A stretch of DNA of 56,942 nucleotides from Elusimicrobiaceae bacterium (GTDB lineage: Bacteria; Elusimicrobiota; Elusimicrobia; Elusimicrobiales; Elusimicrobiaceae): contig JAFXGO010000033.1 of the NCBI GenBank assembly GCA_017520185.1, forward strand, positions 1-56,942. Direction: 5' to 3'. Below the pieces are notes generated by a model. It was not told where the DNA came from and ran no database searches. It saw nothing but the letters and a program-made list of their open reading frames with translations. This document shows positions 1-56,942 of this stretch, piece after piece (positions within the stretch are counted from its first letter, which is position 1; every line of letters begins with the position of its first letter). Made by a program: the position numbers and the translations under genes.

Positions 1-91
1 AACCGACGGCGGTTTTCTTTTCAATCGCTACGACTCTGTATTGCGGATGGGATTTTTTACCCACTCTTTGTAATCTAATGACGACTGCCAT
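1..91 (-). CDS. rpsP: 30S ribosomal protein S16, N-terminal part (cut by window edge)
   Basis: Only the first 30 residues lie in the window. They begin MAVVIRLQRVGKK and continue with HPQYRVVAIEKK, the classic start of ribosomal protein S16, a small-subunit assembly protein. The ATG at 91 is preceded by a clear AAGGAG ribosome binding site. The gene follows rpe by 44 bases on the same strand and is probably the last visible member of the fmt - PASTA - rpe - rpsP operon. The C-terminus lies beyond the left edge. Confidence 0.93.
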   Translation of the reverse strand, partial: MAVVIRLQRVGKKSHPQYRVVAIEKKTAVG

Positions 92-135
92 GTGTTAACT
101 TCTCCTTATTATTCGCCTTTTACAAGGCGGTGTAA

Positions 136-822
136 TTAAATCGTGGCGGACTTGCGGATTTCTTGCAAGGCCTGTTTCTTATCTGCTGCCGCGAAAATGG
201 CATTACCTGCTACAAAAGCATCTGCTCCTGCTTGGGCCGCTTCACGCGCGGTTTGAGCATTGATGCCGCCATCTACTTCTAAATAAATACTGCGGCCGCT
301 TTGGTCAATCAATTCACGCACAGCCTTGATTTGGGCAGGACTGCTAGGCAGGAAACTTTGCCCGCCAAATCCCGGTTGTACGGTCATTACCAAGACCAAA
401 TCTAATATATCTAAAAACGGTTTTATGCGTTGCGGGTCTGTATCGGGCTTGATGGAAAGACCTGCTTTTACACCTAAACTTTTAATGGTTAAAAGAGCTT
501 CTTTTACGTCGTCTTGTGCTTCAATGTGTACGGTTAAAAAATCGGCACCGGCTTTGGCAAAAGACTCAACAAACTTCAACGGACGTTGCACCATTAAATG
601 CACGTCCAACGGCAGTTGCGCGCGACCGTTTAAACTTTTTACCGTTGCCGGACCAAAACTTAAATTCGGTACAAAATGCCCGTCCATTACATCTACGTGC
701 AACCAATCTGCGCCGGCCATTTTTGCAACTTCTACATCTTGTCCCAAATTCCACAAATCGGCCGACAAAATGGAAGGCGCTATTATTATTTTACCATTTC
801 TTGAGCCGTTTTGGGTAATCAT
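136..822 (-). CDS. rpe: Ribulose-phosphate 3-epimerase
   Basis: Cytosolic TIM-barrel enzyme that interconverts ribulose-5-phosphate and xylulose-5-phosphate in the pentose phosphate pathway. The 228-residue length is normal. Family signatures are visible: IAPSILSADL near residue 14, HVDVMDGHFVPNLSFGP near 42 (metal-binding His and catalytic Asp), HLMVQRP, VMTVQPGFGGQ, and EVDGGI with the second catalytic Asp. The N-terminus carries about 12 extra residues before IIAPSIL. The start ATG overlaps the stop of the upstream PASTA gene in an ATGA arrangement, so the two are translationally coupled. Confident call. Confidence 0.97.
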   Translation of the reverse strand: MITQNGSRNGKIIIAPSILSADLWNLGQDVEVAKMAGADWLHVDVMDGHFVPNLSFGPATVKSLNGRAQLPLDVHLMVQRPLKFVESFAKAGADFLTVHIEAQDDVKEALLTIKSLGVKAGLSIKPDTDPQRIKPFLDILDLVLVMTVQPGFGGQSFLPSSPAQIKAVRELIDQSGRSIYLEVDGGINAQTAREAAQAGADAFVAGNAIFAAADKKQALQEIRKSATI

Positions 823-1820
823 TGTATTTCTCTCTCTCTGACCAAGATGCCATCGGATAAAATACGGAAGGTCGCTTTACCGCTGTAAGGAATTTCTAAA
901 TCGATTTTGCTACCGGGTAATTTGGACTCATTAATCACTTCTCTTTCACCGTTATCATCAGTCATGACGATGCGGATACGCATCTGTTTTTTACCCTGAG
1001 GCAACTCATAATGTAAATGATAAGTTTTTTCATCTTCATTGGCTTGGCGTCGGCTGACGGTCACCTCTAAAGAGGAACCTGTAGATATTTGACTATCTGC
1101 CAGCGGATATTGAGAAGCAATGGTGCCATAAGGAAAAGGAGATTTTGGGTCTTCTTTAACAGTTAAATTGATATTTTGTGTGCTGGCCCATAAAGTGGCG
1201 TTGGCTAATTTTTTATTGCGAAAATCGGGTACTAAAATCACACTGGCAGGAGGTTGGCCGTTTGACAAAGTAAGGAGCACTTTGTCCCCGCGTGTTAACA
1301 TGCTGTCAGCCTTCGGTTTTTGAGAGATGATAAGGCCTTTTTCTACTGTTAAAGAAAAGGCATTTTCCACCTTTTCCACTTGCAATCCGGCTTGCCGAAT
1401 GGCCAACTGCGCCGCACGTAAATCAAGCCCTTCTACGGAAGGTACAAACACCATTTCGTCACCTTGACTGATCCATACGCGGATCACACGCCCTTCCCGA
1501 ACGGTACTTCCGGCAGATGGAATTTGGCGCAAGACAGATCCGGGAGGAACCCCTTCTGCAAATTCTAGACCGGCTTGTTTTAAAGCCAAGTTAACGGTAG
1601 CTAAAGAGTCTAAGGCTGTCGTGACGGGTTTTTGGGTAATGTCGGGCACTTGTACTTCCTGACGTGTATGGACCAAAGCTCCCAGTACCCAATCAATAGA
1701 AACAAAAATTAACAAACCAAAAAAGACAAAAACAACCAACGCGATAAACCATTTCACGCGGGAAGTTTTTCTCGTTTTTCCAATAAAATCTTCGAAATTT
1801 GTATCTGTATTTTTAGTCAT
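819..1820 (-). CDS. Membrane-anchored protein with three PASTA domains, no kinase
   Basis: A 333-residue protein with a short cytoplasmic N-terminus, one transmembrane helix at about 24-46 and an extracytoplasmic part. That part holds three consecutive PASTA-type units (about 55-122, 123-190 and 193-260), each opening with a VPD/VPS-like motif and ending in a V.V..G strand. A C-terminal domain of about 75 residues follows. PASTA domains are known to bind muropeptides or beta-lactams in Ser/Thr kinases and class B PBPs, but no kinase or transpeptidase domain is present here. It overlaps fmt by 8 bases and rpe by 4, so it is translated in a housekeeping operon. A role as cell-wall sensor or septal protein is inference. 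Confidence 0.85.
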   Translation of the reverse strand: MTKNTDTNFEDFIGKTRKTSRVKWFIALVVFVFFGLLIFVSIDWVLGALVHTRQEVQVPDITQKPVTTALDSLATVNLALKQAGLEFAEGVPPGSVLRQIPSAGSTVREGRVIRVWISQGDEMVFVPSVEGLDLRAAQLAIRQAGLQVEKVENAFSLTVEKGLIISQKPKADSMLTRGDKVLLTLSNGQPPASVILVPDFRNKKLANATLWASTQNINLTVKEDPKSPFPYGTIASQYPLADSQISTGSSLEVTVSRRQANEDEKTYHLHYELPQGKKQMRIRIVMTDDNGEREVINESKLPGSKIDLEIPYSGKATFRILSDGILVREREIQ

Positions 1821-2775
1821 TACAAACGAACACCCCTTCTGCAGGTTTTAACCCTCGTCCGTTGGCAAAAGAAGCCGCAGACATAGGTTTTTTACCGGCT
1901 GGGTGCACCTCAGTAATCCAAATATTTCCTTCTTTACATTTTACTAAAAAACCTTTGCTGCTTTCAACGGATAAAAGCGCGCCTGCCGTATTTTGCGAGC
2001 AAGTGTTTTGAGTATCTAATTCTGTGCGCAGAATTTGTAAGAGTTCGGTTTTTCCGTTTAAACAAATTTGGGTGCGTGCCTTAGGACCGCAAGCCAAGCC
2101 GCGTACTTTGTGATGAATTTGAGCAGCGGTCATGGTTTGAAAGTTTAGAAAAGCATCTTCTTTGCTGATCATAGGAGCAAAGCTGGGCTCTCCCACTTGC
2201 TCTATTTTGGTAATTTGCCCCTTTTCAATTTGATGGATAGCCTCTTGCAATCCGGTTAAACCTAAGGGAATTAGTTTGGTAAAAAGAGTCTCGGCATTGT
2301 CAGCAAGGTCAACAGAAATTTCCTTTTGCAAAAGAATGGGGCCATCGTCCATACCGGGCGCAATCCAAAAGACACTGATGCCGGTAGTTTTGAAATCTTG
2401 AAAAAGGCTATGTTGTACCGGTGCTGCTCCGCGCAAAAGCGGAAGTAAAGAAAAATGCACATTAATAATACCGAGTTTGGGTAAAGCCAAAAAGTCCGGG
2501 CGGAAGATTTTTCCAAAGGCTACCGCTACTCCCAAATCAAAAGGCCGGGCTTTGATCTCGTCAAAAATGTCTTTCATCTTTTCCGGAGAGCGAACAGGCA
2601 ACCCCAACTCTAAAGCACGCGCTTTGACCGGGCAAGGAGTAATGACCATGCCTCGTCCGCGCGGTTTATCAGCCTGAGTGACGACCATTTGTATGTCTGT
2701 TAAATCGTGTAATAATTCTAGATATGGTACGGATATTTCCGGCGTACCAAAGAAAATAGTTTTTAATTTGTCCAT
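1813..2775 (-). CDS. fmt: Methionyl-tRNA formyltransferase
   Basis: Transfers a formyl group from 10-formyl-THF to initiator Met-tRNA, the step that makes fMet for translation initiation. The 320-residue length is standard. The N-terminal Rossmann-like domain starts FFGTPEISVPYLE. The catalytic motif INVHFSLLPLLRGAAPVQ supplies Asn105 and His107, and GMDDGP supplies the catalytic Asp at 143-144. The C-terminal OB-like tRNA-binding domain begins at about 205. It is the first gene of the leftward operon, and its 3' end overlaps the PASTA gene by 8 bases. def and priA, often found beside fmt, are not here. Confidence 0.97.
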   Translation of the reverse strand: MDKLKTIFFGTPEISVPYLELLHDLTDIQMVVTQADKPRGRGMVITPCPVKARALELGLPVRSPEKMKDIFDEIKARPFDLGVAVAFGKIFRPDFLALPKLGIINVHFSLLPLLRGAAPVQHSLFQDFKTTGISVFWIAPGMDDGPILLQKEISVDLADNAETLFTKLIPLGLTGLQEAIHQIEKGQITKIEQVGEPSFAPMISKEDAFLNFQTMTAAQIHHKVRGLACGPKARTQICLNGKTELLQILRTELDTQNTCSQNTAGALLSVESSKGFLVKCKEGNIWITEVHPAGKKPMSAASFANGRGLKPAEGVFVCND

Positions 2776-2891
2776 ATTTTTATTTTATCAAATTCGGCAG
2801 GCAGGCAGGTCTAATCCATAAAAAAGGAAGAAAAAAGAGATAAAAATCATTATATTGTAGGGGCAGGTGGAGTTTATAAAAGGGGGAAATT

Positions 2892-3212
2892 ATGACGATT
2901 ACATATGTAGACGATAAAAATTTTGACAGAGAGGTTGCTACTTTTCAACATCCTAAAATAGTGGTGTTTTCAGCCGATTGGTGCCCACATTGTCACCGTA
3001 TGATGCCTGTGTTGGAAGAAGTAGCCAAACGGTATAACGGAAAAGCTAAAATGTTTTTGGTTAATGTGACGCAGTCACCCAAAGCAGCTGCCAAGTATTC
3101 GGTTCGGGGGGTACCGACGATGCTCTTTTTTCGAGATGGAAAACATTTTTCCCAATTAGTGGGGGAGGCTCCTATTACATCGATTGAAGATAACATCAAA
3201 GCGATACTGTAA
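2892..3212 (+). CDS. trxA: Thioredoxin
   Basis: A 106-residue cytosolic thioredoxin with one thioredoxin fold and no signal peptide. The active site is W-C-P-H-C (Cys31, Cys34), with Pro-His between the cysteines instead of the usual Gly-Pro; this is closer to DsbA/glutaredoxin-like dipeptides and may shift the redox potential. The cis-proline loop RGVPT (Pro75) is intact. A strong AGGGGG ribosome binding site lies 5 bases before the ATG. It is transcribed divergently from fmt and appears monocistronic. The general function, thiol-disulfide exchange, is secure; the specific partners are not visible. Confidence 0.93.
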   Translation: MTITYVDDKNFDREVATFQHPKIVVFSADWCPHCHRMMPVLEEVAKRYNGKAKMFLVNVTQSPKAAAKYSVRGVPTMLFFRDGKHFSQLVGEAPITSIEDNIKAIL

Positions 3213-3326
3213 GTGCATTTTCGTTTTCTCGGTCAGCCCCGATATTTGCTCGGGGCTGGTTTTGTATTAAAACTTATTTTGAATATTTGTATAATAGTAG
3301 CGTAATTTTATGGATAAGAAATCCTT

Positions 3327-4568
3327 ATGTCTTTACCTCAAGAATTTATAGATTATACTGCCAAACTGTTCGGGCCTGAACGCTGGCAAAACTACTTGGA
3401 TTCTTTTGCCCAAGAAGTGCCGGTAAGCATTCGCTTTAACAGGTGGAAACATCATGGAGAAATGTTGACAGAGTCAACACCTGTTGCTTGGTGTCAAGAA
3501 GGCTTTTGGCTCAAAGAACGACCCAATTTTACCTTAGATCCTTTGTTGCATGCGGGGGTGTATTATGTGCAGGAATCCGGCTCTATGTTTTTGGACCATG
3601 TTTTGCGCCATTTATTAGATAAGCCGGTGAGTGCTTTGGACTTGTGCGCAGCACCCGGTGGAAAATCTACCTTAATGCGGGCGGCTTTGCCTGAAGGCTC
3701 TGTGCTTGTCAGTAATGAAATAGATCGTCGCAGAGCCAATATTTTATTGGAAAATATTTTAAAGCAAGGTCACCCGGATGTAGTGGTCACGCATAATCCG
3801 CCGAAAGACTTTTCAAAAACAAGTTTAATGTTTGATGTGATTTTAGCCGATGTCCCTTGTTCCGGAGAGGGATTATTTCGGCGAGATTTGGCCACCGCCA
3901 AAGAGTGGAGTGTGCAAGGGGTAAAGTTCTGCCAAGAGCGCCAACGTCAGATTTTGCGTGATATTTGGCCTTGCCTTCGAAGTGGCGGGCTGTTAATTTA
4001 CAGTACATGCACCTTTAATTTACTTGAAAATGAAGAAAATGTACGATGGATAGCGGAGGAGTTGGGGGCGGAAGTTTTACCTATTGTTGTGCAAGAAGAA
4101 TGGAATATTACGGGTAGTTTGTTGGAGGGGTGGAACGGGCCGGTTTATCGCTTTATTCCCGGAACTACGCGAAGTGAAGGCCTTTTTATGGCCGCACTTC
4201 GTAAAAAGGGGGGAGATTTTGATATGGGCACCTTGCCTGCCTCTTTAAAAACGCAAATTAAAAAATATCCTTTTATTCATTTGCTATCAGATGGCACGCC
4301 TCAACCGGAAATGAAAGGAAAAGAGGCTCTTCCGTCGGTGGCGCAGGCCCTTTCTTTAACTATGTCGGAAAATACGTATCCCAAAGTGGAACTTTCTTTA
4401 GAGCAAGCACGCCGTTATTTGCATAGAGAGTCTTTTGCTTTGCCTTCGGGTACTCCGCTTGGATTTGTGCTGGTTTGTTATCAATCTCATCCCTTAGGAT
4501 TTATGAAAAATGTCGGCACACGTGCCAATAATCTCTATCCTAAAAATTGGGCTATTCTTAATTTGTAA
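3327..4568 (+). CDS. rsmF: RsmF/NSUN-type rRNA cytosine-C5 methyltransferase, full-length copy
   Basis: A SAM-dependent RNA m5C methyltransferase of the Nol1/Nop2/Sun family, 413 residues. The N-terminal RNA-binding part (1-76) is followed by the SAM site LDLCAAPGGKST (105-116). Motif IV ADVPCSGEG carries Cys178, and motif VI YSTCT carries the catalytic Cys228. The region after about 285 matches the RsmF-type C-terminal extension. The target is probably 16S rRNA, by analogy with RsmF (C1407). A truncated paralogue lies 3 kb downstream (7543-8607), and most base differences between the two are synonymous. A TATAAT-type -10 lies near 3290. The ribosome binding site is weak. Confidence 0.9.
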   Translation: MSLPQEFIDYTAKLFGPERWQNYLDSFAQEVPVSIRFNRWKHHGEMLTESTPVAWCQEGFWLKERPNFTLDPLLHAGVYYVQESGSMFLDHVLRHLLDKPVSALDLCAAPGGKSTLMRAALPEGSVLVSNEIDRRRANILLENILKQGHPDVVVTHNPPKDFSKTSLMFDVILADVPCSGEGLFRRDLATAKEWSVQGVKFCQERQRQILRDIWPCLRSGGLLIYSTCTFNLLENEENVRWIAEELGAEVLPIVVQEEWNITGSLLEGWNGPVYRFIPGTTRSEGLFMAALRKKGGDFDMGTLPASLKTQIKKYPFIHLLSDGTPQPEMKGKEALPSVAQALSLTMSENTYPKVELSLEQARRYLHRESFALPSGTPLGFVLVCYQSHPLGFMKNVGTRANNLYPKNWAILNL

Positions 4569-4659
4569 AAAATAATATTCTTCTGTCAGGATTATAAAAA
4601 TTTGACTGTATCCTTCATAAAATTGTAAAAAAAGCCCTCCGTTTAGGAGGGCTTTAAAT

Positions 4660-6324
4660 CTACTCTGCCGATGAAATAATTTTTTCTGCTCTCATGAGTG
4701 ATTCATCTATGTTTTTGCAGATATTGGCTTTTCCGATGATATCTAAAAAGCCATACTTGTTGAGCATTTTTTGCGGTTGGCGCTGTAAGTGAGAGAGGAT
4801 AATTTTAACTCCGTTTGCATGACAACGCTTGTATATCTTATATAAGGCGTGGTACCCGGTGGCATCCATCGCGGGTACGCTGCGCATTCTTAAAACCAAT
4901 ACTTTGCAATCTTTCATATTGCTTAACGTATCAATAAAAAGATTTGCCGCTCCAAAAAAGAACGGACCGTTAATTTCATAAACGGTGACATGTTTGGCTA
5001 TTTTTTTGGCATCTATGTCGTCTTTGTGGTGCACTTCGTCCATAATATCGTCGTCAGTATTGGTGACATTATAAACATCTGCCATACGTTTCATGAAAAG
5101 TATAGCCGCCAAAACAAGGCCAAACTCGATGGCGGCAACCAGATCTATTACTACCGTAAGAGCAAAAGTGACCATCAAAACTAATATGTCACTAGCCGGT
5201 GCTTTGAATAGAGAAACAAAACTTCTCCAATCGCTCATTCTGTAAGAAACGTTAAACAAAATGGTTGCCAGTGCAGTCATGGGTATAAGGCTGATATAAT
5301 TCATAAGACATAACATCATGATGAGTAAAAATATACTGTGTGCTATGCCTGCAAGGGGGGTTCTGCCTCCATTATCTATGTTGGCGGCGGTACGGGCTAT
5401 TGCACCCGTAGCCGGCAATCCGCCAAAAAGAGCGGAAACAATATTGCCACAACCGGTGGCCACAAGTTCCATATTAGAGCGGTGTTTTTTGCCGATCATA
5501 CCGTCTGCCACAACAGCAGAGAGCAAACTTTCTATGCCGGCCAAGAATGCGATAGTAAAAGCAGGTCTTAACAACTTGAGGATAATGTCAAAGTTTATAT
5601 CGGGAAAATGCGGGGTGATAAGACCCGTTTTTATAGTTCCGAAGGTGCTTCCTATCGTAGCCACCGGCAAGTCACAAACTTTTACAATGAGTGTTGTGAT
5701 TACCAAAGCAGCTAATGAACCGGGAAAAAGTTTAAATTTTTTCGGCCAAAAAACAATCAGTACCAATGCCAGAAGTCCCATAAATAATGTGGGCATAGAA
5801 GTATGGGATATATTATTAAAATAGAATTGCCATTTGGCAAAAAAGGCGGAAGGAATCTCGCTCAGACCCAACCCTAAGAAGTCGTTAATTTGAGTAGAGA
5901 AAAGCACGACGGCTATACCGCTGGTAAAACCCGTAGTGACGGGGTAAGGGATAAACTTTAAAAATGCACCAAACTTCAAGCATCCCATGATAATCAAAAT
6001 AATGCCAGCCAACAGGGTGGAAACCAACAATCCCTGCATTCCGTACTGCTGAATAATACCGTAAACAATGACAACAAATGCCCCCGTAGGGCCGGCAATT
6101 TGTACACGGCTTCCACCAAGCAGAGATATGGTAAAGCCCGCCACAACAGCAGTGATAAGACCTTTGTCCGGAGTGACACCCGAAGCTATGGCCAGAGCGA
6201 TGGAAAGCGGCAAAGCAATACATGCCACCACCAGTCCGGCCGTTAAATCTGCGATGATTCTCTCACGCGGAAATTCCTTCTTCCTGTGTTGGAGAAGGCT
6301 TAACAATTTAGGTTTTAATTTCAT
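4660..6324 (-). CDS. SulP family anion transporter with STAS domain
   Basis: An inner-membrane SLC26/SulP transporter of 554 residues from the chosen start. The N-terminus has the family signature (AGLVVACIALPLSIALAIASG), followed by about 10-12 hydrophobic segments, including GSRVQIAGPTGAFVVIVYG in the substrate region. A cytoplasmic STAS domain occupies the last ~110 residues and contains the AMDATGYHAL loop. Substrates in the family are sulfate, bicarbonate or dicarboxylates; the sequence does not decide. I chose the ATG at 6324 because the longer open frame (to 6489) runs through a repeat derived from a tRNA 3' end and encodes implausible residues. The ribosome binding site is weak. Confidence 0.9.
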   Translation of the reverse strand: MKLKPKLLSLLQHRKKEFPRERIIADLTAGLVVACIALPLSIALAIASGVTPDKGLITAVVAGFTISLLGGSRVQIAGPTGAFVVIVYGIIQQYGMQGLLVSTLLAGIILIIMGCLKFGAFLKFIPYPVTTGFTSGIAVVLFSTQINDFLGLGLSEIPSAFFAKWQFYFNNISHTSMPTLFMGLLALVLIVFWPKKFKLFPGSLAALVITTLIVKVCDLPVATIGSTFGTIKTGLITPHFPDINFDIILKLLRPAFTIAFLAGIESLLSAVVADGMIGKKHRSNMELVATGCGNIVSALFGGLPATGAIARTAANIDNGGRTPLAGIAHSIFLLIMMLCLMNYISLIPMTALATILFNVSYRMSDWRSFVSLFKAPASDILVLMVTFALTVVIDLVAAIEFGLVLAAILFMKRMADVYNVTNTDDDIMDEVHHKDDIDAKKIAKHVTVYEINGPFFFGAANLFIDTLSNMKDCKVLVLRMRSVPAMDATGYHALYKIYKRCHANGVKIILSHLQRQPQKMLNKYGFLDIIGKANICKNIDESLMRAEKIISSAE

Positions 6325-6431
6325 TTTTTTACTGGATTTTAAGTAAGTCTTCAAATAAGGATATATATATTTTATCTCTTTTGTAGGTGGGTGAGCAAAT
6401 TTATATCGTCGGGGAGGGGGAAAGGAACAAT

Positions 6432-6471
6432 AAAAAAAGTACTTCGTATAAAGTGCCTTTTTAAATGGTCG
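6432..6471 (-). repeat. tRNA-Pro 3'-end plus terminator remnant, copy 1
   Basis: Read on the minus strand this is CGACCA (the end of a proline tRNA with its CCA), then TTTAAAAAGG, then a GCACTT...AAGTAC hairpin with a T-run. Copy 2 at 7556-7600 is about 90 % identical, and a terminator without the CCA lies at 12282-12316. No tRNA body is attached. With copy 2 it brackets the caspase-like gene as a direct repeat. Confidence 0.7.
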
Positions 6472-6571
6472 ACCGTAGTTATCGTACAATTTTTGGAATA
6501 TTCAACTATTCAATGTAATTTGACATGTATTACGAAAGATATTAGAATGTGCTTATGAATGGAGGCAAAAT

Positions 6572-7486
6572 ATGAAAATGATTAAAAAAATAACTAGTAT
6601 TTTAGTATTTTTATTGATTGCAGGGACGGTCTGTGCTCAGGTAAATAATAAAAAAGAAGCCTTTCTGATAGGTGGCGGTTGTGATTTTACTGAGGATAAT
6701 TTTGTCACAGAATTCAATGAGTGGCATAGTTTTCTGAAGGATTATGGCTGGCATGTACAAACCTTTTTAGATCCTGCCAGAAAAACCGATATTGATCATG
6801 TGATGGATTTTGATTGGGATACATTTAAGGAGAGACTTTCTTCATTAGCAAGGCGGGAAGTAGTTCCCGAACAAGTATTTTTAGGGATTATTACTCATGG
6901 AAAAATCGGAGCTGATGGACATCAAATTTGTGTAGGTAATCATGAATATAAGCCGATAAAAGAGTTGGGTCATATTTTGACCCGTTTGCAAGAGAAAGGG
7001 ACAAAAGTAGCGGTTGTTGATATGTCTTGCTACTCGGCTTATTCTGTTTTAGAATTATTAGGCTCTGCTTCTTGCGTGATGTCTATGGCCGGCAGAGAAG
7101 TTGCTACTGGTGCTATTACGAAAGCGGTGGCTAGCGGTTTGTCTTCCTTGCCTTTTTTAGAAGAGAGGCCTAGTGTAGAAGATGTTTATTTTTCCGTGTT
7201 AGAAAATTCTAATAAAAGAATGAGACAACTGCCGGAAATTACCTCTTTTGCCTCCTTAAATACGGTGTTTGTGGAACAAGTTGCCAACTACAAGTCAGTG
7301 CGAACTTTTTTTGAGGAGGAAAAGCCCCTTTTGGAACACCTCTTTTCTCCTTATACGATAAAGGGAATTGAAGAATTTTTTCGAAGCGGAAGATTTATAG
7401 CAAATAGTCATGGTATATTGGCTCTAATGTATTTAACGAAGTTTCCGGATCGTCAAGACCGACCTTGTGCTAATTTTTATTTCTAA
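6572..7486 (+). CDS. Exported clan CD (caspase/legumain-like) cysteine peptidase homologue
   Basis: A 304-residue protein with a signal peptide (hydrophobic 8-20, then CAQ). The mature part has the layout of a clan CD caspase fold. A hydrophobic strand ends in ITHG with His109-Gly110, and about 40 residues later a second strand ends in VVDMSCYSAYS with Asp150 and Cys153. This matches the H-G and D-x-x-C catalytic pattern of C13, C14 and related peptidases. I cannot name the subfamily, and the downstream ~120 residues are unfamiliar. A GGAGG ribosome binding site precedes the ATG. A bidirectional terminator follows at once. The gene stands alone between two tRNA-terminator remnants, which suggests acquisition by recombination. 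Peptidase activity is inference. Confidence 0.7.
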   Translation: MKMIKKITSILVFLLIAGTVCAQVNNKKEAFLIGGGCDFTEDNFVTEFNEWHSFLKDYGWHVQTFLDPARKTDIDHVMDFDWDTFKERLSSLARREVVPEQVFLGIITHGKIGADGHQICVGNHEYKPIKELGHILTRLQEKGTKVAVVDMSCYSAYSVLELLGSASCVMSMAGREVATGAITKAVASGLSSLPFLEERPSVEDVYFSVLENSNKRMRQLPEITSFASLNTVFVEQVANYKSVRTFFEEEKPLLEHLFSPYTIKGIEEFFRSGRFIANSHGILALMYLTKFPDRQDRPCANFYF

Positions 7487-7492
7487 GAAAAT

Positions 7493-7529
7493 AAAAAAAT
7501 AACTCTACATTTGGTAGAGTTATTTTTTT
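7493..7529 (+). terminator. Rho-independent terminator of the caspase-like gene
   Basis: Perfect 11-bp stem (AATAACTCTAC paired with GTAGAGTTATT) and a 5-base loop, with an A-run before and a T-run after. It can work in both directions. It ends 14 bases before the GTG-initiated frame of the truncated methyltransferase. Confidence 0.9.
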
Positions 7530-7542
7530 GTAAAAACTGATT

Positions 7543-8607
7543 GTGCAGATAGTACAAAAAAAAGCACTTCGTAGGAAGTGCCTTTTTAAATGGTCGGGGG
7601 TGTATTATGTGCAGGAAGCCGGATCTATGTTTTTGGACCATGTATTGCGCCATTTGGTTACAACTCCTGTCAGCGCGTTAGATTTGTGTGCTGCTCCCGG
7701 TGGAAAATCTACTTTAATGCGTGCGGCTTTGCCGGAAGGGTCGGTGCTTGTGAGCAATGAAATAGACCGCCGTCGTGCCAATATTTTACTGGAAAATATT
7801 CAAAAGCAAGGTCACCCCGATGTATTGGTGACGCATAATCCGCCGAAAGATTTTGCCAAAACAAATATCATGTTTGATGTCATTTTGACGGATGTCCCTT
7901 GTTCGGGAGAAGGACTCTTTCGCCGAGATGAGACCGCTACCAAAGAATGGAGCCCTGCCAATGTGCAATTTTGCCAAGAGCGCCAACGCCAAATTTTGCG
8001 TGATATTTGGCCTTATCTTTGCAGTGGCGGTTTGCTCATTTATAGCACATGTATGTATAATCTGGCAGAAAATGAAGAAAACGTACGTTGGATAAGCCAA
8101 GAGTTGGGGGCAGAGATTTTATCAGTACCCACAGAGGCGGACTGGAAGATTACCAAGAGCTTGCTAGCGGGGTGGGACAAACAGGTGTACCGCTTTATCT
8201 CCGGTAATACTCATACGGAAGGGTTGTTTATGGCAATACTTCGCAAAAAAGGCGAAGAAGAAAGAGCGACTTTGCCGACCGGACTGCGAAAACAAATTCA
8301 AAAATTTCCTTTTATTCATTTGCTCTCAGACGGTTTGGCTCAACCGGAGCAGAAAGGAAAAGAGCTTATTCCGTCTATTGCACAGGCTCTTTCTATAGCT
8401 GAAAATAAAAAAGATTTCCCCAAAATAGAGCTTTCCTTAGAGCAGGCTCGTCTTTATTTAAACCGTCAATCTTTTGCTTTGCCTACCGGTACTGAAAGAG
8501 GGTTTGTATTGGTTAGTTTTCAGGGGAAGGCACTGGGGTTTATGAAAAATATAGGTCCTCGTGCCAATAATCTCTATCCTAAAAATTGGGCCATTCGCAG
8601 TTTGTAA
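7543..8607 (+). CDS. N-terminally truncated RsmF-type methyltransferase paralogue
   Basis: From the codons after 7600 this frame encodes a close paralogue of the methyltransferase at 3327-4568, but the first ~76 residues (the N-terminal RNA-binding part) are absent. The SAM site LDLCAAPGGKST, the DVPCSGEG motif and the catalytic YSTC motif are all kept, as is the full C-terminal part. Upstream of the junction the sequence is a tRNA-Pro 3' end and terminator, so the first ~18 codons of the open frame are not ancestral. Possible starts are GTG 7543, GTG 7609 (8 bases after GGGGG) or ATG 7627. The two copies differ mostly at synonymous positions, so the domain was under selection before or after truncation. 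It may be a recent pseudogene or a reduced active enzyme. Confidence 0.75.
   Translation: MQIVQKKALRRKCLFKWSGVYYVQEAGSMFLDHVLRHLVTTPVSALDLCAAPGGKSTLMRAALPEGSVLVSNEIDRRRANILLENIQKQGHPDVLVTHNPPKDFAKTNIMFDVILTDVPCSGEGLFRRDETATKEWSPANVQFCQERQRQILRDIWPYLCSGGLLIYSTCMYNLAENEENVRWISQELGAEILSVPTEADWKITKSLLAGWDKQVYRFISGNTHTEGLFMAILRKKGEEERATLPTGLRKQIQKFPFIHLLSDGLAQPEQKGKELIPSIAQALSIAENKKDFPKIELSLEQARLYLNRQSFALPTGTERGFVLVSFQGKALGFMKNIGPRANNLYPKNWAIRSL
7556..7600 (-). repeat. tRNA-Pro 3'-end plus terminator remnant, copy 2, at the gene truncation junction
   Basis: Read on the minus strand: CCCCGACCA, then TTTAAAAAGGCACTTCC, then the matching GGAAGTGC arm and a T-run. CCCCGACCA is exactly the 3' end of both tRNA-Pro genes at 13.9-14.1 kb. 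The run of five C/G bases is directly joined to codons of the truncated methyltransferase; the intact copy also has GGGGG at that spot, so the join may be a microhomology recombination. Confidence 0.75.
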
Positions 8608-8617
8608 TTTTTTCAAT

Positions 8618-8653
8618 AAAAAACTCCCTATGATTATTCATAGGGAGTTTTGT
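8618..8653. terminator. Bidirectional terminator between convergent genes
   Basis: A 14-bp perfect stem (AAAACTCCCTATGA with its complement) and a 4-base loop, flanked by A and T runs. It separates the truncated methyltransferase (+) from the lipoprotein gene (-). Confidence 0.9.
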
Positions 8654-8686
8654 GTTTATAACAGATTAAAGTTCAACATCTTGTTT

Positions 8687-9361
8687 TCATTCATTCCAAC
8701 CGCCGACACTCGGATCAAAAGTATTTTCGTCTAAATCAAGATATTCGGCTAATTTAGTTCTTAAGGACAAATACAATTCTTCCTGATCATCAGTAGTGTT
8801 CCAAGTCATAGCCTTACGGGTTTTAGCCAAATTATGTTTATTGATAAAATAGATCGTTCCAGAGGCAGCCTCTGCAAAATGAGGCAGGAAAACTTTTTGA
8901 CAGGCACCGCCTATACAAGAGGTGGAGACATTGGAATAAGCATCTACATTTGCCAAATTTTTGGCCCAAGTTATATCTTTGTCCGTAGAGCCTTCATAAA
9001 TGTCTAAAAATACAATAGCATAGTCCATGCCGAACATTTTGGGTTGGAATTCCCCAGCCAATTTGTCAAAATAAGAGGCTTGGGCTTTGGAAGCTTCGCA
9101 ATCGGATTTATACACAGCTACCGCTAAAAAATCTTCGCTATAATTAGAGGTGGAAATAGATAATATTCCATCATCACCGGAGGTGTTTTCTACCACCAAA
9201 TCGGCATTTCCCGAAAGGGATTTAAAAGTAAAGCTTTCCCAAATTTCAGAAAGGGGAGAGTTCTCTTCCGGAATAAATTCATCTAATGTTTCGTCCATGA
9301 TACAGCCGGACAGCGTTAACATAGCGCATAAAGCTACACATAACGCAAATATTTTTTTCAT
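8687..9361 (-). CDS. Lipoprotein of unknown function, possibly thioredoxin-fold
   Basis: A 224-residue protein with a type II signal peptide: positive start, hydrophobic stretch and the lipobox LSGC (Cys20). It is therefore a lipid-anchored envelope protein. The mature part begins with an acidic linker. From about residue 75 it shows the strand/helix rhythm of a thioredoxin-like fold (FLAVAVYKSDCEASKAQ, then YAIVFLDIYEG, then GTIYFINKHN), but with no CxxC at the usual place. The pairing C-x-G-G-x-C in the middle could form a disulfide. I do not recognise the family. It is a single gene, divergent from the pilin gene at 9532. Confidence 0.6.
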   Translation of the reverse strand: MKKIFALCVALCAMLTLSGCIMDETLDEFIPEENSPLSEIWESFTFKSLSGNADLVVENTSGDDGILSISTSNYSEDFLAVAVYKSDCEASKAQASYFDKLAGEFQPKMFGMDYAIVFLDIYEGSTDKDITWAKNLANVDAYSNVSTSCIGGACQKVFLPHFAEAASGTIYFINKHNLAKTRKAMTWNTTDDQEELYLSLRTKLAEYLDLDENTFDPSVGGWNE

Positions 9362-9531
9362 AAAAGCTCCTTTAGGATATAGAGATGTAACCTCGTATAA
9401 GTGTACTATAAATCAGCCGACATTAAAGCAGTATTTTAGACCCATTAACAAAATAGGCCTTTTGGGTAGTGGAATATGGGCGGAGGAATAAACATATAGT
9501 TTGATAATTGAAAAAAATATATACTAGTAAT

Positions 9532-10086
9532 ATGAAAAAAATTCCATTCAGTTATAAAAAGGGTTTTACCCTTGTAGAACTGTTAGTAGTGATACTGATT
9601 ATCGGTATTTTATCTGCCGTGGCTTTGCCACGTTACACTAAGGCCGTAGAAAAGAGCCGTCTTGCCGCAGTGCTACCTACTATAACGACGCTCCGCAATG
9701 CTTTAGATGAGCAAATTTTAGCAGGAATGGAAAAAGAGGAGATAGACTATATCGGCGGTGACGAAATCGGACGTGATTTATTGATGCTAAATGTGCCATG
9801 CCAAACAGATTTGGAAAATCAGCGTTGTTATGGAAAAAATTTTAGTTATCGGGTTTGGTGTGCGCCACACGGTTGTTTTATTTCTTTTGTGCGGCAACAA
9901 GATAGAACGGAAGATGATTTGTATGCTGTGCTGTGGCGCAAAGTATTAACCGATTGGAATGATTATCCGATAGGTGTATGGGAAATGGATTGTATGGCGC
10001 ATAGTGATATCGGTTATGAAGTTTGTCGCAGTATGGTGTCTCATGGGTGGGAGCTATCGGATGAAAGGATGGAGGAAATGAAATAA
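9532..10086 (+). CDS. Type IV pilin-like protein (solitary pseudopilin)
   Basis: A 184-residue protein with a type III (prepilin) signal: short basic leader, then G-F-T-L-V-E with the conserved Glu5 of the mature pilin, then a ~20-residue hydrophobic helix ending ALPRYTKAVEKSR. PilD-type peptidase is expected to cut after the Gly. The globular part is cysteine-rich and ends in an acidic, Met-rich tail. I use the ATG at 9532; a TTG at 9508 is in frame, but neither has a good ribosome binding site. Two other pilins in this window share the N-terminus but have unrelated C-terminal parts. No assembly gene is nearby, so it must rely on machinery encoded elsewhere. Confidence 0.88.
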   Translation: MKKIPFSYKKGFTLVELLVVILIIGILSAVALPRYTKAVEKSRLAAVLPTITTLRNALDEQILAGMEKEEIDYIGGDEIGRDLLMLNVPCQTDLENQRCYGKNFSYRVWCAPHGCFISFVRQQDRTEDDLYAVLWRKVLTDWNDYPIGVWEMDCMAHSDIGYEVCRSMVSHGWELSDERMEEMK

Positions 10087-10116
10087 AAACTACATTTTGA
10101 CTGAAAAATGAGTTTG

Positions 10117-10145
10117 TTGACAGGATTTTTTTAAACTGTTAGTAT
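10117..10145 (+). promoter_or_regulatory. Promoter of the ROK kinase - manA operon
   Basis: A perfect TTGACA (10117-10122), a 17-base spacer and TAGTAT (10140-10145). The start is predicted near 10152, about 23 bases before the ATG. An AGGA lies upstream of the start codon. Confidence 0.7.
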
Positions 10146-10174
10146 AAAGAAAAATTACTGCATAGGAAATTCTT

Positions 10175-11290
10175 ATGAAAAAAAACACTTATTGTCATGA
10201 CAATCGTAGCGTATTGACGTTAGATGCCGGTGGTACCAATTTGGTATTCAATGCCGTTCAAGCCAATAAAGAAATTTTATCCCCTATTGTTTTGCCTGCC
10301 CAAGCAGATGACTTGGATAAATGTTTGGCAAATATTGTAACAGGTTTTGAAGAAGCGATTAAGCACCTTAAACAAGCCCCTTATGCTATTAGTTTTGCTT
10401 TCCCCGGCCCTGCCGATTATGCCAACGGTATCATCGGAGATTTACCCAATTTCCCTTCTTTTAGAGGTGGTGTAGCCTTAGGACCTTATTTGCAAGAAAA
10501 GTTTGGTATTCCTGTTTTTATTAATAATGACGGAGATTTGTTTGCCTACGGTGAGGCCTGTGCCGGTGCACTTCCCTACATCAATCAAGAATTTGAGAAA
10601 AGAGGTATCCCCAGAAAATACAATAATTTGCTGGGCATTACTTTAGGTACAGGCACCGGTGGCGGTGTGGTGCATAACGGGGAATTATTCCGCGGAGATA
10701 ACGGCGCTGCAGCGGAAGTGTGGGTAATCCGCAACAAAAGATATCCGGAAGCATTCTCCGAGGAAGGTGCAGCTTTGCGCTCTATTAAACGTTCTTACCG
10801 GATTCTTTCCAAAGATACCACAGAACTAACCCCTAAAGATATTGCCGAAATTGCGGAAGGAACTCGGGCCGGAAATCAACAGGCCGCCAGAGAGGCTTTT
10901 GAGGAGTTTGGCGATATTTTGGGTAATTTAATTGCCAATGTTAATACCGTTGTTGACGGTCTGGTGGTATTGGGCGGCGGTGTGGCCAATGCTCACAAAT
11001 GGTTTATGCCGGCTCTTTTGCGTGAGTTAAACGGAACGATCAGCCGTTATGACGGTTTGGGAAGTGTCCCGCGTACAGAGTCTAAAGCCTATGATTTGAC
11101 CGATCCCCAACAAGCAGAGCAATTTTTCGTAGGCGGTACTACGCAAGTAACCGTACCTTTCAGCCAAAAGAAAGTGGTCTATAACCAAGAGAAAAAAGTG
11201 GGTGTTACCTTGTCTAAATTAGGCACTAGCTCTGCGGTTTCTATCGGCGCTTATGCTTTTGCATTAAACGAAATTGACAAGCAAAAATAA
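10175..11290 (+). CDS. ROK family sugar kinase
   Basis: A cytosolic hexose kinase of the ROK family, 371 residues, longer than the usual ~300. The N-terminal phosphate motif LDAGGTN (about 17-23), the FAFPGPAD region, INNDGDLFAYGE with the catalytic Asp, and GITLGTGTGGGVV for nucleotide binding are all visible. The CxCGxxGC zinc motif typical of many ROK kinases is missing. A ~30-residue insertion near 310-340 adds the extra length. The gene is followed after one base by manA, so the natural reading is a mannose, fructose or glucose kinase feeding the mannose-6-P / fructose-6-P node. The substrate is not settled by sequence. Confidence 0.85.
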   Translation: MKKNTYCHDNRSVLTLDAGGTNLVFNAVQANKEILSPIVLPAQADDLDKCLANIVTGFEEAIKHLKQAPYAISFAFPGPADYANGIIGDLPNFPSFRGGVALGPYLQEKFGIPVFINNDGDLFAYGEACAGALPYINQEFEKRGIPRKYNNLLGITLGTGTGGGVVHNGELFRGDNGAAAEVWVIRNKRYPEAFSEEGAALRSIKRSYRILSKDTTELTPKDIAEIAEGTRAGNQQAAREAFEEFGDILGNLIANVNTVVDGLVVLGGGVANAHKWFMPALLRELNGTISRYDGLGSVPRTESKAYDLTDPQQAEQFFVGGTTQVTVPFSQKKVVYNQEKKVGVTLSKLGTSSAVSIGAYAFALNEIDKQK

Positions 11291-11291
11291 T

Positions 11292-12260
11292 ATGAGCAAC
11301 TTGTATCCGTTAAAATTTACCCCTATCTTTAAGAAAACCTTATGGGGGGGAAATAAACTGCGAGCGTATTTGTCCAAAGCTTCCGAAGATGGAACAGGAG
11401 AGAGTTGGGAAATATCGGCTTTGCAAGGAAATGAAAGCATCGTAAAAGAGGGCAATTTAGCCGGCAAATCGTTAAAGGATTTGTGTGCGCAATTTGGCGC
11501 AGAGCTGTTAGGTGAGAAAGTAGTCCATGAAACCGGAAAAGAATTTCCTCTTTTATTTAAATTTATTGATGCCCGTCAAGACCTTTCTTTACAAGTGCAT
11601 CCGAATAATGAATTAGCCCAAAAAAAACATCATTGTTTCGGTAAAACGGAAATGTGGTATGTAGTACAAGCTGATGAGGGGGCGCGTCTGATTAACGGAT
11701 TTTGCCAAGAACTGAAACCGGATCAGTATGAGGCGGCAGTCAAAAGTGGTGAGATTTTGGACTTTGTCGGTTCGTACGAAGTAAAAGAAGGAGATACTTT
11801 CTTCATTCCGGCAGGCAGGATTCATGGAATCGGCGCAGGTATTTTGATTGCCGAAATTCAACAAACCTCTAATATCACCTATCGTCTGTATGATTATCAC
11901 CGTAAAGACCAAAACGGACAAGAACGCCAACTGCACATAGCAGATGGAAAAGATGCGTTGGATTTTGCCGTTCTTCCTAATACAAAAATTTCAGTTGAGG
12001 AACAGATAAACCAACCGGAAACCTTAGTACAATGTCCTTTCTTTACCGTGAATTTACTTCACGTAGAAGGTACATTGCCAAGAGATTTGGTAAATAGAAA
12101 GAGCTTTGTGGCGTATATGGCTTTGCAGGGCAAAACAACGATTTCCGTGCAAGAGAAGCTCTATTCTATTGAAAAAGGAGAGAGTATATTGATTCCGGCC
12201 GCACTGGCCTCATATTGCGTACAGGGAATCAATGCCAAGTTGTTAGAAGTATATATTTAA
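11292..12260 (+). CDS. manA: Mannose-6-phosphate isomerase, class I
   Basis: A zinc-dependent cupin enzyme that interconverts mannose-6-P and fructose-6-P. The 322-residue form is the short Bacillus-type class I. Family motifs include LWGGNKL near the N-terminus, LSLQVHPNNELA with zinc ligands near 100, KTEMWYVV, and FFIPAGRIHGIG with the catalytic-site His. The ATG at 11292 lies just one base after the stop of the ROK kinase gene, so the pair is co-translated. A TTG start 18 bases upstream is possible but would overlap the kinase. A GCACTTC-type terminator follows. Confidence 0.94.
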   Translation: MSNLYPLKFTPIFKKTLWGGNKLRAYLSKASEDGTGESWEISALQGNESIVKEGNLAGKSLKDLCAQFGAELLGEKVVHETGKEFPLLFKFIDARQDLSLQVHPNNELAQKKHHCFGKTEMWYVVQADEGARLINGFCQELKPDQYEAAVKSGEILDFVGSYEVKEGDTFFIPAGRIHGIGAGILIAEIQQTSNITYRLYDYHRKDQNGQERQLHIADGKDALDFAVLPNTKISVEEQINQPETLVQCPFFTVNLLHVEGTLPRDLVNRKSFVAYMALQGKTTISVQEKLYSIEKGESILIPAALASYCVQGINAKLLEVYI

Positions 12261-12281
12261 AATGCACTTTCTAAGTAAAAA

Positions 12282-12316
12282 CAAAAGGCACTTCTTGGGA
12301 AGTGCCTTTTTAAATG
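12282..12316 (+). terminator. Terminator of the ROK - manA operon, same family as the tRNA-linked terminators
   Basis: AAAAGGCACTTC, a short loop, then GAAGTGCCTTTTT. The stem and the following TAAATG match the repeats at 6432 and 7556 but lack the tRNA CCA end. It suggests this terminator module has been copied around the genome. Confidence 0.85.
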
Positions 12317-12515
12317 AAAACTTTATAAATAGTCCAATTTTGCTTTGTCATTAGATTGCATAAACTTGTGTCCCAAGGGGAAATGCGAAAAACACCTTTA
12401 TAAGGTAACCATTTTTTAGACTTGCAAATACAAAACGATGAGGAGCTGCTGACGGTCTCGGGTAATCTCCCGAGTGTGAGCAACTCCTCTACAAGTAGTT
12501 TAATAGATAAAGATG

Positions 12516-12738
12516 AAATTGTCAACAAGAACTCTTACAAGAAAATCTATTTGATATACAATTAAGCTTGTTTGACGACCAACGAAGCCTTTTTGATACG
12601 CAGGCCCGTGTGGAAGAAGATCAATGGCAAAACCAAGGGGAACAAGAACTAAAAGATTTTATCTTTTCTACGTTGAAAGAGGTTTCTGTATTTTTGTCTG
12701 TGTCCAAATCGCGAAATAGGCTTTTCGGGTTTCAATAA
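12516..12738 (+). pseudogene. Probable gene remnant, C-terminal fragment with no start
   Basis: An open frame of about 72 codons ends at TAA 12736-12738. It has gene-like codons and a tandem motif (LFDIQ, LFDDQ, LFDTQ) followed by an acidic, Gln-rich stretch, but no ATG and no ribosome binding site. An adjoining frame upstream (about 12398-12560) also reads as protein-like (EELLTVSGNLPSVSNSS) and stops just after the second frame opens, as expected for a frameshifted gene. I do not recognise the family. The rest of 12317-12515 contains only a CTCGGG/CCCGAG hairpin near 12458. Confidence 0.35.
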
Positions 12739-12759
12739 CCTTATAAAAGGCAAGTTTCG

Positions 12760-13668
12760 TTAGTTTCTATTGCTCAGTTTTTTAATTTTCCAAGAAACCC
12801 AAATATCTTGTGCTACTAAGTATAGAAATCTTAATCCGATTGAGACAATAAACAAGGATAAAATCGGAGAAAAATAAAAATGTTTGGGAAAAGCCAATAA
12901 TCTTAATGAAGCAACAAAGAAAGGGATTCCTATGACTAGAAAGAGTAAACCAATACAAGTGGTTGCAAAAGGCGATTGGCAGTTTTTATGATAACCATAC
13001 AAACGTTGATTTTGTATTTGTTTATTAAAAAAGTCAGCCAAATTTTTCTCAATAGAATCCCATTCAGAGAATGGGGCGATATGGGAGGAAAAATCTTTAA
13101 ATCGGAAATGGAGATCTACCAAACGATAAAGAACTTTGTTAGAGCTGTGCTTATGCGCTATCTTAAAAATAGATTCTTGTTGCTGAAAAGTAAATGTAAG
13201 CGTATCTAAAAAAGCATGTCTTCTATTCTTTGTACGTAGAGAGGAAACTTTTCCGGTTAGGGAAAAGGTTGTCTCTGCATAAGGTAAAAAATAGTTTTGC
13301 TCTTTGGTGTAAAGCGTCACACCGTCAGTATCGAAATTTAATGCACGAACAGCGGAAGGCGTATCAAAGATTTTGCGTTTCTGATACCAATTTCGTACCG
13401 ATAATATAAAGAGAACCGGTATTAGAAATACAAACAATACGCAAATAAAAATGATGAAATTGCCCATTAGAGGGCCATCTTCCTTTCTGACATAGTTAAA
13501 AAAATCCGAAGATCCTTCTGTAACCGTGTGCCAAGCCAATGCCACATCCCCATGTGCAAAAGCCAAGATGAAACCAACCACGGTTAAAAATATAAAAAAT
13601 AGTAATCCCATGGCTAATAAATTTTTACATGCTTGCGTGTATAAAGGGTCTTTAATTTTTAAATACAT
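12760..13668 (-). CDS. Four-helix membrane protein of unknown function
   Basis: A 302-residue protein with two N-terminal transmembrane helices (about 15-38 and 70-92), a ~130-residue cytoplasmic domain with alternating hydrophobic strands, and two C-terminal helices (about 232-255 and 265-285). The middle domain has the look of a YcxB-like or PH-like beta domain (ALNFDTDGVTLYT..., LPYAETTFSLTG), but I cannot assign it firmly. It is rich in Phe. It stands alone, between the degenerate stretch and the tRNA-Pro pair. The 250 bases upstream show no other gene. Confidence 0.6.
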   Translation of the reverse strand: MYLKIKDPLYTQACKNLLAMGLLFFIFLTVVGFILAFAHGDVALAWHTVTEGSSDFFNYVRKEDGPLMGNFIIFICVLFVFLIPVLFILSVRNWYQKRKIFDTPSAVRALNFDTDGVTLYTKEQNYFLPYAETTFSLTGKVSSLRTKNRRHAFLDTLTFTFQQQESIFKIAHKHSSNKVLYRLVDLHFRFKDFSSHIAPFSEWDSIEKNLADFFNKQIQNQRLYGYHKNCQSPFATTCIGLLFLVIGIPFFVASLRLLAFPKHFYFSPILSLFIVSIGLRFLYLVAQDIWVSWKIKKLSNRN

Positions 13669-13879
13669 AAACTCATTCTATCAAATTTTTACTCGTATCT
13701 TTCTATCCCTCAAATTCGTTTGGGAATCATCACTTTAGTTGTTAAAAGGGTGCGTGGTTCTCATCACACACGAAGTATAGATAAAATATCGTTTCATAAG
13801 GAATATAGTCATAGTTGTGGACATCTGAAAATGGAAAAGACTCCTTAGTTGCCTGCTCCGCTTTTCATAACAGTATAAA

Positions 13880-13906
13880 ACAAAAAATCCACCTTGCGGT
13901 GGATTA
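13880..13906 (-). terminator. Terminator downstream of the tRNA-Pro pair
   Basis: AATCCACC / GGTGGATT stem with a four-base loop and a T-run on the minus strand, 11 bases after the CCA end of tRNA-Pro(CGG). The layout (CCA, T/A-rich spacer, hairpin) is the same as in the remnants at 6432 and 7556. Confidence 0.8.
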
Positions 13907-13917
13907 TTTGTTTCAAA

Positions 13918-13993
13918 TGGTCGGGGCGGCGGGATTCGAACCCACGACCTCACGGTCCCGAACCGTGCGCGCTACCAACTGCGCTACGCCCCG
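13918..13993 (-). tRNA. tRNA-Pro (anticodon CGG)
   Basis: A 76-base cloverleaf: acceptor CGGGGCG / CGCCCCG, D arm GCGC...GCGC, anticodon stem CACGG / CCGTG with loop TTCGGGA (anticodon CGG), T arm with TTCGAAT, and an encoded CCA. It reads Pro codon CCG. Confidence 0.97.
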
Positions 13994-14018
13994 TAAAATA
14001 CATCTTTAATTAATGAAA

Positions 14019-14093
14019 TGGTCGGGGAAGCGGGAATCGAACCCGCGGTCTCTCGCACCCCAAGCGAGCACTCTACCACTGAGCCATTCCCCG
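14019..14093 (-). tRNA. tRNA-Pro (anticodon GGG)
   Basis: A 75-base cloverleaf: acceptor CGGGGAA / TTCCCCG, anticodon stem CTCGC / GCGAG with loop TTGGGGT (anticodon GGG), T loop TTCGATT, and an encoded CCA. It reads Pro codon CCC. It lies 25 bases upstream of tRNA-Pro(CGG) and 48 bases after merR, so all three may share a transcript. Confidence 0.97.
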
Positions 14094-14141
14094 ATAAATT
14101 TTCAAAAAAAGAGAAGCACTAAATTGTGCTACCTATATATT

Positions 14142-14486
14142 TTAGCATTCTTTGAGGATTTGTGAAAGGGTTTCTTTAATTTCCGAGAGAAATTTCACAT
14201 CCGTTCCTGCTTTTTTTTCTGCTATTTTTCCGCCGGGTGCATATTTTGTCAGTTGTTTTTTTGCACCTTCCAGTGTTAATTTTTGCTTATAAATCAGGTC
14301 TTTAATTTTCAAAATCGTGTAAACATCGTTTTTGGTATAACGGCGGTGACCGCTTTCTAAGCGAATGGGTTTAATCAGGCCGAACTCCGCCTCCCAGTAG
14401 CGTACGGAATATTCCGGCACACCGGTAATGCGTTTTACGTCGCCGATGCTAAAATAATCTTTTTGTTCGATTTCTTCAAAACCCAT
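14142..14486 (-). CDS. MerR family transcriptional regulator
   Basis: A 114-residue protein. The N-terminal MerR-type winged helix-turn-helix spans about 10-78: FSIGDVKRITGVPEYSVRYW, then the SGHRRYTKNDV wing and the YTILKIKDLIYK helix. The C-terminal part is a short basic and amphipathic tail with no metal-binding cysteines or drug-binding domain. It therefore resembles the minimal MerR regulators often found beside translation genes in deep-branching bacteria. Its target is unknown. It lies upstream of the tRNA-Pro pair on the same strand. Confidence 0.88.
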   Translation of the reverse strand: MGFEEIEQKDYFSIGDVKRITGVPEYSVRYWEAEFGLIKPIRLESGHRRYTKNDVYTILKIKDLIYKQKLTLEGAKKQLTKYAPGGKIAEKKAGTDVKFLSEIKETLSQILKEC

Positions 14487-14540
14487 ATGTATATTATAGC
14501 AAACGCGCCAAGGCGGGGGGGAACTTTACTCTTTTAGGCA

Positions 14541-14648
14541 CAAAAAAACAGGGAAAAATAACAGTTTATCCTCATCTCTAAACTCTCATTTCCCCTGTCC
14601 CGCTTTCTGATGTTTTGCGCTACCGGCAAAACAGGATTTGGATCTATT
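14541..14648 (-). ncRNA. Candidate small RNA A (paired with candidate B at 27.8 kb)
   Basis: Predicted ~108-nt minus-strand transcript in the ribF-merR gap. It starts near 14648, downstream of a promoter (TTGCGG, 17 bases, TAAAAT). It has a first hairpin with arms GTTTTGC / GCAAAAC and then a long terminator hairpin (14548-14598) with stem ends ACAGGG / CCCTGT and a T-run. The terminator hairpin, including a GAGGA loop element, is shared with candidate B. No open frame with a ribosome binding site is seen. Independence from ribF is supported by the ribF terminator at 14728-14758. Inference, not proven. Confidence 0.5.
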
Positions 14649-14654
14649 TCACTA

Positions 14655-14708
14655 ATTTTATTCTAAAAAAGCCGCCACCGCAAGAAAAGGGAAAAAATTA
14701 ATTAGATT
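14655..14708 (-). promoter_or_regulatory. Promoter and shared upstream box of candidate RNA A
   Basis: On the minus strand: box AATCTAATTA (14708-14699), then a T/C-rich stretch, TTGCGG (14683-14678), a 17-base spacer and TAAAAT (14660-14655). The same box followed by a T-run and a promoter lies upstream of candidate RNA B (27919-27910), with box-to--35 gaps of 15 and 10 bases. Confidence 0.5.
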
Positions 14709-14727
14709 GTATTTTTCTCTCTAGATA

Positions 14728-14758
14728 AAATAAAACCCCGATTTCGGCGGGGTTTTAT
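14728..14758. terminator. Terminator of the rbfA-nrnA-truB-ribF operon
   Basis: AAAACCCCG / CGGGGTTTT stem with a short loop, flanked by A and T runs. It follows the ribF stop closely on the minus strand. Confidence 0.92.
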
Positions 14759-14775
14759 TTTGAGTTTTTAAACTG

Positions 14776-15669
14776 TTAATCAATTAAACGGCAGGCGGCG
14801 TCTTTGTCTTGCGCAAGTTGTGCTTTCAGCGCATCTAAGCCGTCAAATTTGCTCTCAGAGCGGATTTTATCGTAAAAGAACACTTCCACTCTGTGGCCGT
14901 AAATAGAACGCTTAAAATCCAACAAATGCACTTCAACCAAAGGAATAATAGAATCAATGGGATTGACTGTCGGGCGGAAACCGATATTGCAAATACCGCG
15001 ATAAAAGTTTTTTCCCACACGCACTTTGACGGCAAACACCCCCAACGGCAGCAGTTTATAAAAATTAATGTCTAGGTTAATTGTCGGAAATCCGATTTTT
15101 CGGCCCAATTTTTTACCTTCTATCACACGTCCTTCAAGGCTATATGGCCTTCCCAAAAGGGCATTAGCGGTTTTAATATCGCCTTGCGCCAGAGTTTTCC
15201 GAATAAGAGAAGAAGAAATTTTACTTCCTTTTTCGCCGTTATAAAAGGGCATAATTTCACAGGGAATCCCCAGCTGAGCACATTTACTTTTTAAAAATTC
15301 ATCATTTCCCTGTCTGTTCTTGCCGAAAGAAAAATCGGGTCCTGCCAAAATGGCTCCGCAATTATATTTTTCAAGCAATACTTTTTTGAAAAATTTTTCT
15401 GCCGTATATTCGCGGTACATTTGAAAATTCAGTTCATCTATTTTGCAAGATAGATGTTTTCTCAGTAGAGCTTTTTTTTCAGGAGGAGTAGAAAGTACCG
15501 TCATGGCAGGCTGTTCAGAGAGTAAACTTTTAGGCGGATAAGGAAAATACAAAACGTGAGCCTTCATTTGATGTTGTACAGAAAGTTGCTCCAATTTGGC
15601 AAACAGGGCCTTGTGCCCCAAGTGCACTCCGTCAAATGTACCGATAGTAATAAGTTTTTTACGCGTCAT
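14776..15669 (-). CDS. ribF: Bifunctional riboflavin kinase / FAD synthetase
   Basis: Makes FMN and then FAD from riboflavin. The 297-residue length is normal. The N-terminal adenylyltransferase domain opens with TIGTFDGVHLGHKALF, the nucleotidyltransferase signature including the HxGH-type site, and continues through DFSFGKNRQG. The C-terminal riboflavin kinase domain starts around 180 with GRPYSLEGRVIEGKKLGRKIGFPTINL in outline, including the conserved GFPT. The ATG overlaps the truB stop by 4 bases. It is the last gene of the rbfA operon, a very common bacterial order. Confidence 0.96.
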   Translation of the reverse strand: MTRKKLITIGTFDGVHLGHKALFAKLEQLSVQHQMKAHVLYFPYPPKSLLSEQPAMTVLSTPPEKKALLRKHLSCKIDELNFQMYREYTAEKFFKKVLLEKYNCGAILAGPDFSFGKNRQGNDEFLKSKCAQLGIPCEIMPFYNGEKGSKISSSLIRKTLAQGDIKTANALLGRPYSLEGRVIEGKKLGRKIGFPTINLDINFYKLLPLGVFAVKVRVGKNFYRGICNIGFRPTVNPIDSIIPLVEVHLLDFKRSIYGHRVEVFFYDKIRSESKFDGLDALKAQLAQDKDAACRLID

Positions 15670-16367
15670 AAAATAGGCTCCTGTAGCAATTTTACTATTT
15701 CTTCACGCGGTGTGGTTTTTAGTTTGGCTCCGTCAAAAGATTTTTCTACGATGAAATTCCCAATACTCAAACGTCTTAAGGCTGTCAAATGTCCCGTAGT
15801 GCCCAATGCACGCGCCAACATTAGCCCCAAAGAGCGTACATAGGTGCCGCAAGAACAATGTAGTGTAAAAGTAATTTTATCTCTGCCGTTAAAAGAAATA
15901 TCTTTCCATTCAAAAATTTCAATGGTGTTAAAGCGGTCTTGTACAGGGGTGCCTTCGCGTGCCAAATCATACATTTTGCGCCCGTTGATTTTTTTGGCAC
16001 TGACGGGGGGGATTTGTTGGCGTATTGTCCCCGTTAAAGTTTGCGCGGCGGATTGGATTTGCTCTAAAGTAAGAGGGGGGACCGGCTCTGTGTGCAACAC
16101 CGTTCCTTGCGCGTCCCAACTGTCGGTTTCTACTCCGAGTGTTAGCTCGGCGCGATATACTTTGGGAAGTTTTAAAAATTTCTCTTGCAGGCGCGTGGCG
16201 GAGCGTTCCACCAGTAAAATTAAAAGACCCGTTGCCATAGGGTCTAAGGTACCGCTATGACCAATGCACTTGGTACGCAAGACGCGCCGCGCAATGGCCA
16301 CCACATCATTAGAGGTGAAATCTTGGGGTTTATCTATCAGCAAAAGTCCGCTTGGATTAGTGAGCAT
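15666..16367 (-). CDS. truB: tRNA pseudouridine(55) synthase
   Basis: Forms pseudouridine 55 in the T loop of tRNAs. From the ATG at 16367 it is 233 residues, a short TruB without the long C-terminal PUA region. Motifs: LLLIDKPQDFTSNDVV near the start, GHSGTLDPMATGLL with the catalytic Asp, and YRAELTLGVETDSWDAQG. I prefer ATG 16367 over a TTG 21 bases earlier because MLTNPSGLLLIDKP matches the family start. It overlaps the nrnA stop by 11 bases and the ribF start by 4. Confidence 0.95.
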   Translation of the reverse strand: MLTNPSGLLLIDKPQDFTSNDVVAIARRVLRTKCIGHSGTLDPMATGLLILLVERSATRLQEKFLKLPKVYRAELTLGVETDSWDAQGTVLHTEPVPPLTLEQIQSAAQTLTGTIRQQIPPVSAKKINGRKMYDLAREGTPVQDRFNTIEIFEWKDISFNGRDKITFTLHCSCGTYVRSLGLMLARALGTTGHLTALRRLSIGNFIVEKSFDGAKLKTTPREEIVKLLQEPIL

Positions 16368-17346
16368 TGGACAAGGCTTCTTTGACAACGCTGGCCAATT
16401 CTTCGGCTACGATTTGCACCGGTTTTCCGCTGACTTTAAATCCGGCCGCACGTGCATGCCCACCGCCACCGAAATGCTGAGCAATGGCGCTGACGTCTAT
16501 TTGATTGCGGGACCGTAAATTGACAGATACTTTATCCGGTTCTTGCTTAAGCAAAGCAGATACCTCTACACCCGGAATCATGGTGGGTTGGCTGACGATG
16601 CCTTGCGTTTGAGACGGAACGGCATTAAATAATTCAAAATCACTTTGGGCCAAAATGATTTGGCTATATTTATTTTGAAAAAGCAGTTGCATTTTTTCCA
16701 AGGCGCGTCCCAGCAGTTTCAGTTCTGTATAGGATTTTGTAAAGTAAATGACTTGGTTAATTTTATTTACATCAGCACCCAAAGCGACCAACGCAGAGGC
16801 CACGCGTAAGGCTTCGGCAGTGGTATTGGTGTGCAAAAAGCGGCCCGTATCGGTGACAACACCGGTATAAAGGCAGGTGGCCTCGTCCGTCGTAGGCAAA
16901 AGGCCGTCTTCATTGGCTTCAAAAAGTTGAAAAATAATTTCCGCCGTAGAAGAAGCAGTAGAATCAATGTGGTTGAGGTCGCCATAAGCATCGCTGACTA
17001 AATGATGGTCAATATTAATAAGCGTTTTTGCGTTTTGCAACACACATTCTAAATCCCCACCGCGTTGACGGTCCGAACATTCTAATAAAATAACGGTATC
17101 AAACTGCGGTTTGGGGGGGAGTTCATTGACGTGAATTTTAGAAAGACCGGGTAAAAAGAGTAAATCTTTTCCTATCGCAGGGGAGGCATACGCATAGGCT
17201 TCTTTGCCCAAGCGCTCAAGCAAGGAACACACCGCTAAGGTGCAACCTAAGGAATCTCCGTCCGGGTTTAAATGTCCCGCGACAAAGAAACTTTGGCCTT
17301 TTTCAATGGCCTGCCAAACCTGCTGAAAGGAATCGTATTTATTCAT
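16357..17346 (-). CDS. nrnA: DHH phosphoesterase, NrnA-type oligoribonuclease / pAp phosphatase
   Basis: A 329-residue DHH/DHHA1 enzyme that degrades nanoRNAs and dephosphorylates 3'-phosphoadenosine 5'-phosphate in characterised homologues. Metal-site motifs are HLNPDGDSLG near residue 25, NIDHHLVSD near 110 and DTGRF near 165. The DHHA1 substrate motif HFGGGGHARAAGF lies near the C-terminus. The ATG at 17346 overlaps the rbfA stop by 8 bases; a longer reading upstream lies inside rbfA and is unlikely. nrnA between rbfA and truB is a frequent arrangement. Confidence 0.94.
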   Translation of the reverse strand: MNKYDSFQQVWQAIEKGQSFFVAGHLNPDGDSLGCTLAVCSLLERLGKEAYAYASPAIGKDLLFLPGLSKIHVNELPPKPQFDTVILLECSDRQRGGDLECVLQNAKTLINIDHHLVSDAYGDLNHIDSTASSTAEIIFQLFEANEDGLLPTTDEATCLYTGVVTDTGRFLHTNTTAEALRVASALVALGADVNKINQVIYFTKSYTELKLLGRALEKMQLLFQNKYSQIILAQSDFELFNAVPSQTQGIVSQPTMIPGVEVSALLKQEPDKVSVNLRSRNQIDVSAIAQHFGGGGHARAAGFKVSGKPVQIVAEELASVVKEALSNAH

Positions 17347-17701
17347 GGTCTTGTTCTTTTTCTTTTTCAATGACTTTGAAAATGCTTTCCACACGGCTGG
17401 CCTGCTCAGGCGTATTGTCATACTCAAAGCTGAAAGACGGGATACGTTTCAAATGCAGGCGATGGCGCAATAAAGCACCGATTTCTTTGCGCAATAGCGA
17501 AAGTTGTTCTTCGGTTCTTTTCTTGTCTTCGGGGCTTCCAAAGACGGAAAAATACACCTTTGCGGTGGTTAAATCTTTAGAGACATGGACAGCCGTAATC
17601 GTCACAAATCCGCCAAAACTACCCGCCGCCGTCATCTTGGTGATGATGGTGTTAATTTCCTGCAAGAAAAGGGTTTCTAAACGTTTAATTCTATCGATCA
17701 T
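17339..17701 (-). CDS. rbfA: Ribosome-binding factor A
   Basis: A 30S maturation factor acting on 16S rRNA helix 1. The 120-residue length and the single KH-like fold are typical. It shows the N-terminal IKRLETLFLQEINTII pattern, the ITAVHVSKDLTTAKVYFSVFG core with the conserved SxDL..A.VY strand, and the LRHRLHLKRIPSFSFEYD strand with conserved R-P-x-L/F. It is the first gene of the rbfA-nrnA-truB-ribF operon. In most bacteria infB directly precedes it; here a pilin gene on the other strand lies between. Confidence 0.94.
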   Translation of the reverse strand: MIDRIKRLETLFLQEINTIITKMTAAGSFGGFVTITAVHVSKDLTTAKVYFSVFGSPEDKKRTEEQLSLLRKEIGALLRHRLHLKRIPSFSFEYDNTPEQASRVESIFKVIEKEKEQDHE

Positions 17702-17857
17702 AGTTCTATTATAGCATTTTAGGTCAAACGCTTTGATTATTTTGACAATGCAGAAAAAGAAAGCAAACTATGAACAATAAAAGAAAAATTTGACTCTTAT
17801 ATTTTTTTAAATTAAACTTTAAATGTTGCTAAAAATTAACAAATAAGGATATAAACT

Positions 17858-18340
17858 ATGAAAAATACATATAAACGTAATGTCAGCGGTTTTACGCTGA
17901 TTGAGTTGTTGGTAGTGGTACTGATTATCGGTATTCTTTCTGCGGTGGCTTTGCCTCAGTATCAAAAAACGGTACTTAAAAGCCGCACTGCTGAAGCGTG
18001 GGCTAATTTGAACGCTTTGCTTAAGTCAGGCCAAGTGTTTTGTTTGGAAAATCCGGATGTTCATACCTCTCTGATTATAGGTGATCATTCCGTCATTAAG
18101 GTGGAAAATTCCAAATATTTTAGTTATGATGCAAGTGTAGATTGTTCTCCTTCGGACGGTGAGAATGTGGTAAGACTATATGCCGAGTATCAAGGAAACA
18201 AAGATATCACCTTATCCATTAATGACAAAGGTATCAGATCGTGCAAAGGAGCAGATTGTGGTGAAATAGGCTTTACTGAAGCAGGATCAGGCACAGTGTG
18301 TGCTTGTGGCGGTAGTGAAACTTGCTACTACATAAACTAA
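17858..18340 (+). CDS. Type IV pilin-like protein (solitary pseudopilin)
   Basis: A 160-residue prepilin-type protein. The basic leader ends at Gly, followed by FTLIELLVVVLIIGILSA with Glu5, then ALPQYQKTVLKSR. The mature domain is small and Cys-rich, with C-terminal pairs suited to disulfides. It has an AAGGAT ribosome binding site and a possible promoter TTGACT - 17 - TAAACT just upstream. The gene interrupts the conserved infB-rbfA order and points against it. Its N-terminal ~70 bases are nearly identical to those of the pilin at 39457, while the rest is unrelated. Confidence 0.9.
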   Translation: MKNTYKRNVSGFTLIELLVVVLIIGILSAVALPQYQKTVLKSRTAEAWANLNALLKSGQVFCLENPDVHTSLIIGDHSVIKVENSKYFSYDASVDCSPSDGENVVRLYAEYQGNKDITLSINDKGIRSCKGADCGEIGFTEAGSGTVCACGGSETCYYIN

Positions 18341-18354
18341 GTGAAATAAGTTTC

Positions 18355-18383
18355 AAAAAACCCCCGCAAAAGCGGGGGTTTTA
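18355..18383. terminator. Bidirectional terminator between the pilin and infB
   Basis: CCCCCGC / GCGGGGG stem with an AAAA loop, A-run on the left and T-run on the right. It serves the convergent pilin (+) and infB (-) transcripts. Confidence 0.93.
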
Positions 18384-18399
18384 ATTGGTCTATCAAAAC

Positions 18400-20574
18400 T
18401 TACATTTTGATGCGGCGGGTAATATTTTCGTGTTTGATACATTCAATGACGTCGCCTTCTTTGACCCCTTTGAATCCTTCCACCAAAATACCGCATTCAA
18501 AGCCTTTTTCCACTTCTTTTACGTCGTCTTTGAAGCGTTTGAGACCGCCGATTTTTCCTTTGCCTACCACTTCTGCTCCACGCAATACTTTTACTTCTGC
18601 TCCACGCACCATTTTACCGGCATCTACCAAAGAGCCGGAAATAATGCCGGAACTTAAGCGCATGACCATTTTAATCGTGGCACTGCCCAAAGATACTTCC
18701 ACCACGTCAGGCTCTAACAAGCCTTCCATAGCGGCTTTAATATCTTCCAACAGTTCAAAGATAATGGTATATTTGCGGATTTCAATGCTTTCGCGTTCGG
18801 CCTCGTTTTGGGCTTTGTTTTCCACATCTACGTGGAAGCAAATAACTACGGCATTGCTGGCTTTAGCCAGCAAAATGTCAGACTCATTTACATTGCCGGG
18901 GGCGGAGAGGATAATGTCTAACTCCACTTCGTCGGACGGAATGCGCAAGAGGGCATCTTTAATGGCTTCAATGGAGCCTTGCACGTCTGCTTTGAGTACA
19001 ATGGGCAAACGCTTGACGGTGCTTTCGCCGTTTTCGTCTTTAGCCAAGTTCATCAAAGATACTTGTTTGCTGCGGCGGGCATTGACGTCTTCTTTCTGCG
19101 CCAATTTGCGTTTTTCGGCGGCATAGCGGGCATCTTTTTCACTTTCCATGATATAAAGAGTATCACCCACTTGCGGAGGCTCGCCGCTGATACCCAAAAT
19201 TTCTGCCGGCACGCTGGGGCCGATTTTTTGGTAGCGTTGGCTATTTTCGTCAATCAAAGCGCGGATACGGCCGTAGCTGGTGCCTACGATAAACGGATCT
19301 CCTACTTTCATAGTACCTTTTTGCACGAGTACGGTGGCCACAACACCACGTTTATTGTCGCGTTTGGATTCCAAAATAACACCCACACCCAAACGGTCCG
19401 GATTGGCCTTGAGTTCCATCATCTCAGCCTGTAAGGAAATCATTTCCAAGAGTTTATCAATATTAATTCTTTTCTTGGCGGAAATTTCTACGAAAATGGT
19501 AGAGCCTTGCCATTCTTCCGGCACAAGTCCGCGAGCGGCTAAATCTTGCTTTACGCGGTCAACATTGGCTCCGGGCAAGTCGATTTTATTGACAGCCACG
19601 ATAATGGGTGCTCCGGCTGCTTTGGCATGCTCCATAGCTTCAATGGTCTGGGGCATAATACCGTCGGTGGCGGATACTACCAAGACTACAATATCGGTAG
19701 CTTGTGCACCGCGCGCACGCATGGCGGTAAATGCTTCGTGACCCGGAGTATCCAAGAAAGTCAACTCTCCGTTAGCAGTACGCACACGGTATGCGCCGAT
19801 GTGCTGGGTAATGGCACCGGCTTCACCAGCCACTACATTGGAGCTTCTGATAGCATCTAACAAAGAGGTTTTGCCATGATCTACGTGCCCCATGATGGTG
19901 ATGACGGCACTGCGCGGCTTTAGGCTGGCAGGGTCGTCTTGGGCTTGCATGATGTTAATGGTGTCTTCGTCCAATTCTGCAGCTGCTTCTTCGATGGTAT
20001 ATCCACATTCGGCGCAGATTAGTTCCACCATATCTTTTTCCAGACGTTGATTAATGGTAGCAAAGACACCCAACGTCATGAGTTTTTTTATGAAATCATT
20101 GATTTTGAAATTCATCTTTTCCGCTAAATCTTTCACCGTTTCCGTACCAATCAAACGTACAGTTTTGCCCTGCGGTTTGGGTGCTTCTTGCACTTTCGGC
20201 GCAGGTTGGTGTTTTTGCGGTTGGGGCTGCGGTTTGGGCGTCTCTTGCACCTTCGGCGCGGGGGTCGGCTGCGGTGCAGGTTGAGACTGTTGCGGTTTGG
20301 GGGCAGCAACCGTCACCGGATCAGGGCGCGGTACTTTAATGTCCGGCAACTGCGGTTTAGGCGTTTGCTCTACCGTTTTTTCCTCTAGCACCTCCACTTT
20401 TTTGGCAGGGGCTTTTTTGACGGCCGGTTTTTTGGCGGTCGTTTTTTTAGCGGCCGGTTTCTTTTCCGTTGTTTCCGCTTTTTTAGCCGCTACCTTTTTA
20501 GCGGTGGCTTTTTTGGCAGCCGGTTTTTTCTTTTCTTCGGAGGAGTCAGTATTAGTTGTTTTCTTGGTTGTCAT
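18400..20574 (-). CDS. infB: Translation initiation factor IF-2
   Basis: The GTPase that brings fMet-tRNA to the 30S subunit, 724 residues. A low-complexity Lys/Ala/Pro-rich N-terminal region covers about 1-137, with tandem AKK and PKPQ units. An IF2-N type helical domain (about 140-190) follows. The G domain starts with GHVDHGKT (229-236), then DTPGHE and NKID. The C-terminal beta-barrel and IF2 C2 domain are complete. The ATG overlaps the nusA stop by 23 bases. It is the last gene of rimP-nusA-infB. Confidence 0.97.
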   Translation of the reverse strand: MTTKKTTNTDSSEEKKKPAAKKATAKKVAAKKAETTEKKPAAKKTTAKKPAVKKAPAKKVEVLEEKTVEQTPKPQLPDIKVPRPDPVTVAAPKPQQSQPAPQPTPAPKVQETPKPQPQPQKHQPAPKVQEAPKPQGKTVRLIGTETVKDLAEKMNFKINDFIKKLMTLGVFATINQRLEKDMVELICAECGYTIEEAAAELDEDTINIMQAQDDPASLKPRSAVITIMGHVDHGKTSLLDAIRSSNVVAGEAGAITQHIGAYRVRTANGELTFLDTPGHEAFTAMRARGAQATDIVVLVVSATDGIMPQTIEAMEHAKAAGAPIIVAVNKIDLPGANVDRVKQDLAARGLVPEEWQGSTIFVEISAKKRINIDKLLEMISLQAEMMELKANPDRLGVGVILESKRDNKRGVVATVLVQKGTMKVGDPFIVGTSYGRIRALIDENSQRYQKIGPSVPAEILGISGEPPQVGDTLYIMESEKDARYAAEKRKLAQKEDVNARRSKQVSLMNLAKDENGESTVKRLPIVLKADVQGSIEAIKDALLRIPSDEVELDIILSAPGNVNESDILLAKASNAVVICFHVDVENKAQNEAERESIEIRKYTIIFELLEDIKAAMEGLLEPDVVEVSLGSATIKMVMRLSSGIISGSLVDAGKMVRGAEVKVLRGAEVVGKGKIGGLKRFKDDVKEVEKGFECGILVEGFKGVKEGDVIECIKHENITRRIKM

Positions 20575-21916
20575 CGGCTACCTCTTGTTCTAAATACTTT
20601 TTGGCGCTTTCAATAATTTTCGCGGCTGTTTTTTCACCAATACCTTGCAAACCGGCCAAATGTTCCGGCTCTACGGCAGCAATGGCTTCAGCAGATGTAT
20701 ATCCGGCTTTTTGCAAGATTTCGGCGGTTTTGGGGCCGATACCTTCAATACCGGCAATGATATCTTGCGTTGCGGCAGCGGCTTCTTCTGCTTCTTTGGC
20801 TTTTTGGCTTTCGCTCTTTACCTCCAGGTTCCAACCGGTTAAGCGAGAGGCTAATTTAATGTTTTGCCAATCTTTACCGATAGCGATGGCCAATTGATCA
20901 TCAGGTACGATGACTAAAGCCTTCTTTTCGCTCATGCTCACGATTTTGACAAAATTAACTTTGGCCGGGGCAATGGCATTGGCAATGACGGTAGAGATTT
21001 CGTCGGAATAGTTGATTAAATCAATGCGTTCACCGGAAAGTTCGTTCATAACGGCACGAATGCGAATGCCGCGCATACCCACGCAGGTACCAATCGGGTC
21101 AATTTTGTGGTCAATGCTGGAAACCATTACTTTTGCGCGGAAACCGGGGTCACGTTCAATACCTTTGATTTCTACGATGCCTTCGCTGATTTCTGGCACT
21201 TCCACTTTAAAGAGTTCTTCCATGAATTTCCCATTGGCACGAGACAAAATAACATAGGGTCCACGTTGTCCTTTATCCATTTTGAATGCGGCGGATTTGT
21301 AGCGGGAAAGTACCGGATCATCACCGATATTGGCTAAGTCAGTTTGGTTAAGTACTTTGGCGATAACGGCTTTAACGCGGGAACCGTTGGTATAGCGTTC
21401 TCTTTTGATTTGTTCGCAATAGGGCAAGATGGCTTCTACTTTGCCTAAGTCTACGATTAAATCTCTGTCAGAGAAACGACGAACAGAACCGGTGATGACT
21501 TCACCTTCGCGAGGTTTAAATTCTTTGTAAAAGTTTTCACGTTCAATACCGCGTACTTTTTGAATAAGCACTTGTTTGGCAATTTGAGCAGCAATACGGG
21601 AGAAGTCTTCCACGTCTTGAGTCAAGGTGACTACATCGCCCACTTGGGGGTTTTTTAAATGGGCTTTGGCCGATTCAACATCAATTTCATTTTCCGGATT
21701 AGTGACAATTTCTACCACGTTTAAGGTTTGGTATGCCTGAATGCTGCCGGTGAGTACGTCAATCTTTGCACTGATTTGGGCGGTTTTTCCCAAGTTTTTG
21801 CGTAAAGCAGATACCAAAGCGTCTTCAATGGTTTTTAAAATATCTTCTCTTTTAATATTTTTTTCTCTTTCTAATCCTTCCAAAGCTAAAATTAAATCTT
21901 TTGCATTTCCTTCCAT
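20552..21916 (-). CDS. nusA: Transcription termination/antitermination factor NusA
   Basis: A 454-residue NusA: N-terminal RNA polymerase-binding domain (1-~125), S1 domain (GEVITGSVRRFSDRDLIVDLG), two KH domains (with DPIGTCVGMRGIRI and AIGKDWQNIKLASRLTGW), and a C-terminal helix-hairpin-helix unit (about 385-440, with IEGIGPKTAEILQKAGY). The C-terminal HhH repeat is reminiscent of the acidic repeats of longer NusA proteins. A good AAGGAG site lies 9-10 bases before the ATG. It is second in the rimP-nusA-infB operon. Confidence 0.96.
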   Translation of the reverse strand: MEGNAKDLILALEGLEREKNIKREDILKTIEDALVSALRKNLGKTAQISAKIDVLTGSIQAYQTLNVVEIVTNPENEIDVESAKAHLKNPQVGDVVTLTQDVEDFSRIAAQIAKQVLIQKVRGIERENFYKEFKPREGEVITGSVRRFSDRDLIVDLGKVEAILPYCEQIKRERYTNGSRVKAVIAKVLNQTDLANIGDDPVLSRYKSAAFKMDKGQRGPYVILSRANGKFMEELFKVEVPEISEGIVEIKGIERDPGFRAKVMVSSIDHKIDPIGTCVGMRGIRIRAVMNELSGERIDLINYSDEISTVIANAIAPAKVNFVKIVSMSEKKALVIVPDDQLAIAIGKDWQNIKLASRLTGWNLEVKSESQKAKEAEEAAAATQDIIAGIEGIGPKTAEILQKAGYTSAEAIAAVEPEHLAGLQGIGEKTAAKIIESAKKYLEQEVADDNQENN

Positions 21917-21964
21917 TTTGTTTTTTCTCCTTATATATAGTTATGCCCTTAAGGGCGGTGTTTG

Positions 21965-22426
21965 TTAAAATTCAAGTACGGGGTCTAAGTTAGCTTTTTT
22001 AATATTGTCGTACTTAAAGTTAAATTGATTGGTGCTGTCATCTGTTAAGAGAAAGCCTTCTTCATCAGCAAAAGCAATGGTGCCGGTGAAAAAGCCACGT
22101 CCTTCAAGGGGGTTTTTAAGCACGATGCGTACGCGCTCATTGATAAACCGCTTGAAGTGAGCCGGTTTTTTAAGTGCGCGTTTTACGCCCGGAGAGGAAA
22201 CCTCCAAAATATAAGCCCCTTCAATAAGGCTTTCCATTTCCAAAATACTGTCTATTTTGTTGGTAAGCACAGAGCAATCCTCTAACGTAATACCGCCCTG
22301 TTTATCTACAAAAAACTGCAAGAGTTTTTTGCGGCCTTGGTTTTGAATCACCAAATCTACCAATTCTACGTTTTGTCCTTCCAACGCAGTGGCTATGGTT
22401 TGTTCTATCGTTTTGATGTCTTTCAT
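21965..22426 (-). CDS. rimP: Ribosome maturation factor RimP
   Basis: A 30S biogenesis factor, 153 residues, in the usual two-domain form. The N-terminal alpha/beta domain contains LQFFVDKQGGITLEDCS and the conserved YILEVSSPGVKRAL motif. The C-terminal Sm-like domain has a GRGFFTGTIAFADEEGF segment. It is the first gene of rimP-nusA-infB and is preceded by an unusual terminator-like hairpin in the leader. Confidence 0.95.
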   Translation of the reverse strand: MKDIKTIEQTIATALEGQNVELVDLVIQNQGRKKLLQFFVDKQGGITLEDCSVLTNKIDSILEMESLIEGAYILEVSSPGVKRALKKPAHFKRFINERVRIVLKNPLEGRGFFTGTIAFADEEGFLLTDDSTNQFNFKYDNIKKANLDPVLEF

Positions 22427-22448
22427 CTTGTCGCACCTGCCTGATTAT

Positions 22449-22479
22449 GTAAAAAGCGACTTGTTTCCAAGTCGCTTTT
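22449..22479 (-). promoter_or_regulatory. Attenuator-like hairpin in the rimP-nusA-infB leader
   Basis: On the minus strand: AAAAGCGACTTG, a 4-base loop, CAAGTCGCTTTT and one further T. A perfect 12-bp stem with a T-run lies between the promoter (22520-22491) and the rimP start. It has the form of an intrinsic terminator placed about 5 bases after the predicted start of transcription and 23 bases before the gene. Regulation by attenuation is inference. Confidence 0.6.
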
Positions 22480-22490
22480 GCTGATAACTT

Positions 22491-22520
22491 ATCTTATCAT
22501 TATATAAGGTGTGATGTCAA
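22491..22520 (-). promoter_or_regulatory. Promoter of rimP-nusA-infB
   Basis: Minus strand TTGACA (22520-22515), an 18-base spacer and TAAGAT (22496-22491) preceded by TGA, an extended -10. The start is predicted near 22484. Confidence 0.65.
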
Positions 22521-22544
22521 ATTCAATATAATCAGTTTTTTGGG

Positions 22545-22573
22545 TTGAAAGGGGGGAATGGAAGGCGTAATAT
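22545..22573 (+). promoter_or_regulatory. Promoter of the outer-membrane protein gene at 22617
   Basis: TTGAAA (22545-22550), a 17-base G-rich spacer and TAATAT (22568-22573). It lies back to back with the rimP promoter. Confidence 0.6.
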
Positions 22574-22616
22574 AAAGGTGTAGTTTATATATTACCTAGC
22601 AACAAAGGGGGAAAAC

Positions 22617-23417
22617 ATGAAGAGGGGTATTACAGTAGTGACTGCGCTGGTATTATTAGCCGGCGTTTGTGTGGCGCAAACCACATCTAATCCTGCGAAA
22701 GAACGTATTATCAAAACGGATACGACTACGGTGTATGATGTGTCTACCACCAATAAAAGAGGTACCACCGAATATGGCATAGTGGAGCAAACGCAGACTA
22801 CGCCTAAAGGGGGGACTCGCCTAGTCAGTCAAATGGAATATAGTGATTTCACTCCCAGCAAAATGGCTGTAGCCAATGCTAAAAAAGGTGAAATCTCTTT
22901 GGGCTTTGGCATGAGCCAATCCTATAGCAAAGACAAACACGGCACCCATTTTGCCGATTTGGGAATGGGTGGCAACGCGCAGATTTTGTTCCGTACCAGC
23001 GAACGTTTGTCCTTAGGTTTGGATTATATGCTTTTGATGCCGCATGATAATAAAGGGAAAGACTACTCTTATGAAAAACTTCGTTTAAACGGAGTTGCTT
23101 TTGCCGGTAAATTTACCTTTAATCCGTTGGATCGGTTAAATTTCTATGTTCCGATGGGTGTCGGTATGGCGCAAGTACGCTTGAAAGGTTATGGTGATCG
23201 GGGCGGTGTCTATACCTCTGAAAGCCGCGACAAGTGGGGTTTGGATATGTTTGCCGGTTTGGGTATGCAATATAACTTGAGCGAAACAACTTTCTTAGGA
23301 TTGGAATATCGTTATGTGGTGGCATTTGTCAACTCTGATGAATTGAACCGCTACTACGGCAAGGGACATTATTTGCAATTTCATAATGCTTTCCTGCGCT
23401 TAGGTATGAGATTCTAA
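22617..23417 (+). CDS. Outer-membrane beta-barrel protein
   Basis: A 266-residue protein with a signal peptide ending VCVAQ and a barrel-type body from about residue 95: amphipathic strands of alternating aromatic and polar residues (GEISLGFGMSQSY, LSLGLDYMLLMP, TFLGLEYRYVVAF) and a terminal aromatic RLGMRF, the usual signal for BAM-mediated insertion. About 70 residues at the N-terminus form a periplasmic or linker segment rich in Thr. It resembles OmpW/OmpA-like small barrels, but the subfamily is not clear. A strong AGGGGG site lies 5 bases before the ATG. Confidence 0.75.
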   Translation: MKRGITVVTALVLLAGVCVAQTTSNPAKERIIKTDTTTVYDVSTTNKRGTTEYGIVEQTQTTPKGGTRLVSQMEYSDFTPSKMAVANAKKGEISLGFGMSQSYSKDKHGTHFADLGMGGNAQILFRTSERLSLGLDYMLLMPHDNKGKDYSYEKLRLNGVAFAGKFTFNPLDRLNFYVPMGVGMAQVRLKGYGDRGGVYTSESRDKWGLDMFAGLGMQYNLSETTFLGLEYRYVVAFVNSDELNRYYGKGHYLQFHNAFLRLGMRF

Positions 23418-23441
23418 GTTTAGGTATTTTCCCAAAACATA

Positions 23442-23469
23442 GCACCCCGCCAAAAGCGGGGTGTTTTTT
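23442..23469 (+). terminator. Terminator of the first outer-membrane barrel gene
   Basis: CACCCCGC / GCGGGGTG stem with a CAAAA-like loop and a run of T. Confidence 0.93.
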
Positions 23470-23572
23470 GTGTAGAAAAAATATTAATTTGATATCTATA
23501 CAATTTGCATTATTTATATTTTTAAAAAAGATTATATAAATAAACCTCTTTGCTTTTATAAAATAACCCCGT

Positions 23573-24238
23573 ATGTATAAGATAGAAAGGGGCAAAAGAT
23601 TCTTCCTTTTAGGCGCCGCATTTATAGTGGCGTATTTTTTCTGCCCTGCTTTGTTGCATGGGCAAACTTACCGCGTATATCGCCCCATCCCACAGGATAT
23701 TGCCACAGAATCTACACCTACAAATTCTTTATTTTCACGTTTTTCCATATCTGGTTGGAGCAGCATTTCAACCGGACGCATGGTAGATGGCGCTGGTAAT
23801 GTGCTCAGCGACTATATGGTGGGCCTCCGTTTACGGCTTATGTATGAGATTTGGGAAAATTTATATATTGGGGCAGAGGCGGCAAAGATGGAAGCAGCAG
23901 ACAAGCAAAGCCCTTTCCTATCTTCAATCCGTCAAGAGGAATTTGCGGGCGTGATTCAATGGGTTTTTACCCCACATACCCAACCGAAACTGTATATGAC
24001 CCTATCTTTAGGGCAAATCCGAAACAAGACATCGTTTAAATCCGGCTTAAAAGACTTGCATCATCAAACGGCTTATCTTACGATGGGGGTGGGGGGAATG
24101 TATAGGATTAGTGACTTGATAAAAGTGGGGGGAGAATATAGGTTGAAATATATATTTTCTCCTTGGAAAACTTTTATTTTTGAGGAGGAGGGGTATCTCC
24201 GGCAGGAATTAGCAGTAGGAATATCCCTAACTTTTTAA
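23573..24238 (+). CDS. Outer-membrane beta-barrel protein, second gene
   Basis: A 221-residue protein with an N-terminal hydrophobic signal (about 10-30, ending LLHGQ). Barrel-like strands follow from residue 60 (YMVGLRLRLMYEIWENLYIG, LYMTLSLGQIR, KVGGEYRLKYIF) to a C-terminal Phe (VGISLTF). It shows the same general architecture as the gene before it but little sequence similarity. No ribosome binding site is seen before the ATG, and a TATAAA lies only about 12-17 bases upstream, so the message may be nearly leaderless. Function unknown. Confidence 0.65.
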   Translation: MYKIERGKRFFLLGAAFIVAYFFCPALLHGQTYRVYRPIPQDIATESTPTNSLFSRFSISGWSSISTGRMVDGAGNVLSDYMVGLRLRLMYEIWENLYIGAEAAKMEAADKQSPFLSSIRQEEFAGVIQWVFTPHTQPKLYMTLSLGQIRNKTSFKSGLKDLHHQTAYLTMGVGGMYRISDLIKVGGEYRLKYIFSPWKTFIFEEEGYLRQELAVGISLTF

Positions 24239-24285
24239 AGGGGAAAATGAGATAGCAAAGGTAGTTTTTCCCCTTATTTATGTTT

Positions 24286-24309
24286 CCCCCGGTTTTGCTG
24301 GGGGTTTTT
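24286..24309 (+). terminator. Terminator of the second barrel gene
   Basis: CCCCC / GGGGG stem around GGTTTTGCT, followed by TTTTTG. Confidence 0.8.
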
Positions 24310-24641
24310 GTTTATAGTTATATGTTTTTATATATTATTCCCCTTTCCCCTATATTTTCCAAATACCAAATCTTCTTATAAATTCTTTCATAAGTTTAAT
24401 CTTTGCAGTGTTTAACACTATTTGAGGGTGCTTATACATAGTGCCTGAAATTGAAAAATTTACGACATCTCAATATCTTATGTAGAAAAATGCAAAGAAT
24501 TGGTTAATAGACTCTTGCGTGGCTTATCCGCGCGAAAATTCTTTATCAAACAGTACATAATTATGCCGGACAAGCAGACATCGGAACAAAAAGGGAAAAT
24601 GGTAAAAAATGAATTCGGCCTAAAAAGCCCTAAAACGCAAC

Positions 24642-24757
24642 GGGGTATGGTAATATACCCCAAAATGCAAAATTAAGCCTAATTTTGCATTTTTCAAAAT
24701 CGCCTAAAACAAAATGCCCCATATACTAGGTACCCCCAAAACGTTCTGGGGCATTTT
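24642..24757. repeat. Three tandem hairpins
   Basis: Hairpin 1: GGGGTAT / ATACCCC, loop of 6 (24642-24661). Hairpin 2: perfect 14-bp stem AAAATGCAAAATTA with loop AGCC (24662-24693). Hairpin 3: AAAATGCCCC / GGGGCATTTT around a 27-base loop (24711-24757). Hairpins 2 and 3 begin with the same AAAATGC and end with GCATTTT. Not attached to any recognised gene. Confidence 0.7.
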
Positions 24758-25162
24758 AAAAATAGTGTCTAATTTTTAAAAGTGACAAAAAAGGGGGATA
24801 AACATAAAAAAGATCTAAAAGACTTTGTAGCATAGAAAAATCATTTGCAAAATTCCCCTTAATTTTTATCAAACAAAAAAATTAAAAAAATTCGAATAAA
24901 AAAATATTAAAGTAAGTTAGTAGATTTAATAAAAAAATATTTAAAAAATAAAAGAAATAAAAATAAATATAAAGTATATACTTAAGTTATAAAAAAGCTT
25001 TTTTTTATAAGATTAGTTAACATAATAAAAATTATCGTTAGTTAATTAGATATGACAAATAACTCCCCTCAACACCAAACCTGTTGAAAATTTTGTGGAT
25101 TTTTAAAAAAATATTTTTAAAAAATTTTCTTTTGTGAAAAAATAATTTTTTCTAAAAAAAAC

Positions 25163-25193
25163 AAAAAATCTAATTCCGCAAATTAGATTTTTT
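25163..25193. terminator. Isolated bidirectional terminator-like hairpin
   Basis: AAATCTAATT / AATTAGATTT stem with a 5-base loop, an A-run before and a T-run after, in gene-free DNA. Confidence 0.6.
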
Positions 25194-25521
25194 ATAAATG
25201 TAAATATGTGAAAATTTGGAGAAAAACTCAAAAATCAGGCTGATTTTGCTTTTTTTGGATAAATTTTGAAAACTAAAAATAAAAGTTTTTGGACTAGTTT
25301 TTTGCTTTTTTTATCATTTTTAAGGGTAATTTATAGGTTTAAAAAGAGCAAAATTGCGCCTATTAAACCCTATGAAATACCTAAAAGAGATTTTCAAAAA
25401 AGGCTACTGTTGGCTATTTTGAAGGAGTTTTTTCCCCTTTTTGGTTTTGCTAAAAAGACGTTTTATAAAGGTTTTTGATATACTATACCACCCTTTCCTC
25501 GTTTTATGAGCAAAATGCTAT

Positions 25522-26229
25522 TTAGTGCCATTCTCCGGCTAATTTTTCTGCCAATACAAATCCGCGTGCAAATCCTTCATCAGAAAGTACATAGGCTCTG
25601 GAGCGTTTGCTCCCTACAGCTCTTACGGTGCCTTGTCTCATCTCTGAAGCCAGCACTCTGTCCAATCTTCCGCCACCATATCCGGATTTTGTTAAGGATT
25701 TGGATAGCGAAAGCGCGCTATAACCTTCTTTTTCGCGCAATAGTTCCTTTGCTGCGGCAATCAGTACAATGGCGGCCGTTTCTGGGCTTAAAAGGCGGCT
25801 TTTGCGCCGTAAAAGCACCAATCCGTCATCTATCTTGACTACCTGCTCCCAAAGCGCCGTATGGGCGCTTTCGCTGACTTGTTGGATATTAGAGGGCGCT
25901 TTATCCCCCCTTAATGTGACCTGTTCGGCTGCCGCAAAGCCGGATTGGGTAATGCGGGGTGCTGGATAAACGGGGGCGGTTTGCAAATCAGCAGAGTGCT
26001 GTTGTGGAAAAGGCCGCGTGGCTGGCAAGCGATGTGCAGAACGGCGCACCGGTTTTGTTGCGGAAAGATCTGTCCATTCACTTTCTTGGGTTTTGGCGGG
26101 TTTTCCGATCAAATGCAGAAACTCTGCCCGTTGTTTTTCAATAAAATCGGGGCTGCCTTCTGCTTCAAATTCCTCACCGGAACGCAATTTTAACCGTATT
26201 TTTGCTTTATTTTGTTCGTTTTCTGCCAT
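25522..26229 (-). CDS. Unrecognised protein, possible winged-helix DNA-binding regulator
   Basis: A 235-residue soluble protein. The N-terminal ~40 residues form a small strand/helix unit (IRLKLRSGEEFEAEG, then FIEKQRAEFLHLIG). Residues 45-110 are a Pro/Ala/Gln-rich linker with basic patches. The C-terminal ~105 residues are helical and end in a wing-like element (RLDRVLASEMRQGTVRAVGS, then KRSRAYVLSDEGF), which reads as a winged-helix domain. I do not recognise the family. The promoter lies inside a phased TGTCA array (26281-26347), so autoregulation is plausible. A DnaA box lies in the leader. A role near the origin is inference. Confidence 0.6.
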   Translation of the reverse strand: MAENEQNKAKIRLKLRSGEEFEAEGSPDFIEKQRAEFLHLIGKPAKTQESEWTDLSATKPVRRSAHRLPATRPFPQQHSADLQTAPVYPAPRITQSGFAAAEQVTLRGDKAPSNIQQVSESAHTALWEQVVKIDDGLVLLRRKSRLLSPETAAIVLIAAAKELLREKEGYSALSLSKSLTKSGYGGGRLDRVLASEMRQGTVRAVGSKRSRAYVLSDEGFARGFVLAEKLAGEWH

Positions 26230-26253
26230 AGTTTATACCTGCCCATAAAATAG

Positions 26254-26262
26254 TTATCCACA
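26254..26262 (+). promoter_or_regulatory. Perfect DnaA-box sequence
   Basis: TTATCCACA matches the consensus TTATNCACA exactly. It lies 25 bases upstream of the gene at 25522-26229, between its promoter and start codon. A single perfect box can occur by chance; the AT-rich surroundings make it worth noting. Confidence 0.45.
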
Positions 26263-26280
26263 TGGGTTTTAAACAGCCTT

Positions 26281-26347
26281 TTGACATATAATAAATAATA
26301 TTTTGACATATGTCAATATATGTCAAATATATGTCAATATATGTCAA
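26281..26347. promoter_or_regulatory. Phased TGTCA/TGACA array overlapping a promoter
   Basis: TGACA at 26282 and 26304 and TGTCA at 26311, 26321, 26332 and 26342. The last four are 10-11 bases apart, one per helical turn, within ATATATGTCA units. The middle pair forms the palindrome TGACATATGTCA (26304-26315). On the minus strand the copy at 26316-26311 reads TTGACA and, after 17 bases, TATTAT (26293-26288), a promoter for the gene at 25522-26229. Operator or iteron function is inference. Confidence 0.7.
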
Positions 26348-26660
26348 AACCTGTGAAAAAGTGTTATTCTCCGACGAGAAAGAGGTAAATTTTTTGCAGA
26401 AAACAACTTAAAAATAACCAAAAAAATGAAAAAAGAGCCTCCCTGAAAAACTCATATAACAGTAAGACTTAGATTTTTAGGATTATAATAGATGTAGTAT
26501 TTCCTGTGTTTTTGCGTTGTATAAAAAATGGATTAAAAAGTAAAATTTTCAAAAATAGCCCTAAAAATGAAAAAGAAAAAAATTAACCCTGAAATTGTGG
26601 TTGTTTTGAAAAAAAGAGTAAAAAGAAAAAATACAAATTTAGCCTCAATTTTGCATAAAT
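26348..26660. other. AT-rich intergenic stretch before mutY
   Basis: About 310 bases of purine-rich AT DNA with many A-runs and no gene. A possible weak hairpin and scattered TGAAAAA words are all I see. It continues the AT-rich character of the region left of the gene at 25522. Confidence 0.5.
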
Positions 26661-26669
26661 TGCTAGAAT
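26661..26669 (+). promoter_or_regulatory. Extended -10 of mutY giving a leaderless message
   Basis: TGCTAGAAT is followed by only six bases before the ATG at 26676, so transcription should start at or within a base or two of the start codon. There is no ribosome binding site. The same TGC-type extended -10 and six-base gap occur before cobB (43614). Confidence 0.6.
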
Positions 26670-26675
26670 TATTTT

Positions 26676-27704
26676 ATGAAAGATTTTTCCAAAATTTTAC
26701 TTAAATGGTATAAAATTTATAAACGCCCCCTGCCTTGGCGCGATACTCAAGACCCTTACCGGATCTGGATATCGGAGATTATTTTGCAACAAACGCGGGT
26801 GGCGCAGGGGTATGATTATTTTTTGCGTTTTATGCAACGTTTTCCAAATATTGAGTCTTTAGCCATTGCACCTGAAGATGAGGTGCTGAAATATTGGGAA
26901 GGTTTGGGCTATTATAGCCGCGCGCGCAATTTGCATACGGCGGCCAAAAGTATGAACGGGGTTTTCCCCTCCACTTATGAAGGGGTGCTGGCTCTAAAAG
27001 GAGTGGGTGAATATACTGCTGCGGCGATATGCTCTTTTGCCTATCGTATGCCGTATGCGGTGGTGGATGGTAATGTGTATCGTGTGCTTTCACGTCTGTT
27101 CGGCATTCATACGCCTACCGACAGTACCGAAGGAAAAAAACAAATCGCCGCTTTGGCACAAGAACTTTTGGATAAAAAATATCCCGATGACCACAATCAG
27201 GCTATTATGGACTTTGGGGCTACCCAATGCGTGCCCCAATCGCCTAATTGCAAGGTTTGCCCTTTTGTCAAACGTTGTAAAGCCTATGCTTCGGGTGAGG
27301 TGGATATTTTGCCCGTTCGCACTGCCAAAGTGCAGACATCTAACCGTTACTTTACCTATATATATGTAAAAAGCGGCTCCGATACTTGGTTGCACCGCCG
27401 ACCTGCCGGAGACATTTGGCAAGGATTGTATGAACTGCCGATGTTGGAAACCTCTAAAGAAATGACGGTGAAAGAGCTCAAGAAAACAGATTTTTGGAAA
27501 AAACACTTCGCTCGCAAATCCCCCCGCCTTGTGCAAGGGCCTGTGAAACATGTGCTTTCGCATCGGGTGATTTATGCGTGGTTTTATGAAGTGGAGGTGG
27601 CGGCGGAGAAGAATCTGCCGGAAGGGTTTATCAAAGTGCCTGTCAAAGACGTACAAAAGTATGCCTTTCCTCGTCTTGTCCAAAAGTTCTTAGCGGATAA
27701 ATAG
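26676..27704 (+). CDS. mutY: A/G-specific adenine glycosylase
   Basis: Removes adenine mispaired with 8-oxoguanine. 342 residues. The HhH-GPD domain has Glu34 in SEIILQQTRV, the hairpin LKGVGEYTAAAI, and the catalytic Asp131 in AVVDGNVYRV. The iron-sulfur cluster ligands Cys185, Cys192, Cys195 and Cys201 have the canonical C-x6-C-x2-C-x5-C spacing. The NUDIX-like C-terminal domain that reads 8-oxoG runs from about 225 to the end. The gene is monocistronic and apparently leaderless. Confidence 0.97.
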   Translation: MKDFSKILLKWYKIYKRPLPWRDTQDPYRIWISEIILQQTRVAQGYDYFLRFMQRFPNIESLAIAPEDEVLKYWEGLGYYSRARNLHTAAKSMNGVFPSTYEGVLALKGVGEYTAAAICSFAYRMPYAVVDGNVYRVLSRLFGIHTPTDSTEGKKQIAALAQELLDKKYPDDHNQAIMDFGATQCVPQSPNCKVCPFVKRCKAYASGEVDILPVRTAKVQTSNRYFTYIYVKSGSDTWLHRRPAGDIWQGLYELPMLETSKEMTVKELKKTDFWKKHFARKSPRLVQGPVKHVLSHRVIYAWFYEVEVAAEKNLPEGFIKVPVKDVQKYAFPRLVQKFLADK

Positions 27705-27706
27705 AC

Positions 27707-27863
27707 ACAAAAAAACAGGGAAAAATACCAGTTTGTCCTCACCAGCAAACTCATATTTCCCCTGTTTTCCCCCATTTTATTCCCTTTCTAGGCAAGTTCC
27801 TTTTCAGGAACAAAAATCGGTAAAGACTGTGGGACTTGGGTAAAAAACTATCCTACTTTCTAT
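27707..27863 (-). ncRNA. Candidate small RNA B (related to candidate A)
   Basis: Predicted ~157-nt minus-strand transcript between mutY and the FadL-type gene, starting near 27863 after TTGCCA - 18 - TATAAT. It has a first hairpin GTTCCT / AGGAAC and then a long terminator hairpin (27715-27766), ACAGGGGAAAT...ATTTTTCCCTGT, with a T-run. The terminator hairpin is nearly identical to that of candidate A, including a TGAGGA-type loop, while the 5' half differs. No coding frame is apparent. The shared hairpin plus shared upstream box argue for a small RNA family rather than chance terminators. Confidence 0.5.
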
Positions 27864-27869
27864 ATTCCT

Positions 27870-27919
27870 ATTATAAAAGTTGTTTTTGGGTATTGGCAAG
27901 GCAAAAAAGTAATTAGATT
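27870..27919 (-). promoter_or_regulatory. Promoter and shared upstream box of candidate RNA B
   Basis: Minus strand: AATCTAATTA (27919-27910), then a T-run and GCC, TTGCCA (27899-27894), an 18-base spacer and a perfect TATAAT (27875-27870). The box and T-run match those of candidate A. Confidence 0.6.
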
Positions 27920-27966
27920 TGGCTTTTCTCCCGTCGGAGAGCCTAACCCTCTGATTTTTAGACCAC

Positions 27967-27994
27967 AAAAAACCCCCGCTTTTGGCGGGGGTTC
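27967..27994. terminator. Terminator of the FadL-type gene
   Basis: AACCCCCGC / GCGGGGGTT stem with a TTTTG-like loop and an A-run that forms the T-tail on the minus strand. Confidence 0.9.
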
Positions 27995-28010
27995 TACATT
28001 TGAGTTAAGT

Positions 28011-29270
28011 TTAGAATTTATAACCAAAGGTAAAGCCAAACATATCGCTCTTTCCGTCGGTGTATTTCATCGGAACAGGAGTACCTGTGGATTTGCCTAA
28101 TTGAGCAGAAGTACCGCTTAAGTCTTGAGCGAAGATATGGGCATAATATACATCTAATGTCCACCGATCTTGGCTATATCCGGCACCGATGCTGGCAATG
28201 TGGCGGTCATCTACCGGAACGAGGGTATCCATTTCTTTTTCATTGATCGGAGATTTATCGTACACATAACCGGCGCGAACAGCCCAATTTTTATTTAATT
28301 TGTATTCCGTACCAAAATTTAAACGATAAGTATCTTTATATTTCTTTTGGTTGTTGATAAACGGAGTAGATTCTGTTCCGGTGTATTGGATTAAAATTTG
28401 GTCATAGGAGCTCCAAAAGGTACCTACGATGCCCGCTTCCATGGTCCAATTTTCAGTCGGTTGAAAAGATAAACCGGCAGTAATGCTGTCGGGCAAAGTG
28501 ATAGATCCTTCAGCATCTCCGCTGTGGATATTTAATTGGCCACCAGTTAGAGAAGTATAATCTCTATCGGAATGAAGACGACCATTCAGGGTTGATTTTA
28601 CTTTTGTGCGATACATAGCACCAAAGGCCCATTTTTCAGCCCATTCGGGTTTGTATAACAAAGAGAAGTTTCCCCCCCAGTTTACACCGGAACCGCTTAC
28701 TTCATAAGCACCGGCAATAGCGGGGTTGGCATTAAAGAAAGAGTTTTGAGAGAATCCAATAACCATGGCTTCGAGTCCCATGGCAATGGATAATTCGTCA
28801 TTGGCTTTAATGGCAATGGTCGGTGTGAAAGAGAAGGTTTCCAAATTTACTTTGTAGGCTAAGTTGCTACCAGCCCAAGTTTCGATAGGGTCATTATATT
28901 CCCCGCCTAAACCATAACGAGAGAAACCACCTAAACCCAACGTAATATCATCACTCCATTTATGAGTAACAAAGAAATTCGGCAATAAGAAAGTTTTATC
29001 TTTCAAAGAACGAGACTGACCAGCTACCGTGGTAGTGGCATCAGCCATAACTGCCGTCATACCGACTTGGATTTGGGTTCCTTCCAATTCAGTGATTAAG
29101 GCAGGGTTATTGCCTAAAGAGGCAGCTTCGGCCCCGTTGGCTACCGTGGCTCCGCCCATGGCGGTACCTTTGGCGCTGTATTCATACAACGCGAATCCGG
29201 CCCCGTAAGAGGACACAGACATGACAAACGGCAACAATACTACTACTAGTGTCGTTAATGTTTTTTTCAT
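28011..29270 (-). CDS. OmpP1/FadL/TodX family outer-membrane transporter
   Basis: A 419-residue outer-membrane barrel of the FadL type, which imports long-chain fatty acids or other hydrophobic compounds in known members. It has a signal peptide of ~24 residues. The N-terminal plug region carries the family signature (ALYEYSAKGTAMGGATVAN, then SLGNNPA), 14 or so amphipathic strands follow, and the protein ends in GFTFGYKF with a terminal Phe. The ATG at 29270 is chosen over a TTG three codons earlier. The GNNPA element corresponds to the family's N-P-A motif. Single gene with its own terminator. Confidence 0.9.
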   Translation of the reverse strand: MKKTLTTLVVVLLPFVMSVSSYGAGFALYEYSAKGTAMGGATVANGAEAASLGNNPALITELEGTQIQVGMTAVMADATTTVAGQSRSLKDKTFLLPNFFVTHKWSDDITLGLGGFSRYGLGGEYNDPIETWAGSNLAYKVNLETFSFTPTIAIKANDELSIAMGLEAMVIGFSQNSFFNANPAIAGAYEVSGSGVNWGGNFSLLYKPEWAEKWAFGAMYRTKVKSTLNGRLHSDRDYTSLTGGQLNIHSGDAEGSITLPDSITAGLSFQPTENWTMEAGIVGTFWSSYDQILIQYTGTESTPFINNQKKYKDTYRLNFGTEYKLNKNWAVRAGYVYDKSPINEKEMDTLVPVDDRHIASIGAGYSQDRWTLDVYYAHIFAQDLSGTSAQLGKSTGTPVPMKYTDGKSDMFGFTFGYKF

Positions 29271-29357
29271 AGGGTTCAATTACTCCATTGATTTACAACT
29301 TCGTACTGCAATAAGCCCTACTACCCCTACAAACGGGCAGTACATAGGCTCAAAATC

Positions 29358-30014
29358 TTATTTATTCAATTGAGCAATTTTGTCCTTGGCAAATACACCA
29401 AAGTATGTTTTGGTGTAGTCTTGTAAGACTTTTTTGTAGGTTTCCAGTGCGGCAGTTTTGTCTCCGGAGAGCTCTTGGCTAACGGCTAAGGTAAAATAGG
29501 CCTGCGGCAGTACAAAGCTGGAGGGATTCTGAGAAATAAACGTCTGTAGCGTTTGGATAGAATCCTCGTACGCTTTAACGGCTTGCTGAGCCTGACCCAA
29601 AGAAACAGCGGCAATCGTGGCCACATGTTTGTTGTTAGCTTTCAAGAGTTCCTTATATATATCAGCCGCTTGGGCGAAGTTCTCTTGTGTGAAAAGCAAG
29701 TCAGCCTGCATCAGACGCGCGTAATAGGCGGCATCGGAGTCAGGGTACGTCGTGTTTAATTCGTTGATCGCAGCGGCGGCAGCTTCTTGCCCTTGGGTGA
29801 GCAGCGCAATTTGGGCATTGTAGTAAGAGGCCCAAGAATTTTGCAATACTTTTTCCCGATGGGAGGTATATAAGCTTACGGCTGCGTATACAACGATTAC
29901 TGCAATTAAAGAAATAGATAAAGCCTTTTTATGGGCTTTGCAAGAATCAATCAGTTTAGAAAGGTAAGGCGTCAAAAAATCTGTGTTGTTGGTGTTATTG
30001 ATTTCTTTTTTCAT
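29358..30014 (-). CDS. Membrane-anchored TPR protein (YfgM-like)
   Basis: A 218-residue protein with a short cytoplasmic N-terminus rich in Asn and Thr, one transmembrane helix (about 34-52) and a periplasmic helical domain made of 3-4 tetratricopeptide-like units (about 85-215; for example ARLMQADLLFTQENFAQAADIY and AYFTLAVSQELSGDKTAALETY in outline). This layout matches the YfgM/TPR_21 family, which interacts with the SecYEG-chaperone environment in E. coli. Partner and role here are unproven. It precedes the FadL-type barrel by 87 bases, so co-transcription is possible. Confidence 0.75.
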   Translation of the reverse strand: MKKEINNTNNTDFLTPYLSKLIDSCKAHKKALSISLIAVIVVYAAVSLYTSHREKVLQNSWASYYNAQIALLTQGQEAAAAAINELNTTYPDSDAAYYARLMQADLLFTQENFAQAADIYKELLKANNKHVATIAAVSLGQAQQAVKAYEDSIQTLQTFISQNPSSFVLPQAYFTLAVSQELSGDKTAALETYKKVLQDYTKTYFGVFAKDKIAQLNK

Positions 30015-30064
30015 ATCTATATTATATTAAAAAAATAGGTACTTTGAAAAATATTTTTTCAAAT

Positions 30065-30571
30065 TTAAGCCAATTCCTCGTCGGTAAGTTGGCGACATTC
30101 AATACCGTTTTTATCTAAGAAAATCAGGCCGTCTTGGCTGCGGTCATATAAGATTTTATAAAATACGCGGTTAATACCGGCTGCCACGATGACTTTGGCG
30201 CAATGTACACAAGGAGAGACCGTCACATATAGGGTGGCACCAACGGTGGAAATACCGTTTTTGGCCGCAAACAAAATGGCGTTTTGTTCGGCATGCAGTT
30301 CGTTTTCATTAGAAAATTTTCCGTGAGCATCATAAAAAGTACGGCTGGCACGGTAGTCCTCATACGTGGGGAACTCTTGGGTAAACTCGGCCTCGTAAAG
30401 TTTGGCAAAGTAGTCTTCACAGTGCTCTTGCCCCGAAGCCGTACCATTAAAACCGATGCTGATTACGCGGTTATCTTTTACAAGCACCGCCCCTACCTGC
30501 ATACGGCAACAGGTGGATTGTTCGGATACGAGTTCTGCCATTTTGGTAAAGAGTCTGTGTTTGTTTTTCAT
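30065..30571 (-). CDS. dCMP deaminase family protein
   Basis: A zinc-dependent cytidine/deoxycytidylate deaminase, 168 residues. The zinc/proton-shuttle motif LHAEQNAIL gives His93 and Glu95; PCVHCAKVI gives Cys121 and Cys124. The large insertion between the first strands (GQEHCEDYF to FSNENELHAE) is the extra zinc region typical of ComEB/dCMP deaminases. It would supply dUMP for thymidylate synthesis. It starts 2 bases after the stop of the DUF486 gene, so the two are probably co-transcribed. Confidence 0.92.
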   Translation of the reverse strand: MKNKHRLFTKMAELVSEQSTCCRMQVGAVLVKDNRVISIGFNGTASGQEHCEDYFAKLYEAEFTQEFPTYEDYRASRTFYDAHGKFSNENELHAEQNAILFAAKNGISTVGATLYVTVSPCVHCAKVIVAAGINRVFYKILYDRSQDGLIFLDKNGIECRQLTDEELA

Positions 30572-30572
30572 A

Positions 30573-30905
30573 TTACCATTCCTTGAATGTTAAAAATACC
30601 GCCCCCACAATTAAACAAAATGCGGCTAAATGATTCCAGCGGAAATTTTCATGAAAATAAAAAATAGAAAAGATGGTAAATACCGCTAAGGTAATAATTT
30701 CTTGCGTCACTTTTAGTTGTGTCACCGTAAAATAAGTACTGCCCAAACGGTTGGCTGGTACCTGCAGACAATATTCAAAAAAAGCAATGCCCCAACTTAC
30801 CAAAATCACTGCCCACAAGGCCGTACTTTTGTGCTTTAGGTGTCCATACCAGGCAAAAGTCATAAATAAATTGGATAAAACTAAAAGGGTAATCGGTTTC
30901 CACAT
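30573..30905 (-). CDS. DUF486 / DMT-like small membrane protein
   Basis: A 110-residue inner-membrane protein with four predicted helices, matching the DUF486 family of the drug/metabolite transporter clan: FMTFAWYGHLK at the first helix, QVPANRLGS in the middle and a C-terminal HLAAFCLIVGAVFLTF helix. The start MWKPITLL at 30905 fits the family; a longer frame to 30998 would put an unlikely 31-residue extension over the divergent promoter region of the TolC operon. Function in the family is unknown. Confidence 0.85.
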   Translation of the reverse strand: MWKPITLLVLSNLFMTFAWYGHLKHKSTALWAVILVSWGIAFFEYCLQVPANRLGSTYFTVTQLKVTQEIITLAVFTIFSIFYFHENFRWNHLAAFCLIVGAVFLTFKEW

Positions 30906-31016
30906 ATATACATTATATATAAATAATAGGTGCAATAAAAAGTGGGCTTTTTGTGTTTTATAAGATAAGCGGTGAGCTGTATCTGCCGTTAATCCCACTT
31001 TATTTATATAATAAAT

Positions 31017-32372
31017 ATGATGAAAAAATTAATTTATTTATTCTTTTTTTGGGTTTTGGTCCTGCCGAATGTTGCGGCACAAGAAGCCAATTCCCCCCTC
31101 ATGCAAGAGGCGCAAGCTGAGGCCGCTGAGGCCTTGGCAGAGCTGACGGGTGAGGCAAAACCTTTGCCTGATTTAAACGGCAAACTGACGGTAGATGACT
31201 GTATTGCCATTGCCATGTCCAATAGCCCGCGTGCGGTAAGTGCGCGCTTATCGGTAGAGTCTGCTGCCATTTCCTTAAGTAATGCAAAAAATGCCTTTTT
31301 GCCTACAGTATCTGCCGGCGTAGATACGGGTTTTTCCAGCAGCCATGCCAATGGGCAAGAGCGTATCAATGACTCCTCCGCTTCATCTTCCGTCGGTGCT
31401 TCTTTAAATATTTCCGGTATTACCGATATCGGGCGCAATATTCGCACCCAACGGTTGCAGTTAGAGCAAAGCCGTATGAATTTGTGCGATGTGCAAAACA
31501 GTTTGATTACCAACGTAAAAAGTGCTTATTATGCCTTAATTGCGGCGCAGCGCGCTGTGGAAATCCGTACCAAATCACGTGATTTGTACCAAGAACAATA
31601 TGACCGAACTAAAGCTTTTTATGAGCAGGGCCTGCGCCCTAAAGTGGATGTGACGACGGCTGAAGTGAATTTAAATAATGAAAATTTAAATTTAATTCGT
31701 GCCAAAAACTTGGTAAAAACCCAAAATGCCCAACTGGCTAATGTCATGGGCGTGCCGCGTGATACGCTGTTTATCTTAGACGATGAAATCACAGTGGAAA
31801 AAGAAGAAATTTCGTTTGACGAGGCCTTGACCCGCGCTTATGAAAACCGTCCTGACGTGAAATCTGCCAAATTGGATTTGCAAATCAGTGAAATCAATCT
31901 GACCCAAGCCAAAGCCGGCTACTGGCCTACATTTAGTTTGGGAGCTTCTTTCAGCAAGGGTGGAGACGAGTTCCGCTTTGACAATGATGAAACCAGACTT
32001 TTTGCCGGAGTGGAAATCCCTATTTTTAATGCTTTGAAAATACATAACGGTGTCAAACAAGCGCAAATCGGCTTGGAATCTGCTAAGAACAGCAACCGCA
32101 GTTTGGTGAATGAAGTTTATTTAGAAGTACAACGTGCGTTTATTAATCTAAACGAAGCAGCCGAAAGCATTCCTTTGGCCGAAGCAACTGTGGAAAAGGC
32201 GCGTGAAAACAGAGAGTTGGCACGCGGCCGCTACAATGAAGGAATCGGAGATATGTTGACGTTTAAAGATGCCGAAATTTCTTATACGGATGCAGAACTA
32301 AATTTATTAACCGCCCGCTTTGACTATGCGGTGGCGTTGGCGGAACTTAAACAAGCAATGGGAACGAAATAA
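31017..32372 (+). CDS. tolC: TolC family outer-membrane efflux protein
   Basis: A 451-residue outer-membrane channel subunit. The signal peptide ends NVAAQ. Two OEP repeats follow (about 55-240 and 260-450), each with long helices with heptad character (ISLSNAKNAFLPTVSAG; INLTQAKAGYWPTFSLG), the family's L..A....P... pattern. It is the first gene of a four-gene efflux operon with a MacA-like adaptor and split MacB. The trimer would span the outer membrane and periplasm. Confident family call; the substrate is unknown. Confidence 0.93.
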   Translation: MMKKLIYLFFFWVLVLPNVAAQEANSPLMQEAQAEAAEALAELTGEAKPLPDLNGKLTVDDCIAIAMSNSPRAVSARLSVESAAISLSNAKNAFLPTVSAGVDTGFSSSHANGQERINDSSASSSVGASLNISGITDIGRNIRTQRLQLEQSRMNLCDVQNSLITNVKSAYYALIAAQRAVEIRTKSRDLYQEQYDRTKAFYEQGLRPKVDVTTAEVNLNNENLNLIRAKNLVKTQNAQLANVMGVPRDTLFILDDEITVEKEEISFDEALTRAYENRPDVKSAKLDLQISEINLTQAKAGYWPTFSLGASFSKGGDEFRFDNDETRLFAGVEIPIFNALKIHNGVKQAQIGLESAKNSNRSLVNEVYLEVQRAFINLNEAAESIPLAEATVEKARENRELARGRYNEGIGDMLTFKDAEISYTDAELNLLTARFDYAVALAELKQAMGTK

Positions 32373-32373
32373 T

Positions 32374-33612
32374 ATGACTAAAAAACAAAATATCTTGGTC
32401 CGTTTATGGACATGGCTAAAAAACTTATCTTTTTGGAAAAAAGGACTTTTGTTGCTGATTATAGCAGCGGTGGCTGTGGGTGGCTTTTTTATGTGGAAAG
32501 GAAAATCAAACAAAACTACTCCCTCCCAAAAATATACCACAGTTCCCGTCAGAAAAGCCGATATGAAAGAATCGGTCGCCTCTTCCGGTTCTTTAGCTCC
32601 GGTGAGTACTACCAAAGTAGGGGCCTTAGTGTCCGGTGAGATTTTAAAAATTTATGTGGACTATAATAGCCAGGTAAAAAAAGGTGATTTGATGGCTATT
32701 ATTGACCCGACTCAAATCCAAACCGAATATGATCAAGCACTAGCCGGTTTATCTACGGCCAAGGAAGATTTGGCCTCTTCTCAAATGAGTTATGATTTAG
32801 CCAAATCAAACTACAACCGCTACAAATCTTTATATGAAAAAGATTATGTGGCCAAGACGGATTTTGAGCAGTATAAGTTGGCTTATGTTAATGCTAAAAG
32901 CAGCTTAAATTCTGCCCAGTCTCGCATTATACAGGCCCAAGCCAGCTTAGACCGTGCCAAGAAGGATTTGGACAATACCCGTATTGTTGCTCCCATTGAC
33001 GGTATTGTGTTGACCAAACAAGTCAGCGAGGGCCAATCTTTGACCTCCGGTTTTTCTACGCCCGAAATGTTTATTTTGGCGCAAGACATGACCAAAATGC
33101 AAATTGAAGCCAAAGTATCTGAAACCGACGTCGTAAAAATCAAAGCAGGCCAAAAGGCTGAGTTTACGTTGGGCGGTTATCCCAATGAAAAATTTGAAGG
33201 AATTGTACGCCAGGTACGTACCAATTATTCCGGTTCAGAGAATTCGAATATATCTTCTTCTTACAGTTATGTAGTAGTAATTGATGTAGATAACAGCGAA
33301 AATAAATTTATGCCGGGTATGATTGCCACCATTAATATCCGCACGCAAGACAAAAAAGATGCTTTGGTCGTCAAGAACGAAGCATTGCGTTTCTCCCCCT
33401 CTTTTAACAAAGAAAAATTTGATAAAACGGGTGTGTGGGTCTTGGAAAAAGGCCAACCGGAGCCCAAACGCGTGGATGTCACGATTGGTATTATTGATGA
33501 GCGCAATACGGAAATTGTTTCCGGCGATATCAAAGAAGGCGATGAAGTGGTGGTTTCCGAAGTAGGGGTATCCACAGGAAATGTGCCCGAATTCCGCAGA
33601 CGGAGAAGATAA
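32374..33612 (+). CDS. macA: MacA-type periplasmic adaptor (membrane fusion protein)
   Basis: A 412-residue adaptor anchored by one N-terminal helix (about 23-41). The order is: beta-barrel/lipoyl half (KVGALVSGEILKIYVDYNSQ), a long alpha-hairpin (about 110-170, with YDLAKSNYNRYKSLYEKDYV), second lipoyl half (IVAPIDGIVLTKQVSEGQ), then barrel and membrane-proximal domains. These are MacA features. The ATG at 32374 is one base after the tolC stop. It links TolC with the MacB transporter encoded next. Confidence 0.93.
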   Translation: MTKKQNILVRLWTWLKNLSFWKKGLLLLIIAAVAVGGFFMWKGKSNKTTPSQKYTTVPVRKADMKESVASSGSLAPVSTTKVGALVSGEILKIYVDYNSQVKKGDLMAIIDPTQIQTEYDQALAGLSTAKEDLASSQMSYDLAKSNYNRYKSLYEKDYVAKTDFEQYKLAYVNAKSSLNSAQSRIIQAQASLDRAKKDLDNTRIVAPIDGIVLTKQVSEGQSLTSGFSTPEMFILAQDMTKMQIEAKVSETDVVKIKAGQKAEFTLGGYPNEKFEGIVRQVRTNYSGSENSNISSSYSYVVVIDVDNSENKFMPGMIATINIRTQDKKDALVVKNEALRFSPSFNKEKFDKTGVWVLEKGQPEPKRVDVTIGIIDERNTEIVSGDIKEGDEVVVSEVGVSTGNVPEFRRRRR

Positions 33613-34298
33613 TGAGCCTGATTGAAACTACCAACCTGTATAAAACCTACACCGTAGGGGACGTGCAAGTACATGCCCTGCAGGGAGTGAGCATCAATAT
33701 TGAACGCGGAGAGTTTGTAGCCGTAATGGGGCCTTCGGGCAGCGGCAAATCTACGTTTATGAATATTCTGGGATGTTTGGATAAGCCGACACAGGGAAAG
33801 TATGTGTTGGACGGGATAGACGTGACGGCTACCAATTTATCCGAGCTTGCCGGTGTGCGTAATCGTAAAATTGGCTTTGTATTTCAGGGCTTTAACTTGA
33901 TTAGTCGCACCAGTGCTTTAGAAAATGTGGAGTTGCCGATGATTTACAATCGTACTCCTGCCCACAAGCGACGCGAAAAGGCTATGGAAGCCTTAAAAGC
34001 CGTTGGTCTGGAGGCGCGTGCTCATCATATGCCCAATCAACTCTCTGGCGGTCAGCAGCAGCGTGTAGCCATTGCGCGCAGTTTGGTGTGTGATGCTCCC
34101 ATTATTTTTGCTGATGAGCCCACCGGAAACTTAGATACTAAAATGAGTATTGAAGTGATGGATTTGTTTACTCGTCTTAATAAAGATTTGGGCAAAACCA
34201 TCATTTTAATTACCCACGAGCCGGACATTGCCGAATATGCAGGGCGATTGATTACGTTTCGCGACGGACAGAAAGTAAGTGACGAGGTGAAAAAATGA
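33612..34298 (+). CDS. MacB-type ABC transporter, ATPase subunit
   Basis: A 228-residue ABC ATPase of the LolD/MacB type. Walker A GPSGSGKS (40-47), Q-loop FQGFNLI, signature LSGGQQQR, Walker B IIFADEPTGNLD and switch His in ITHEPD are all intact. In E. coli the ATPase and permease of MacB are fused; here they are separate genes with a 1-base and a 4-base overlap to their neighbours. Forms the energy-coupling half of the efflux pump. Confidence 0.95.
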   Translation: MSLIETTNLYKTYTVGDVQVHALQGVSINIERGEFVAVMGPSGSGKSTFMNILGCLDKPTQGKYVLDGIDVTATNLSELAGVRNRKIGFVFQGFNLISRTSALENVELPMIYNRTPAHKRREKAMEALKAVGLEARAHHMPNQLSGGQQQRVAIARSLVCDAPIIFADEPTGNLDTKMSIEVMDLFTRLNKDLGKTIILITHEPDIAEYAGRLITFRDGQKVSDEVKK

Positions 34299-35524
34299 TA
34301 GATACTTTTCTCTCGGTGTTTCGTATTTCTCTAAAAGCAATTTTTGCCAATAAAATGCGTGCTGCCTTGACGAGTTTGGGTATTGTAATCGGTGTGGCGG
34401 CGGTGATTACCATGCTTGCCGTAGGCAGCGGAACGCAAAAAAGTATGGAAGATCGCTTTTCTCGCTTCGGAACCAATATTTTATATTTGCGTCAACCGTG
34501 GGATTTAGACGAAAGCATTACTTCGCCCAAAGATATCACGATGGACGACGTACGTGCCGTACGCCGTGTGCGCGGGGTGACAGCGGCAGCACCTTATATC
34601 AGTTCCGGTTTTGAGGTAAAATACGGTATTACGAAAACCATGATTGATGTGCTCGCTACCGATACGGACATTTTTAAAGCCTATGATTGGCAGTTGGCTT
34701 CCGGACGTTATTTTACAGAACAAGAAATATCCAGTTATGCCCAAGTGGCCATTTTGGGCGACAGCATTGCCAAGACTATCTTTAATGATGTAGATGCCGT
34801 AGGAAAAACCGTCATTTTTGATGAAATCCCTTTTACGGTAATCGGGGTTATGAAAAAGAACGGTCAAGGGGGCTTCGGCTTTGACATGGACGAAGGGACC
34901 TTAATCCCTTATACAACAGGTAAAATAAAAATGAATGCGGGTTGGGGAAATTCAGACCCTCGTTCTTTAGACCAAGTTATTATCCGCGTGGGCGATTTTA
35001 ATAAGATAGACGAGATCAAAGTCGCTATTACCAATGCCATTCGCAATACGCACAAAATCCACCCGTTGGGAGCAGACGACTTTCAATTAGATGACTTTGC
35101 TTCTTATATTGAAGAAGCCAAAGCCGCCAGCAAAACCATGAGTATTTTGTTGGGAGTCATTGGGGCGGTATCTTTGCTGGTGGGCGGCATCGGGGTCATG
35201 AATATTATGCTGGTATCTGTGACGGAGCGCACGCGCGAAATCGGCATTCGCATGGCTATCGGTGCTACCAGTGCAGATATTCGCTTGCAGTTTTTAGTAG
35301 AAGCGATGACCCTTTCCTGCATAGGTGGTATTATAGGTATTATATTGGGAGTAGGCATTACAATGATTGTAGCAGCCAACAGCACTAGCATTCCTGTGCA
35401 AATGAGCCTTAGTTCTATCATTATTTCTTTTGCTTTTTCCGCCGCGACGGGTATTTTCTTTGGATATTATCCGGCGCATAAAGCCTCTAAACTAACGCCG
35501 ATTGATGCTTTAAGATACGAATAA
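34295..35524 (+). CDS. MacB-type ABC transporter, permease subunit
   Basis: A 409-residue permease with the MacB/FtsX topology: one N-terminal helix (about 18-42, with ALTSLGIVIGVAAVITML), a large periplasmic MacB-PCD domain (about 50-275), then three helices with the mechanotransmission region (ILLGVIGAVSLLVGGIGVMN; RTREIGIRMAIGAT; PAHKASKLTPIDALRYE). It works with the TolC and MacA proteins encoded just upstream to expel a small molecule or peptide directly across the outer membrane. ATGA overlap with the ATPase. Confidence 0.94.
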   Translation: MIDTFLSVFRISLKAIFANKMRAALTSLGIVIGVAAVITMLAVGSGTQKSMEDRFSRFGTNILYLRQPWDLDESITSPKDITMDDVRAVRRVRGVTAAAPYISSGFEVKYGITKTMIDVLATDTDIFKAYDWQLASGRYFTEQEISSYAQVAILGDSIAKTIFNDVDAVGKTVIFDEIPFTVIGVMKKNGQGGFGFDMDEGTLIPYTTGKIKMNAGWGNSDPRSLDQVIIRVGDFNKIDEIKVAITNAIRNTHKIHPLGADDFQLDDFASYIEEAKAASKTMSILLGVIGAVSLLVGGIGVMNIMLVSVTERTREIGIRMAIGATSADIRLQFLVEAMTLSCIGGIIGIILGVGITMIVAANSTSIPVQMSLSSIIISFAFSAATGIFFGYYPAHKASKLTPIDALRYE

Positions 35525-35527
35525 TTA

Positions 35528-35551
35528 AACCCCGCTTCGGCGGGGTTTTTC
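35528..35551 (+). terminator. Terminator of the efflux operon
   Basis: CCCCGC / GCGGGG stem with a short loop and TTTTT. Confidence 0.93.
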
Positions 35552-35647
35552 TTGTACAAGTCCCCCTTTTCTCGACGGTACATATTTAAGTAAAATATTT
35601 TTGCAATAAAATCCACAACTCTTGTGTTATATAAGTGTGGAGAGCCT

Positions 35648-36214
35648 ATGAAACAGAGAACAGACGATGAATTGATAGTCGCTTTCCAAAACGGTAATCC
35701 GGAAGGCTTTAACGAGTTAATGTATCGCTACAAAAATACTTTGTATCAATACATCGTAGCCATGGTACGCGACGAGGGCGCAGCGGGAGATATTTTTCAA
35801 GAGGTATTTTTAAATTTTTACCGACGTTTGAGTGAATATCGCCCGGAGGGAAAACTGAAAAGTTATTTATTTACCTCCGCCCATAACCGAATTTTAAATT
35901 TCTTCCGAGACCAAAAACAGGACGTATCTTTAGATGATACGGACGAGGAAGGGAAAGCATATTTGCAGGAAGAATTAGCCGGAGATGACCTCCAACCGCT
36001 GGAGCATTTGGAACAAGCGGAATTGGCGGAAAAAATTAAAAAAGCCGCTCTGGCCCTTCCTCAAGCGCAACGGGAAGTGATTTATTTAAAACAATACATG
36101 ACGTTCCGCGAAGCTGCGGAAATGCTCAACCGCCCTTTGGGTACGGTCTTAGCAGACCACCATCGGGGAATACAAAAAATGAAGCAACTTTTACAAAAAG
36201 AGGCAGCCGTATGA
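35648..36214 (+). CDS. ECF-type RNA polymerase sigma factor
   Basis: A 188-residue group 4 sigma factor. Sigma region 2 (about 10-80) includes NELMYRYKNTLYQYIVAMV, the IFQEVFLNFYRRLSEY helix and SYLFTSAHNRILNFFRD. An acidic linker of ~40 residues follows, then sigma region 4 (about 125-185), ALPQAQREVIYLKQYM and FREAAEMLNRPLGTVLADHH. The ATG at 35648 has GGAG 7 bases upstream; an upstream GTG is less likely. It overlaps the next gene, a zinc-finger anti-sigma factor, by 4 bases, so the two form a regulatory pair. Confidence 0.93.
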   Translation: MKQRTDDELIVAFQNGNPEGFNELMYRYKNTLYQYIVAMVRDEGAAGDIFQEVFLNFYRRLSEYRPEGKLKSYLFTSAHNRILNFFRDQKQDVSLDDTDEEGKAYLQEELAGDDLQPLEHLEQAELAEKIKKAALALPQAQREVIYLKQYMTFREAAEMLNRPLGTVLADHHRGIQKMKQLLQKEAAV

Positions 36215-36618
36215 AAAAAGAATGTGAAAACTTAACTTTGTATTTTTACGGGGAATTAGAGGAGCAGGAGAAAGCCCTCTTTCAGGCTCACTTGCCGCAC
36301 TGTCCTATTTGTCAAAAAGAGCTTGTTTTTTTACAAAGAACGCAAGAAGCGTTAGTTCCCCCCGCCGCCCCGCAGGCTTTGGTAGAAGCGGTGCTGGCGC
36401 AAGCAAAACCCGTCAGTTTTTGGCGCAAGTTTTACAAACCGGCTTTAGGTTTAGCCGCTACTATGGCGGCAGGGGTGTGTCTGCTGGTATTAAGCCCCGC
36501 CAAAACCCAACAACCGACGTCGCAAAGTGCTAACTGGCTGGCGTATGTTTCTGTAGAGGCTGATGAGGAGTACAACAGTTTTTTACAGGAATTTGAAACC
36601 TTTGAAAATGGATTTTAA
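36211..36618 (+). CDS. Zinc-finger (ZAS-type) anti-sigma factor, membrane-anchored
   Basis: A 135-residue protein with an N-terminal zf-HC2/ZAS motif, His27-x3-Cys31-x2-Cys34 (HLPHCPIC), one transmembrane helix (about 81-97) and a ~38-residue periplasmic tail ending in acidic and aromatic residues. Such proteins hold the cognate ECF sigma factor at the membrane until an envelope signal arrives. Translation is coupled to the sigma gene by a 4-base overlap. The short tail suggests a sensor that needs a partner, possibly the exported protein encoded next. Confidence 0.85.
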   Translation: MKKECENLTLYFYGELEEQEKALFQAHLPHCPICQKELVFLQRTQEALVPPAAPQALVEAVLAQAKPVSFWRKFYKPALGLAATMAAGVCLLVLSPAKTQQPTSQSANWLAYVSVEADEEYNSFLQEFETFENGF

Positions 36619-36639
36619 GAATAAACGGAGGGTATGTAT

Positions 36640-37245
36640 ATGATGAAAAAAATGTTAATGATGGCGGCCTTGTTGGCCTTTACGGTTCCGGCTTTTGCCG
36701 ATGATGATTGCGACGATAGAGATTGCCGCAAGCATGGACCGAAGCATGAAATTGCTTTTAAGGTAAGTCCGGAAGCGAAAGCCAAATTTGAGGCTGACAG
36801 AGCCGAGCGCAAAGCCCGTAAAATTGCTTTTGAACAAAAAGAAGACCGTTTGGAAAAATTGGTCGAAAAATATAAAAAAGCCAAAGCCGGCAGCAAAAAA
36901 CAAGCCGAACTGCGCGCCGAAATCGGCCAAGAATTAGAAAGTGTGCGCGAAGACCAACTCAAAATGCGCGCCGAAAAATTGGCCGACTTTGAAAAACGCT
37001 TAGCCGCTATGAAAGAAGGCTTAGCCAAAGAAAACGAAGCCGGTGCCAAAGAAGCTTGGATCAACAGAATGACGGACTTGGTCATTGCCGAAGACGGTGA
37101 CTTGGAAGATGCCTTAGAAAGAGAAGGCCGCATCTTTAAAGGTCCCAAAGGCCCGAAAGCACCGCACTTCAAAGGCCCCAGAGGTCAAAAAGGCCCCCGC
37201 GTGGAGTTGCCCGTAGAGCCGAAGCCTGTGGCCGAAGTGAAATAA
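36640..37245 (+). CDS. Exported, highly charged coiled-coil protein, third gene of the sigma module
   Basis: A 201-residue protein with a signal peptide (MKKMLMMAALLAF..., cut after FA). A D/C/H-rich head (two Cys, several Asp, three His within ~20 residues) could bind metal. Residues 45-165 are almost pure Lys/Glu/Ala helix with heptad character, in the manner of Spy/CpxP or heavy-metal sensors but without their LTxxQ motifs. The tail has GPKGP, GPRG and KGPR units and a Pro/Val end. GGAGGG lies 7 bases before the ATG chosen. It is probably in the regulon or sensory circuit of the adjoining sigma factor. No family is recognised. Confidence 0.6.
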   Translation: MMKKMLMMAALLAFTVPAFADDDCDDRDCRKHGPKHEIAFKVSPEAKAKFEADRAERKARKIAFEQKEDRLEKLVEKYKKAKAGSKKQAELRAEIGQELESVREDQLKMRAEKLADFEKRLAAMKEGLAKENEAGAKEAWINRMTDLVIAEDGDLEDALEREGRIFKGPKGPKAPHFKGPRGQKGPRVELPVEPKPVAEVK

Positions 37246-37268
37246 AACTTCTATAGTTGATAGTTTGG

Positions 37269-37306
37269 ACACAGGAGGAAACGCAAAGTTTTCTCCTGTG
37301 TTTTTT
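37269..37306 (+). terminator. Terminator of the sigma module
   Basis: ACACAGGAG...GTTTTCTCCTGTGT hairpin with TTTTTT. Confidence 0.9.
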
Positions 37307-37441
37307 GTACAACTTTTCTCTCTATTCAAAGATGGATAGAAAGTGGACTTTGTGATGCAACAGACAAAGAGGTGTTTGGCAAGTAAAATAATTTGTCAGT
37401 GGTTGAAAAGTTTAGATGAAGAAGATTATTGCTAATTAAAA

Positions 37442-37468
37442 CACCCCGCTTTCGGCGGGGTATTTTTT
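37442..37468. terminator. Terminator of the small lipoprotein gene
   Basis: CACCCCGC / GCGGGGT stem with TTTC loop, flanked by A/T runs. It follows the minus-strand lipoprotein gene. Confidence 0.85.
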
Positions 37469-37486
37469 GTGTTAAAGCAAATCAGA

Positions 37487-37813
37487 TTAGTCTGCAAAAA
37501 TTTCTTTCCAGGCTTCTTTTTCGGCTTCAATTTGGTTTTTGGCATCGTTGATTTTGCTTTCAATGGCTTGTTTGGCAAGCTCGGTGGCGATATCGGTGTC
37601 GTTGGTTTGGCTGGCCGTCACGGCAGCTTTGGCATTTTCATAGGCCTGTTTGGCATCTAAAAGTTTTTGGCGCGTTTCGGCAGATTTTTGCAAGGCTTCT
37701 TCCAAGGTCAAGGTTTTGTTGGCGGTGGAAGCTTCGGTATTAGCACCTGTAGTGGCACAGCCGGATGCAAAAGCTACAGCGGAAAGAACGGTCAAGCAGA
37801 AGATTTTTTTCAT
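37487..37813 (-). CDS. Small alanine-rich helical lipoprotein
   Basis: A 108-residue protein with a type II signal peptide (lipobox ASGC, Cys19). The mature ~90 residues are almost all helix with heptad pattern (TLEEALQKSAETRQKLLDAK and onward), rich in Ala, Lys and Glu. This is the shape of Lpp-like or DUF4398-like envelope lipoproteins, but no C-terminal Lys-Arg for peptidoglycan linkage is present (it ends IFAD). A spacer or periplasmic structural role is inference. Confidence 0.6.
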   Translation of the reverse strand: MKKIFCLTVLSAVAFASGCATTGANTEASTANKTLTLEEALQKSAETRQKLLDAKQAYENAKAAVTASQTNDTDIATELAKQAIESKINDAKNQIEAEKEAWKEIFAD

Positions 37814-37913
37814 AAAGGTCCTCTTTTAAATTAAGATACTTATATTTTATAAAAACTTTCCCCCTCTTTGGCAATTAAATTGTTATCATTTATAAAAGAG
37901 ATAAGGAGAAAGT

Positions 37914-39245
37914 ATGACTATTTTAATCTATTTATTGTTAGGTATCGCCTTGGGCGGAGCAGGAATGTATTTCTATCAAAGAGTGCAAAAAGACGTACTT
38001 GTGCGCGAAAATGCCAAAATGAACACAGAAATACAAGCGCTGACCTCTTTCAGAGAGCAAAACGCCGCCCTAAGCGCAGATAATGCCCGCCTGCAGGCGC
38101 AAAACGAAGCCTTGTCAAAGGAGCGCGTGTTGGTGGAGAAAAACTTTGCCGAAGTGGCCGCCACCTACCGTGCGCAATTTGCCGATTTGGCTACCAAAAT
38201 TTTAGAAGAAAAAAGCAAAGGCTTGGAGAGCAAAAATACCGAAGTTTTACGTCCGCTTACTTTGCAATTAGAGTCCTTCGTCAAAAAAGTGCATGACATG
38301 GAGCGCGTCACCACAGAAAAACAAGCCCAACTTGAAAAGGGCCTGAGTGACGTTTTAAAATCTACGGAAAAAATTGACCAAAGTGCCATCAGCCTAACCA
38401 ATGCCATTAAAGGCGAGGCCATTGTGCGCGGCAGCTGGGGCGAGGAAGCCTTAAAACGTATTTTAGACAGCGCCGGCATGAAAGAGGGCGTGGACTATTT
38501 TGAACAGGTGTCCGAAGAAGGCAAACGCGTGGACGTGCAAATTGCTTTACCCTCAGACCGTTGGATTGTGGTAGATTCCAAGACGATTTTTAATCATTAC
38601 GTGCAGTACTACAATGAGCAAGACCCCAAAAAGAAAGAGGAACATTTGGCCGCGCACGTTAAAGACGTAAAAAAGACCATCCGTGATTTGTCTTCTAAAA
38701 AATATTACAAGAAATTCCAAGAAACGGGCGAAAAAGTACAGCCCGATTATACCCTGATGTTCGTCTATCCCGAAAGTGCCCTCTTGGCGGCCGTTTCCGA
38801 AGATGCAGACGTTTTAAACGAAGCGTGGAAAAACAATATCGCTTTGGTGTCTGCCACATCGCTTTTGAGTACGCTGAAAATGGTGTCTAAACTGTGGGAT
38901 ATTGATAAACAACACGAGTACATGGACGAGCTGAAAGAAGATATCCAAAAACTGATGGAAAAATTTAACGATTTTTTGGTTAATTTTGCCAAAGCCGAAA
39001 ATGCTATTTCCAATGCTTTTGACGCCGTAAAGGTGGCGCGCGGGCATATAGACAGCAACAAAGGCTCTTTCCTGCCTGTGGCGCAACGCATTATAGACGT
39101 GTACGAAGCACCGCTGACCAAAGAAAATGCGCGGCTACTCAAACGTATGAATTATGATTATAACGGCAGCAAAAAGCGCGTGAAACAAGCAGAGAACGAA
39201 ACTTCTTCCGTACTGCAAAATCAGCAAGAGCAAAGATTGTTTTAA
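37914..39245 (+). CDS. rmuC: DNA recombination protein RmuC
   Basis: A 443-residue RmuC: N-terminal membrane helix (2-20), a coiled-coil region (about 25-165) and a PD-(D/E)XK-like nuclease domain with RGSWGEEALKRILDSAGM, DVQIALPSDRWIVVDSKTIF (the conserved D-x-K) and the C-terminal region FAKAENAISNAF. RmuC limits inversions and other rearrangements between short repeats in E. coli. An AAGGAG site is present. Monocistronic with its own terminator. Confidence 0.93.
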   Translation: MTILIYLLLGIALGGAGMYFYQRVQKDVLVRENAKMNTEIQALTSFREQNAALSADNARLQAQNEALSKERVLVEKNFAEVAATYRAQFADLATKILEEKSKGLESKNTEVLRPLTLQLESFVKKVHDMERVTTEKQAQLEKGLSDVLKSTEKIDQSAISLTNAIKGEAIVRGSWGEEALKRILDSAGMKEGVDYFEQVSEEGKRVDVQIALPSDRWIVVDSKTIFNHYVQYYNEQDPKKKEEHLAAHVKDVKKTIRDLSSKKYYKKFQETGEKVQPDYTLMFVYPESALLAAVSEDADVLNEAWKNNIALVSATSLLSTLKMVSKLWDIDKQHEYMDELKEDIQKLMEKFNDFLVNFAKAENAISNAFDAVKVARGHIDSNKGSFLPVAQRIIDVYEAPLTKENARLLKRMNYDYNGSKKRVKQAENETSSVLQNQQEQRLF

Positions 39246-39342
39246 AAACCTCCTGCACTTTTCCAAAAGCGGCCCGTACACAGGGGGCATATACTCGGTG
39301 GCGCTGTGGCTGATTTGAATTGAGTCATAAAAGTTTCACAAC

Positions 39343-39370
39343 ACCCCCGCCCGAAAGGCGGGGTTTTTTC
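39343..39370 (+). terminator. Terminator of rmuC
   Basis: CCCCGCC / GGCGGGG stem with a CGAAA loop and TTTTTT. The sequence just after it is repeated after the next terminator (39956-39983). Confidence 0.92.
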
Positions 39371-39377
39371 TTTTATT

Positions 39378-39420
39378 GTTGGGGAAACAACTTGATAGAA
39401 TGGGATTTTTTTTGTTAAAT
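39378..39420 (+). promoter_or_regulatory. Promoter of the pilin gene, duplicated downstream
   Basis: TTGATA (39392-39397), a 17-base spacer and TTAAAT (39415-39420). The block 39378-39410 (GTTGGGGAAACAACTTG and the following AGAATGGG) recurs at 39984-40017 after the gene's terminator, with 4-5 differences. Confidence 0.6.
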
Positions 39421-39456
39421 TTTAGAAGTAGTAGAATTCATTTTAAGGGATAAAGT

Positions 39457-39924
39457 ATGAAAAACATATCTAAAAATATCAGCGGTTTTACGCTGATTGA
39501 GTTGTTGGTTGTAGTACTGATCATTGGTATTTTGTCTGCGGTGGCATTGCCTCAGTATACCAAAGCGGTGGAAAAATCTCGCTTGGCAGGAGTTTGGAGC
39601 AATATTGCCAGTCTGAATAAAGCATTGAATCTTTATGCATTGGAAAATCCAAATCCCAGCAGTATAGATTGGGAAAGTTTGAGTATAGACTTTTCTTGTA
39701 AAGAAGACTCAACTGCATGGTACTGTAAAGTAGATTGTCCTTCAAAAAATTGGACAAATTGTTATTATCCCGCATCATGTACTTCTTCAAGTTGTAGTGC
39801 AGACTCTTTTTGGTTTAAAAGGGGAACAACTTCACTCAGAGTTTTAATATTTGAAGGCGAACAAAAATGTTCAGGCTCTACAGAGGGCTGTAAAGAAATA
39901 GGAGTCCCTTATGGGCCTTTTTAA
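39457..39924 (+). CDS. Type IV pilin-like protein (solitary pseudopilin)
   Basis: A 155-residue prepilin-type protein: basic leader, Gly, FTLIELLVVVLIIGILSA with Glu5, then ALPQYTKAVEKSRLAGV. The C-terminal ~100 residues contain nine cysteines and a Ser/Cys-rich loop. The N-terminal DNA is close to that of the pilin at 17858. The gene is flanked on both sides by the same terminator-plus-promoter-start sequence, as if it were one unit of a former tandem array. No pilus assembly gene is nearby. Confidence 0.9.
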   Translation: MKNISKNISGFTLIELLVVVLIIGILSAVALPQYTKAVEKSRLAGVWSNIASLNKALNLYALENPNPSSIDWESLSIDFSCKEDSTAWYCKVDCPSKNWTNCYYPASCTSSSCSADSFWFKRGTTSLRVLIFEGEQKCSGSTEGCKEIGVPYGPF

Positions 39925-39955
39925 TCATAATTTCAATTTAGTAAATTGATTAAAA

Positions 39956-39983
39956 AAACCCCGCTCTAATGAGCGGGGTTTTT
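39956..39983 (+). terminator. Terminator of the third pilin
   Basis: CCCCGCTC / GAGCGGGG stem with a TAAT loop and TTTTT. Confidence 0.93.
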
Positions 39984-40017
39984 GTTGGAGAAAAAACTTG
40001 ATAGAATGGGGCTTTTT
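39984..40017 (+). repeat. Second copy of the pilin upstream block
   Basis: A near-copy of 39378-39410 (GTTGGAGAAAAAACTTGATA, then GAATGGG and a T-run). No pilin follows; the -10 is not conserved. This looks like the start of a lost neighbouring unit. Confidence 0.7.
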
Positions 40018-40163
40018 AATGCTTCAAAAAAGGTTATTTTTTGTTTTTCTTCCGTCGATGAAAAATCCCCCTCTTTTTATCTAATTACTTTTTAGCGTTG
40101 TGCAGTTCTCCCGTTAATATTAATTTTAGATTAGCAGTAAAAGTTCTATTTTACGGGGGTAAA

Positions 40164-41390
40164 ATGAATATGAAACATGCAGCATGGGGCCTGATGGCCG
40201 TTTGCTTATTTTTGAGTTCTGCCACGTATGCGCAGAATGCTACGCAACACACCGCCAAACACCACCGTCGTTTGGCTCAGCAACAAGAGCTTCATCAATC
40301 TCACCCTTATTCTTTCGGGCAGGATTATTTACAGATGAAACAAGACTTGGCTGACAAAACAGGTATCCAATACGGTTTGGATATCAGTTATCTATTACAG
40401 CGCGGTGCGCCCAACGGTAAACAAACCGCCATTCAGGGGTACTATTATCCTTACATCACTTGGGATGTGTTTAAAGACACATTTTTGGGCTCGGGTCAAA
40501 TAAATGCCAACTACAATTTAATCCGTTATTGGGGCAGTAATGGCACCACTTTACAAAACCGTTTGGGTTTGGCCTCTGCGCCCAACGACTATACAGAAAA
40601 CGAAGAGATTTTTTCTCAGTTTTCCTACACACACACTTTGCCCAATCATTTGGATTGGCTTTCTGTGACGGTGGGTCAATTTCCGCTGTATAACTTTGAT
40701 GGTGGTAATTATTTGGACAATCAACAAACGGCTCTGTTAAATTTTGCCATGTCGCAAAACGCGTCTTCTACCTATCCCAGTGCCAGTTTTGGCGGATATG
40801 TGCAAGCGGCACCGGGCGATTGGACCTTTGCCGCCGGTTGGCAGGACGGGCAAAATATCAGCGGTCAAAATATACAATTAAACGATGCTTTTGACGGCAG
40901 ATACACTTGGTTCGGCTCTGCTTCTTACGCGCCCACCATTGCCGGATTAGGAGCAGGTCAATACAGTTTTTTGTATTACTATCAGCCGGCAGTAAAAGAG
41001 CAAGACGAAACCTCACGCGGTTGGTCAGTGAATATAAGCCAAAATTTGGGTGAAAAGTGGGCTCTTTCCGCACGCGCCAACGGTTCTGACGGGCATATTG
41101 CTCCTATAAAGAAATCTTTTGTCTTAGCAGCCAGTTTGCTTAATCCGTTGGATAGAAATACCAACGATGCCATCACCTTAGGTGTAGCTTATAACAGAAC
41201 GGATAAAAAAGCCTTAGGTTATCCGGCTGAATTTAAAAATAGCGAAATGGCGGTAGAATTGCAATGGGTGTGGGGTATTGGCAAATTGATGACCATTACA
41301 CCGGATATTCAGTTCTATCCCAAGTCTGCGGCAGGGAACGGTAATTCTTTTACCACTGTCGCCAGTTTACGCACAACAATTATGCTGTAA
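40164..41390 (+). CDS. aaxA: OprB-type carbohydrate-selective porin, AaxA-like
   Basis: A 408-residue outer-membrane porin with a signal peptide (hydrophobic to ATYAQ), a His/Gln-rich spacer and an OprB-like barrel: [49 protein letters not shown], and a C-terminal barrel strand ending RTTIML. In Chlamydia, AaxA is an OprB-family porin that lets arginine enter through the outer membrane and is encoded with AaxB and AaxC. The gene here is followed directly by homologues of both, in the same order. The ATG at 40164 has GGGGG upstream. Arginine or agmatine is therefore the likely permeant, by context. Confidence 0.8.
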
Positions 41391-41422
41391 AAAATAAATT
41401 AAGAGGGGTAAAGGAGGAAATT

Positions 41423-42034
41423 ATGCAAGAACTTCAATTAGGGACCAGATATCCTACATTAGCATTTATCACCGGAGGAGCCGGTCAGGCGATGGACGGC
41501 ATCCCGCCGCAGCCGTTTGAAACTTTCTGTTATGATTCTGCTTTAACGCAGGCCAAAATAGAAAATTTTAATATTGTGCCTTATACATCGGTACTGCCGA
41601 AGGAACTTTATAACAATATTGTGCCGGTAGATGCGGTGGCTGATCAGTTTAAACACGGGGCTGTGTTGGAAGTGATTATCGCCGGAAACGGTGCCAATAT
41701 GAGTGAGCATAAAGCCATTGCTACCGGTGTAGGTATTTGCTGGGGTAAAGACAAACAAGGCAATCTGATTGGTGGTTGGGCTGCTGAATATGTGGAATAT
41801 TTTGATACACCTATTGACGATGATATCGCACGCGGTCATTGTGCTATGTGGCTTAATAAATCATTAAATCATGAATTGGAACTGCGCGGTGTGGAAAAAC
41901 ACAGTGAGTTTCAAATGTGGCACAACTACATTAATATCACGCAACCGTTTGCGTATTGTTTGACGGCCTTGGGGTTTTTGAACTTTAAATTTGCACCCTT
42001 AGCTACGGCTAAAGGCGTCAAACCGTTGGACTAA
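41423..42034 (+). CDS. aaxB: Pyruvoyl-dependent arginine decarboxylase, AaxB-like
   Basis: Converts arginine to agmatine and CO2, consuming a proton. A 203-residue proenzyme. The self-cleavage site is visible as Thr55-Ser56 in PYTSVLPKE; Ser56 would become the pyruvoyl group. A Thr-Ser pair at this site is known from chlamydial AaxB, while archaeal PdaD has Ser-Ser. The conserved region [20 protein letters not shown] and the acidic EYVEYFD stretch fit the family. It lies 32 bases after the porin gene, with AAGGAGG upstream, and 25 bases before the antiporter gene. Confidence 0.93.
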
Positions 42035-42059
42035 AACTAAAATAGTTTTTGGGGGATTT

Positions 42060-43535
42060 ATGGGAGAAAAAAATCACAACACCGCCAATGCAAGTGCGGT
42101 CAAAAAAATGGGAGTCATAGGACTTGCCTGTATTGTGATCAGTTCTATGGTTGGGGGCGGGGTGTTCTCCCTCCCCCAAAACATGGCAGCCGGTGCCAGC
42201 GCGGGGGCAGTTATTTTGGCGTGGGTGATTACCGGTATCGGTATTTATTTTATCGCCAATACCTTTAGCATACTTTCACGCGTAAAGCCGGATTTGACGG
42301 CCGGTATTTATATGTACGCGCGAGAAGGCTTTGGCCCGTATGCAGGCTTTACCATCGGGTGGGGTTATTGGTTGTGCCAAATCTTTGGTAATGTGGGGTA
42401 TGCCGTTATTACAATGGACGCATTGAATTACTTTTTCCCCCCTTATTTTCAGGGCGGAAACAACTTGTGGTCCATTGTGGGCGGATCTGTGCTGATATGG
42501 GTGTTTAATTTTGTCGTCTTGCGCGGAGTACGGCAGGCCGCAATTATGAATATTATCGGAACAATTGGCAAATTAGTACCGCTTTTATGGTTTATTTTAG
42601 CCTTGCTTTTGAGTTTTAATTTTGACAAGTTTGATACCAACTTTTGGGGCAATCTTGCCGAAAACGGCAAAAGTTTAGGAGGATTGGGTACCCAATTAAA
42701 GAGTACAATGCTGGTGACGCTTTGGGCATTTATCGGTATTGAAGGCGCGGTAGTAATGTCTAACAGGGCCCGTAGCCAAAAAGACGTCAGCCGTGCTACT
42801 TTGTTGGGATTTTTGGGTTGTTTGGTGATTTATATAGGGCTTTCCGTCTTGCCGTTTGGATTTATGACACAGGCCGAAATTGCCGCTGTGCCCAACCCTT
42901 CCACCGCCGGTGTACTTGCCAAGTTGGTCGGCCCTTGGGGAGCGTGGCTAATGAATATAGGCCTTTTGATCGCGGTGCTTTCTTCGTGGTTGGCTTGGAC
43001 AATGATCACCGCCGAAATTCCGCAGGCTGCGGCAGAAAATGGCACATTTCCTAAGCAATTTGCCAGAGAAAATAAAAATGGTGCACCGTCTGTCTCTTTG
43101 TGGGTGACGAGTATCCTGATGCAACTAGCCATTTTGATGGTTTATTTTTCTAACAATGCTTGGAACACGATGCTCTCTATTACAGGGGTGATGGTGTTGC
43201 CTGCCTACATTTTCAGTACGGCTTATTTGTGGAAACTGACAGAAGACGGAGAATTTGCCAAATTAGCCCAAAAAGGCCGTGCTGCGGCTTTATTTACCGC
43301 TACGGTAGGTACTTTATACGGTTTATGGCTGGTGTATGCCGCAGGGATAAAATATTTATTCTTGGCGGTTATTTTCTTGGCCTTAGGCATACCGGTTTTT
43401 GTGTGGGCACGTAAGCAACAATCGGACGGACAAAACGTATTTAGCGGGAAAGGAGAAGTAGTTTTTATGCTGCTTTTGGCACTGTGTGCATTGGTGGCTA
43501 TTTATGTGTTTGCCAGAGGGTTGGTGAGCCTATAA
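42060..43535 (+). CDS. aaxC: Arginine/agmatine antiporter, AaxC-like (APC superfamily)
   Basis: A 491-residue inner-membrane exchanger with about 12 helices. The unwound helix 1 motif [20 protein letters not shown] is the APC signature. Helix 6-7 region [20 protein letters not shown] carries the Glu-rich gate region of basic amino-acid antiporters. Family members AdiC, ArcD-type and AaxC swap arginine for agmatine or ornithine. The context (porin and arginine decarboxylase in the same operon) points to arginine/agmatine. GGGGGA upstream of the ATG. Together the three genes would form an arginine-dependent acid resistance or arginine-scavenging cycle. Confidence 0.88.
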
Positions 43536-43550
43536 AAAGGATTCGTTTTA

Positions 43551-43576
43551 AAGCCTCGCTTCGGCGGGGCTTTTTT
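43551..43576 (+). terminator. Terminator of the aax operon
   Basis: AAGCCTCGC / GCGGGGCTT stem (one G-T pair) with TTC loop and TTTTTT. Confidence 0.9.
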
Positions 43577-43598
43577 GTGGTATAGGTGTTGTGTGATA

Positions 43599-43607
43599 TG
43601 CTATGAT
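43599..43607 (+). promoter_or_regulatory. Extended -10 of the sirtuin gene giving a leaderless message
   Basis: TGCTATGAT with six bases to the ATG at 43614. No ribosome binding site. The layout is the same as at mutY. Confidence 0.6.
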
Positions 43608-43613
43608 AGCACT

Positions 43614-44333
43614 ATGAAAGAAGCGATTGATTTGATTAAAAATGCCCAAAGTGGCGTAATATTTACCGGAGCAGGTGTTTCTGTGCAGAGCGGTATCCCC
43701 CCGTTTACCGGAGCAGGCGGTTTGTGGAATAAATACGACCCAAAGTTTATTGAGTTAGATTTCTTTTATTCCGATCCAAAACGCAGTTGGGAAGAAATGA
43801 AAAAAATATTTTTTACCTGTATGGGTGAGGCTAAGCCCAACAAGGCCCATGAGGTGATTGCTCAATTAGAAAAAAGTAAACGCTTTCAAGGAGTTATTAC
43901 CCAAAACATAGACGGCCTACACCAAAAAGCAGGCAGTAAAAATGTGCAGGAATTTCATGGTACTATTCATAAAATGCACTGTATTTCTTGCGGCCGACGT
44001 TATGATACTGACAAAGTGGATTTAAACCCAAATCCCCCCACTTGCAAATGCGGCGGCGTACTAAAGCCGGATTTTGTATTTTACGGAGAAGGGATTAATC
44101 CGCTGGTGCAGAGAGAGTCTGAAACGATGGCTATTTCGGCCGATGTAATGATTATTGTTGGAACAGCAGGGCAAGTGATGCCTGCATGCAGTTTGCCGCT
44201 ACTGGCCAAGCAATACGGCACGCGCATTGTGGAAGTGAATTTGCAACCGTCTGCCTATACAGACGGCGTGAGCGATTTTTACTTTGAGCAAACAGCCACA
44301 GAGTTCTTTGCCGAACTTGAAAAGCATTTGTAA
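43614..44333 (+). CDS. cobB: Sir2 family NAD-dependent protein deacylase
   Basis: A 239-residue sirtuin. NAD-binding TGAGVSVQSGIP (18-29), TQNIDGLHQKAG (96-107), catalytic His115 in EFHGT, zinc cysteines Cys123, Cys126, Cys144 and Cys146 and the GTAGQVMPA region are present. The usual PFRG segment reads PFTG (Thr32 in place of the NAD-contacting Arg), which is unusual. It would remove acyl groups from lysines. The gene is apparently leaderless and monocistronic, followed by a shared terminator. Confidence 0.9.
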   Translation: MKEAIDLIKNAQSGVIFTGAGVSVQSGIPPFTGAGGLWNKYDPKFIELDFFYSDPKRSWEEMKKIFFTCMGEAKPNKAHEVIAQLEKSKRFQGVITQNIDGLHQKAGSKNVQEFHGTIHKMHCISCGRRYDTDKVDLNPNPPTCKCGGVLKPDFVFYGEGINPLVQRESETMAISADVMIIVGTAGQVMPACSLPLLAKQYGTRIVEVNLQPSAYTDGVSDFYFEQTATEFFAELEKHL

Positions 44334-44335
44334 AA

Positions 44336-44362
44336 TAAACCCCCGCCTAAGCGGGGGTTTTA
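44336..44362. terminator. Bidirectional terminator between cobB and the HD gene
   Basis: CCCCCGC / GCGGGGG with a CTAA loop, A-run and T-run. Confidence 0.93.
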
Positions 44363-44363
44363 G

Positions 44364-44951
44364 TTAAACCTTTTCCATTTCCTGTTTTACCTTTTCTTCT
44401 GTTGCGGCGCAGGCTTGCAAGGTTAAATCTAAGAGTTTATCCAGATCCCAGCCCAACATTTCAGCACCTTGTTTAATCACGTCGCGTGAACAACCGGCGA
44501 CAAATTTTTTATCTTTAAATTTTTTCTTTAAGCTGCTCAGTTCCATATCTTTGGTGCTTTTAGACGGGCGCATACGTGCCGCTGCCCCGATAAGGCCCGT
44601 TAGTTCGTCACAGGCAAAAAGTACTTTTTCCATTTCATGTTCGGGTTTAACATCGCTGGCCATACCGTAAGCATGGCAACATACGGCGCGTACCAATTCG
44701 GCTTCAGCATGGATTTCGGCCAATAGTTCGGGTGCTTTTTGGCAATGCTCATTGGGGAATTTTTCAAAATCAATATCATGCAACAGCCCTGCCAAATACC
44801 AAAAGTTTTTTTGTTCCGTATAGCCTAATTGTTCGGCAAACCAACCCATAACTGCTTCAACGGTAAAGGCATGGAGCAGATGGAAAGGTTCTTGATTGTA
44901 TTTTTTTAATAAATCTAAGGCTTGTGTACGAGAAATAGCGGTAGTAGACAC
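44364..44951 (-). CDS. HD domain phosphohydrolase-like protein
   Basis: A 195-residue protein with the HD metal motif: an early His in LLHAFTVEA, the HD pair in LAGLLHDIDFEKFP, and later His (CCHAYGM) and Asp (FACDELTGL) ligands in the expected order. Members hydrolyse phosphate esters of nucleotides or unknown substrates. The C-terminal helices are rich in Lys/Glu. The start is GTG 44951 with AGGAG about 9 bases upstream. Probably monocistronic. Substrate unknown. Confidence 0.85.
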   Translation of the reverse strand: MSTTAISRTQALDLLKKYNQEPFHLLHAFTVEAVMGWFAEQLGYTEQKNFWYLAGLLHDIDFEKFPNEHCQKAPELLAEIHAEAELVRAVCCHAYGMASDVKPEHEMEKVLFACDELTGLIGAAARMRPSKSTKDMELSSLKKKFKDKKFVAGCSRDVIKQGAEMLGWDLDKLLDLTLQACAATEEKVKQEMEKV

Positions 44952-44981
44952 TAGAAAAATCTCCTAAAAGGTAAATCGGGC

Positions 44982-45014
44982 AAAAAAAAGCACCTGCCAC
45001 TTGGGCAGGTGCTT
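44982..45014 (-). terminator. Terminator of the DUF805 gene
   Basis: AAGCACCTGCC / GGCAGGTGCTT stem with a 5-base loop and a T-run on the minus strand. Confidence 0.92.
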
Positions 45015-45023
45015 CTTAAAATT

Positions 45024-45362
45024 TTAGCGTTTGCTGGGCAATACGAAGAACACAAGCAGTACGATGGAGCCCACAATGGGAATCAAGCCGATTAACAACC
45101 ACCAAGCGCTTCTGCCGGTATCATGCAAGCGACGAGCAGCAATGCCCAAGCTGGGCAAGAGCAAGGCTAAGCTGACTACGATATAAAGAACGTAAAACAA
45201 AGTTCCTACCACATTATCCATGCTGGAAAGAGTGGATAACACAATGCTTAACAAAAAGTTAAAAAGCACAAAAAGCCAGTATTGTTTGCGGGTAGCACAA
45301 CCCTTGAAATCTAAATAATGTTTGGTAATAACATCGATGAAGTATGTTTGTACAACGTTCAT
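45024..45362 (-). CDS. DUF805 family inner-membrane protein
   Basis: A 112-residue membrane protein with three helices. Family signature: FKGCATRKQYWLFVLFN at the start and LGIAARRLHDTGRSAWWLL near the end, as in YhaH/YhaI. Molecular function of the family is unknown. An AGGAG site lies upstream of the ATG. It has its own terminator. Confidence 0.93.
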   Translation of the reverse strand: MNVVQTYFIDVITKHYLDFKGCATRKQYWLFVLFNFLLSIVLSTLSSMDNVVGTLFYVLYIVVSLALLLPSLGIAARRLHDTGRSAWWLLIGLIPIVGSIVLLVFFVLPSKR

Positions 45363-45437
45363 AAGTTCTCCTTTTTGTTATAAAACTGCTACATATACTA
45401 TAGCATTTTCATTTGTTTTTTTAAAATAATTTTTTGA

Positions 45438-47237
45438 TTACTTATAAAAATGGCTAAATTCCTTTAAACTTTCCGACAAAGCCTTTGCGCTGACGGGCGT
45501 TTGAGAAGGAACATAATTTTCGTCGTAATTTTCAATACTGCCGTAATTATTTAGCACAGATATTTTATCTCCTTCTCGAATGGCTTTGTTAGTATAACTA
45601 AGAATTAAAGTCCATGGGCGCGGGGTAGCATCAAATAAATCCCAACCGGAACTGTAGTCAGAAATAGGGTTTGTACAGTTGAAAATCTGACGCAACAACG
45701 TGGGTACCACATCATAATGAGAAGTGCGGTAATCAATGTCTTTTCCTTCCTTGTTGGGCCACCAAATGATAAGAGGCACCTGCGTTTGATATTTGGCAAA
45801 ATTGCTATTGTGTCCCCAGAAATTATGGCGGGTATCATTAAGTTCTTGTCCATGATCGCCCGTCAGCACTATCAGCGTATTTTTTTCTAAGCCTTGTTGT
45901 TCTAAGGCTTGGTAAACTTTTGCCAATAAAGAATCCATATAATGTACGGAGTTTTTGTATCGGTTTTGATAGGGCGTAGGGTCTGTATTTTTATTTAATG
46001 TCAGATAATTAACCTCTTGCGCATACGGAGCAAATGGTTTTTCGGATGTGGGGGCAAAGTCAAAACCATGTGCAGAATCATAAAATAAGAAACCAAAGAA
46101 AGGTTTGTTCTTATCTCTTTTTTCTAAGAAAGATAAAAACTCTTTTTGTGCATCTTCATCGCGTTGCCATTTAGTTTTCCCGTTAGAAGAAACACGCAAA
46201 TGATCTATATGAGAAAATACGTTTTGGTTAAATTCCGGACTGTTGATTTTGGCACTGGCATAAATACCAAATTCATAGCCTTGTGTGCCCAATCTTTCCA
46301 TAAATACGGGGCGGATTTTATTGGCGGTGACACTTTCCCAATACGGGTAAGGCATGGAATAAAAGAGCGAGAAAACCCCCGCTTCCGTTGCATTTCCTCC
46401 CGATAGGTGATTTTTGAAATAAAAAGCATTTTTAGCCTTTTGATAACGGGCAAAAGTATGGGGCATTACTTCGGGGGTGAAGGCATCTGCGCGCCAAGCA
46501 TCTATCAGGATAAATAAAATATTCGGTTTTTCTTGCGGTGTTTGGCAGGAAAGCGCAGACAACGGGTAATTGAGTGCCCCTTTTTTGGGTGTTTCATAGG
46601 GTTGCGTTTTGGGGGTAAAGCCCATTTTTCTCAGGCGGCGGTTCATGCTTAAAGGTTGCGCCCAAGGCAGATAAGGCACTTGTGAAAGAACCGACGGAAC
46701 AAGCATAAATTTTCCCCATGCGTACATACCGTTATAACTTGCAAAAATAAGTAATAAAATGATGGTTAAAACAGTTGCTTTTTTACTGTTTATGTTTATT
46801 TTACAAGCGCATTTAGCCAAAGCGAACGTGATAAAGAAAAGTAGCAATATTGCCCCTGCTAAAATAAAGTAGGTGCTGGGCGGAAAGACAAATATTTCTC
46901 GCCCTGCAGGACCAAAAAATAACTGAAGCATAGCCAAACTGATATGAAAACGGTATTGGGAATAAACTAAAATATCCACACACAAAATCAAATTAAACAA
47001 ACTACCTAATGCAACCGACGTCCAAAAAGCAGTTTTGTGTCCGATAAATCGCACCAAAGACAGTAGGGCAAAAAGCCCGACGGCAAACATAAAACTGTTG
47101 CCAAGAATAAATAAAGCGGTAAAAGTTCCCCCCGTCAAGGACGAGTAAAACCCACTTACAAAAAAGTAAGCCAACGAAAGCACGCTCCACAAGAGCATTT
47201 CCAACACGCAAAAAATAAAAATATTCTTAATCTTCAT
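45438..47237 (-). CDS. YejM/PbgA-like inner-membrane sulfatase-fold protein
   Basis: A 599-residue protein with five N-terminal helices (to about 185) and a periplasmic alkaline phosphatase-superfamily domain. Motifs: NILFILIDAWRADAF (metal Asp), then HLSGGNATEAGVFSLFYSMP with the Thr at the nucleophile position, and LTGDHGQELND with the metal Asp-His. The SGGNAT..GVFSLFY segment closely resembles that of YejM (PbgA), the E. coli regulator of LPS synthesis, which also has five helices. It may therefore act in LPS/lipid homeostasis or modify an envelope glycolipid. No FtsH/LapB gene is nearby. Confidence 0.82.
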   Translation of the reverse strand: MKIKNIFIFCVLEMLLWSVLSLAYFFVSGFYSSLTGGTFTALFILGNSFMFAVGLFALLSLVRFIGHKTAFWTSVALGSLFNLILCVDILVYSQYRFHISLAMLQLFFGPAGREIFVFPPSTYFILAGAILLLFFITFALAKCACKININSKKATVLTIILLLIFASYNGMYAWGKFMLVPSVLSQVPYLPWAQPLSMNRRLRKMGFTPKTQPYETPKKGALNYPLSALSCQTPQEKPNILFILIDAWRADAFTPEVMPHTFARYQKAKNAFYFKNHLSGGNATEAGVFSLFYSMPYPYWESVTANKIRPVFMERLGTQGYEFGIYASAKINSPEFNQNVFSHIDHLRVSSNGKTKWQRDEDAQKEFLSFLEKRDKNKPFFGFLFYDSAHGFDFAPTSEKPFAPYAQEVNYLTLNKNTDPTPYQNRYKNSVHYMDSLLAKVYQALEQQGLEKNTLIVLTGDHGQELNDTRHNFWGHNSNFAKYQTQVPLIIWWPNKEGKDIDYRTSHYDVVPTLLRQIFNCTNPISDYSSGWDLFDATPRPWTLILSYTNKAIREGDKISVLNNYGSIENYDENYVPSQTPVSAKALSESLKEFSHFYK

Positions 47238-47324
47238 ATATTTATTATAACAAGTTCAAAAGGGCATTGCGGGCTCAACTGTGCACGTAAAACATATACA
47301 GAACAATACGCAAAAATATAAAAT

Positions 47325-48695
47325 ATGTTTATGGAAAATCAACAACAGGAACAAAAAAACAAAACTTCTTTGTGGCAAGAGTTGAAAATTATTTTTTCTT
47401 CTTCCCGTGCGTTTTGGCTGATTAATATGGTGAACTTTGCCGATGGTATTGCTTACTTCGGCATTTTGACCTTAATGACGCTATTTTTAGGCGGCAATGT
47501 GGGCATGAGTGACGCGATGAGCGGTATCAGCGTGTCCACCTTTACAGGTCTGGTGACACTGTTTATGTTCGGCGGAGGTTTTGTGTCGGACAAATACGGG
47601 GTGCGTAAAGCGTTAACGATTGCCTTGACCCTATTATTTAGCGGACGCGTAGTGCTGAGTTTGGCCGCTTTGCCGGCCGGGTTTGGATTTGCGTGGGTAG
47701 GATATGTAATGTCTTGGGCGGCTATTTTGCTAATGGCATTAGGCTCAGGCATTTTGCAGCCTGCTTTGTATGCCGGGGCTAAAGAATATACAAACCCCAA
47801 AGTTTCCGCCATTGCTTTTAGTTTTATTTATGCCTTTATGAACTTGGGTATCGTGTTTGGTAATTTCGCCTCTCCGTTTATCCGCACTGATGAGCCCTTT
47901 ATTGCAGATATTCACGGACTCGGATGGGGCATTATGGGTGTGTTTTTAATTTGTACAGCCATTACGGGTGTGGTACTGCTTTTGCATATTTCTTTGTTTA
48001 GCAAAAAGGTGGAAGAAAACTGTCGTGTAGCCGTAGTAAACGAAGAAGAAAATCAAAATAAAACATGGAAACAACGTCTGGCGGAAATGCCATTTAGAGA
48101 CGTACGTTTTATGTGGTTTATTTTTATTCTTTTGCCGGTACAAACTTTATTTGCACATCAGTTCCTTACAATGCCGGACTATATTTTCCGCGTTTTCCCT
48201 GCGGAAGTGGCAGCTAAGTTTGAATGGATTAACGGGATTAATCCGTTTATCATTGTGATTTTTGTGCCGCTGATTGCGATGCTTACACGCAATGTGAGCG
48301 TGTTTAAAATGCTCATCATCGGCACCAGCGTTTCTGCTGCTACGACGTTTCTGCTGATTAGTCAGCAGCCCTCTTTGGCGGTGTTAATCAGTTATGTAAT
48401 TATCTTCTCTTTGGGTGAGGCGGCGTGGTCTTCGCGCTTTTACGAATATGTAGGAGATTTAGCCCCTGTCGGCCAAGTGGGTGCGTATATGGGGCTGGCG
48501 GGCTTGCCTTGGTTCTTGGCTAAGTTTACCACAGGCTTGTACTCGGGCTTTATGCTTTCGCGTTTTGTGCCGAAAGAGGGTGCTCAAGACCCGGCCACCA
48601 TGTGGTTAATTTATGCCATCATTGCTTGTGTGACACCGGTAGGGTTGATTTTGACGCGCAAGTGGATAGAAAGCGGTATCCAAAAGAAAGCATAA
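47325..48695 (+). CDS. Major facilitator superfamily transporter, POT/DtpA-like
   Basis: A 456-residue inner-membrane protein with 12 or so helices. Helix 1 region FWLINMVNFADGIAYFGI and FMFGGGFVSDKYGVRKALTI (the MFS loop 2-3 motif G-x-x-x-D-R/K-x-G) are clear. The aromatic-rich first helix and the WAAILLMALGSGILQPALYA segment resemble proton-coupled oligopeptide transporters, but the ExxER motif is not seen. Substrate unknown. A TAAAAT box (47319-47324) sits six bases before an in-frame ATG at 47331, so the second start, with a leaderless message, is plausible. Confidence 0.82.
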   Translation: MFMENQQQEQKNKTSLWQELKIIFSSSRAFWLINMVNFADGIAYFGILTLMTLFLGGNVGMSDAMSGISVSTFTGLVTLFMFGGGFVSDKYGVRKALTIALTLLFSGRVVLSLAALPAGFGFAWVGYVMSWAAILLMALGSGILQPALYAGAKEYTNPKVSAIAFSFIYAFMNLGIVFGNFASPFIRTDEPFIADIHGLGWGIMGVFLICTAITGVVLLLHISLFSKKVEENCRVAVVNEEENQNKTWKQRLAEMPFRDVRFMWFIFILLPVQTLFAHQFLTMPDYIFRVFPAEVAAKFEWINGINPFIIVIFVPLIAMLTRNVSVFKMLIIGTSVSAATTFLLISQQPSLAVLISYVIIFSLGEAAWSSRFYEYVGDLAPVGQVGAYMGLAGLPWFLAKFTTGLYSGFMLSRFVPKEGAQDPATMWLIYAIIACVTPVGLILTRKWIESGIQKKA

Positions 48696-48714
48696 GTAAG
48701 TTTGCAAAAATTGA

Positions 48715-48743
48715 AAAGCCCCGCCTCGCGCGGGGCTTTTTTG
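48715..48743 (+). terminator. Terminator of the MFS gene
   Basis: AAAAGCCCCG / CGGGGCTTTT stem with TTTTTT. Confidence 0.93.
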
Positions 48744-48767
48744 ATGAGAAATAATCTTGCTTAAATA

Positions 48768-48804
48768 AAAATTGCCGACAATTAAATAAATTGTCAGCAA
48801 TTTT
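48768..48804 (-). terminator. Terminator of tRNA-Arg
   Basis: Minus strand AAAATTGCTGACAATTTA then TAATTGTCGGCAATTTTT: a long stem with one mismatch and a T-tail. Confidence 0.75.
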
Positions 48805-48827
48805 GTCACCATTCCGACGATAAAAAG

Positions 48828-48899
48828 TACCCCCAATAGGAATCGAACCTATATCCCCTGCTTAGAAGGCAGGTGCTCTATCCATTGAGCTATGGGGGC
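48828..48899 (-). tRNA. tRNA-Arg (anticodon TCT)
   Basis: A 72-base cloverleaf without encoded CCA: acceptor GCCCCCA / TGGGGGT, D arm GCTC...GAGC, anticodon stem CCTGC / GCAGG with loop CTTCTAA (anticodon TCT), T loop TTCGATT. It reads AGA. Unlike the two tRNA-Pro genes, CCA must be added after transcription. Confidence 0.95.
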
Positions 48900-48951
48900 T
48901 AAAATCTACTTACCTTATTTTACAAAAATTAAACCAAAGATTCAAAATTTT

Positions 48952-49875
48952 CTACTTAAAAAATTCTTTAAGCCCTTTTTCCAGCGTGATTTTGGGTTTA
49001 AAACCTAAGGACTGTAATTTATCAATATTGGCACGTGAAAAGCGTACATCCCCCTCTCGGGCAGGTTGAAAAGAAATTTTCAAAGGTTTCTCCGCAGCCT
49101 TTTCTAAAAGTTTTATTGTTTTTAATAGTGTCACGTTTTTGCCCGAGCCAACATTATACACTTGCCCTGCTTTTCCTTTTTCTACGATGGTTAATAATGC
49201 TTGCACCGTATCTTGCACGTGCAAAAAGTCACGCGTTTGCAAGCCATCTCCGTTGATGGTAAGAGGCAGTGTTTTTTTAGTTAAATAAGCCCATTTGCTC
49301 AGCACTGCTGCATAAGCAGAATCAGCCGGTTGAGTAGGCCCATAAATATTAAAACAGCGGGCCATCACTACGTCTAGGCCATAGGTTTGTGTATAGAATT
49401 GGCAGAGTTCCTCCCCCATGAGTTTGCTTATTGCATAAGGAGAAAGCGGATTTAAACGGGAATTTTCCACTCGGGCTCTTTTTCCCCCCATTCCATAGAC
49501 GGAGCTGGAAGAAATAAACAGTACCTTTTTGACTCCTGCCAAGTGGGCTTGATGCAATACATGGGCTGTTCCTTCTACATTATTTTGCATGGTAGCGGCT
49601 GGATTTTGAAAAGATTGCATCACCGATGCTTCGGCTGCCAAGTGCAGTATATAGTCTGCCCCTTTAAAGGCGACGGAAAGTTTTTGGTCATCTAGCACAG
49701 ATGCCCGAATCAAATGTATTTGGGATTGTATGTCTTTTAATGATTTGATAGAGGAAGATGAAAAATTGTCTACAACAGTGACGTGTTGGTTTTTTTTCAG
49801 TAAATGACGTACCACGCAAGAGCCGATAAATCCGGCTCCTCCCGTCACGACCCATTTTTTAGGTTTGTTCTTCAT
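48952..49875 (-). CDS. NAD-dependent nucleotide-sugar epimerase/dehydratase
   Basis: A 307-residue extended SDR. Rossmann motif VTGGAGFIGS (9-18), then VVDNFSS. The catalytic SSSVYG and Y-x3-K in YAISK, with HLAAEASV between, are present. Overall it resembles UDP-glucose 4-epimerase/GalE-like and UDP-glucuronate epimerase proteins, but the exact sugar cannot be told. It would supply precursors for surface polysaccharide. The ATG has GGAAA upstream. Not linked to other polysaccharide genes here. Confidence 0.87.
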   Translation of the reverse strand: MKNKPKKWVVTGGAGFIGSCVVRHLLKKNQHVTVVDNFSSSSIKSLKDIQSQIHLIRASVLDDQKLSVAFKGADYILHLAAEASVMQSFQNPAATMQNNVEGTAHVLHQAHLAGVKKVLFISSSSVYGMGGKRARVENSRLNPLSPYAISKLMGEELCQFYTQTYGLDVVMARCFNIYGPTQPADSAYAAVLSKWAYLTKKTLPLTINGDGLQTRDFLHVQDTVQALLTIVEKGKAGQVYNVGSGKNVTLLKTIKLLEKAAEKPLKISFQPAREGDVRFSRANIDKLQSLGFKPKITLEKGLKEFFK

Positions 49876-50006
49876 GGTTTTTCCTCTAAAAACTAGACGT
49901 AAGTATTATAACTTTTTTAATCTTTTCTATACAAACAAGTCATTTACTTGCGCGCGTGCGTACGGAAAATGCTACAATAGAACCAACTGTATTTTACGGG
50001 ACAATT

Positions 50007-51230
50007 ATGACTAAAAAACTTTCTTTTTCTTATTCCAAAATGGGCATGTATAAAGAATGCCCCCAAAAGTATAAATTTCGATACGTTCATATGTTGCCGG
50101 AGCAACCCAAATATTATTTTGCGTTTGGTTCTGCTCTGCATGAAGTAATGGAGTATGTGTACAATCCGCTAAATCCATCTTTTCCTACTTTAGAGCAGGC
50201 TTTATCATTTTTCAAAACCCATTGGGATAGTACTTCTTTTGATCAAAAAGGCTACGCCAACATGGAGAAAGAACTTTTAGGCTATGAGGAAGGCTGCCGC
50301 ATTATCCGCGCCTATTATGGCAAACATGGTGCTTCTCTGGTTCATCCGCTTTCTGTGGAAATGAAAAGTACGTTAGAGATGGACGGCCTAAGCCTAATTA
50401 GCATTTTGGACCGCATTGATTATTTGGGAGATGGGCGCGTTAAAATTTTAGATTACAAAACGGGCAAGACCGTTCAGCGAGAGCCGGACCAATTAATGAT
50501 GTATCAAAAAGTAGCAGAAAGCAGCCCCGCTATCTTAAAATTGGTGCAGGCCACTGATCCGAGCGTGAAAGAAATAAAAGTGGAGCAAATGGCCTTTTAT
50601 CATTTGCCCTCTTTGCAGGAACTTTCTTTTGAGCGAAGTACCGATAAAGAAATGTATGAGTTTTGGCAAAAGGTTTTGGGCGTGGCCGATGAAATCCGCG
50701 CCGGCAAGTTTCCCCCCGCTCCCGAAGAAAATAAATGCCGTTGGTGCGATTATAGAAATATTTGTCCGATATTTACAGGTAAAGAATATGATGGACCCAG
50801 CGGCTGGGGTGCCAAAATTCCGCAGGTTGATCCCGCTTCTTCTGTTTCCAAGCCTGCGGCCGTTCCCGCTAAGACGGAAGATGAAATTTTGAGTGAAAAA
50901 ATAGACCGTTTGGGTGAGATTGGTCAGGAAGAAAAAAAACTTCGTACGGAAATTATACAGCTGATGAAAAAATTGGGGTATAAACGTCAGTTTTCTTCTA
51001 AATTTCAGGCTGAATTGACCCAACAACAGAAACGTATTTTTACGGATCATGAAAAAACTGTAGACCTTTTAAAACAACTTAATCTGTTGAAAAAAACGCT
51101 AGTCCCCACGCAGAGCACAGTGGAGGCTTTGCTGACGGACCCGACGGTATCTGAGCAGGCCAAAGCGCAAATTTTGGCTTTTGTGCAAAATCAGATAAAG
51201 GACCAACTACAAATCACAGAGGCCAACTGA
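50007..51230 (+). CDS. PD-(D/E)XK nuclease with an iron-sulfur cysteine cluster (Cas4/RecB-like)
   Basis: A 407-residue protein. The nuclease core has the entry motif SYSKMGMYKECPQKYKF, HEVMEY (His45), ILDRID (Asp135) and ILDYKTGK (Asp149, Lys151). Cys18 and the C-terminal trio Cys244, Cys247, Cys253 match the four-cysteine cluster of Cas4, AddB and similar exonucleases. Residues 280-407 are an added helical, charged domain of unknown role. No cas genes or CRISPR repeats are present, so it is a general repair or recombination nuclease. It starts a three-gene run with the two genes that follow. Confidence 0.85.
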   Translation: MTKKLSFSYSKMGMYKECPQKYKFRYVHMLPEQPKYYFAFGSALHEVMEYVYNPLNPSFPTLEQALSFFKTHWDSTSFDQKGYANMEKELLGYEEGCRIIRAYYGKHGASLVHPLSVEMKSTLEMDGLSLISILDRIDYLGDGRVKILDYKTGKTVQREPDQLMMYQKVAESSPAILKLVQATDPSVKEIKVEQMAFYHLPSLQELSFERSTDKEMYEFWQKVLGVADEIRAGKFPPAPEENKCRWCDYRNICPIFTGKEYDGPSGWGAKIPQVDPASSVSKPAAVPAKTEDEILSEKIDRLGEIGQEEKKLRTEIIQLMKKLGYKRQFSSKFQAELTQQQKRIFTDHEKTVDLLKQLNLLKKTLVPTQSTVEALLTDPTVSEQAKAQILAFVQNQIKDQLQITEAN

Positions 51231-51231
51231 T

Positions 51232-53157
51232 ATGCTGATTAAGAAACCGAGAAGAAATGACTTTCGGGTGAAACTTTCTGTAGCGATCGTGCTATGTTCG
51301 CTCTTAATTTTTTCGGTTTTTCGGCTGGCTTTTTTCATCTTTCATCATAGTACGTTTGAGGCTTTGAGTTTTGGGCAAATTTTGGCGGCTTTTTTCAATG
51401 GAGTTCGCTTTGACTTGTCTGTAAATGCTTTATTTTTAGGGCCTGTTATTTTGCTTTTTAATCTTCCTGTAAACTCCATGCGTTATATGAAAGCCTGCGT
51501 GATGTTTATGGCGTTGGAGTTGGTGGCAATGACAGGGATTTTGATGGCGGATTTGATTTATTTTCCGTATGTGAACCGTCACCTTACCGAAGAAGTTTTG
51601 CTGCTTTCTACCGATTGGAGCATTTTTTTAAAACATATGTTTACTTCGGTCTTTCTTCCCCTCTTTTTGCTTTTTGTTTTACTCGTTGTGGTAGGGTTTT
51701 TTGTGCATAAGATTTTCAAATACCGTTATGAATTTAATCCCTATTACGGCAAAGGTGAATTGTTAAAAGTAGGTTGTTGTATCCTTTTTATCGTGATGGG
51801 TGTTCGTGGGCATTTGGGTGCGGGAAAGGCTTTGAATTTGGCAGATGTATATCGTTATGCTTCTTCTCAGGCGGCGGCCTCTCTTACCCTCAATGGCGTT
51901 TTTACCTCCTATCATGTGGCCAGAAACGCAACTACAATGCCTTATAATGAATATCCGTTGGAAAAGGCCGTTCTTACAACGCAAGAGTTATTGATTTCTG
52001 ATAAAGAAACTTTATTAGATACAACCTTTCCTCTGTTGCGTAAACCTGCTCAAATTTCTACGAAAAAACATTTTAATATCATGATAGTGGTGTTGAACGG
52101 ATGGCACCCCTATTATGTGGATTCTCTGTCCGGAAATAAATTTGGCGTGACACCCGTATTTGATGAGATTATAAAAAACGGTATCAGTTTTACCAATGCT
52201 TATTGCGTTGGAAATAGCCGTATTTACGGATTGGCTTCCATTTTTTATGGAGTTCCTTTGATATCTGGACTTGCGCAGTTGGGACGAGGGTTAGAATTGA
52301 CTCACTTTTTTCGCTTGCCCAGCTTGTTAGGTAAAGACGGATATTATCGTTTTTTGGTTCAAACTTTTCCCAAAGAATCAGATTATTTTATACCTTTAGC
52401 CTCTTATTTGGGTGTGTCGAATATCTACGGAAAAGAAAATATAAAAGGGCTTTTGCCCTATCTGGAACAGCCTTCCCTCCCGCGTGATTATGATGGGTTC
52501 ATGTTTACTGCTCAGCAAATTGCGCAACAAAACAAGCGAAATTTTTTTGGTATGACTTTTCTTTCCACCGCTCAGCAACCTTTTGGAAAAACACTGGATC
52601 AATTTGAAAAATATCCAGGAAAAACATGGGACGATAAATTCAAAAATACTTTATATTTTTCTGATTGGTCTATTGGAGAGTTTTTGAAAAAAGCCAAAGA
52701 AGAAGGTTGGTTTGATAATACTATTTTTGTATTTGTTTCCGATTATGTTTCCGGCGGTCCAGAATCGGATTCTCTTTATAATAAATTTCGGATTCCTTTG
52801 GTATTATACGCGCCTGATATTTTAAAGCCGCGCAAAATAAATTATGTGGTTTCTCAATTAGATATTCTGCCCACCCTGTATAATTTGCTGGGGCTGAATA
52901 TGCCTTATAGCGCATTTGGCAAAGATATGTTAGATGCTAGTGATGCTGACAAACGGGTGGCTTTTGTATCTGAGAATGCAAATATTGGGCTTATTACTTC
53001 TAAAGGGGCTATCCGACACAATAGAAAAGAATTGCTGAATGTAGAAAAAATATCCGAAAAATTTGATGAAAAACAAGCGCAAGAAATATTACTTTCATTA
53101 GATAAAACGGCATATACATTACTTAAAAATAACAAGTGGTACAGAGATGAACAATAA
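51232..53157 (+). CDS. LTA-synthase/OpgB-like membrane protein with a degenerate active site
   Basis: A 641-residue protein: five helices (about 14-38, 48-80, 87-110, 134-160, 178-195), then a large periplasmic sulfatase-fold domain. The fold is clear (IMIVVLNGW, SFTNAYCVGN, NTLYFSDWSIGEFL, SQLDILPTLYNLLG), but key residues are changed. The first metal ligand (Glu or Asp) is Asn289. The nucleophile Thr position is Arg330 in GNSRIYG. The D-H pair is D-Y in FVSDYVSGG, and the H-x-P motif is replaced by TAQQP. It is probably catalytically dead, and could be a scaffold or sensor. It starts one base after the nuclease gene and overlaps the kinase gene by 11 bases. Confidence 0.8.
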   Translation: MLIKKPRRNDFRVKLSVAIVLCSLLIFSVFRLAFFIFHHSTFEALSFGQILAAFFNGVRFDLSVNALFLGPVILLFNLPVNSMRYMKACVMFMALELVAMTGILMADLIYFPYVNRHLTEEVLLLSTDWSIFLKHMFTSVFLPLFLLFVLLVVVGFFVHKIFKYRYEFNPYYGKGELLKVGCCILFIVMGVRGHLGAGKALNLADVYRYASSQAAASLTLNGVFTSYHVARNATTMPYNEYPLEKAVLTTQELLISDKETLLDTTFPLLRKPAQISTKKHFNIMIVVLNGWHPYYVDSLSGNKFGVTPVFDEIIKNGISFTNAYCVGNSRIYGLASIFYGVPLISGLAQLGRGLELTHFFRLPSLLGKDGYYRFLVQTFPKESDYFIPLASYLGVSNIYGKENIKGLLPYLEQPSLPRDYDGFMFTAQQIAQQNKRNFFGMTFLSTAQQPFGKTLDQFEKYPGKTWDDKFKNTLYFSDWSIGEFLKKAKEEGWFDNTIFVFVSDYVSGGPESDSLYNKFRIPLVLYAPDILKPRKINYVVSQLDILPTLYNLLGLNMPYSAFGKDMLDASDADKRVAFVSENANIGLITSKGAIRHNRKELLNVEKISEKFDEKQAQEILLSLDKTAYTLLKNNKWYRDEQ

Positions 53158-54592
53158 ACAAATTTTAGCATTAGATCAAGGAAGTTCTTCTTCTCGCACA
53201 TTGGCTTTTGACATGTCGGGAAAAGTGACGGCTCGTTCTTCAAGAGCACTAGATACTCGGAGGCCGAATACAGTTTTGGCTGAATTTGATGCCTGGTCTT
53301 TACTGCAAGATCAGTTGGCAACTTTTCAAGAAGTACTGACTCATGTAGGTGTTGAACAAACGGCGGCCATTGCGGTGGCTACCCAACGCTCTACCGTCGT
53401 TTTTTGGGATCGTTTAACGGGGAAGCCTTTAGCGCCGGCTCTAAGTTGGCAAGACGGGCGCGCCCAGCAGGAAACGGCTATGTTGGAACTTCCGCATGAA
53501 GCAATTCATCAAATCACCGGTTTATACAAAACGCCTTTTTATTCTGCTCCTAAAATTTCGTGGGCATTAAAAAATGTTGAGTCGGTTAAACAAGCTGCTT
53601 CCGATGGCCGTTTATGTGTCGGGCCGGTGGCCTCTTATATCATTTGGCATCTGACGGGCGGAAAGGTGTTTGCCTGCGATTCTACGTTGGCGCAGCGGAC
53701 ATTGCTTTTTAATATTTCTACTTTAAACTGGGAGAAAACCCTATTAGATTCTTTTGGAATAAAAAGAGAGTGGTTGCCGCAGATTAAACGTACGGTAGAT
53801 GATTACGGATTTTATGAAAAAGACGGGGTAAAAATCCCTATAACTGTTTGCGTAGGTGACCAACAAGCCTCCTTGCAAGCATTGCGTGTAGTCAGCGGAA
53901 GTGCTTGTATTAATTATGGTACCGGTGCATTTTTTATGCGAAATACGGGCCGTCAATGTCACTTCTTGCCGGGACTTTTAACTTCTGTCGGAGTACAAAA
54001 TAGCGTAGGTTGTGAATATTTGTTGGAAGGGCCCATCAATGCCTGCGGAATTTTGTTCGCTTGGTTAAATGAAATAGGTTTTTCTTGTGCGGTTGAGGAG
54101 ATTGATGCCTTGTGTGAAACAGCGCTTCATCCGGTTCAATTTTTACCGGCATTGGGCGGATTAGGCGCGCCATATTGGGACTTTTCTTTATCTCCTGTTT
54201 TTTCCGGTTTCTCCCCTCAAACCAAAAAAGCAGATGTTGTCTTGGGTGTGGTGGAAAGTCTGGCCAATTTGCTGGCAGATATTGTGTTTTATGCAGAGAG
54301 GTATGGCATTAAAAGCCAAGAAATCAAAGTGGCCGGCGGGCTTTCAAAGAGCAGGGCTTTGTTGCGTGCGCAAGCGGATATCTTGCAAATGCGGTTAGTG
54401 CCTTGTATAGAGACAGAAAGTACGGCTGTCGGAGCGGCCCTTTTGGCGGCGCAAAGCCTGGATATAGATTCTTCTGAATGGGAAACCATGCGTTTGTTGC
54501 CACCCATTTCTCCTACACTAGAGCCTGAGAAGGCGGAAGAAAAATACATGCGTTGGCATCAATTTTTAAATTGGTGTAAAAGTAAGAAATAG
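53147..54592 (+). CDS. FGGY family carbohydrate kinase, glycerol kinase-like
   Basis: A 481-residue cytosolic kinase. N-terminal phosphate loop ALDQGSSSSRTLAF, substrate region VATQRSTVVFW, the GDQQASL motif with the catalytic Asp, and NYGTGAFFMRNTG with AGGLSKSRALL in the ATPase half. It is closest to glycerol kinase in layout, but the substrate-contacting Glu after Arg (Arg-Glu in E. coli GlpK) is Ser82 here, so it may act on a different polyol. Overlap with the upstream membrane gene implies coupled translation. Confidence 0.85.
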   Translation: MNNKQILALDQGSSSSRTLAFDMSGKVTARSSRALDTRRPNTVLAEFDAWSLLQDQLATFQEVLTHVGVEQTAAIAVATQRSTVVFWDRLTGKPLAPALSWQDGRAQQETAMLELPHEAIHQITGLYKTPFYSAPKISWALKNVESVKQAASDGRLCVGPVASYIIWHLTGGKVFACDSTLAQRTLLFNISTLNWEKTLLDSFGIKREWLPQIKRTVDDYGFYEKDGVKIPITVCVGDQQASLQALRVVSGSACINYGTGAFFMRNTGRQCHFLPGLLTSVGVQNSVGCEYLLEGPINACGILFAWLNEIGFSCAVEEIDALCETALHPVQFLPALGGLGAPYWDFSLSPVFSGFSPQTKKADVVLGVVESLANLLADIVFYAERYGIKSQEIKVAGGLSKSRALLRAQADILQMRLVPCIETESTAVGAALLAAQSLDIDSSEWETMRLLPPISPTLEPEKAEEKYMRWHQFLNWCKSKK

Positions 54593-54598
54593 AGAATA

Positions 54599-54627
54599 AA
54601 AAACCCCGCTTTCAGGCGGGGTTTTTG
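54599..54627. terminator. Bidirectional terminator between the kinase and ankyrin genes
   Basis: AAAACCCCGC / GCGGGGTTTTT with TTTCAG loop. Confidence 0.92.
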
Positions 54628-54640
54628 GAGGAAAGATTTT

Positions 54641-56533
54641 TTATTCGGCTGTTTCGCTGTCTTCTTCTGCTGCTTCAGCAGGTAAAGAAGTGGCCTCGTC
54701 CCATGCTTTTAATTTAGCATCTATTTGTTCTTGGATTTTGGACTCGCGTTTGGCTTTGGCTTCTTCCAACTGTTTTTGTAAAGCAGCCAATTCCTCATCC
54801 GTTTCAGTAATTTCTTGTTCTACCTGTTCGCGGATTTCTTCCCGTTTTTTGGCTAATTCTTCTTCTTTAAGAATTTTAATTTCTTCTTCTTGTTGTTTTA
54901 ATTCTTCTTCCAATGCCTGAACTTCGGAAAGTTTCTGCTCCGCTACGGCTTGCGCTTCTTCGATGAGTCTTTGGCGTTGCAATTCTTGTTCTTCACGCAG
55001 TCTTTGTTGTTCTTGTTCCGCTAAGGCTTGGGCAGCGGCGCGGGCTCTTAATTGTTCTTGAAGCAATGTTTTTTTCTTTACGTTCAAGACACTCATAACG
55101 GAAGAATTAGGCATTAATTCTTCTGCTAAAACAAAGGCCGTTTTACCATCTTTATTGGTGGCGGTTAAATCTACATCCTGTTGAATTAACAATAAGGCGG
55201 CCTTGCTGTTGAGGTTTTTAATGGCATGCATCAAAGCAGTATTGCCGTCTTTATCCTGCAGGTTTAAATCTGCTCCTTTTTCTATTAACCACTCTAAGGC
55301 TTGCGTATTGCCCTTGGAAGTAGTGTACATAACAGCCGTTTTGCCGTTGGTATCTGTGGTATCGATAGAAAAGTAATTGGCGGCTAAATGTTCCATAGCC
55401 GGTACGCTTTTTCCTTCGGCGGCGGCGATGAAAATATTTTTACCTTTGGCATCAATCACATTAATGTCGGCATTCAGGCGCAAAAGTTGGCGAATTAAGG
55501 CAGTTTGACCATTTTCCGCCGCATAGAATAAGGCTGTTCTGCCGGTATTATCTTTTAAGTTAATATCTGCTCCGTTGCGCACTAAGGTTTGGGCGGCTTC
55601 TTCTTTGCCGGAAGCTGCGGCAGCACTCAAAGCAGAGAAGCCGTTGGTCGGGTTTTGATAGTCCGGGTTGGCTTTATATTTGAGTAAAACTTTAATGTTG
55701 TTAATGTGGCCCTTTTGTGCTGCATAAATTAACGGTGTGTTTCCGGAGTTGTCGGGCAAGTTGACAGCGCGGTTGTTGAGTTTGACTAAGGTTTCCGTCA
55801 ATTTGGGATCATCGGAAGACATCGCATGCAACAAAGCCGTTTTGCCCAAATCATCTTTAGCGGTTGGGTCGGCTCCGTTTTCTAAAAGGTTCTGTGCAAT
55901 TTCTCTATGGCCGGCAGCGGCAGCGGAAATTAAAGGGGTCACTCCATAGCTGGAAGTTAAATTGACGGAAGCACCGCCTTCTTCTACCAACAATTTAACA
56001 ATGGCTAAGTGGCCTTTTTCAGCGGCAATGGTTAACGGGGTGATGCCGGCATAGTTGCGTTCATTCACGTCTACGTTGGCATAGATTAATGTGCGTACCC
56101 GATCAGAATCACCCTGTTTAATAGCACGTACCAAAGAGGTGTCATACACATATTTGGTTTTGGCTAATTCTCTTTTGCCGACGGTCGTCCCTTCATATTT
56201 TTGTTTTTCTTGGCCAAATACTTTACCGCGATAAATATCTTTGGAAGATTTACCCAATACAGTACCTTTGTATTTTTCTTTACTGGTACCATATGCAGCG
56301 CGTTTGTCAGGTGAATCCACCCCCAACACGCTACCTCTGTAAATATCTCCCGGTATATTGCTACGCTTGGCTTCTTTTAAAGCGATATCTTTTTTGTTTT
56401 TAGTATCTGTGGCGGGTTCTAACCCTTTAATATAGACAGGTTTCCCGTCCACATAGATAATGTCCGGTTGTTGAGCAAAAACAGCCGGAGTAAGCAACAA
56501 GGCAAAAGCTGCTGTTAAATGTAATTTGTTCAT
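54641..56533 (-). CDS. Exported ankyrin-repeat protein with a charged coiled-coil tail
   Basis: A 630-residue protein with a signal peptide (MNKLHLTAAFALLLTPAVFAQ). Residues ~40-120 contain several short repeats (YRGSVLG, YKGTVLG, YRGKVFG, YEGTTVG). About ten ankyrin repeats follow from 135 to 475 (G-x-TPL/ALxxAAxxGH pattern). The last ~150 residues are Glu/Gln/Lys-rich coiled coil. Exported ankyrin proteins mediate protein contacts; whether this one stays in the periplasm or reaches a host is unknown. The ATG at 56533 has GGAGGAAATT upstream, preferred over a start four codons earlier. Confidence 0.88.
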   Translation of the reverse strand: MNKLHLTAAFALLLTPAVFAQQPDIIYVDGKPVYIKGLEPATDTKNKKDIALKEAKRSNIPGDIYRGSVLGVDSPDKRAAYGTSKEKYKGTVLGKSSKDIYRGKVFGQEKQKYEGTTVGKRELAKTKYVYDTSLVRAIKQGDSDRVRTLIYANVDVNERNYAGITPLTIAAEKGHLAIVKLLVEEGGASVNLTSSYGVTPLISAAAAGHREIAQNLLENGADPTAKDDLGKTALLHAMSSDDPKLTETLVKLNNRAVNLPDNSGNTPLIYAAQKGHINNIKVLLKYKANPDYQNPTNGFSALSAAAASGKEEAAQTLVRNGADINLKDNTGRTALFYAAENGQTALIRQLLRLNADINVIDAKGKNIFIAAAEGKSVPAMEHLAANYFSIDTTDTNGKTAVMYTTSKGNTQALEWLIEKGADLNLQDKDGNTALMHAIKNLNSKAALLLIQQDVDLTATNKDGKTAFVLAEELMPNSSVMSVLNVKKKTLLQEQLRARAAAQALAEQEQQRLREEQELQRQRLIEEAQAVAEQKLSEVQALEEELKQQEEEIKILKEEELAKKREEIREQVEQEITETDEELAALQKQLEEAKAKRESKIQEQIDAKLKAWDEATSLPAEAAEEDSETAE

Positions 56534-56686
56534 AATTTCCTCCAATGTTTATATTATAGCAATAGAAAAGGATTTTGGAGATAAAAAATTTATTTGAAAT
56601 AAAATTTTTTAAAAAAATAAAAGCAGATAGCCTGAATTAATTATTTTAAAATAGATAAAAAAATTTTTGTTTTATTTTAAAAAAAC

Positions 56687-56715
56687 TTGCTTTTTTGATA
56701 CGATGGTTGTATGAT
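56687..56715 (+). promoter_or_regulatory. Promoter of the candidate C-rich small RNA
   Basis: TTGCTT (56687-56692), a 17-base spacer and TATGAT (56710-56715). The start is predicted near 56722. An A/T-rich tract lies directly upstream. Confidence 0.6.
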
Positions 56716-56721
56716 AAAGGT

Positions 56722-56806
56722 ATAGATTTCTCCCCCAGAACCTTTCGACATACCCCCCGAATGGTTCTGATAAAGAGCAGGGCAACATCCCCCTGCTCTT
56801 TTTTTT
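56722..56806 (+). ncRNA. Candidate C-rich small RNA with two CCCCC loops
   Basis: An ~85-nt predicted transcript in the gene-free 400 bases at the right end. Hairpin 1 (56736-56769) has stem CAGAACC / GGTTCTG plus TTCG / CGAA and loop ACATACCCCC. The terminator hairpin (56772-56801) has stem AAAGAGCAGGG / CCCTGCTCTTT and its loop runs into ACATCCCCC, then T8. A third run, CTCCCCC, precedes hairpin 1. Repeated C-rich single-stranded loops are typical of small RNAs that pair with Shine-Dalgarno sequences; many genes here have GGGGG-type sites. No open frame. Function is inference. Confidence 0.6.
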
Positions 56807-56825
56807 GTTGATTTTTAACCATAAA

Positions 56826-56855
56826 AAAACCCCCACTAAAAGCGGGGGTTTTAAA
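56826..56855. terminator. Terminator for convergent transcripts near the right edge
   Basis: AACCCCC / GGGGGTT stem around ACTAAAAGC with A-run and T-run. Confidence 0.8.
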
Positions 56856-56862
56856 TTTTTCT

Positions 56863-56942
56863 ATTTCTTACAAAGAAATAGCGCTTACCGGGTAGGTGCC
56901 GACTATGCTTTGCATTCTGCCCTACGCATTTCTTACAAAGAA
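56863..56942. repeat. Direct repeat with a 65-base period at the window edge
   Basis: ATTTCTTACAAAGAA occurs at 56863-56877 and 56928-56942, exactly 65 bases apart; the word is itself nearly palindromic. The window ends inside the second copy, so an array or the 3' end of another gene may continue beyond it. On the minus strand the stretch between has a short coding-like frame ending SAISL-stop. Confidence 0.5.

Follow-up and report, generated by a model that had tools for sequence, protein, structure and literature searches.

Among the closest described systems is the aaxABC (AAX) set of the Chlamydiaceae. The AdiA-AdiC system of enteric bacteria works alike: arginine is taken in and decarboxylated, and agmatine is released. 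AdiA is a PLP enzyme. The gene order in Chlamydia is given in PMC2720952, and in its relevant passages this paper argues that the Chlamydiaceae obtained aaxABC by horizontal transfer, and describes that AaxB of C. pneumoniae cuts itself at a serine and that C. pneumoniae AaxA stimulates the system. A cluster of aaxB, an antiporter gene and hdcA was published for Bacteroides stercorirosoris (PMC8465708). There aaxB adjoins an aaxC-type antiporter, as in our locus, but the cluster has an additional histidine decarboxylase, and the passages on it name no porin. Since the Bacteroides cluster is in print, aaxB outside Chlamydia is not new. Among the titles and abstract openings that we searched, no paper dealt with an aaxABC operon in Elusimicrobia.

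We analysed a stretch of 56,942 nucleotides (the window) from an Elusimicrobiaceae bacterium, a 1.4 Mb metagenome-assembled genome (MAG) of 95.5% completeness. As listed in Table 1, the window holds the same three kinds of gene as the chlamydial set, in the same order. The original prediction of an OprB-type porin, a decarboxylase with a Thr55-Ser56 pair and an APC antiporter in chlamydial aaxABC order was borne out by the ORFs and by Pfam and NCBIfam profiles. All three ORFs are intact and lie on one strand with short intergenic gaps of 32 and 25 bases. The next gene downstream, past a terminator-like hairpin, encodes a Sir2 protein. The pattern scan of the region gave 11 terminator-like sites compared to 6.4 (sd 2.2) expected from shuffles, and the hairpin by itself is no evidence of function. 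Promoter-like matches were at shuffle level in this region (11 versus 10.4, sd 3.3).

Table 1. Features of the aaxABC locus, in positions of the window
Feature	Position	Strand	Basis
aaxA, AaxA-type OprB-fold outer-membrane porin	40164..41390	+	ORF, 408 aa; NF051888, OprB, predicted barrel
aaxB, pyruvoyl-dependent arginine decarboxylase proenzyme	41423..42034	+	ORF, 203 aa; PvlArgDC, M. jannaschii fold matches
Thr55-Ser56 codons, predicted self-cleavage pair	41585..41590	+	sequence, alignment
aaxC, basic amino acid/polyamine antiporter, predicted arginine/agmatine exchanger	42060..43535	+	ORF, 491 aa; TIGR00905, AdiC likeness
terminator-like hairpin 3' of aaxC	43550..43573	+	pattern scan

The only NCBIfam match of the window AaxA was the model NF051888 ("porin AaxA") with 258.4 bits (E 1.4e-76). 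This score is below the equivalog cut-off of 600 bits, and in the profile search none of 90 family genomes and none of 29 other genomes reached that cut-off. The porins of Elusimicrobiaceae genomes with aaxABC scored 227.6-287 bits (contig-end pieces in genome G040 lower), alphaproteobacterial porins adjoining aaxBC 327-333 bits (including 329.5 and 327.1), and porins elsewhere in aaxB genomes 262-328 bits, except for two weak matches (135 bits and a 46-bit fragment). AaxA passed the Pfam OprB profile PF04966 (44.4 bits, cut-off 22.9). Its predicted structure was a barrel (mean pLDDT 78.8) with P. putida OprB (4gey) as top PDB match (E 2.6e-18, TM 0.68-0.70). Profile and model together place it in the OprB porin superfamily. 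A sequence search of solved structures gave no match to AaxA at E up to 1. By eye, the start of the protein resembles a signal peptide.

AaxB passed the Pfam PvlArgDC profile (84.3 bits, cut-off 22.7) and was far below TIGR00286 (27.2 bits, cut-off 106.95) and NF009064 (28.2 bits, cut-off 207). It is thus not a classical PvlArgDC as defined by TIGR00286, for which the other PvlArgDC copy of the genome scored 128.6 bits. This copy is 32% identical to AaxB over 131 columns and has Ser-Ser at the position of Thr55-Ser56. The Thr-Ser pair was invariant in two alignments of 23 and 37 sequences, each including the window protein. The chlamydial passages name the serine alone (PMC2720952). The predicted structure of AaxB had a mean pLDDT of 69.5, with low confidence around the cleavage site, and all seven PDB matches at E<=0.001 were M. 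jannaschii PvlArgDC (TM-score 0.51-0.65, rmsd 6-7 A). A profile search of solved structures with AaxB gave no match at E up to 0.1. Profile, alignment and model together point to a PvlArgDC fold with a Thr-Ser pair. The window pair is like the chlamydial site, where a threonine precedes the cleavage serine, and by analogy with C. pneumoniae AaxB the protein is predicted to cut itself between Thr55 and Ser56.

AaxC passed the antiporter family model TIGR00905 (568.4 bits, cut-off 409.05). It came near to the cut-off of the arginine-ornithine antiporter model TIGR03810, but remained below it (518.7 versus 591 bits). AdiC was the best solved relative of AaxC (E 2.5e-36); on the AdiC equivalog model NF007929, AaxC reached 167 bits (cut-off 574). 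The equivalents of Trp202, Glu208 and Trp293 of AdiC, whose roles are described in passages of PMC6199258, were identical in 53 of 53 aaxB-linked antiporters, whereas the equivalent of Ser26 is Gly; the residues were paired by hand from the AaxC/AdiC alignment. Because of the near TIGR03810 score and the Gly at the Ser26 position, the substrate specificity of AaxC is not set by its sequence, and exchange of arginine for agmatine is a prediction from these likenesses. The original prediction could have failed if the antiporter had grouped with other exchangers. In the AaxC tree it sat with the aaxB-linked antiporters and apart from the PSD-linked and ODC-linked ones tried. The Elusimicrobiaceae antiporters formed one group (support 97/100), while support for the whole gut aaxB-linked group was weak (48/68). 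A single clade that also included the antiporter of Lichenicola was rejected (p-AU 2.3e-26, with a long-branch warning).

aaxB matches of any strength were present in 147 of 340 Elusimicrobiota genomes. Strong matches (E below 1e-100) were restricted to 57 genomes from two genera (47 and 10) of one family. Among the matches listed, the others were weak, at about 25-33% identity, and presumably represent other PvlArgDC proteins; the match in G041 is a contig-edge fragment. Within the 90 family genomes, aaxB and an aaxC orthologue were each found in 57 and both together in 56, with one genome having aaxC without aaxB and one the reverse. As aaxC orthologues we counted the upper of two identity groups (>=72%; the other group 47-55%). 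The Fisher p of 4e-22 for this co-occurrence is overstated because the genomes are related. A match to the AaxA model was present in 68 of the 90 genomes, including all 57 with strong aaxB. Some aaxC and aaxA matches were partial at contig ends.

Among the best 80 of 272 relatives in named genomes, 51 loci had all three genes (45 titled Elusimicrobiota and six "uncultured bacterium"). The order was A-B-C on one strand in 51 of 51, and likewise in the Elusimicrobiaceae loci inspected. Since it repeats across loci, the order is not due to chance. Of the remaining loci, 27 belonged to Pseudomonadota (Alphaproteobacteria). Among these, B-C was accompanied by a divergent porin in two and by no porin within the stretch covered in 22, and three MAGs had aaxB with no aaxC next to it. 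The other two, from Desulfovibrionaceae, carried B-C without a porin nearby. The named loci and the family genomes overlap (locus L053, for instance, has the coordinates of contig C13 in G030), and the two counts are therefore not independent. The aaxC gene of locus L094 has a large internal deletion and that of L090 has frameshifts; both are from MAGs, where assembly error is possible. Alphaproteobacterial and Desulfovibrionaceae AaxB proteins were about 78-86% identical to that of the window, and full-length AaxC proteins 63-70%. Their genes follow each other as B then C, as in the window, but in these two groups the porin gene was divergent or at another site in the genome, or no porin was found. 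In the alphaproteobacterial order of G364, aaxB was present in 7 of 12 genomes, and all seven had a divergent porin beside aaxBC (two of them are L105 and L127). In even samples of wider phyla, this type of aaxB was rare: it was found in one of 398 genomes from the phylum of G347, namely G347 itself, and matched in six of 247 from the phylum of G356, strongly in G356 and at 25-29% identity in the other five. An aaxABC set outside Chlamydiae had been predicted for the window. This held for the Elusimicrobiaceae, but is less surprising than it seemed, since AaxB-type proteins are common in two genera and occur in MAGs of Alphaproteobacteria and Desulfovibrionaceae, besides the published Bacteroides. 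The kind of operon is already known; its breadth in two Elusimicrobiaceae genera is new.

We conclude from these sequence comparisons, with a probability of about 0.82, that the locus is an aaxABC-type arginine:agmatine exchange operon, taking arginine in and releasing agmatine. This functional reading is likely right. We infer the cycle on the model of C. pneumoniae AAX and AdiAC. Arginine would cross the outer membrane via AaxA, and AaxC would swap outside arginine for inside agmatine. AaxB, which would gain its pyruvoyl cofactor by the predicted cut, would decarboxylate arginine and consume one cytoplasmic proton. Per turn, the cell would lose one proton and one net positive charge, and the cycle would thereby buffer pH, support the membrane potential of the gut bacterium, or both. 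By analogy, support of pH or membrane potential is our best guess at its role, and release of agmatine toward the host would be a possible side effect. The presence of the set in gut commensal lineages takes aaxABC out of the frame of Chlamydia and host nitric oxide and makes the handling of pH or energy the simpler view of its first function. The original prediction of the same import, decarboxylation and export cycle as in Chlamydia agrees with the gene order, the AaxA profile, the fold, the AdiC gating residues and the co-occurrence of aaxB and aaxC; the porin, however, is not strictly tied to it.

This was seen in eight relatives (completeness 87-99%) that lack both aaxB and an aaxC orthologue and yet have an AaxA-type porin with both flanks readable. 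Their porins scored 167.5-277.6 bits on NF051888. In seven of them (G021, G070, G013, G057, G075, G063 and G051; loci L133, L134 and L136-L140) the lone porin lies between the lipoprotein/rmuC side and sir2, as aaxABC does in many genomes. In the eighth, G099 (L135, 99% complete), it lies at the place that it has in G094 and G097; the flanks are 86-99% and aaxA is 78-84% identical to theirs, and aaxB and aaxC are missing. An AaxA tree rooted on alphaproteobacterial porins required four state changes, all four forced by supported branches. This tree excludes L141 and L142 as remote, L147 and L149 as duplicates, and L143, L144 and L146 because their porin gene is located at a contig end or close to one (L146 also carries a fragment of aaxB); 12 rows from Alphaproteobacteria were omitted as well. 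A larger quick tree that included the rows left out showed the same nesting. The simpler reading of these trees is one gain with several losses of aaxBC; the pattern could also have arisen if members of the family gained the genes repeatedly or exchanged alleles.

In our comparison, the lone-porin relatives resemble the decay reported for C. trachomatis, where, according to passages of PMC2720952, aaxB was inactivated independently in different strains and aaxC in some. The same passages describe moderate purifying selection on aaxA in Chlamydia; they also state that the aax genes gave no indication of relaxed selection and that one aaxC is active. Because of the latter two points, the chlamydial selection data do not set the porin apart. 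Since the relatives seem to have lost aaxBC yet kept the porin, as in C. trachomatis, AaxA may have a second job. That AaxA and AaxBC became uncoupled repeatedly is new, and with lone porins on four separate branches, another role of AaxA becomes a testable question.

These observations also speak for the strongest alternative, which is compatible with an aaxBC cycle: the porin could be a general one that stands beside aaxBC by neighbourhood. Besides the eight syntenic lone porins and the four forced changes, it is favored by the 22 of 27 alphaproteobacterial and two of two Desulfovibrionaceae loci with aaxBC and no neighboring porin, and by the lack of any AaxA match in the two Desulfovibrionaceae genomes. 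On the other hand, every family genome with strong aaxB had a porin match, A-B-C was constant in the loci inspected, seven alphaproteobacterial genomes had a divergent porin right beside aaxBC, and the C. pneumoniae porin stimulates its system, as passages of PMC2720952 describe. We consider a mere neighbor a serious option, at somewhat less than even odds. The claim that the porin is tied to arginine exchange is supported by the 57 of 57 genomes and the constant order and weakened by the eight relatives and the 22 loci. Most probably, the arginine cycle makes use of AaxA as a porin of broader function that does not serve it alone.

A second alternative is that agmatine made by AaxB is retained by the cell for putrescine synthesis and that AaxC swaps another pair, for example arginine and ornithine. 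The near TIGR03810 score of AaxC fits this, and the aaxC-aaxB pair of Lichenicola precedes aguB-aguA, a route from agmatine to putrescine. However, the source genome differs from the Chlamydiaceae in having, apart from the operon, its second PvlArgDC (201 bits) next to an agmatinase (TIGR01230, 196.8 bits, cut-off 174.3). This pair can serve polyamine synthesis, and aaxB is therefore not needed for putrescine. Arginine deiminase had no match in any of 31 genomes, which together with the missed TIGR03810 cut-off is against an ArcD/ADI pathway. Agmatine deiminase had no match in the source genome and was present in four of 19 family genomes tried. We regard this alternative as improbable and retain arginine:agmatine exchange. 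Argininosuccinate synthase was just below the cut-off in the source genome (25 of 27 bits); the cut-off was passed in none of 19 family genomes, three of 12 genomes of the next family and 14 of 14 controls. From these three results on arginine and agmatine genes, read within the 95.5% completeness of the MAG, the cell probably needs external arginine. Due to the one-for-one exchange, the proposed cycle would yield no net arginine.

With regard to origin, no record titled Chlamydia was among the best 80 of 272 relatives. An approximate C. pneumoniae AaxB sequence, with at least one likely letter error and used as a lead only, was about 74% identical to that of the window and about as close to Alphaproteobacteria. 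This approximate sequence was placed without support in the AaxB tree, in which 10 of 55 inner branches were starred. A donor or direction was not obtained from this tree, AaxB being too short and conserved. A recent direct transfer between Chlamydiaceae and Elusimicrobiaceae, suggested by the common A-B-C order and the reported horizontal acquisition in Chlamydiaceae, is very improbable, since among the best 80 of 272 relatives the closest ones from beyond the family belong to Alphaproteobacteria and Desulfovibrionaceae, the approximate sequence is about as near to Alphaproteobacteria as to the window, and alphaproteobacterial porins beside aaxBC exceed the window porin on the AaxA model. By these NF051888 scores, the porins of Elusimicrobiaceae are not nearer to the chlamydial one than those of Alphaproteobacteria are. 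The common order would then be an old trait, or else the genes came to be placed alike by coincidence.

The patchy occurrence, with identities of about 80%, is consistent with horizontal spread between gut bacteria. We tentatively suggest, while holding it for somewhat less likely than not to be correct in full, that aaxABC is a gut cassette spread among Elusimicrobiaceae, Alphaproteobacteria and Desulfovibrionaceae, that a pool of this type fed the ancestor of the Chlamydiaceae, and that a durable second function of AaxA explains at least four losses of aaxBC with aaxA kept, as in C. trachomatis. The gut lineages that carry the set are candidate sources of the chlamydial genes. Searches of phages (no match), viral contigs (48 pattern matches, none of them relatives) and plasmids (no AaxA-type porin) revealed no vehicle. 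Plasmids held one aaxB, in Lichenicola, and AaxC-like antiporters in 139 records, all under 60% identity. At 0.44-0.46, the GC content of the operon differs by no more than about 1.4 sd from that of the 1-kb blocks of the window (0.42, sd 0.032), and because of this closeness composition shows no transfer. The nearest AaxB among the best 80 of 272 relatives, at 99% identity, was from an Elusimicrobiaceae MAG titled roe deer rectum. Many of the relative records were titled rumen, rectum, colon or faeces.

The AaxA porin shared only 66-84% identity between relatives when loci carrying aaxA without aaxB and aaxC were compared with other relatives' loci (L135 with L033 and L034, L134 with L052, and L133 with L051), versus 75-99% for most of the flanking genes. 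An exception was L133, where three ORFs on one flank were only 56-67% identical to those of L051. As the flanks were mostly more conserved than AaxA, the porin tends to change faster than its neighbors. The locus with tandem porin genes (L145) belongs to the same genome as L029, and L074 is apparently that same contig.

Many relatives have an ion channel gene of the voltage-gated type in the interval that separates sir2 from aaxC or aaxA. No match to this gene (PF00520) was found in the window, where its place would be 43535 to 43611. By contrast, L055, a relative's locus whose AaxC protein is 95% identical to that of the window, has the gene.

Features of the compared loci
Feature	Position	Strand	Remarks
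Voltage-gated-type ion channel gene	L136:5893-6648	(-)	PF00520, 88 bits
Two tandem AaxA-type porin genes	L145:5675-8250		Immediately 5' of aaxB; genome G023
aaxC, large internal deletion	L094:1087-1383		MAG titled horse faeces
aaxC, frameshifts	L090:6607-8040
aaxC-aaxB-aguB-aguA	L174:4468-8628		Lichenicola cladoniae plasmid
AaxC-like antiporter and 'phosphatidylserine decarboxylase family' protein	L187:4082-6944		Plasmid-borne pair
Same pair	L188:3998-6798		Plasmid-borne pair

The two altered aaxC copies reflect either ongoing decay or assembly error. No aaxC-like gene adjoined aaxB (80-81% identical) in three MAGs titled Rickettsiales (L092, L095, L102). The plasmid AaxB of the lichen bacterium L. 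cladoniae was 71% identical, and its gene adjoins putrescine-synthesis and transposase genes.

In the other genus, antiporters that share 49-53% identity with AaxC form a second type and occurred in tandem pairs (L181, L182, L185); inspection by eye recognized no adjoining decarboxylase. The plasmid pairs of L187 and L188 perhaps represent a further decarboxylase-antiporter system.

What the first reader, a model, noticed from the sequence alone, without database searches (positions are those of the whole stretch)
56687..56806. Compact small RNA with two loops showing the same ACAT(A)CCCCC motif
A promoter (17-base spacer), a hairpin with loop ACATACCCCC and a terminator hairpin with loop ACATCCCCC lie within 120 bases and no gene is present. 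A third CTCCCCC run is in the leader. Presenting C-runs in loops is the known design of regulators that block GGGGG ribosome binding sites. Many start sites in this window are GGGGG-type (trxA, 22617, aaxA, aaxC), so it could be a broad post-transcriptional regulator.
Basis: partly seen in the sequence, partly recalled or inferred. Interest (0 to 1): 0.7.

Follow-up and report, generated by a model that had tools for sequence, protein, structure and literature searches.

The report
New C-loop small RNA in Elusimicrobiaceae
A roughly 85-nucleotide small RNA gene, conserved across a family of gut bacteria that lack the usual RNA chaperone Hfq, holds a run of cytosines in a hairpin loop and probably acts by sticking to the guanine-rich ribosome-binding sites of messenger RNAs, though its expression and targets are untested.

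Summary
The element is real and more than chance. Window 56687-56806 holds a sigma-70-type promoter (TTGCTT-17-TATGAT), a C-rich leader, a 12-position hairpin with loop ACAUACCCCC and an intrinsic terminator (fold z = -6.05). It is an unannotated RNA gene of Elusimicrobiaceae: 53 of 66 genomes of the window's genus plus members of three other genera, one strong locus each. Across genera the stem is rewritten by compensatory changes (14 pairs; 0/500 shuffles reach this) while the loop UNACCCCC, C-rich leader, promoter spacing and a terminator stay. One-base indels exclude a coding reason. Neighbours are mostly conserved: divergent ankyrin gene, sRNA, ferredoxin, feoAB. No Rfam family matches. 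Hfq was found in none of 90 family genomes.

About 5% of genes have GGGGG there, the four named genes do, and enolase keeps it in 23/30 genomes. However, genome-wide duplex scoring showed no excess over permuted controls, and GGGGG sites are hardly shared between genera. The terminator C-run is mostly paired and not conserved, so 'the same motif in two loops' is not the conserved feature. Closest analogue: actinobacterial 6C/B11; not a member of that family.

The parts
56687..56715 (+). Promoter of the sRNA: -35 TTGCTT (56687-56692), 17-base spacer, -10 TATGAT (56710-56715)
   Evidence: sequence; TTG -35 and -10 with 17 (33) or 18 (4) base spacing found in 37 of 41 relatives
56722..56806 (+). 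sRNA gene, predicted transcript of about 85 nt (start inferred from the -10, end from the U tract)
   Evidence: fold z -6.05; covariance models R1 and R2 find it in 53/66 genus genomes and three further genera
56730..56736 (+). C-rich leader CUCCCCC, single-stranded except its last C
   Evidence: C-run kept in most members; mean unpaired probability mostly 0.6-0.8 in the genus, lower in some members
56736..56769 (+). Hairpin 1: 7 bp, one mismatch, 4 bp; loop ACAUACCCCC at 56748-56757
   Evidence: compensatory changes across genera; loop Cs unpaired about 1.0
56772..56806 (+). Intrinsic terminator, 11-bp stem, loop CAACAUCC (56783-56790), U tract 56799-56806
   Evidence: every one of 9 modelled pairs has double changes across members; loop sequence not conserved
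56826..56852 (-). Second terminator hairpin between the sRNA and the converging ferredoxin end
54641..56533 (-). Divergent ankyrin-repeat secreted protein gene, the most constant neighbour (SD is GGAGG, so not a GGGGG candidate)
56862..56942 (-). 3' end of the ferredoxin gene, cut by the contig end
   Evidence: minus-strand reading ...VGTYPVSAISL* against ...AGTCPVSAISL* of relatives
2882..2894 (+). Candidate target site: GGGGG SD of the thioredoxin-like gene 2892-3212
   Evidence: G079 best reciprocal hit also GGGGG
22607..22619 (+). Candidate target site: GGGGG SD of the outer-membrane beta-barrel gene 22617-23417
   Evidence: G079 best reciprocal hit also GGGGG
40155..40172 (+). Candidate target site: GGGGGUAAAA upstream of the OprB-type porin gene 40170-41390
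   Evidence: G079 best reciprocal hit also GGGGG
42051..42062 (+). Candidate target site: GGGGG SD of the amino-acid permease gene 42060-43535
   Evidence: G079 best reciprocal hit also GGGGG

Best explanation
The interval is a stand-alone small RNA gene of a so far undescribed family confined to Elusimicrobiaceae. SHOWN from sequence: a promoter, a covarying hairpin with an invariant C-run loop, and a covarying terminator, kept at a mostly conserved locus in four genera. INFERRED: it is transcribed as an RNA of about 85 nt whose single-stranded loop (UNACCCCC) and leader (UCCCCC or UACCC) pair with G-rich Shine-Dalgarno sequences (GGGGGU and GGGGGA type), block ribosome binding and lower translation of several mRNAs. 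This would happen without Hfq, which the family lacks. The terminator loop adds little.
For: Structure: z -6.05; genus alignment 0/500 shuffles on all five measures; 41 members in four genera, 97.6% of cells paired, 14 of 20 pairs with double changes, 0/500 shuffles. Loop ACCCCC invariant while stems are rewritten, and unpaired in essentially every fold. Promoter kept in 37/41. One strong locus per genome; synteny kept in g1, g12, g16 and partly g15. Not coding: 1-nt indels. GGGGG at the SD of 46/1053 and 28/593 ATG genes against 5 and 3 in control stretches. Four GGGGG window genes have GGGGG reciprocal hits in G079, 4/4 against 0.5 expected. Enolase GGGGG in 23/30 genomes. No Hfq in 90 genomes. 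Precedents with experiments: B11/6C C-loops pair with RBS G-tracts (PMC10470900), LhrC (PMC4132741).
Against: No transcript evidence. Real leader and loop segments do not score more start regions than permuted ones: 393 against 358, 94 against 77, 17 against 16. GGGGG is shared between genera in only 2 of 21 cases, 1.05 expected. Other SD words are also conserved within the genus, so conservation of GGGGG does not by itself show regulation. The gene finder's choice of starts favours SD-like words.
Confidence: 0.6

Rival explanations
1. The RNA acts mainly by binding a protein (regulator, RNase or RNA-binding protein) through the UNACCCCC loop and leader, as a sponge or scaffold, and not by pairing with mRNAs.
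For: The loop is invariant in sequence beyond the C-run (UNACCCCC in all members) and the innermost stem is nearly invariant; no genome-wide excess of duplex targets; targets not shared between genera.
Against: A single-stranded C-run at a free loop is the known design of SD-pairing sRNAs, and the organisms use GGGGG SDs. No GGA motifs for a CsrA-type sponge sit in the loops. The leader varies in sequence apart from its Cs.
Confidence: 0.2
2. It is a cis-acting leader or attenuator of the neighbouring ferredoxin or feoAB genes, the RNA being a prematurely terminated mRNA leader.
For: In g1, g12 and g16 feoAB lies on the same strand downstream, with ferredoxin between.
Against: The ferredoxin gene faces the opposite way in g1 and g16; the distance to feoAB is several hundred bases and varies; feoAB has its own conserved upstream palindromic stretch; in g15 feoAB lies on the other side or the neighbours differ altogether; a second terminator follows in the window.
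Confidence: 0.06
3. It is a pairing sRNA but with one or a few specific targets, chosen by longer pairing than the C-run, and not a broad regulator.
For: Most GGGGG sites share only five or six pairs with the RNA; longer matches are few, for example GGGGGUAAAA at four G102 genes including a pirin gene. Enolase keeps GGGGG in both genera.
Against: Leader and loop give two C-run sites, a layout typical of multi-target sRNAs.
Confidence: 0.12

Closest known systems
6C RNA / B11 (Rfam RF01066, Actinobacteria)
   Same: Short single-copy sRNA with C-runs in hairpin loops and an intrinsic terminator; C-loops pair with G tracts at ribosome-binding sites (PMC10470900); reported to work without RNA chaperones (title of Mai et al. 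2019, as cited there)
   Different: 6C has two stem-loops with about six Cs each; here one C-loop hairpin plus a C-rich leader. No match to the 6C model; other phylum; different stems and flanking genes
LhrC sRNAs (Listeria)
   Same: [quoted passage not shown] blocks translation by SD pairing; Hfq dispensable for lapB (PMC4132741)
   Different: LhrC is multicopy (five copies) and uses UCCC; here a single copy with ACCCCC/UCCCCC and no functional-looking terminator loop. No Rfam match
RepG (Helicobacter pylori)
   Same: sRNA with a C/U-rich loop that pairs with G repeats in mRNA leaders (PMC8295292)
   Different: RepG uses the terminator loop and long phase-variable G tracts well upstream of the RBS; here the first hairpin's loop and short G5 SD sites
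RsaE/RoxS and FsrA (Firmicutes)
   Same: C-rich single-stranded motifs aimed at SD sequences (UCCC motif, as reviewed in PMC4132741)
   Different: Different structure and phylum; the best RsaE score here, 20 bits against a gathering score of 79, is noise

Membership tests
6C RNA (RF01066) | Scores above the curated covariance-model cut-off | tested here: not met
   No RF01066 match even at E <= 10 in the interval, nor in eight representatives at gathering level
6C RNA (RF01066) | Two stem-loops, each typically with six Cs in the loop (PMC4046766) | tested here: not met
   One C-loop hairpin; the terminator loop C-run is mostly paired and not conserved
6C RNA (RF01066) | C-loops pair with G-rich ribosome-binding sites | not testable with these tools
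   Needs reporters; candidate sites only
LhrC | Rfam-level similarity and multiple near-identical copies | tested here: not met
   No Rfam match; one strong locus per genome
Hfq-dependent trans-encoded sRNA | Hfq encoded in the genome | tested here: not met
   PF17209 matches 0 of 90 family genomes while control genomes ring
Independent trans-acting sRNA gene (general kind) | Own promoter, conserved structure, own terminator, no coding capacity | tested here: met
Independent trans-acting sRNA gene (general kind) | Transcribed as a discrete small RNA | not testable with these tools
   No expression data at hand

The most novel reading that the evidence does not exclude
A chaperone-independent regulator of central energy and redox metabolism in Elusimicrobiaceae: one C-loop RNA, sited beside ferredoxin and feoAB, that tunes translation of enolase, 2-oxoacid:ferredoxin oxidoreductase subunits and outer-membrane or uptake proteins through GGGGG Shine-Dalgarno sites, so that the SD wording (GGGGG against GGAGG) sorts genes into regulated and unregulated classes.
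Probability: 0.15. Interest if true: 0.65.

Novelty: new member of a known kind. Interest (0 to 1): 0.45.

Why it matters
It appears to be an undescribed, well-supported sRNA family in Elusimicrobiota: no Rfam match, and the only open-licence paper found that mentions Elusimicrobia together with sRNA terms is about insertion sequences. Together with 6C and RepG it would be another independent case of C-run loops aimed at G-rich sites, here in bacteria where no Hfq was found, suggesting that short G-C seeds are a recurrent way to do without that chaperone. The compensatory-mutation test is simple in E. coli reporters.

Tried and rejected
Protein-coding reading: an open frame runs through the hairpin in several members but is broken by 1-nt indels in others. 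Known RNA family: none. Riboswitch or attenuator for ferredoxin or feoAB: orientation and distance vary. Mobile or plasmid element: no plasmid match, one strong locus per genome. Wider spread: exact-pattern hits in Paracoccus and a cyanobacterium are about what chance gives for 19 fixed bases in 257 Gb by my own estimate. Hits in family f2 at E 0.001-0.009 lack the UNACCCCC loop in the two that were read (L078, L079). Shared iron operator: no copy of the palindromic stretch before feoAB was seen by eye at the sRNA promoter; not tested statistically. RNAalifold on the MAFFT alignment gave a shifted fold for hairpin 1, because the stem hardly varies inside g1 and some rows were misaligned by one base; the cross-genus alignment resolves it.

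Full report
WHAT IS THERE. The window is contig 33 of a 1.4-Mb genome. The interval reads as reported: TTGCTT-17-TATGAT, leader AUAGAUUUCUCCCCC, hairpin 56736-56769 with loop ACAUACCCCC, terminator 56772-56801 and a U tract. Predicted energy is -41.1 kcal/mol against -21.3 +/- 3.3 in shuffles, z = -6.05.

CONSERVATION. blastn finds the element in 30 of the 60 relatives searched, all 30 in the window's own genus. A covariance model from 30 members (R1) finds it in 53 of 66 genus genomes at E <= 2e-9 and, at E 6e-8 to 9e-4, in other genera of the same family. Sequences from those genera keep the architecture but not the letters: g12 AGACCCUUCG / CGAAGGGAUCU; g15 CGGACAUCUUCG / CGAAGAUAUCCG; a second g15 group GAACUCUUCA / UGAGGAGUUC; g16 CCUUCG / CGAAGG; all with UUACCCCC or AUACCCCC in the loop. 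In the second g15 group the closing G-C became A-U, which shows that the sixth C of CCCCCC is a stem base and that five Cs are the conserved free run. Over 41 sequences 97.6% of pair cells pair, 14 of 20 pairs show double changes, in 101 cells; no shuffle reaches this and slid structures fall to 30-54%. That alignment was fitted to the structure, but the independent MAFFT alignment of the genus alone also beats all shuffles. A second model (R2) finds the same set plus one more g15 genome (G116). Weak hits in family f2 (E 0.001-0.009) look like chance; the two that were read lack the loop motif. Two other genera of the family (g13, g14, one genome each) gave no hit, and about half of the g15 genomes gave none.

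NOT CODING, NOT KNOWN. Close relatives differ by single-base insertions and deletions in leader, stem and spacer. Rfam has no match at gathering level for the window element or for eight representatives.

PROMOTER AND PLACE. 37 of 41 members have a TTG -35 and a -10 with 17 (33) or 18 (4) bases between; the g15 members have TTGACA-17-TATAGT or TTGACA-17-TATCAT only 9-10 bases before the modelled core. Some genus members carry extra sequence between the -10 and the C-rich leader that could form another hairpin. In g1, g12 and g16 the order is a divergent ankyrin-repeat gene, sRNA, ferredoxin (converging in g1 and g16, on the sRNA's strand in g12), feoAB. In part of g15 the ankyrin gene is kept and feoAB lies beyond it; in the rest of g15 the neighbours differ. 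The window ends inside what reads as the 3' end of the ferredoxin gene: the minus strand gives ...VGTYPVSAISL*, compared with ...AGTCPVSAISL* in relatives. The changing orientation and spacing argue against a cis-acting leader.

MECHANISM. What selection holds fixed is the loop ACCCCC and a C-rich leader; loop Cs are unpaired in nearly every prediction. The obvious partner is a G-run. The 16S tail is canonical, GGATCACCTCCTTT, so GGAGG is the perfect SD and GGGGG carries one wobble pair. Yet GGGGG sits in the SD position of 46/1053 ATG genes in G079 and 28/593 in the half of G102 that was read, against 5 and 3 in control stretches (simple gene finder, whose choice of starts favours SD-like words). 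Enolase has GGGGG in 23 of 30 genus genomes whose leaders have otherwise diverged, and in G102. These facts make SD blocking the most likely mode. Against it, permuted leader and loop segments score about as many start regions as the real ones, and GGGGG is hardly shared between genera (2 of 21, 1.05 expected). So the targets are largely lineage-specific, or few. Some GGGGG genes are redox or Fe-S linked (2-oxoacid:ferredoxin oxidoreductase subunits, cysteine desulfurase-type aminotransferase, pirin, flavodiiron-type protein), which would fit the ferredoxin-feoAB neighbourhood, but no enrichment test was possible. A Fur-family protein is encoded in the genome; no operator is evident at the sRNA promoter.

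CHAPERONE. The Hfq model matches 0 of 90 family genomes, while the same search rings in five control genomes. C-loop RNAs are known to work without it: B11/6C pairs its C loops with G tracts at ribosome-binding sites (PMC10470900, which also cites the chaperone-independence paper of Mai et al. 2019, not held here); LhrC does not need Hfq for its target lapB (PMC4132741); RepG pairs with G repeats (PMC8295292).

FAMILY. It works like 6C/B11 but fails both 6C tests that could be applied here (model match, two C-loop stem-loops), so it is filed as a separate, unnamed family of a known kind.

CONFIDENCE. That this is a real RNA gene: about 0.93. That it acts mainly by C-run pairing to G-rich SDs: about 0.6. 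That it is a broad regulator: about 0.25.

Noticed in passing
56862-56942 and L002:1640-1900: The ferredoxin 3' end seems to be partly duplicated: in L002 a stretch with its terminator and last codons occurs twice in tandem, and in the window ATTTCTTACAAAGAA occurs twice at the contig end (56863, 56928), which may be why the contig breaks there.
   Followed up: partly
L067, L069, L077, L080-L086, upstream of feoAB: A conserved imperfect palindrome precedes feoAB (AAAAGTAAGGAAAAACTAACTTTT in g1; AAGTTAGGTAAACCTTACTT in g16), possibly an operator of a DtxR-type iron regulator.
   Followed up: no
L208-L237, enolase leader: In most genus genomes a short hairpin of changing sequence sits directly 5' of the GGGGG SD of enolase (for example GGCCGCACGGCGGCC, TCTAGCCCTGTGCTGGA), suggesting a conserved leader structure.
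   Followed up: no
3567-4568 and 7609-8607: Two paralogous genes share the start context GGGGGTGTATTAT-GTG and a near-identical beginning MQE(S/A)GSMFLDHVLRHL: a local duplication whose true start may lie further upstream.
   Followed up: no
L011-L019, between the -10 and the core: Many genus members carry about 20 extra bases after the promoter that form a small hairpin (for example GTTTCCCAATAGAAAC), absent in the window's own clade; the transcript would be longer there.
   Followed up: no
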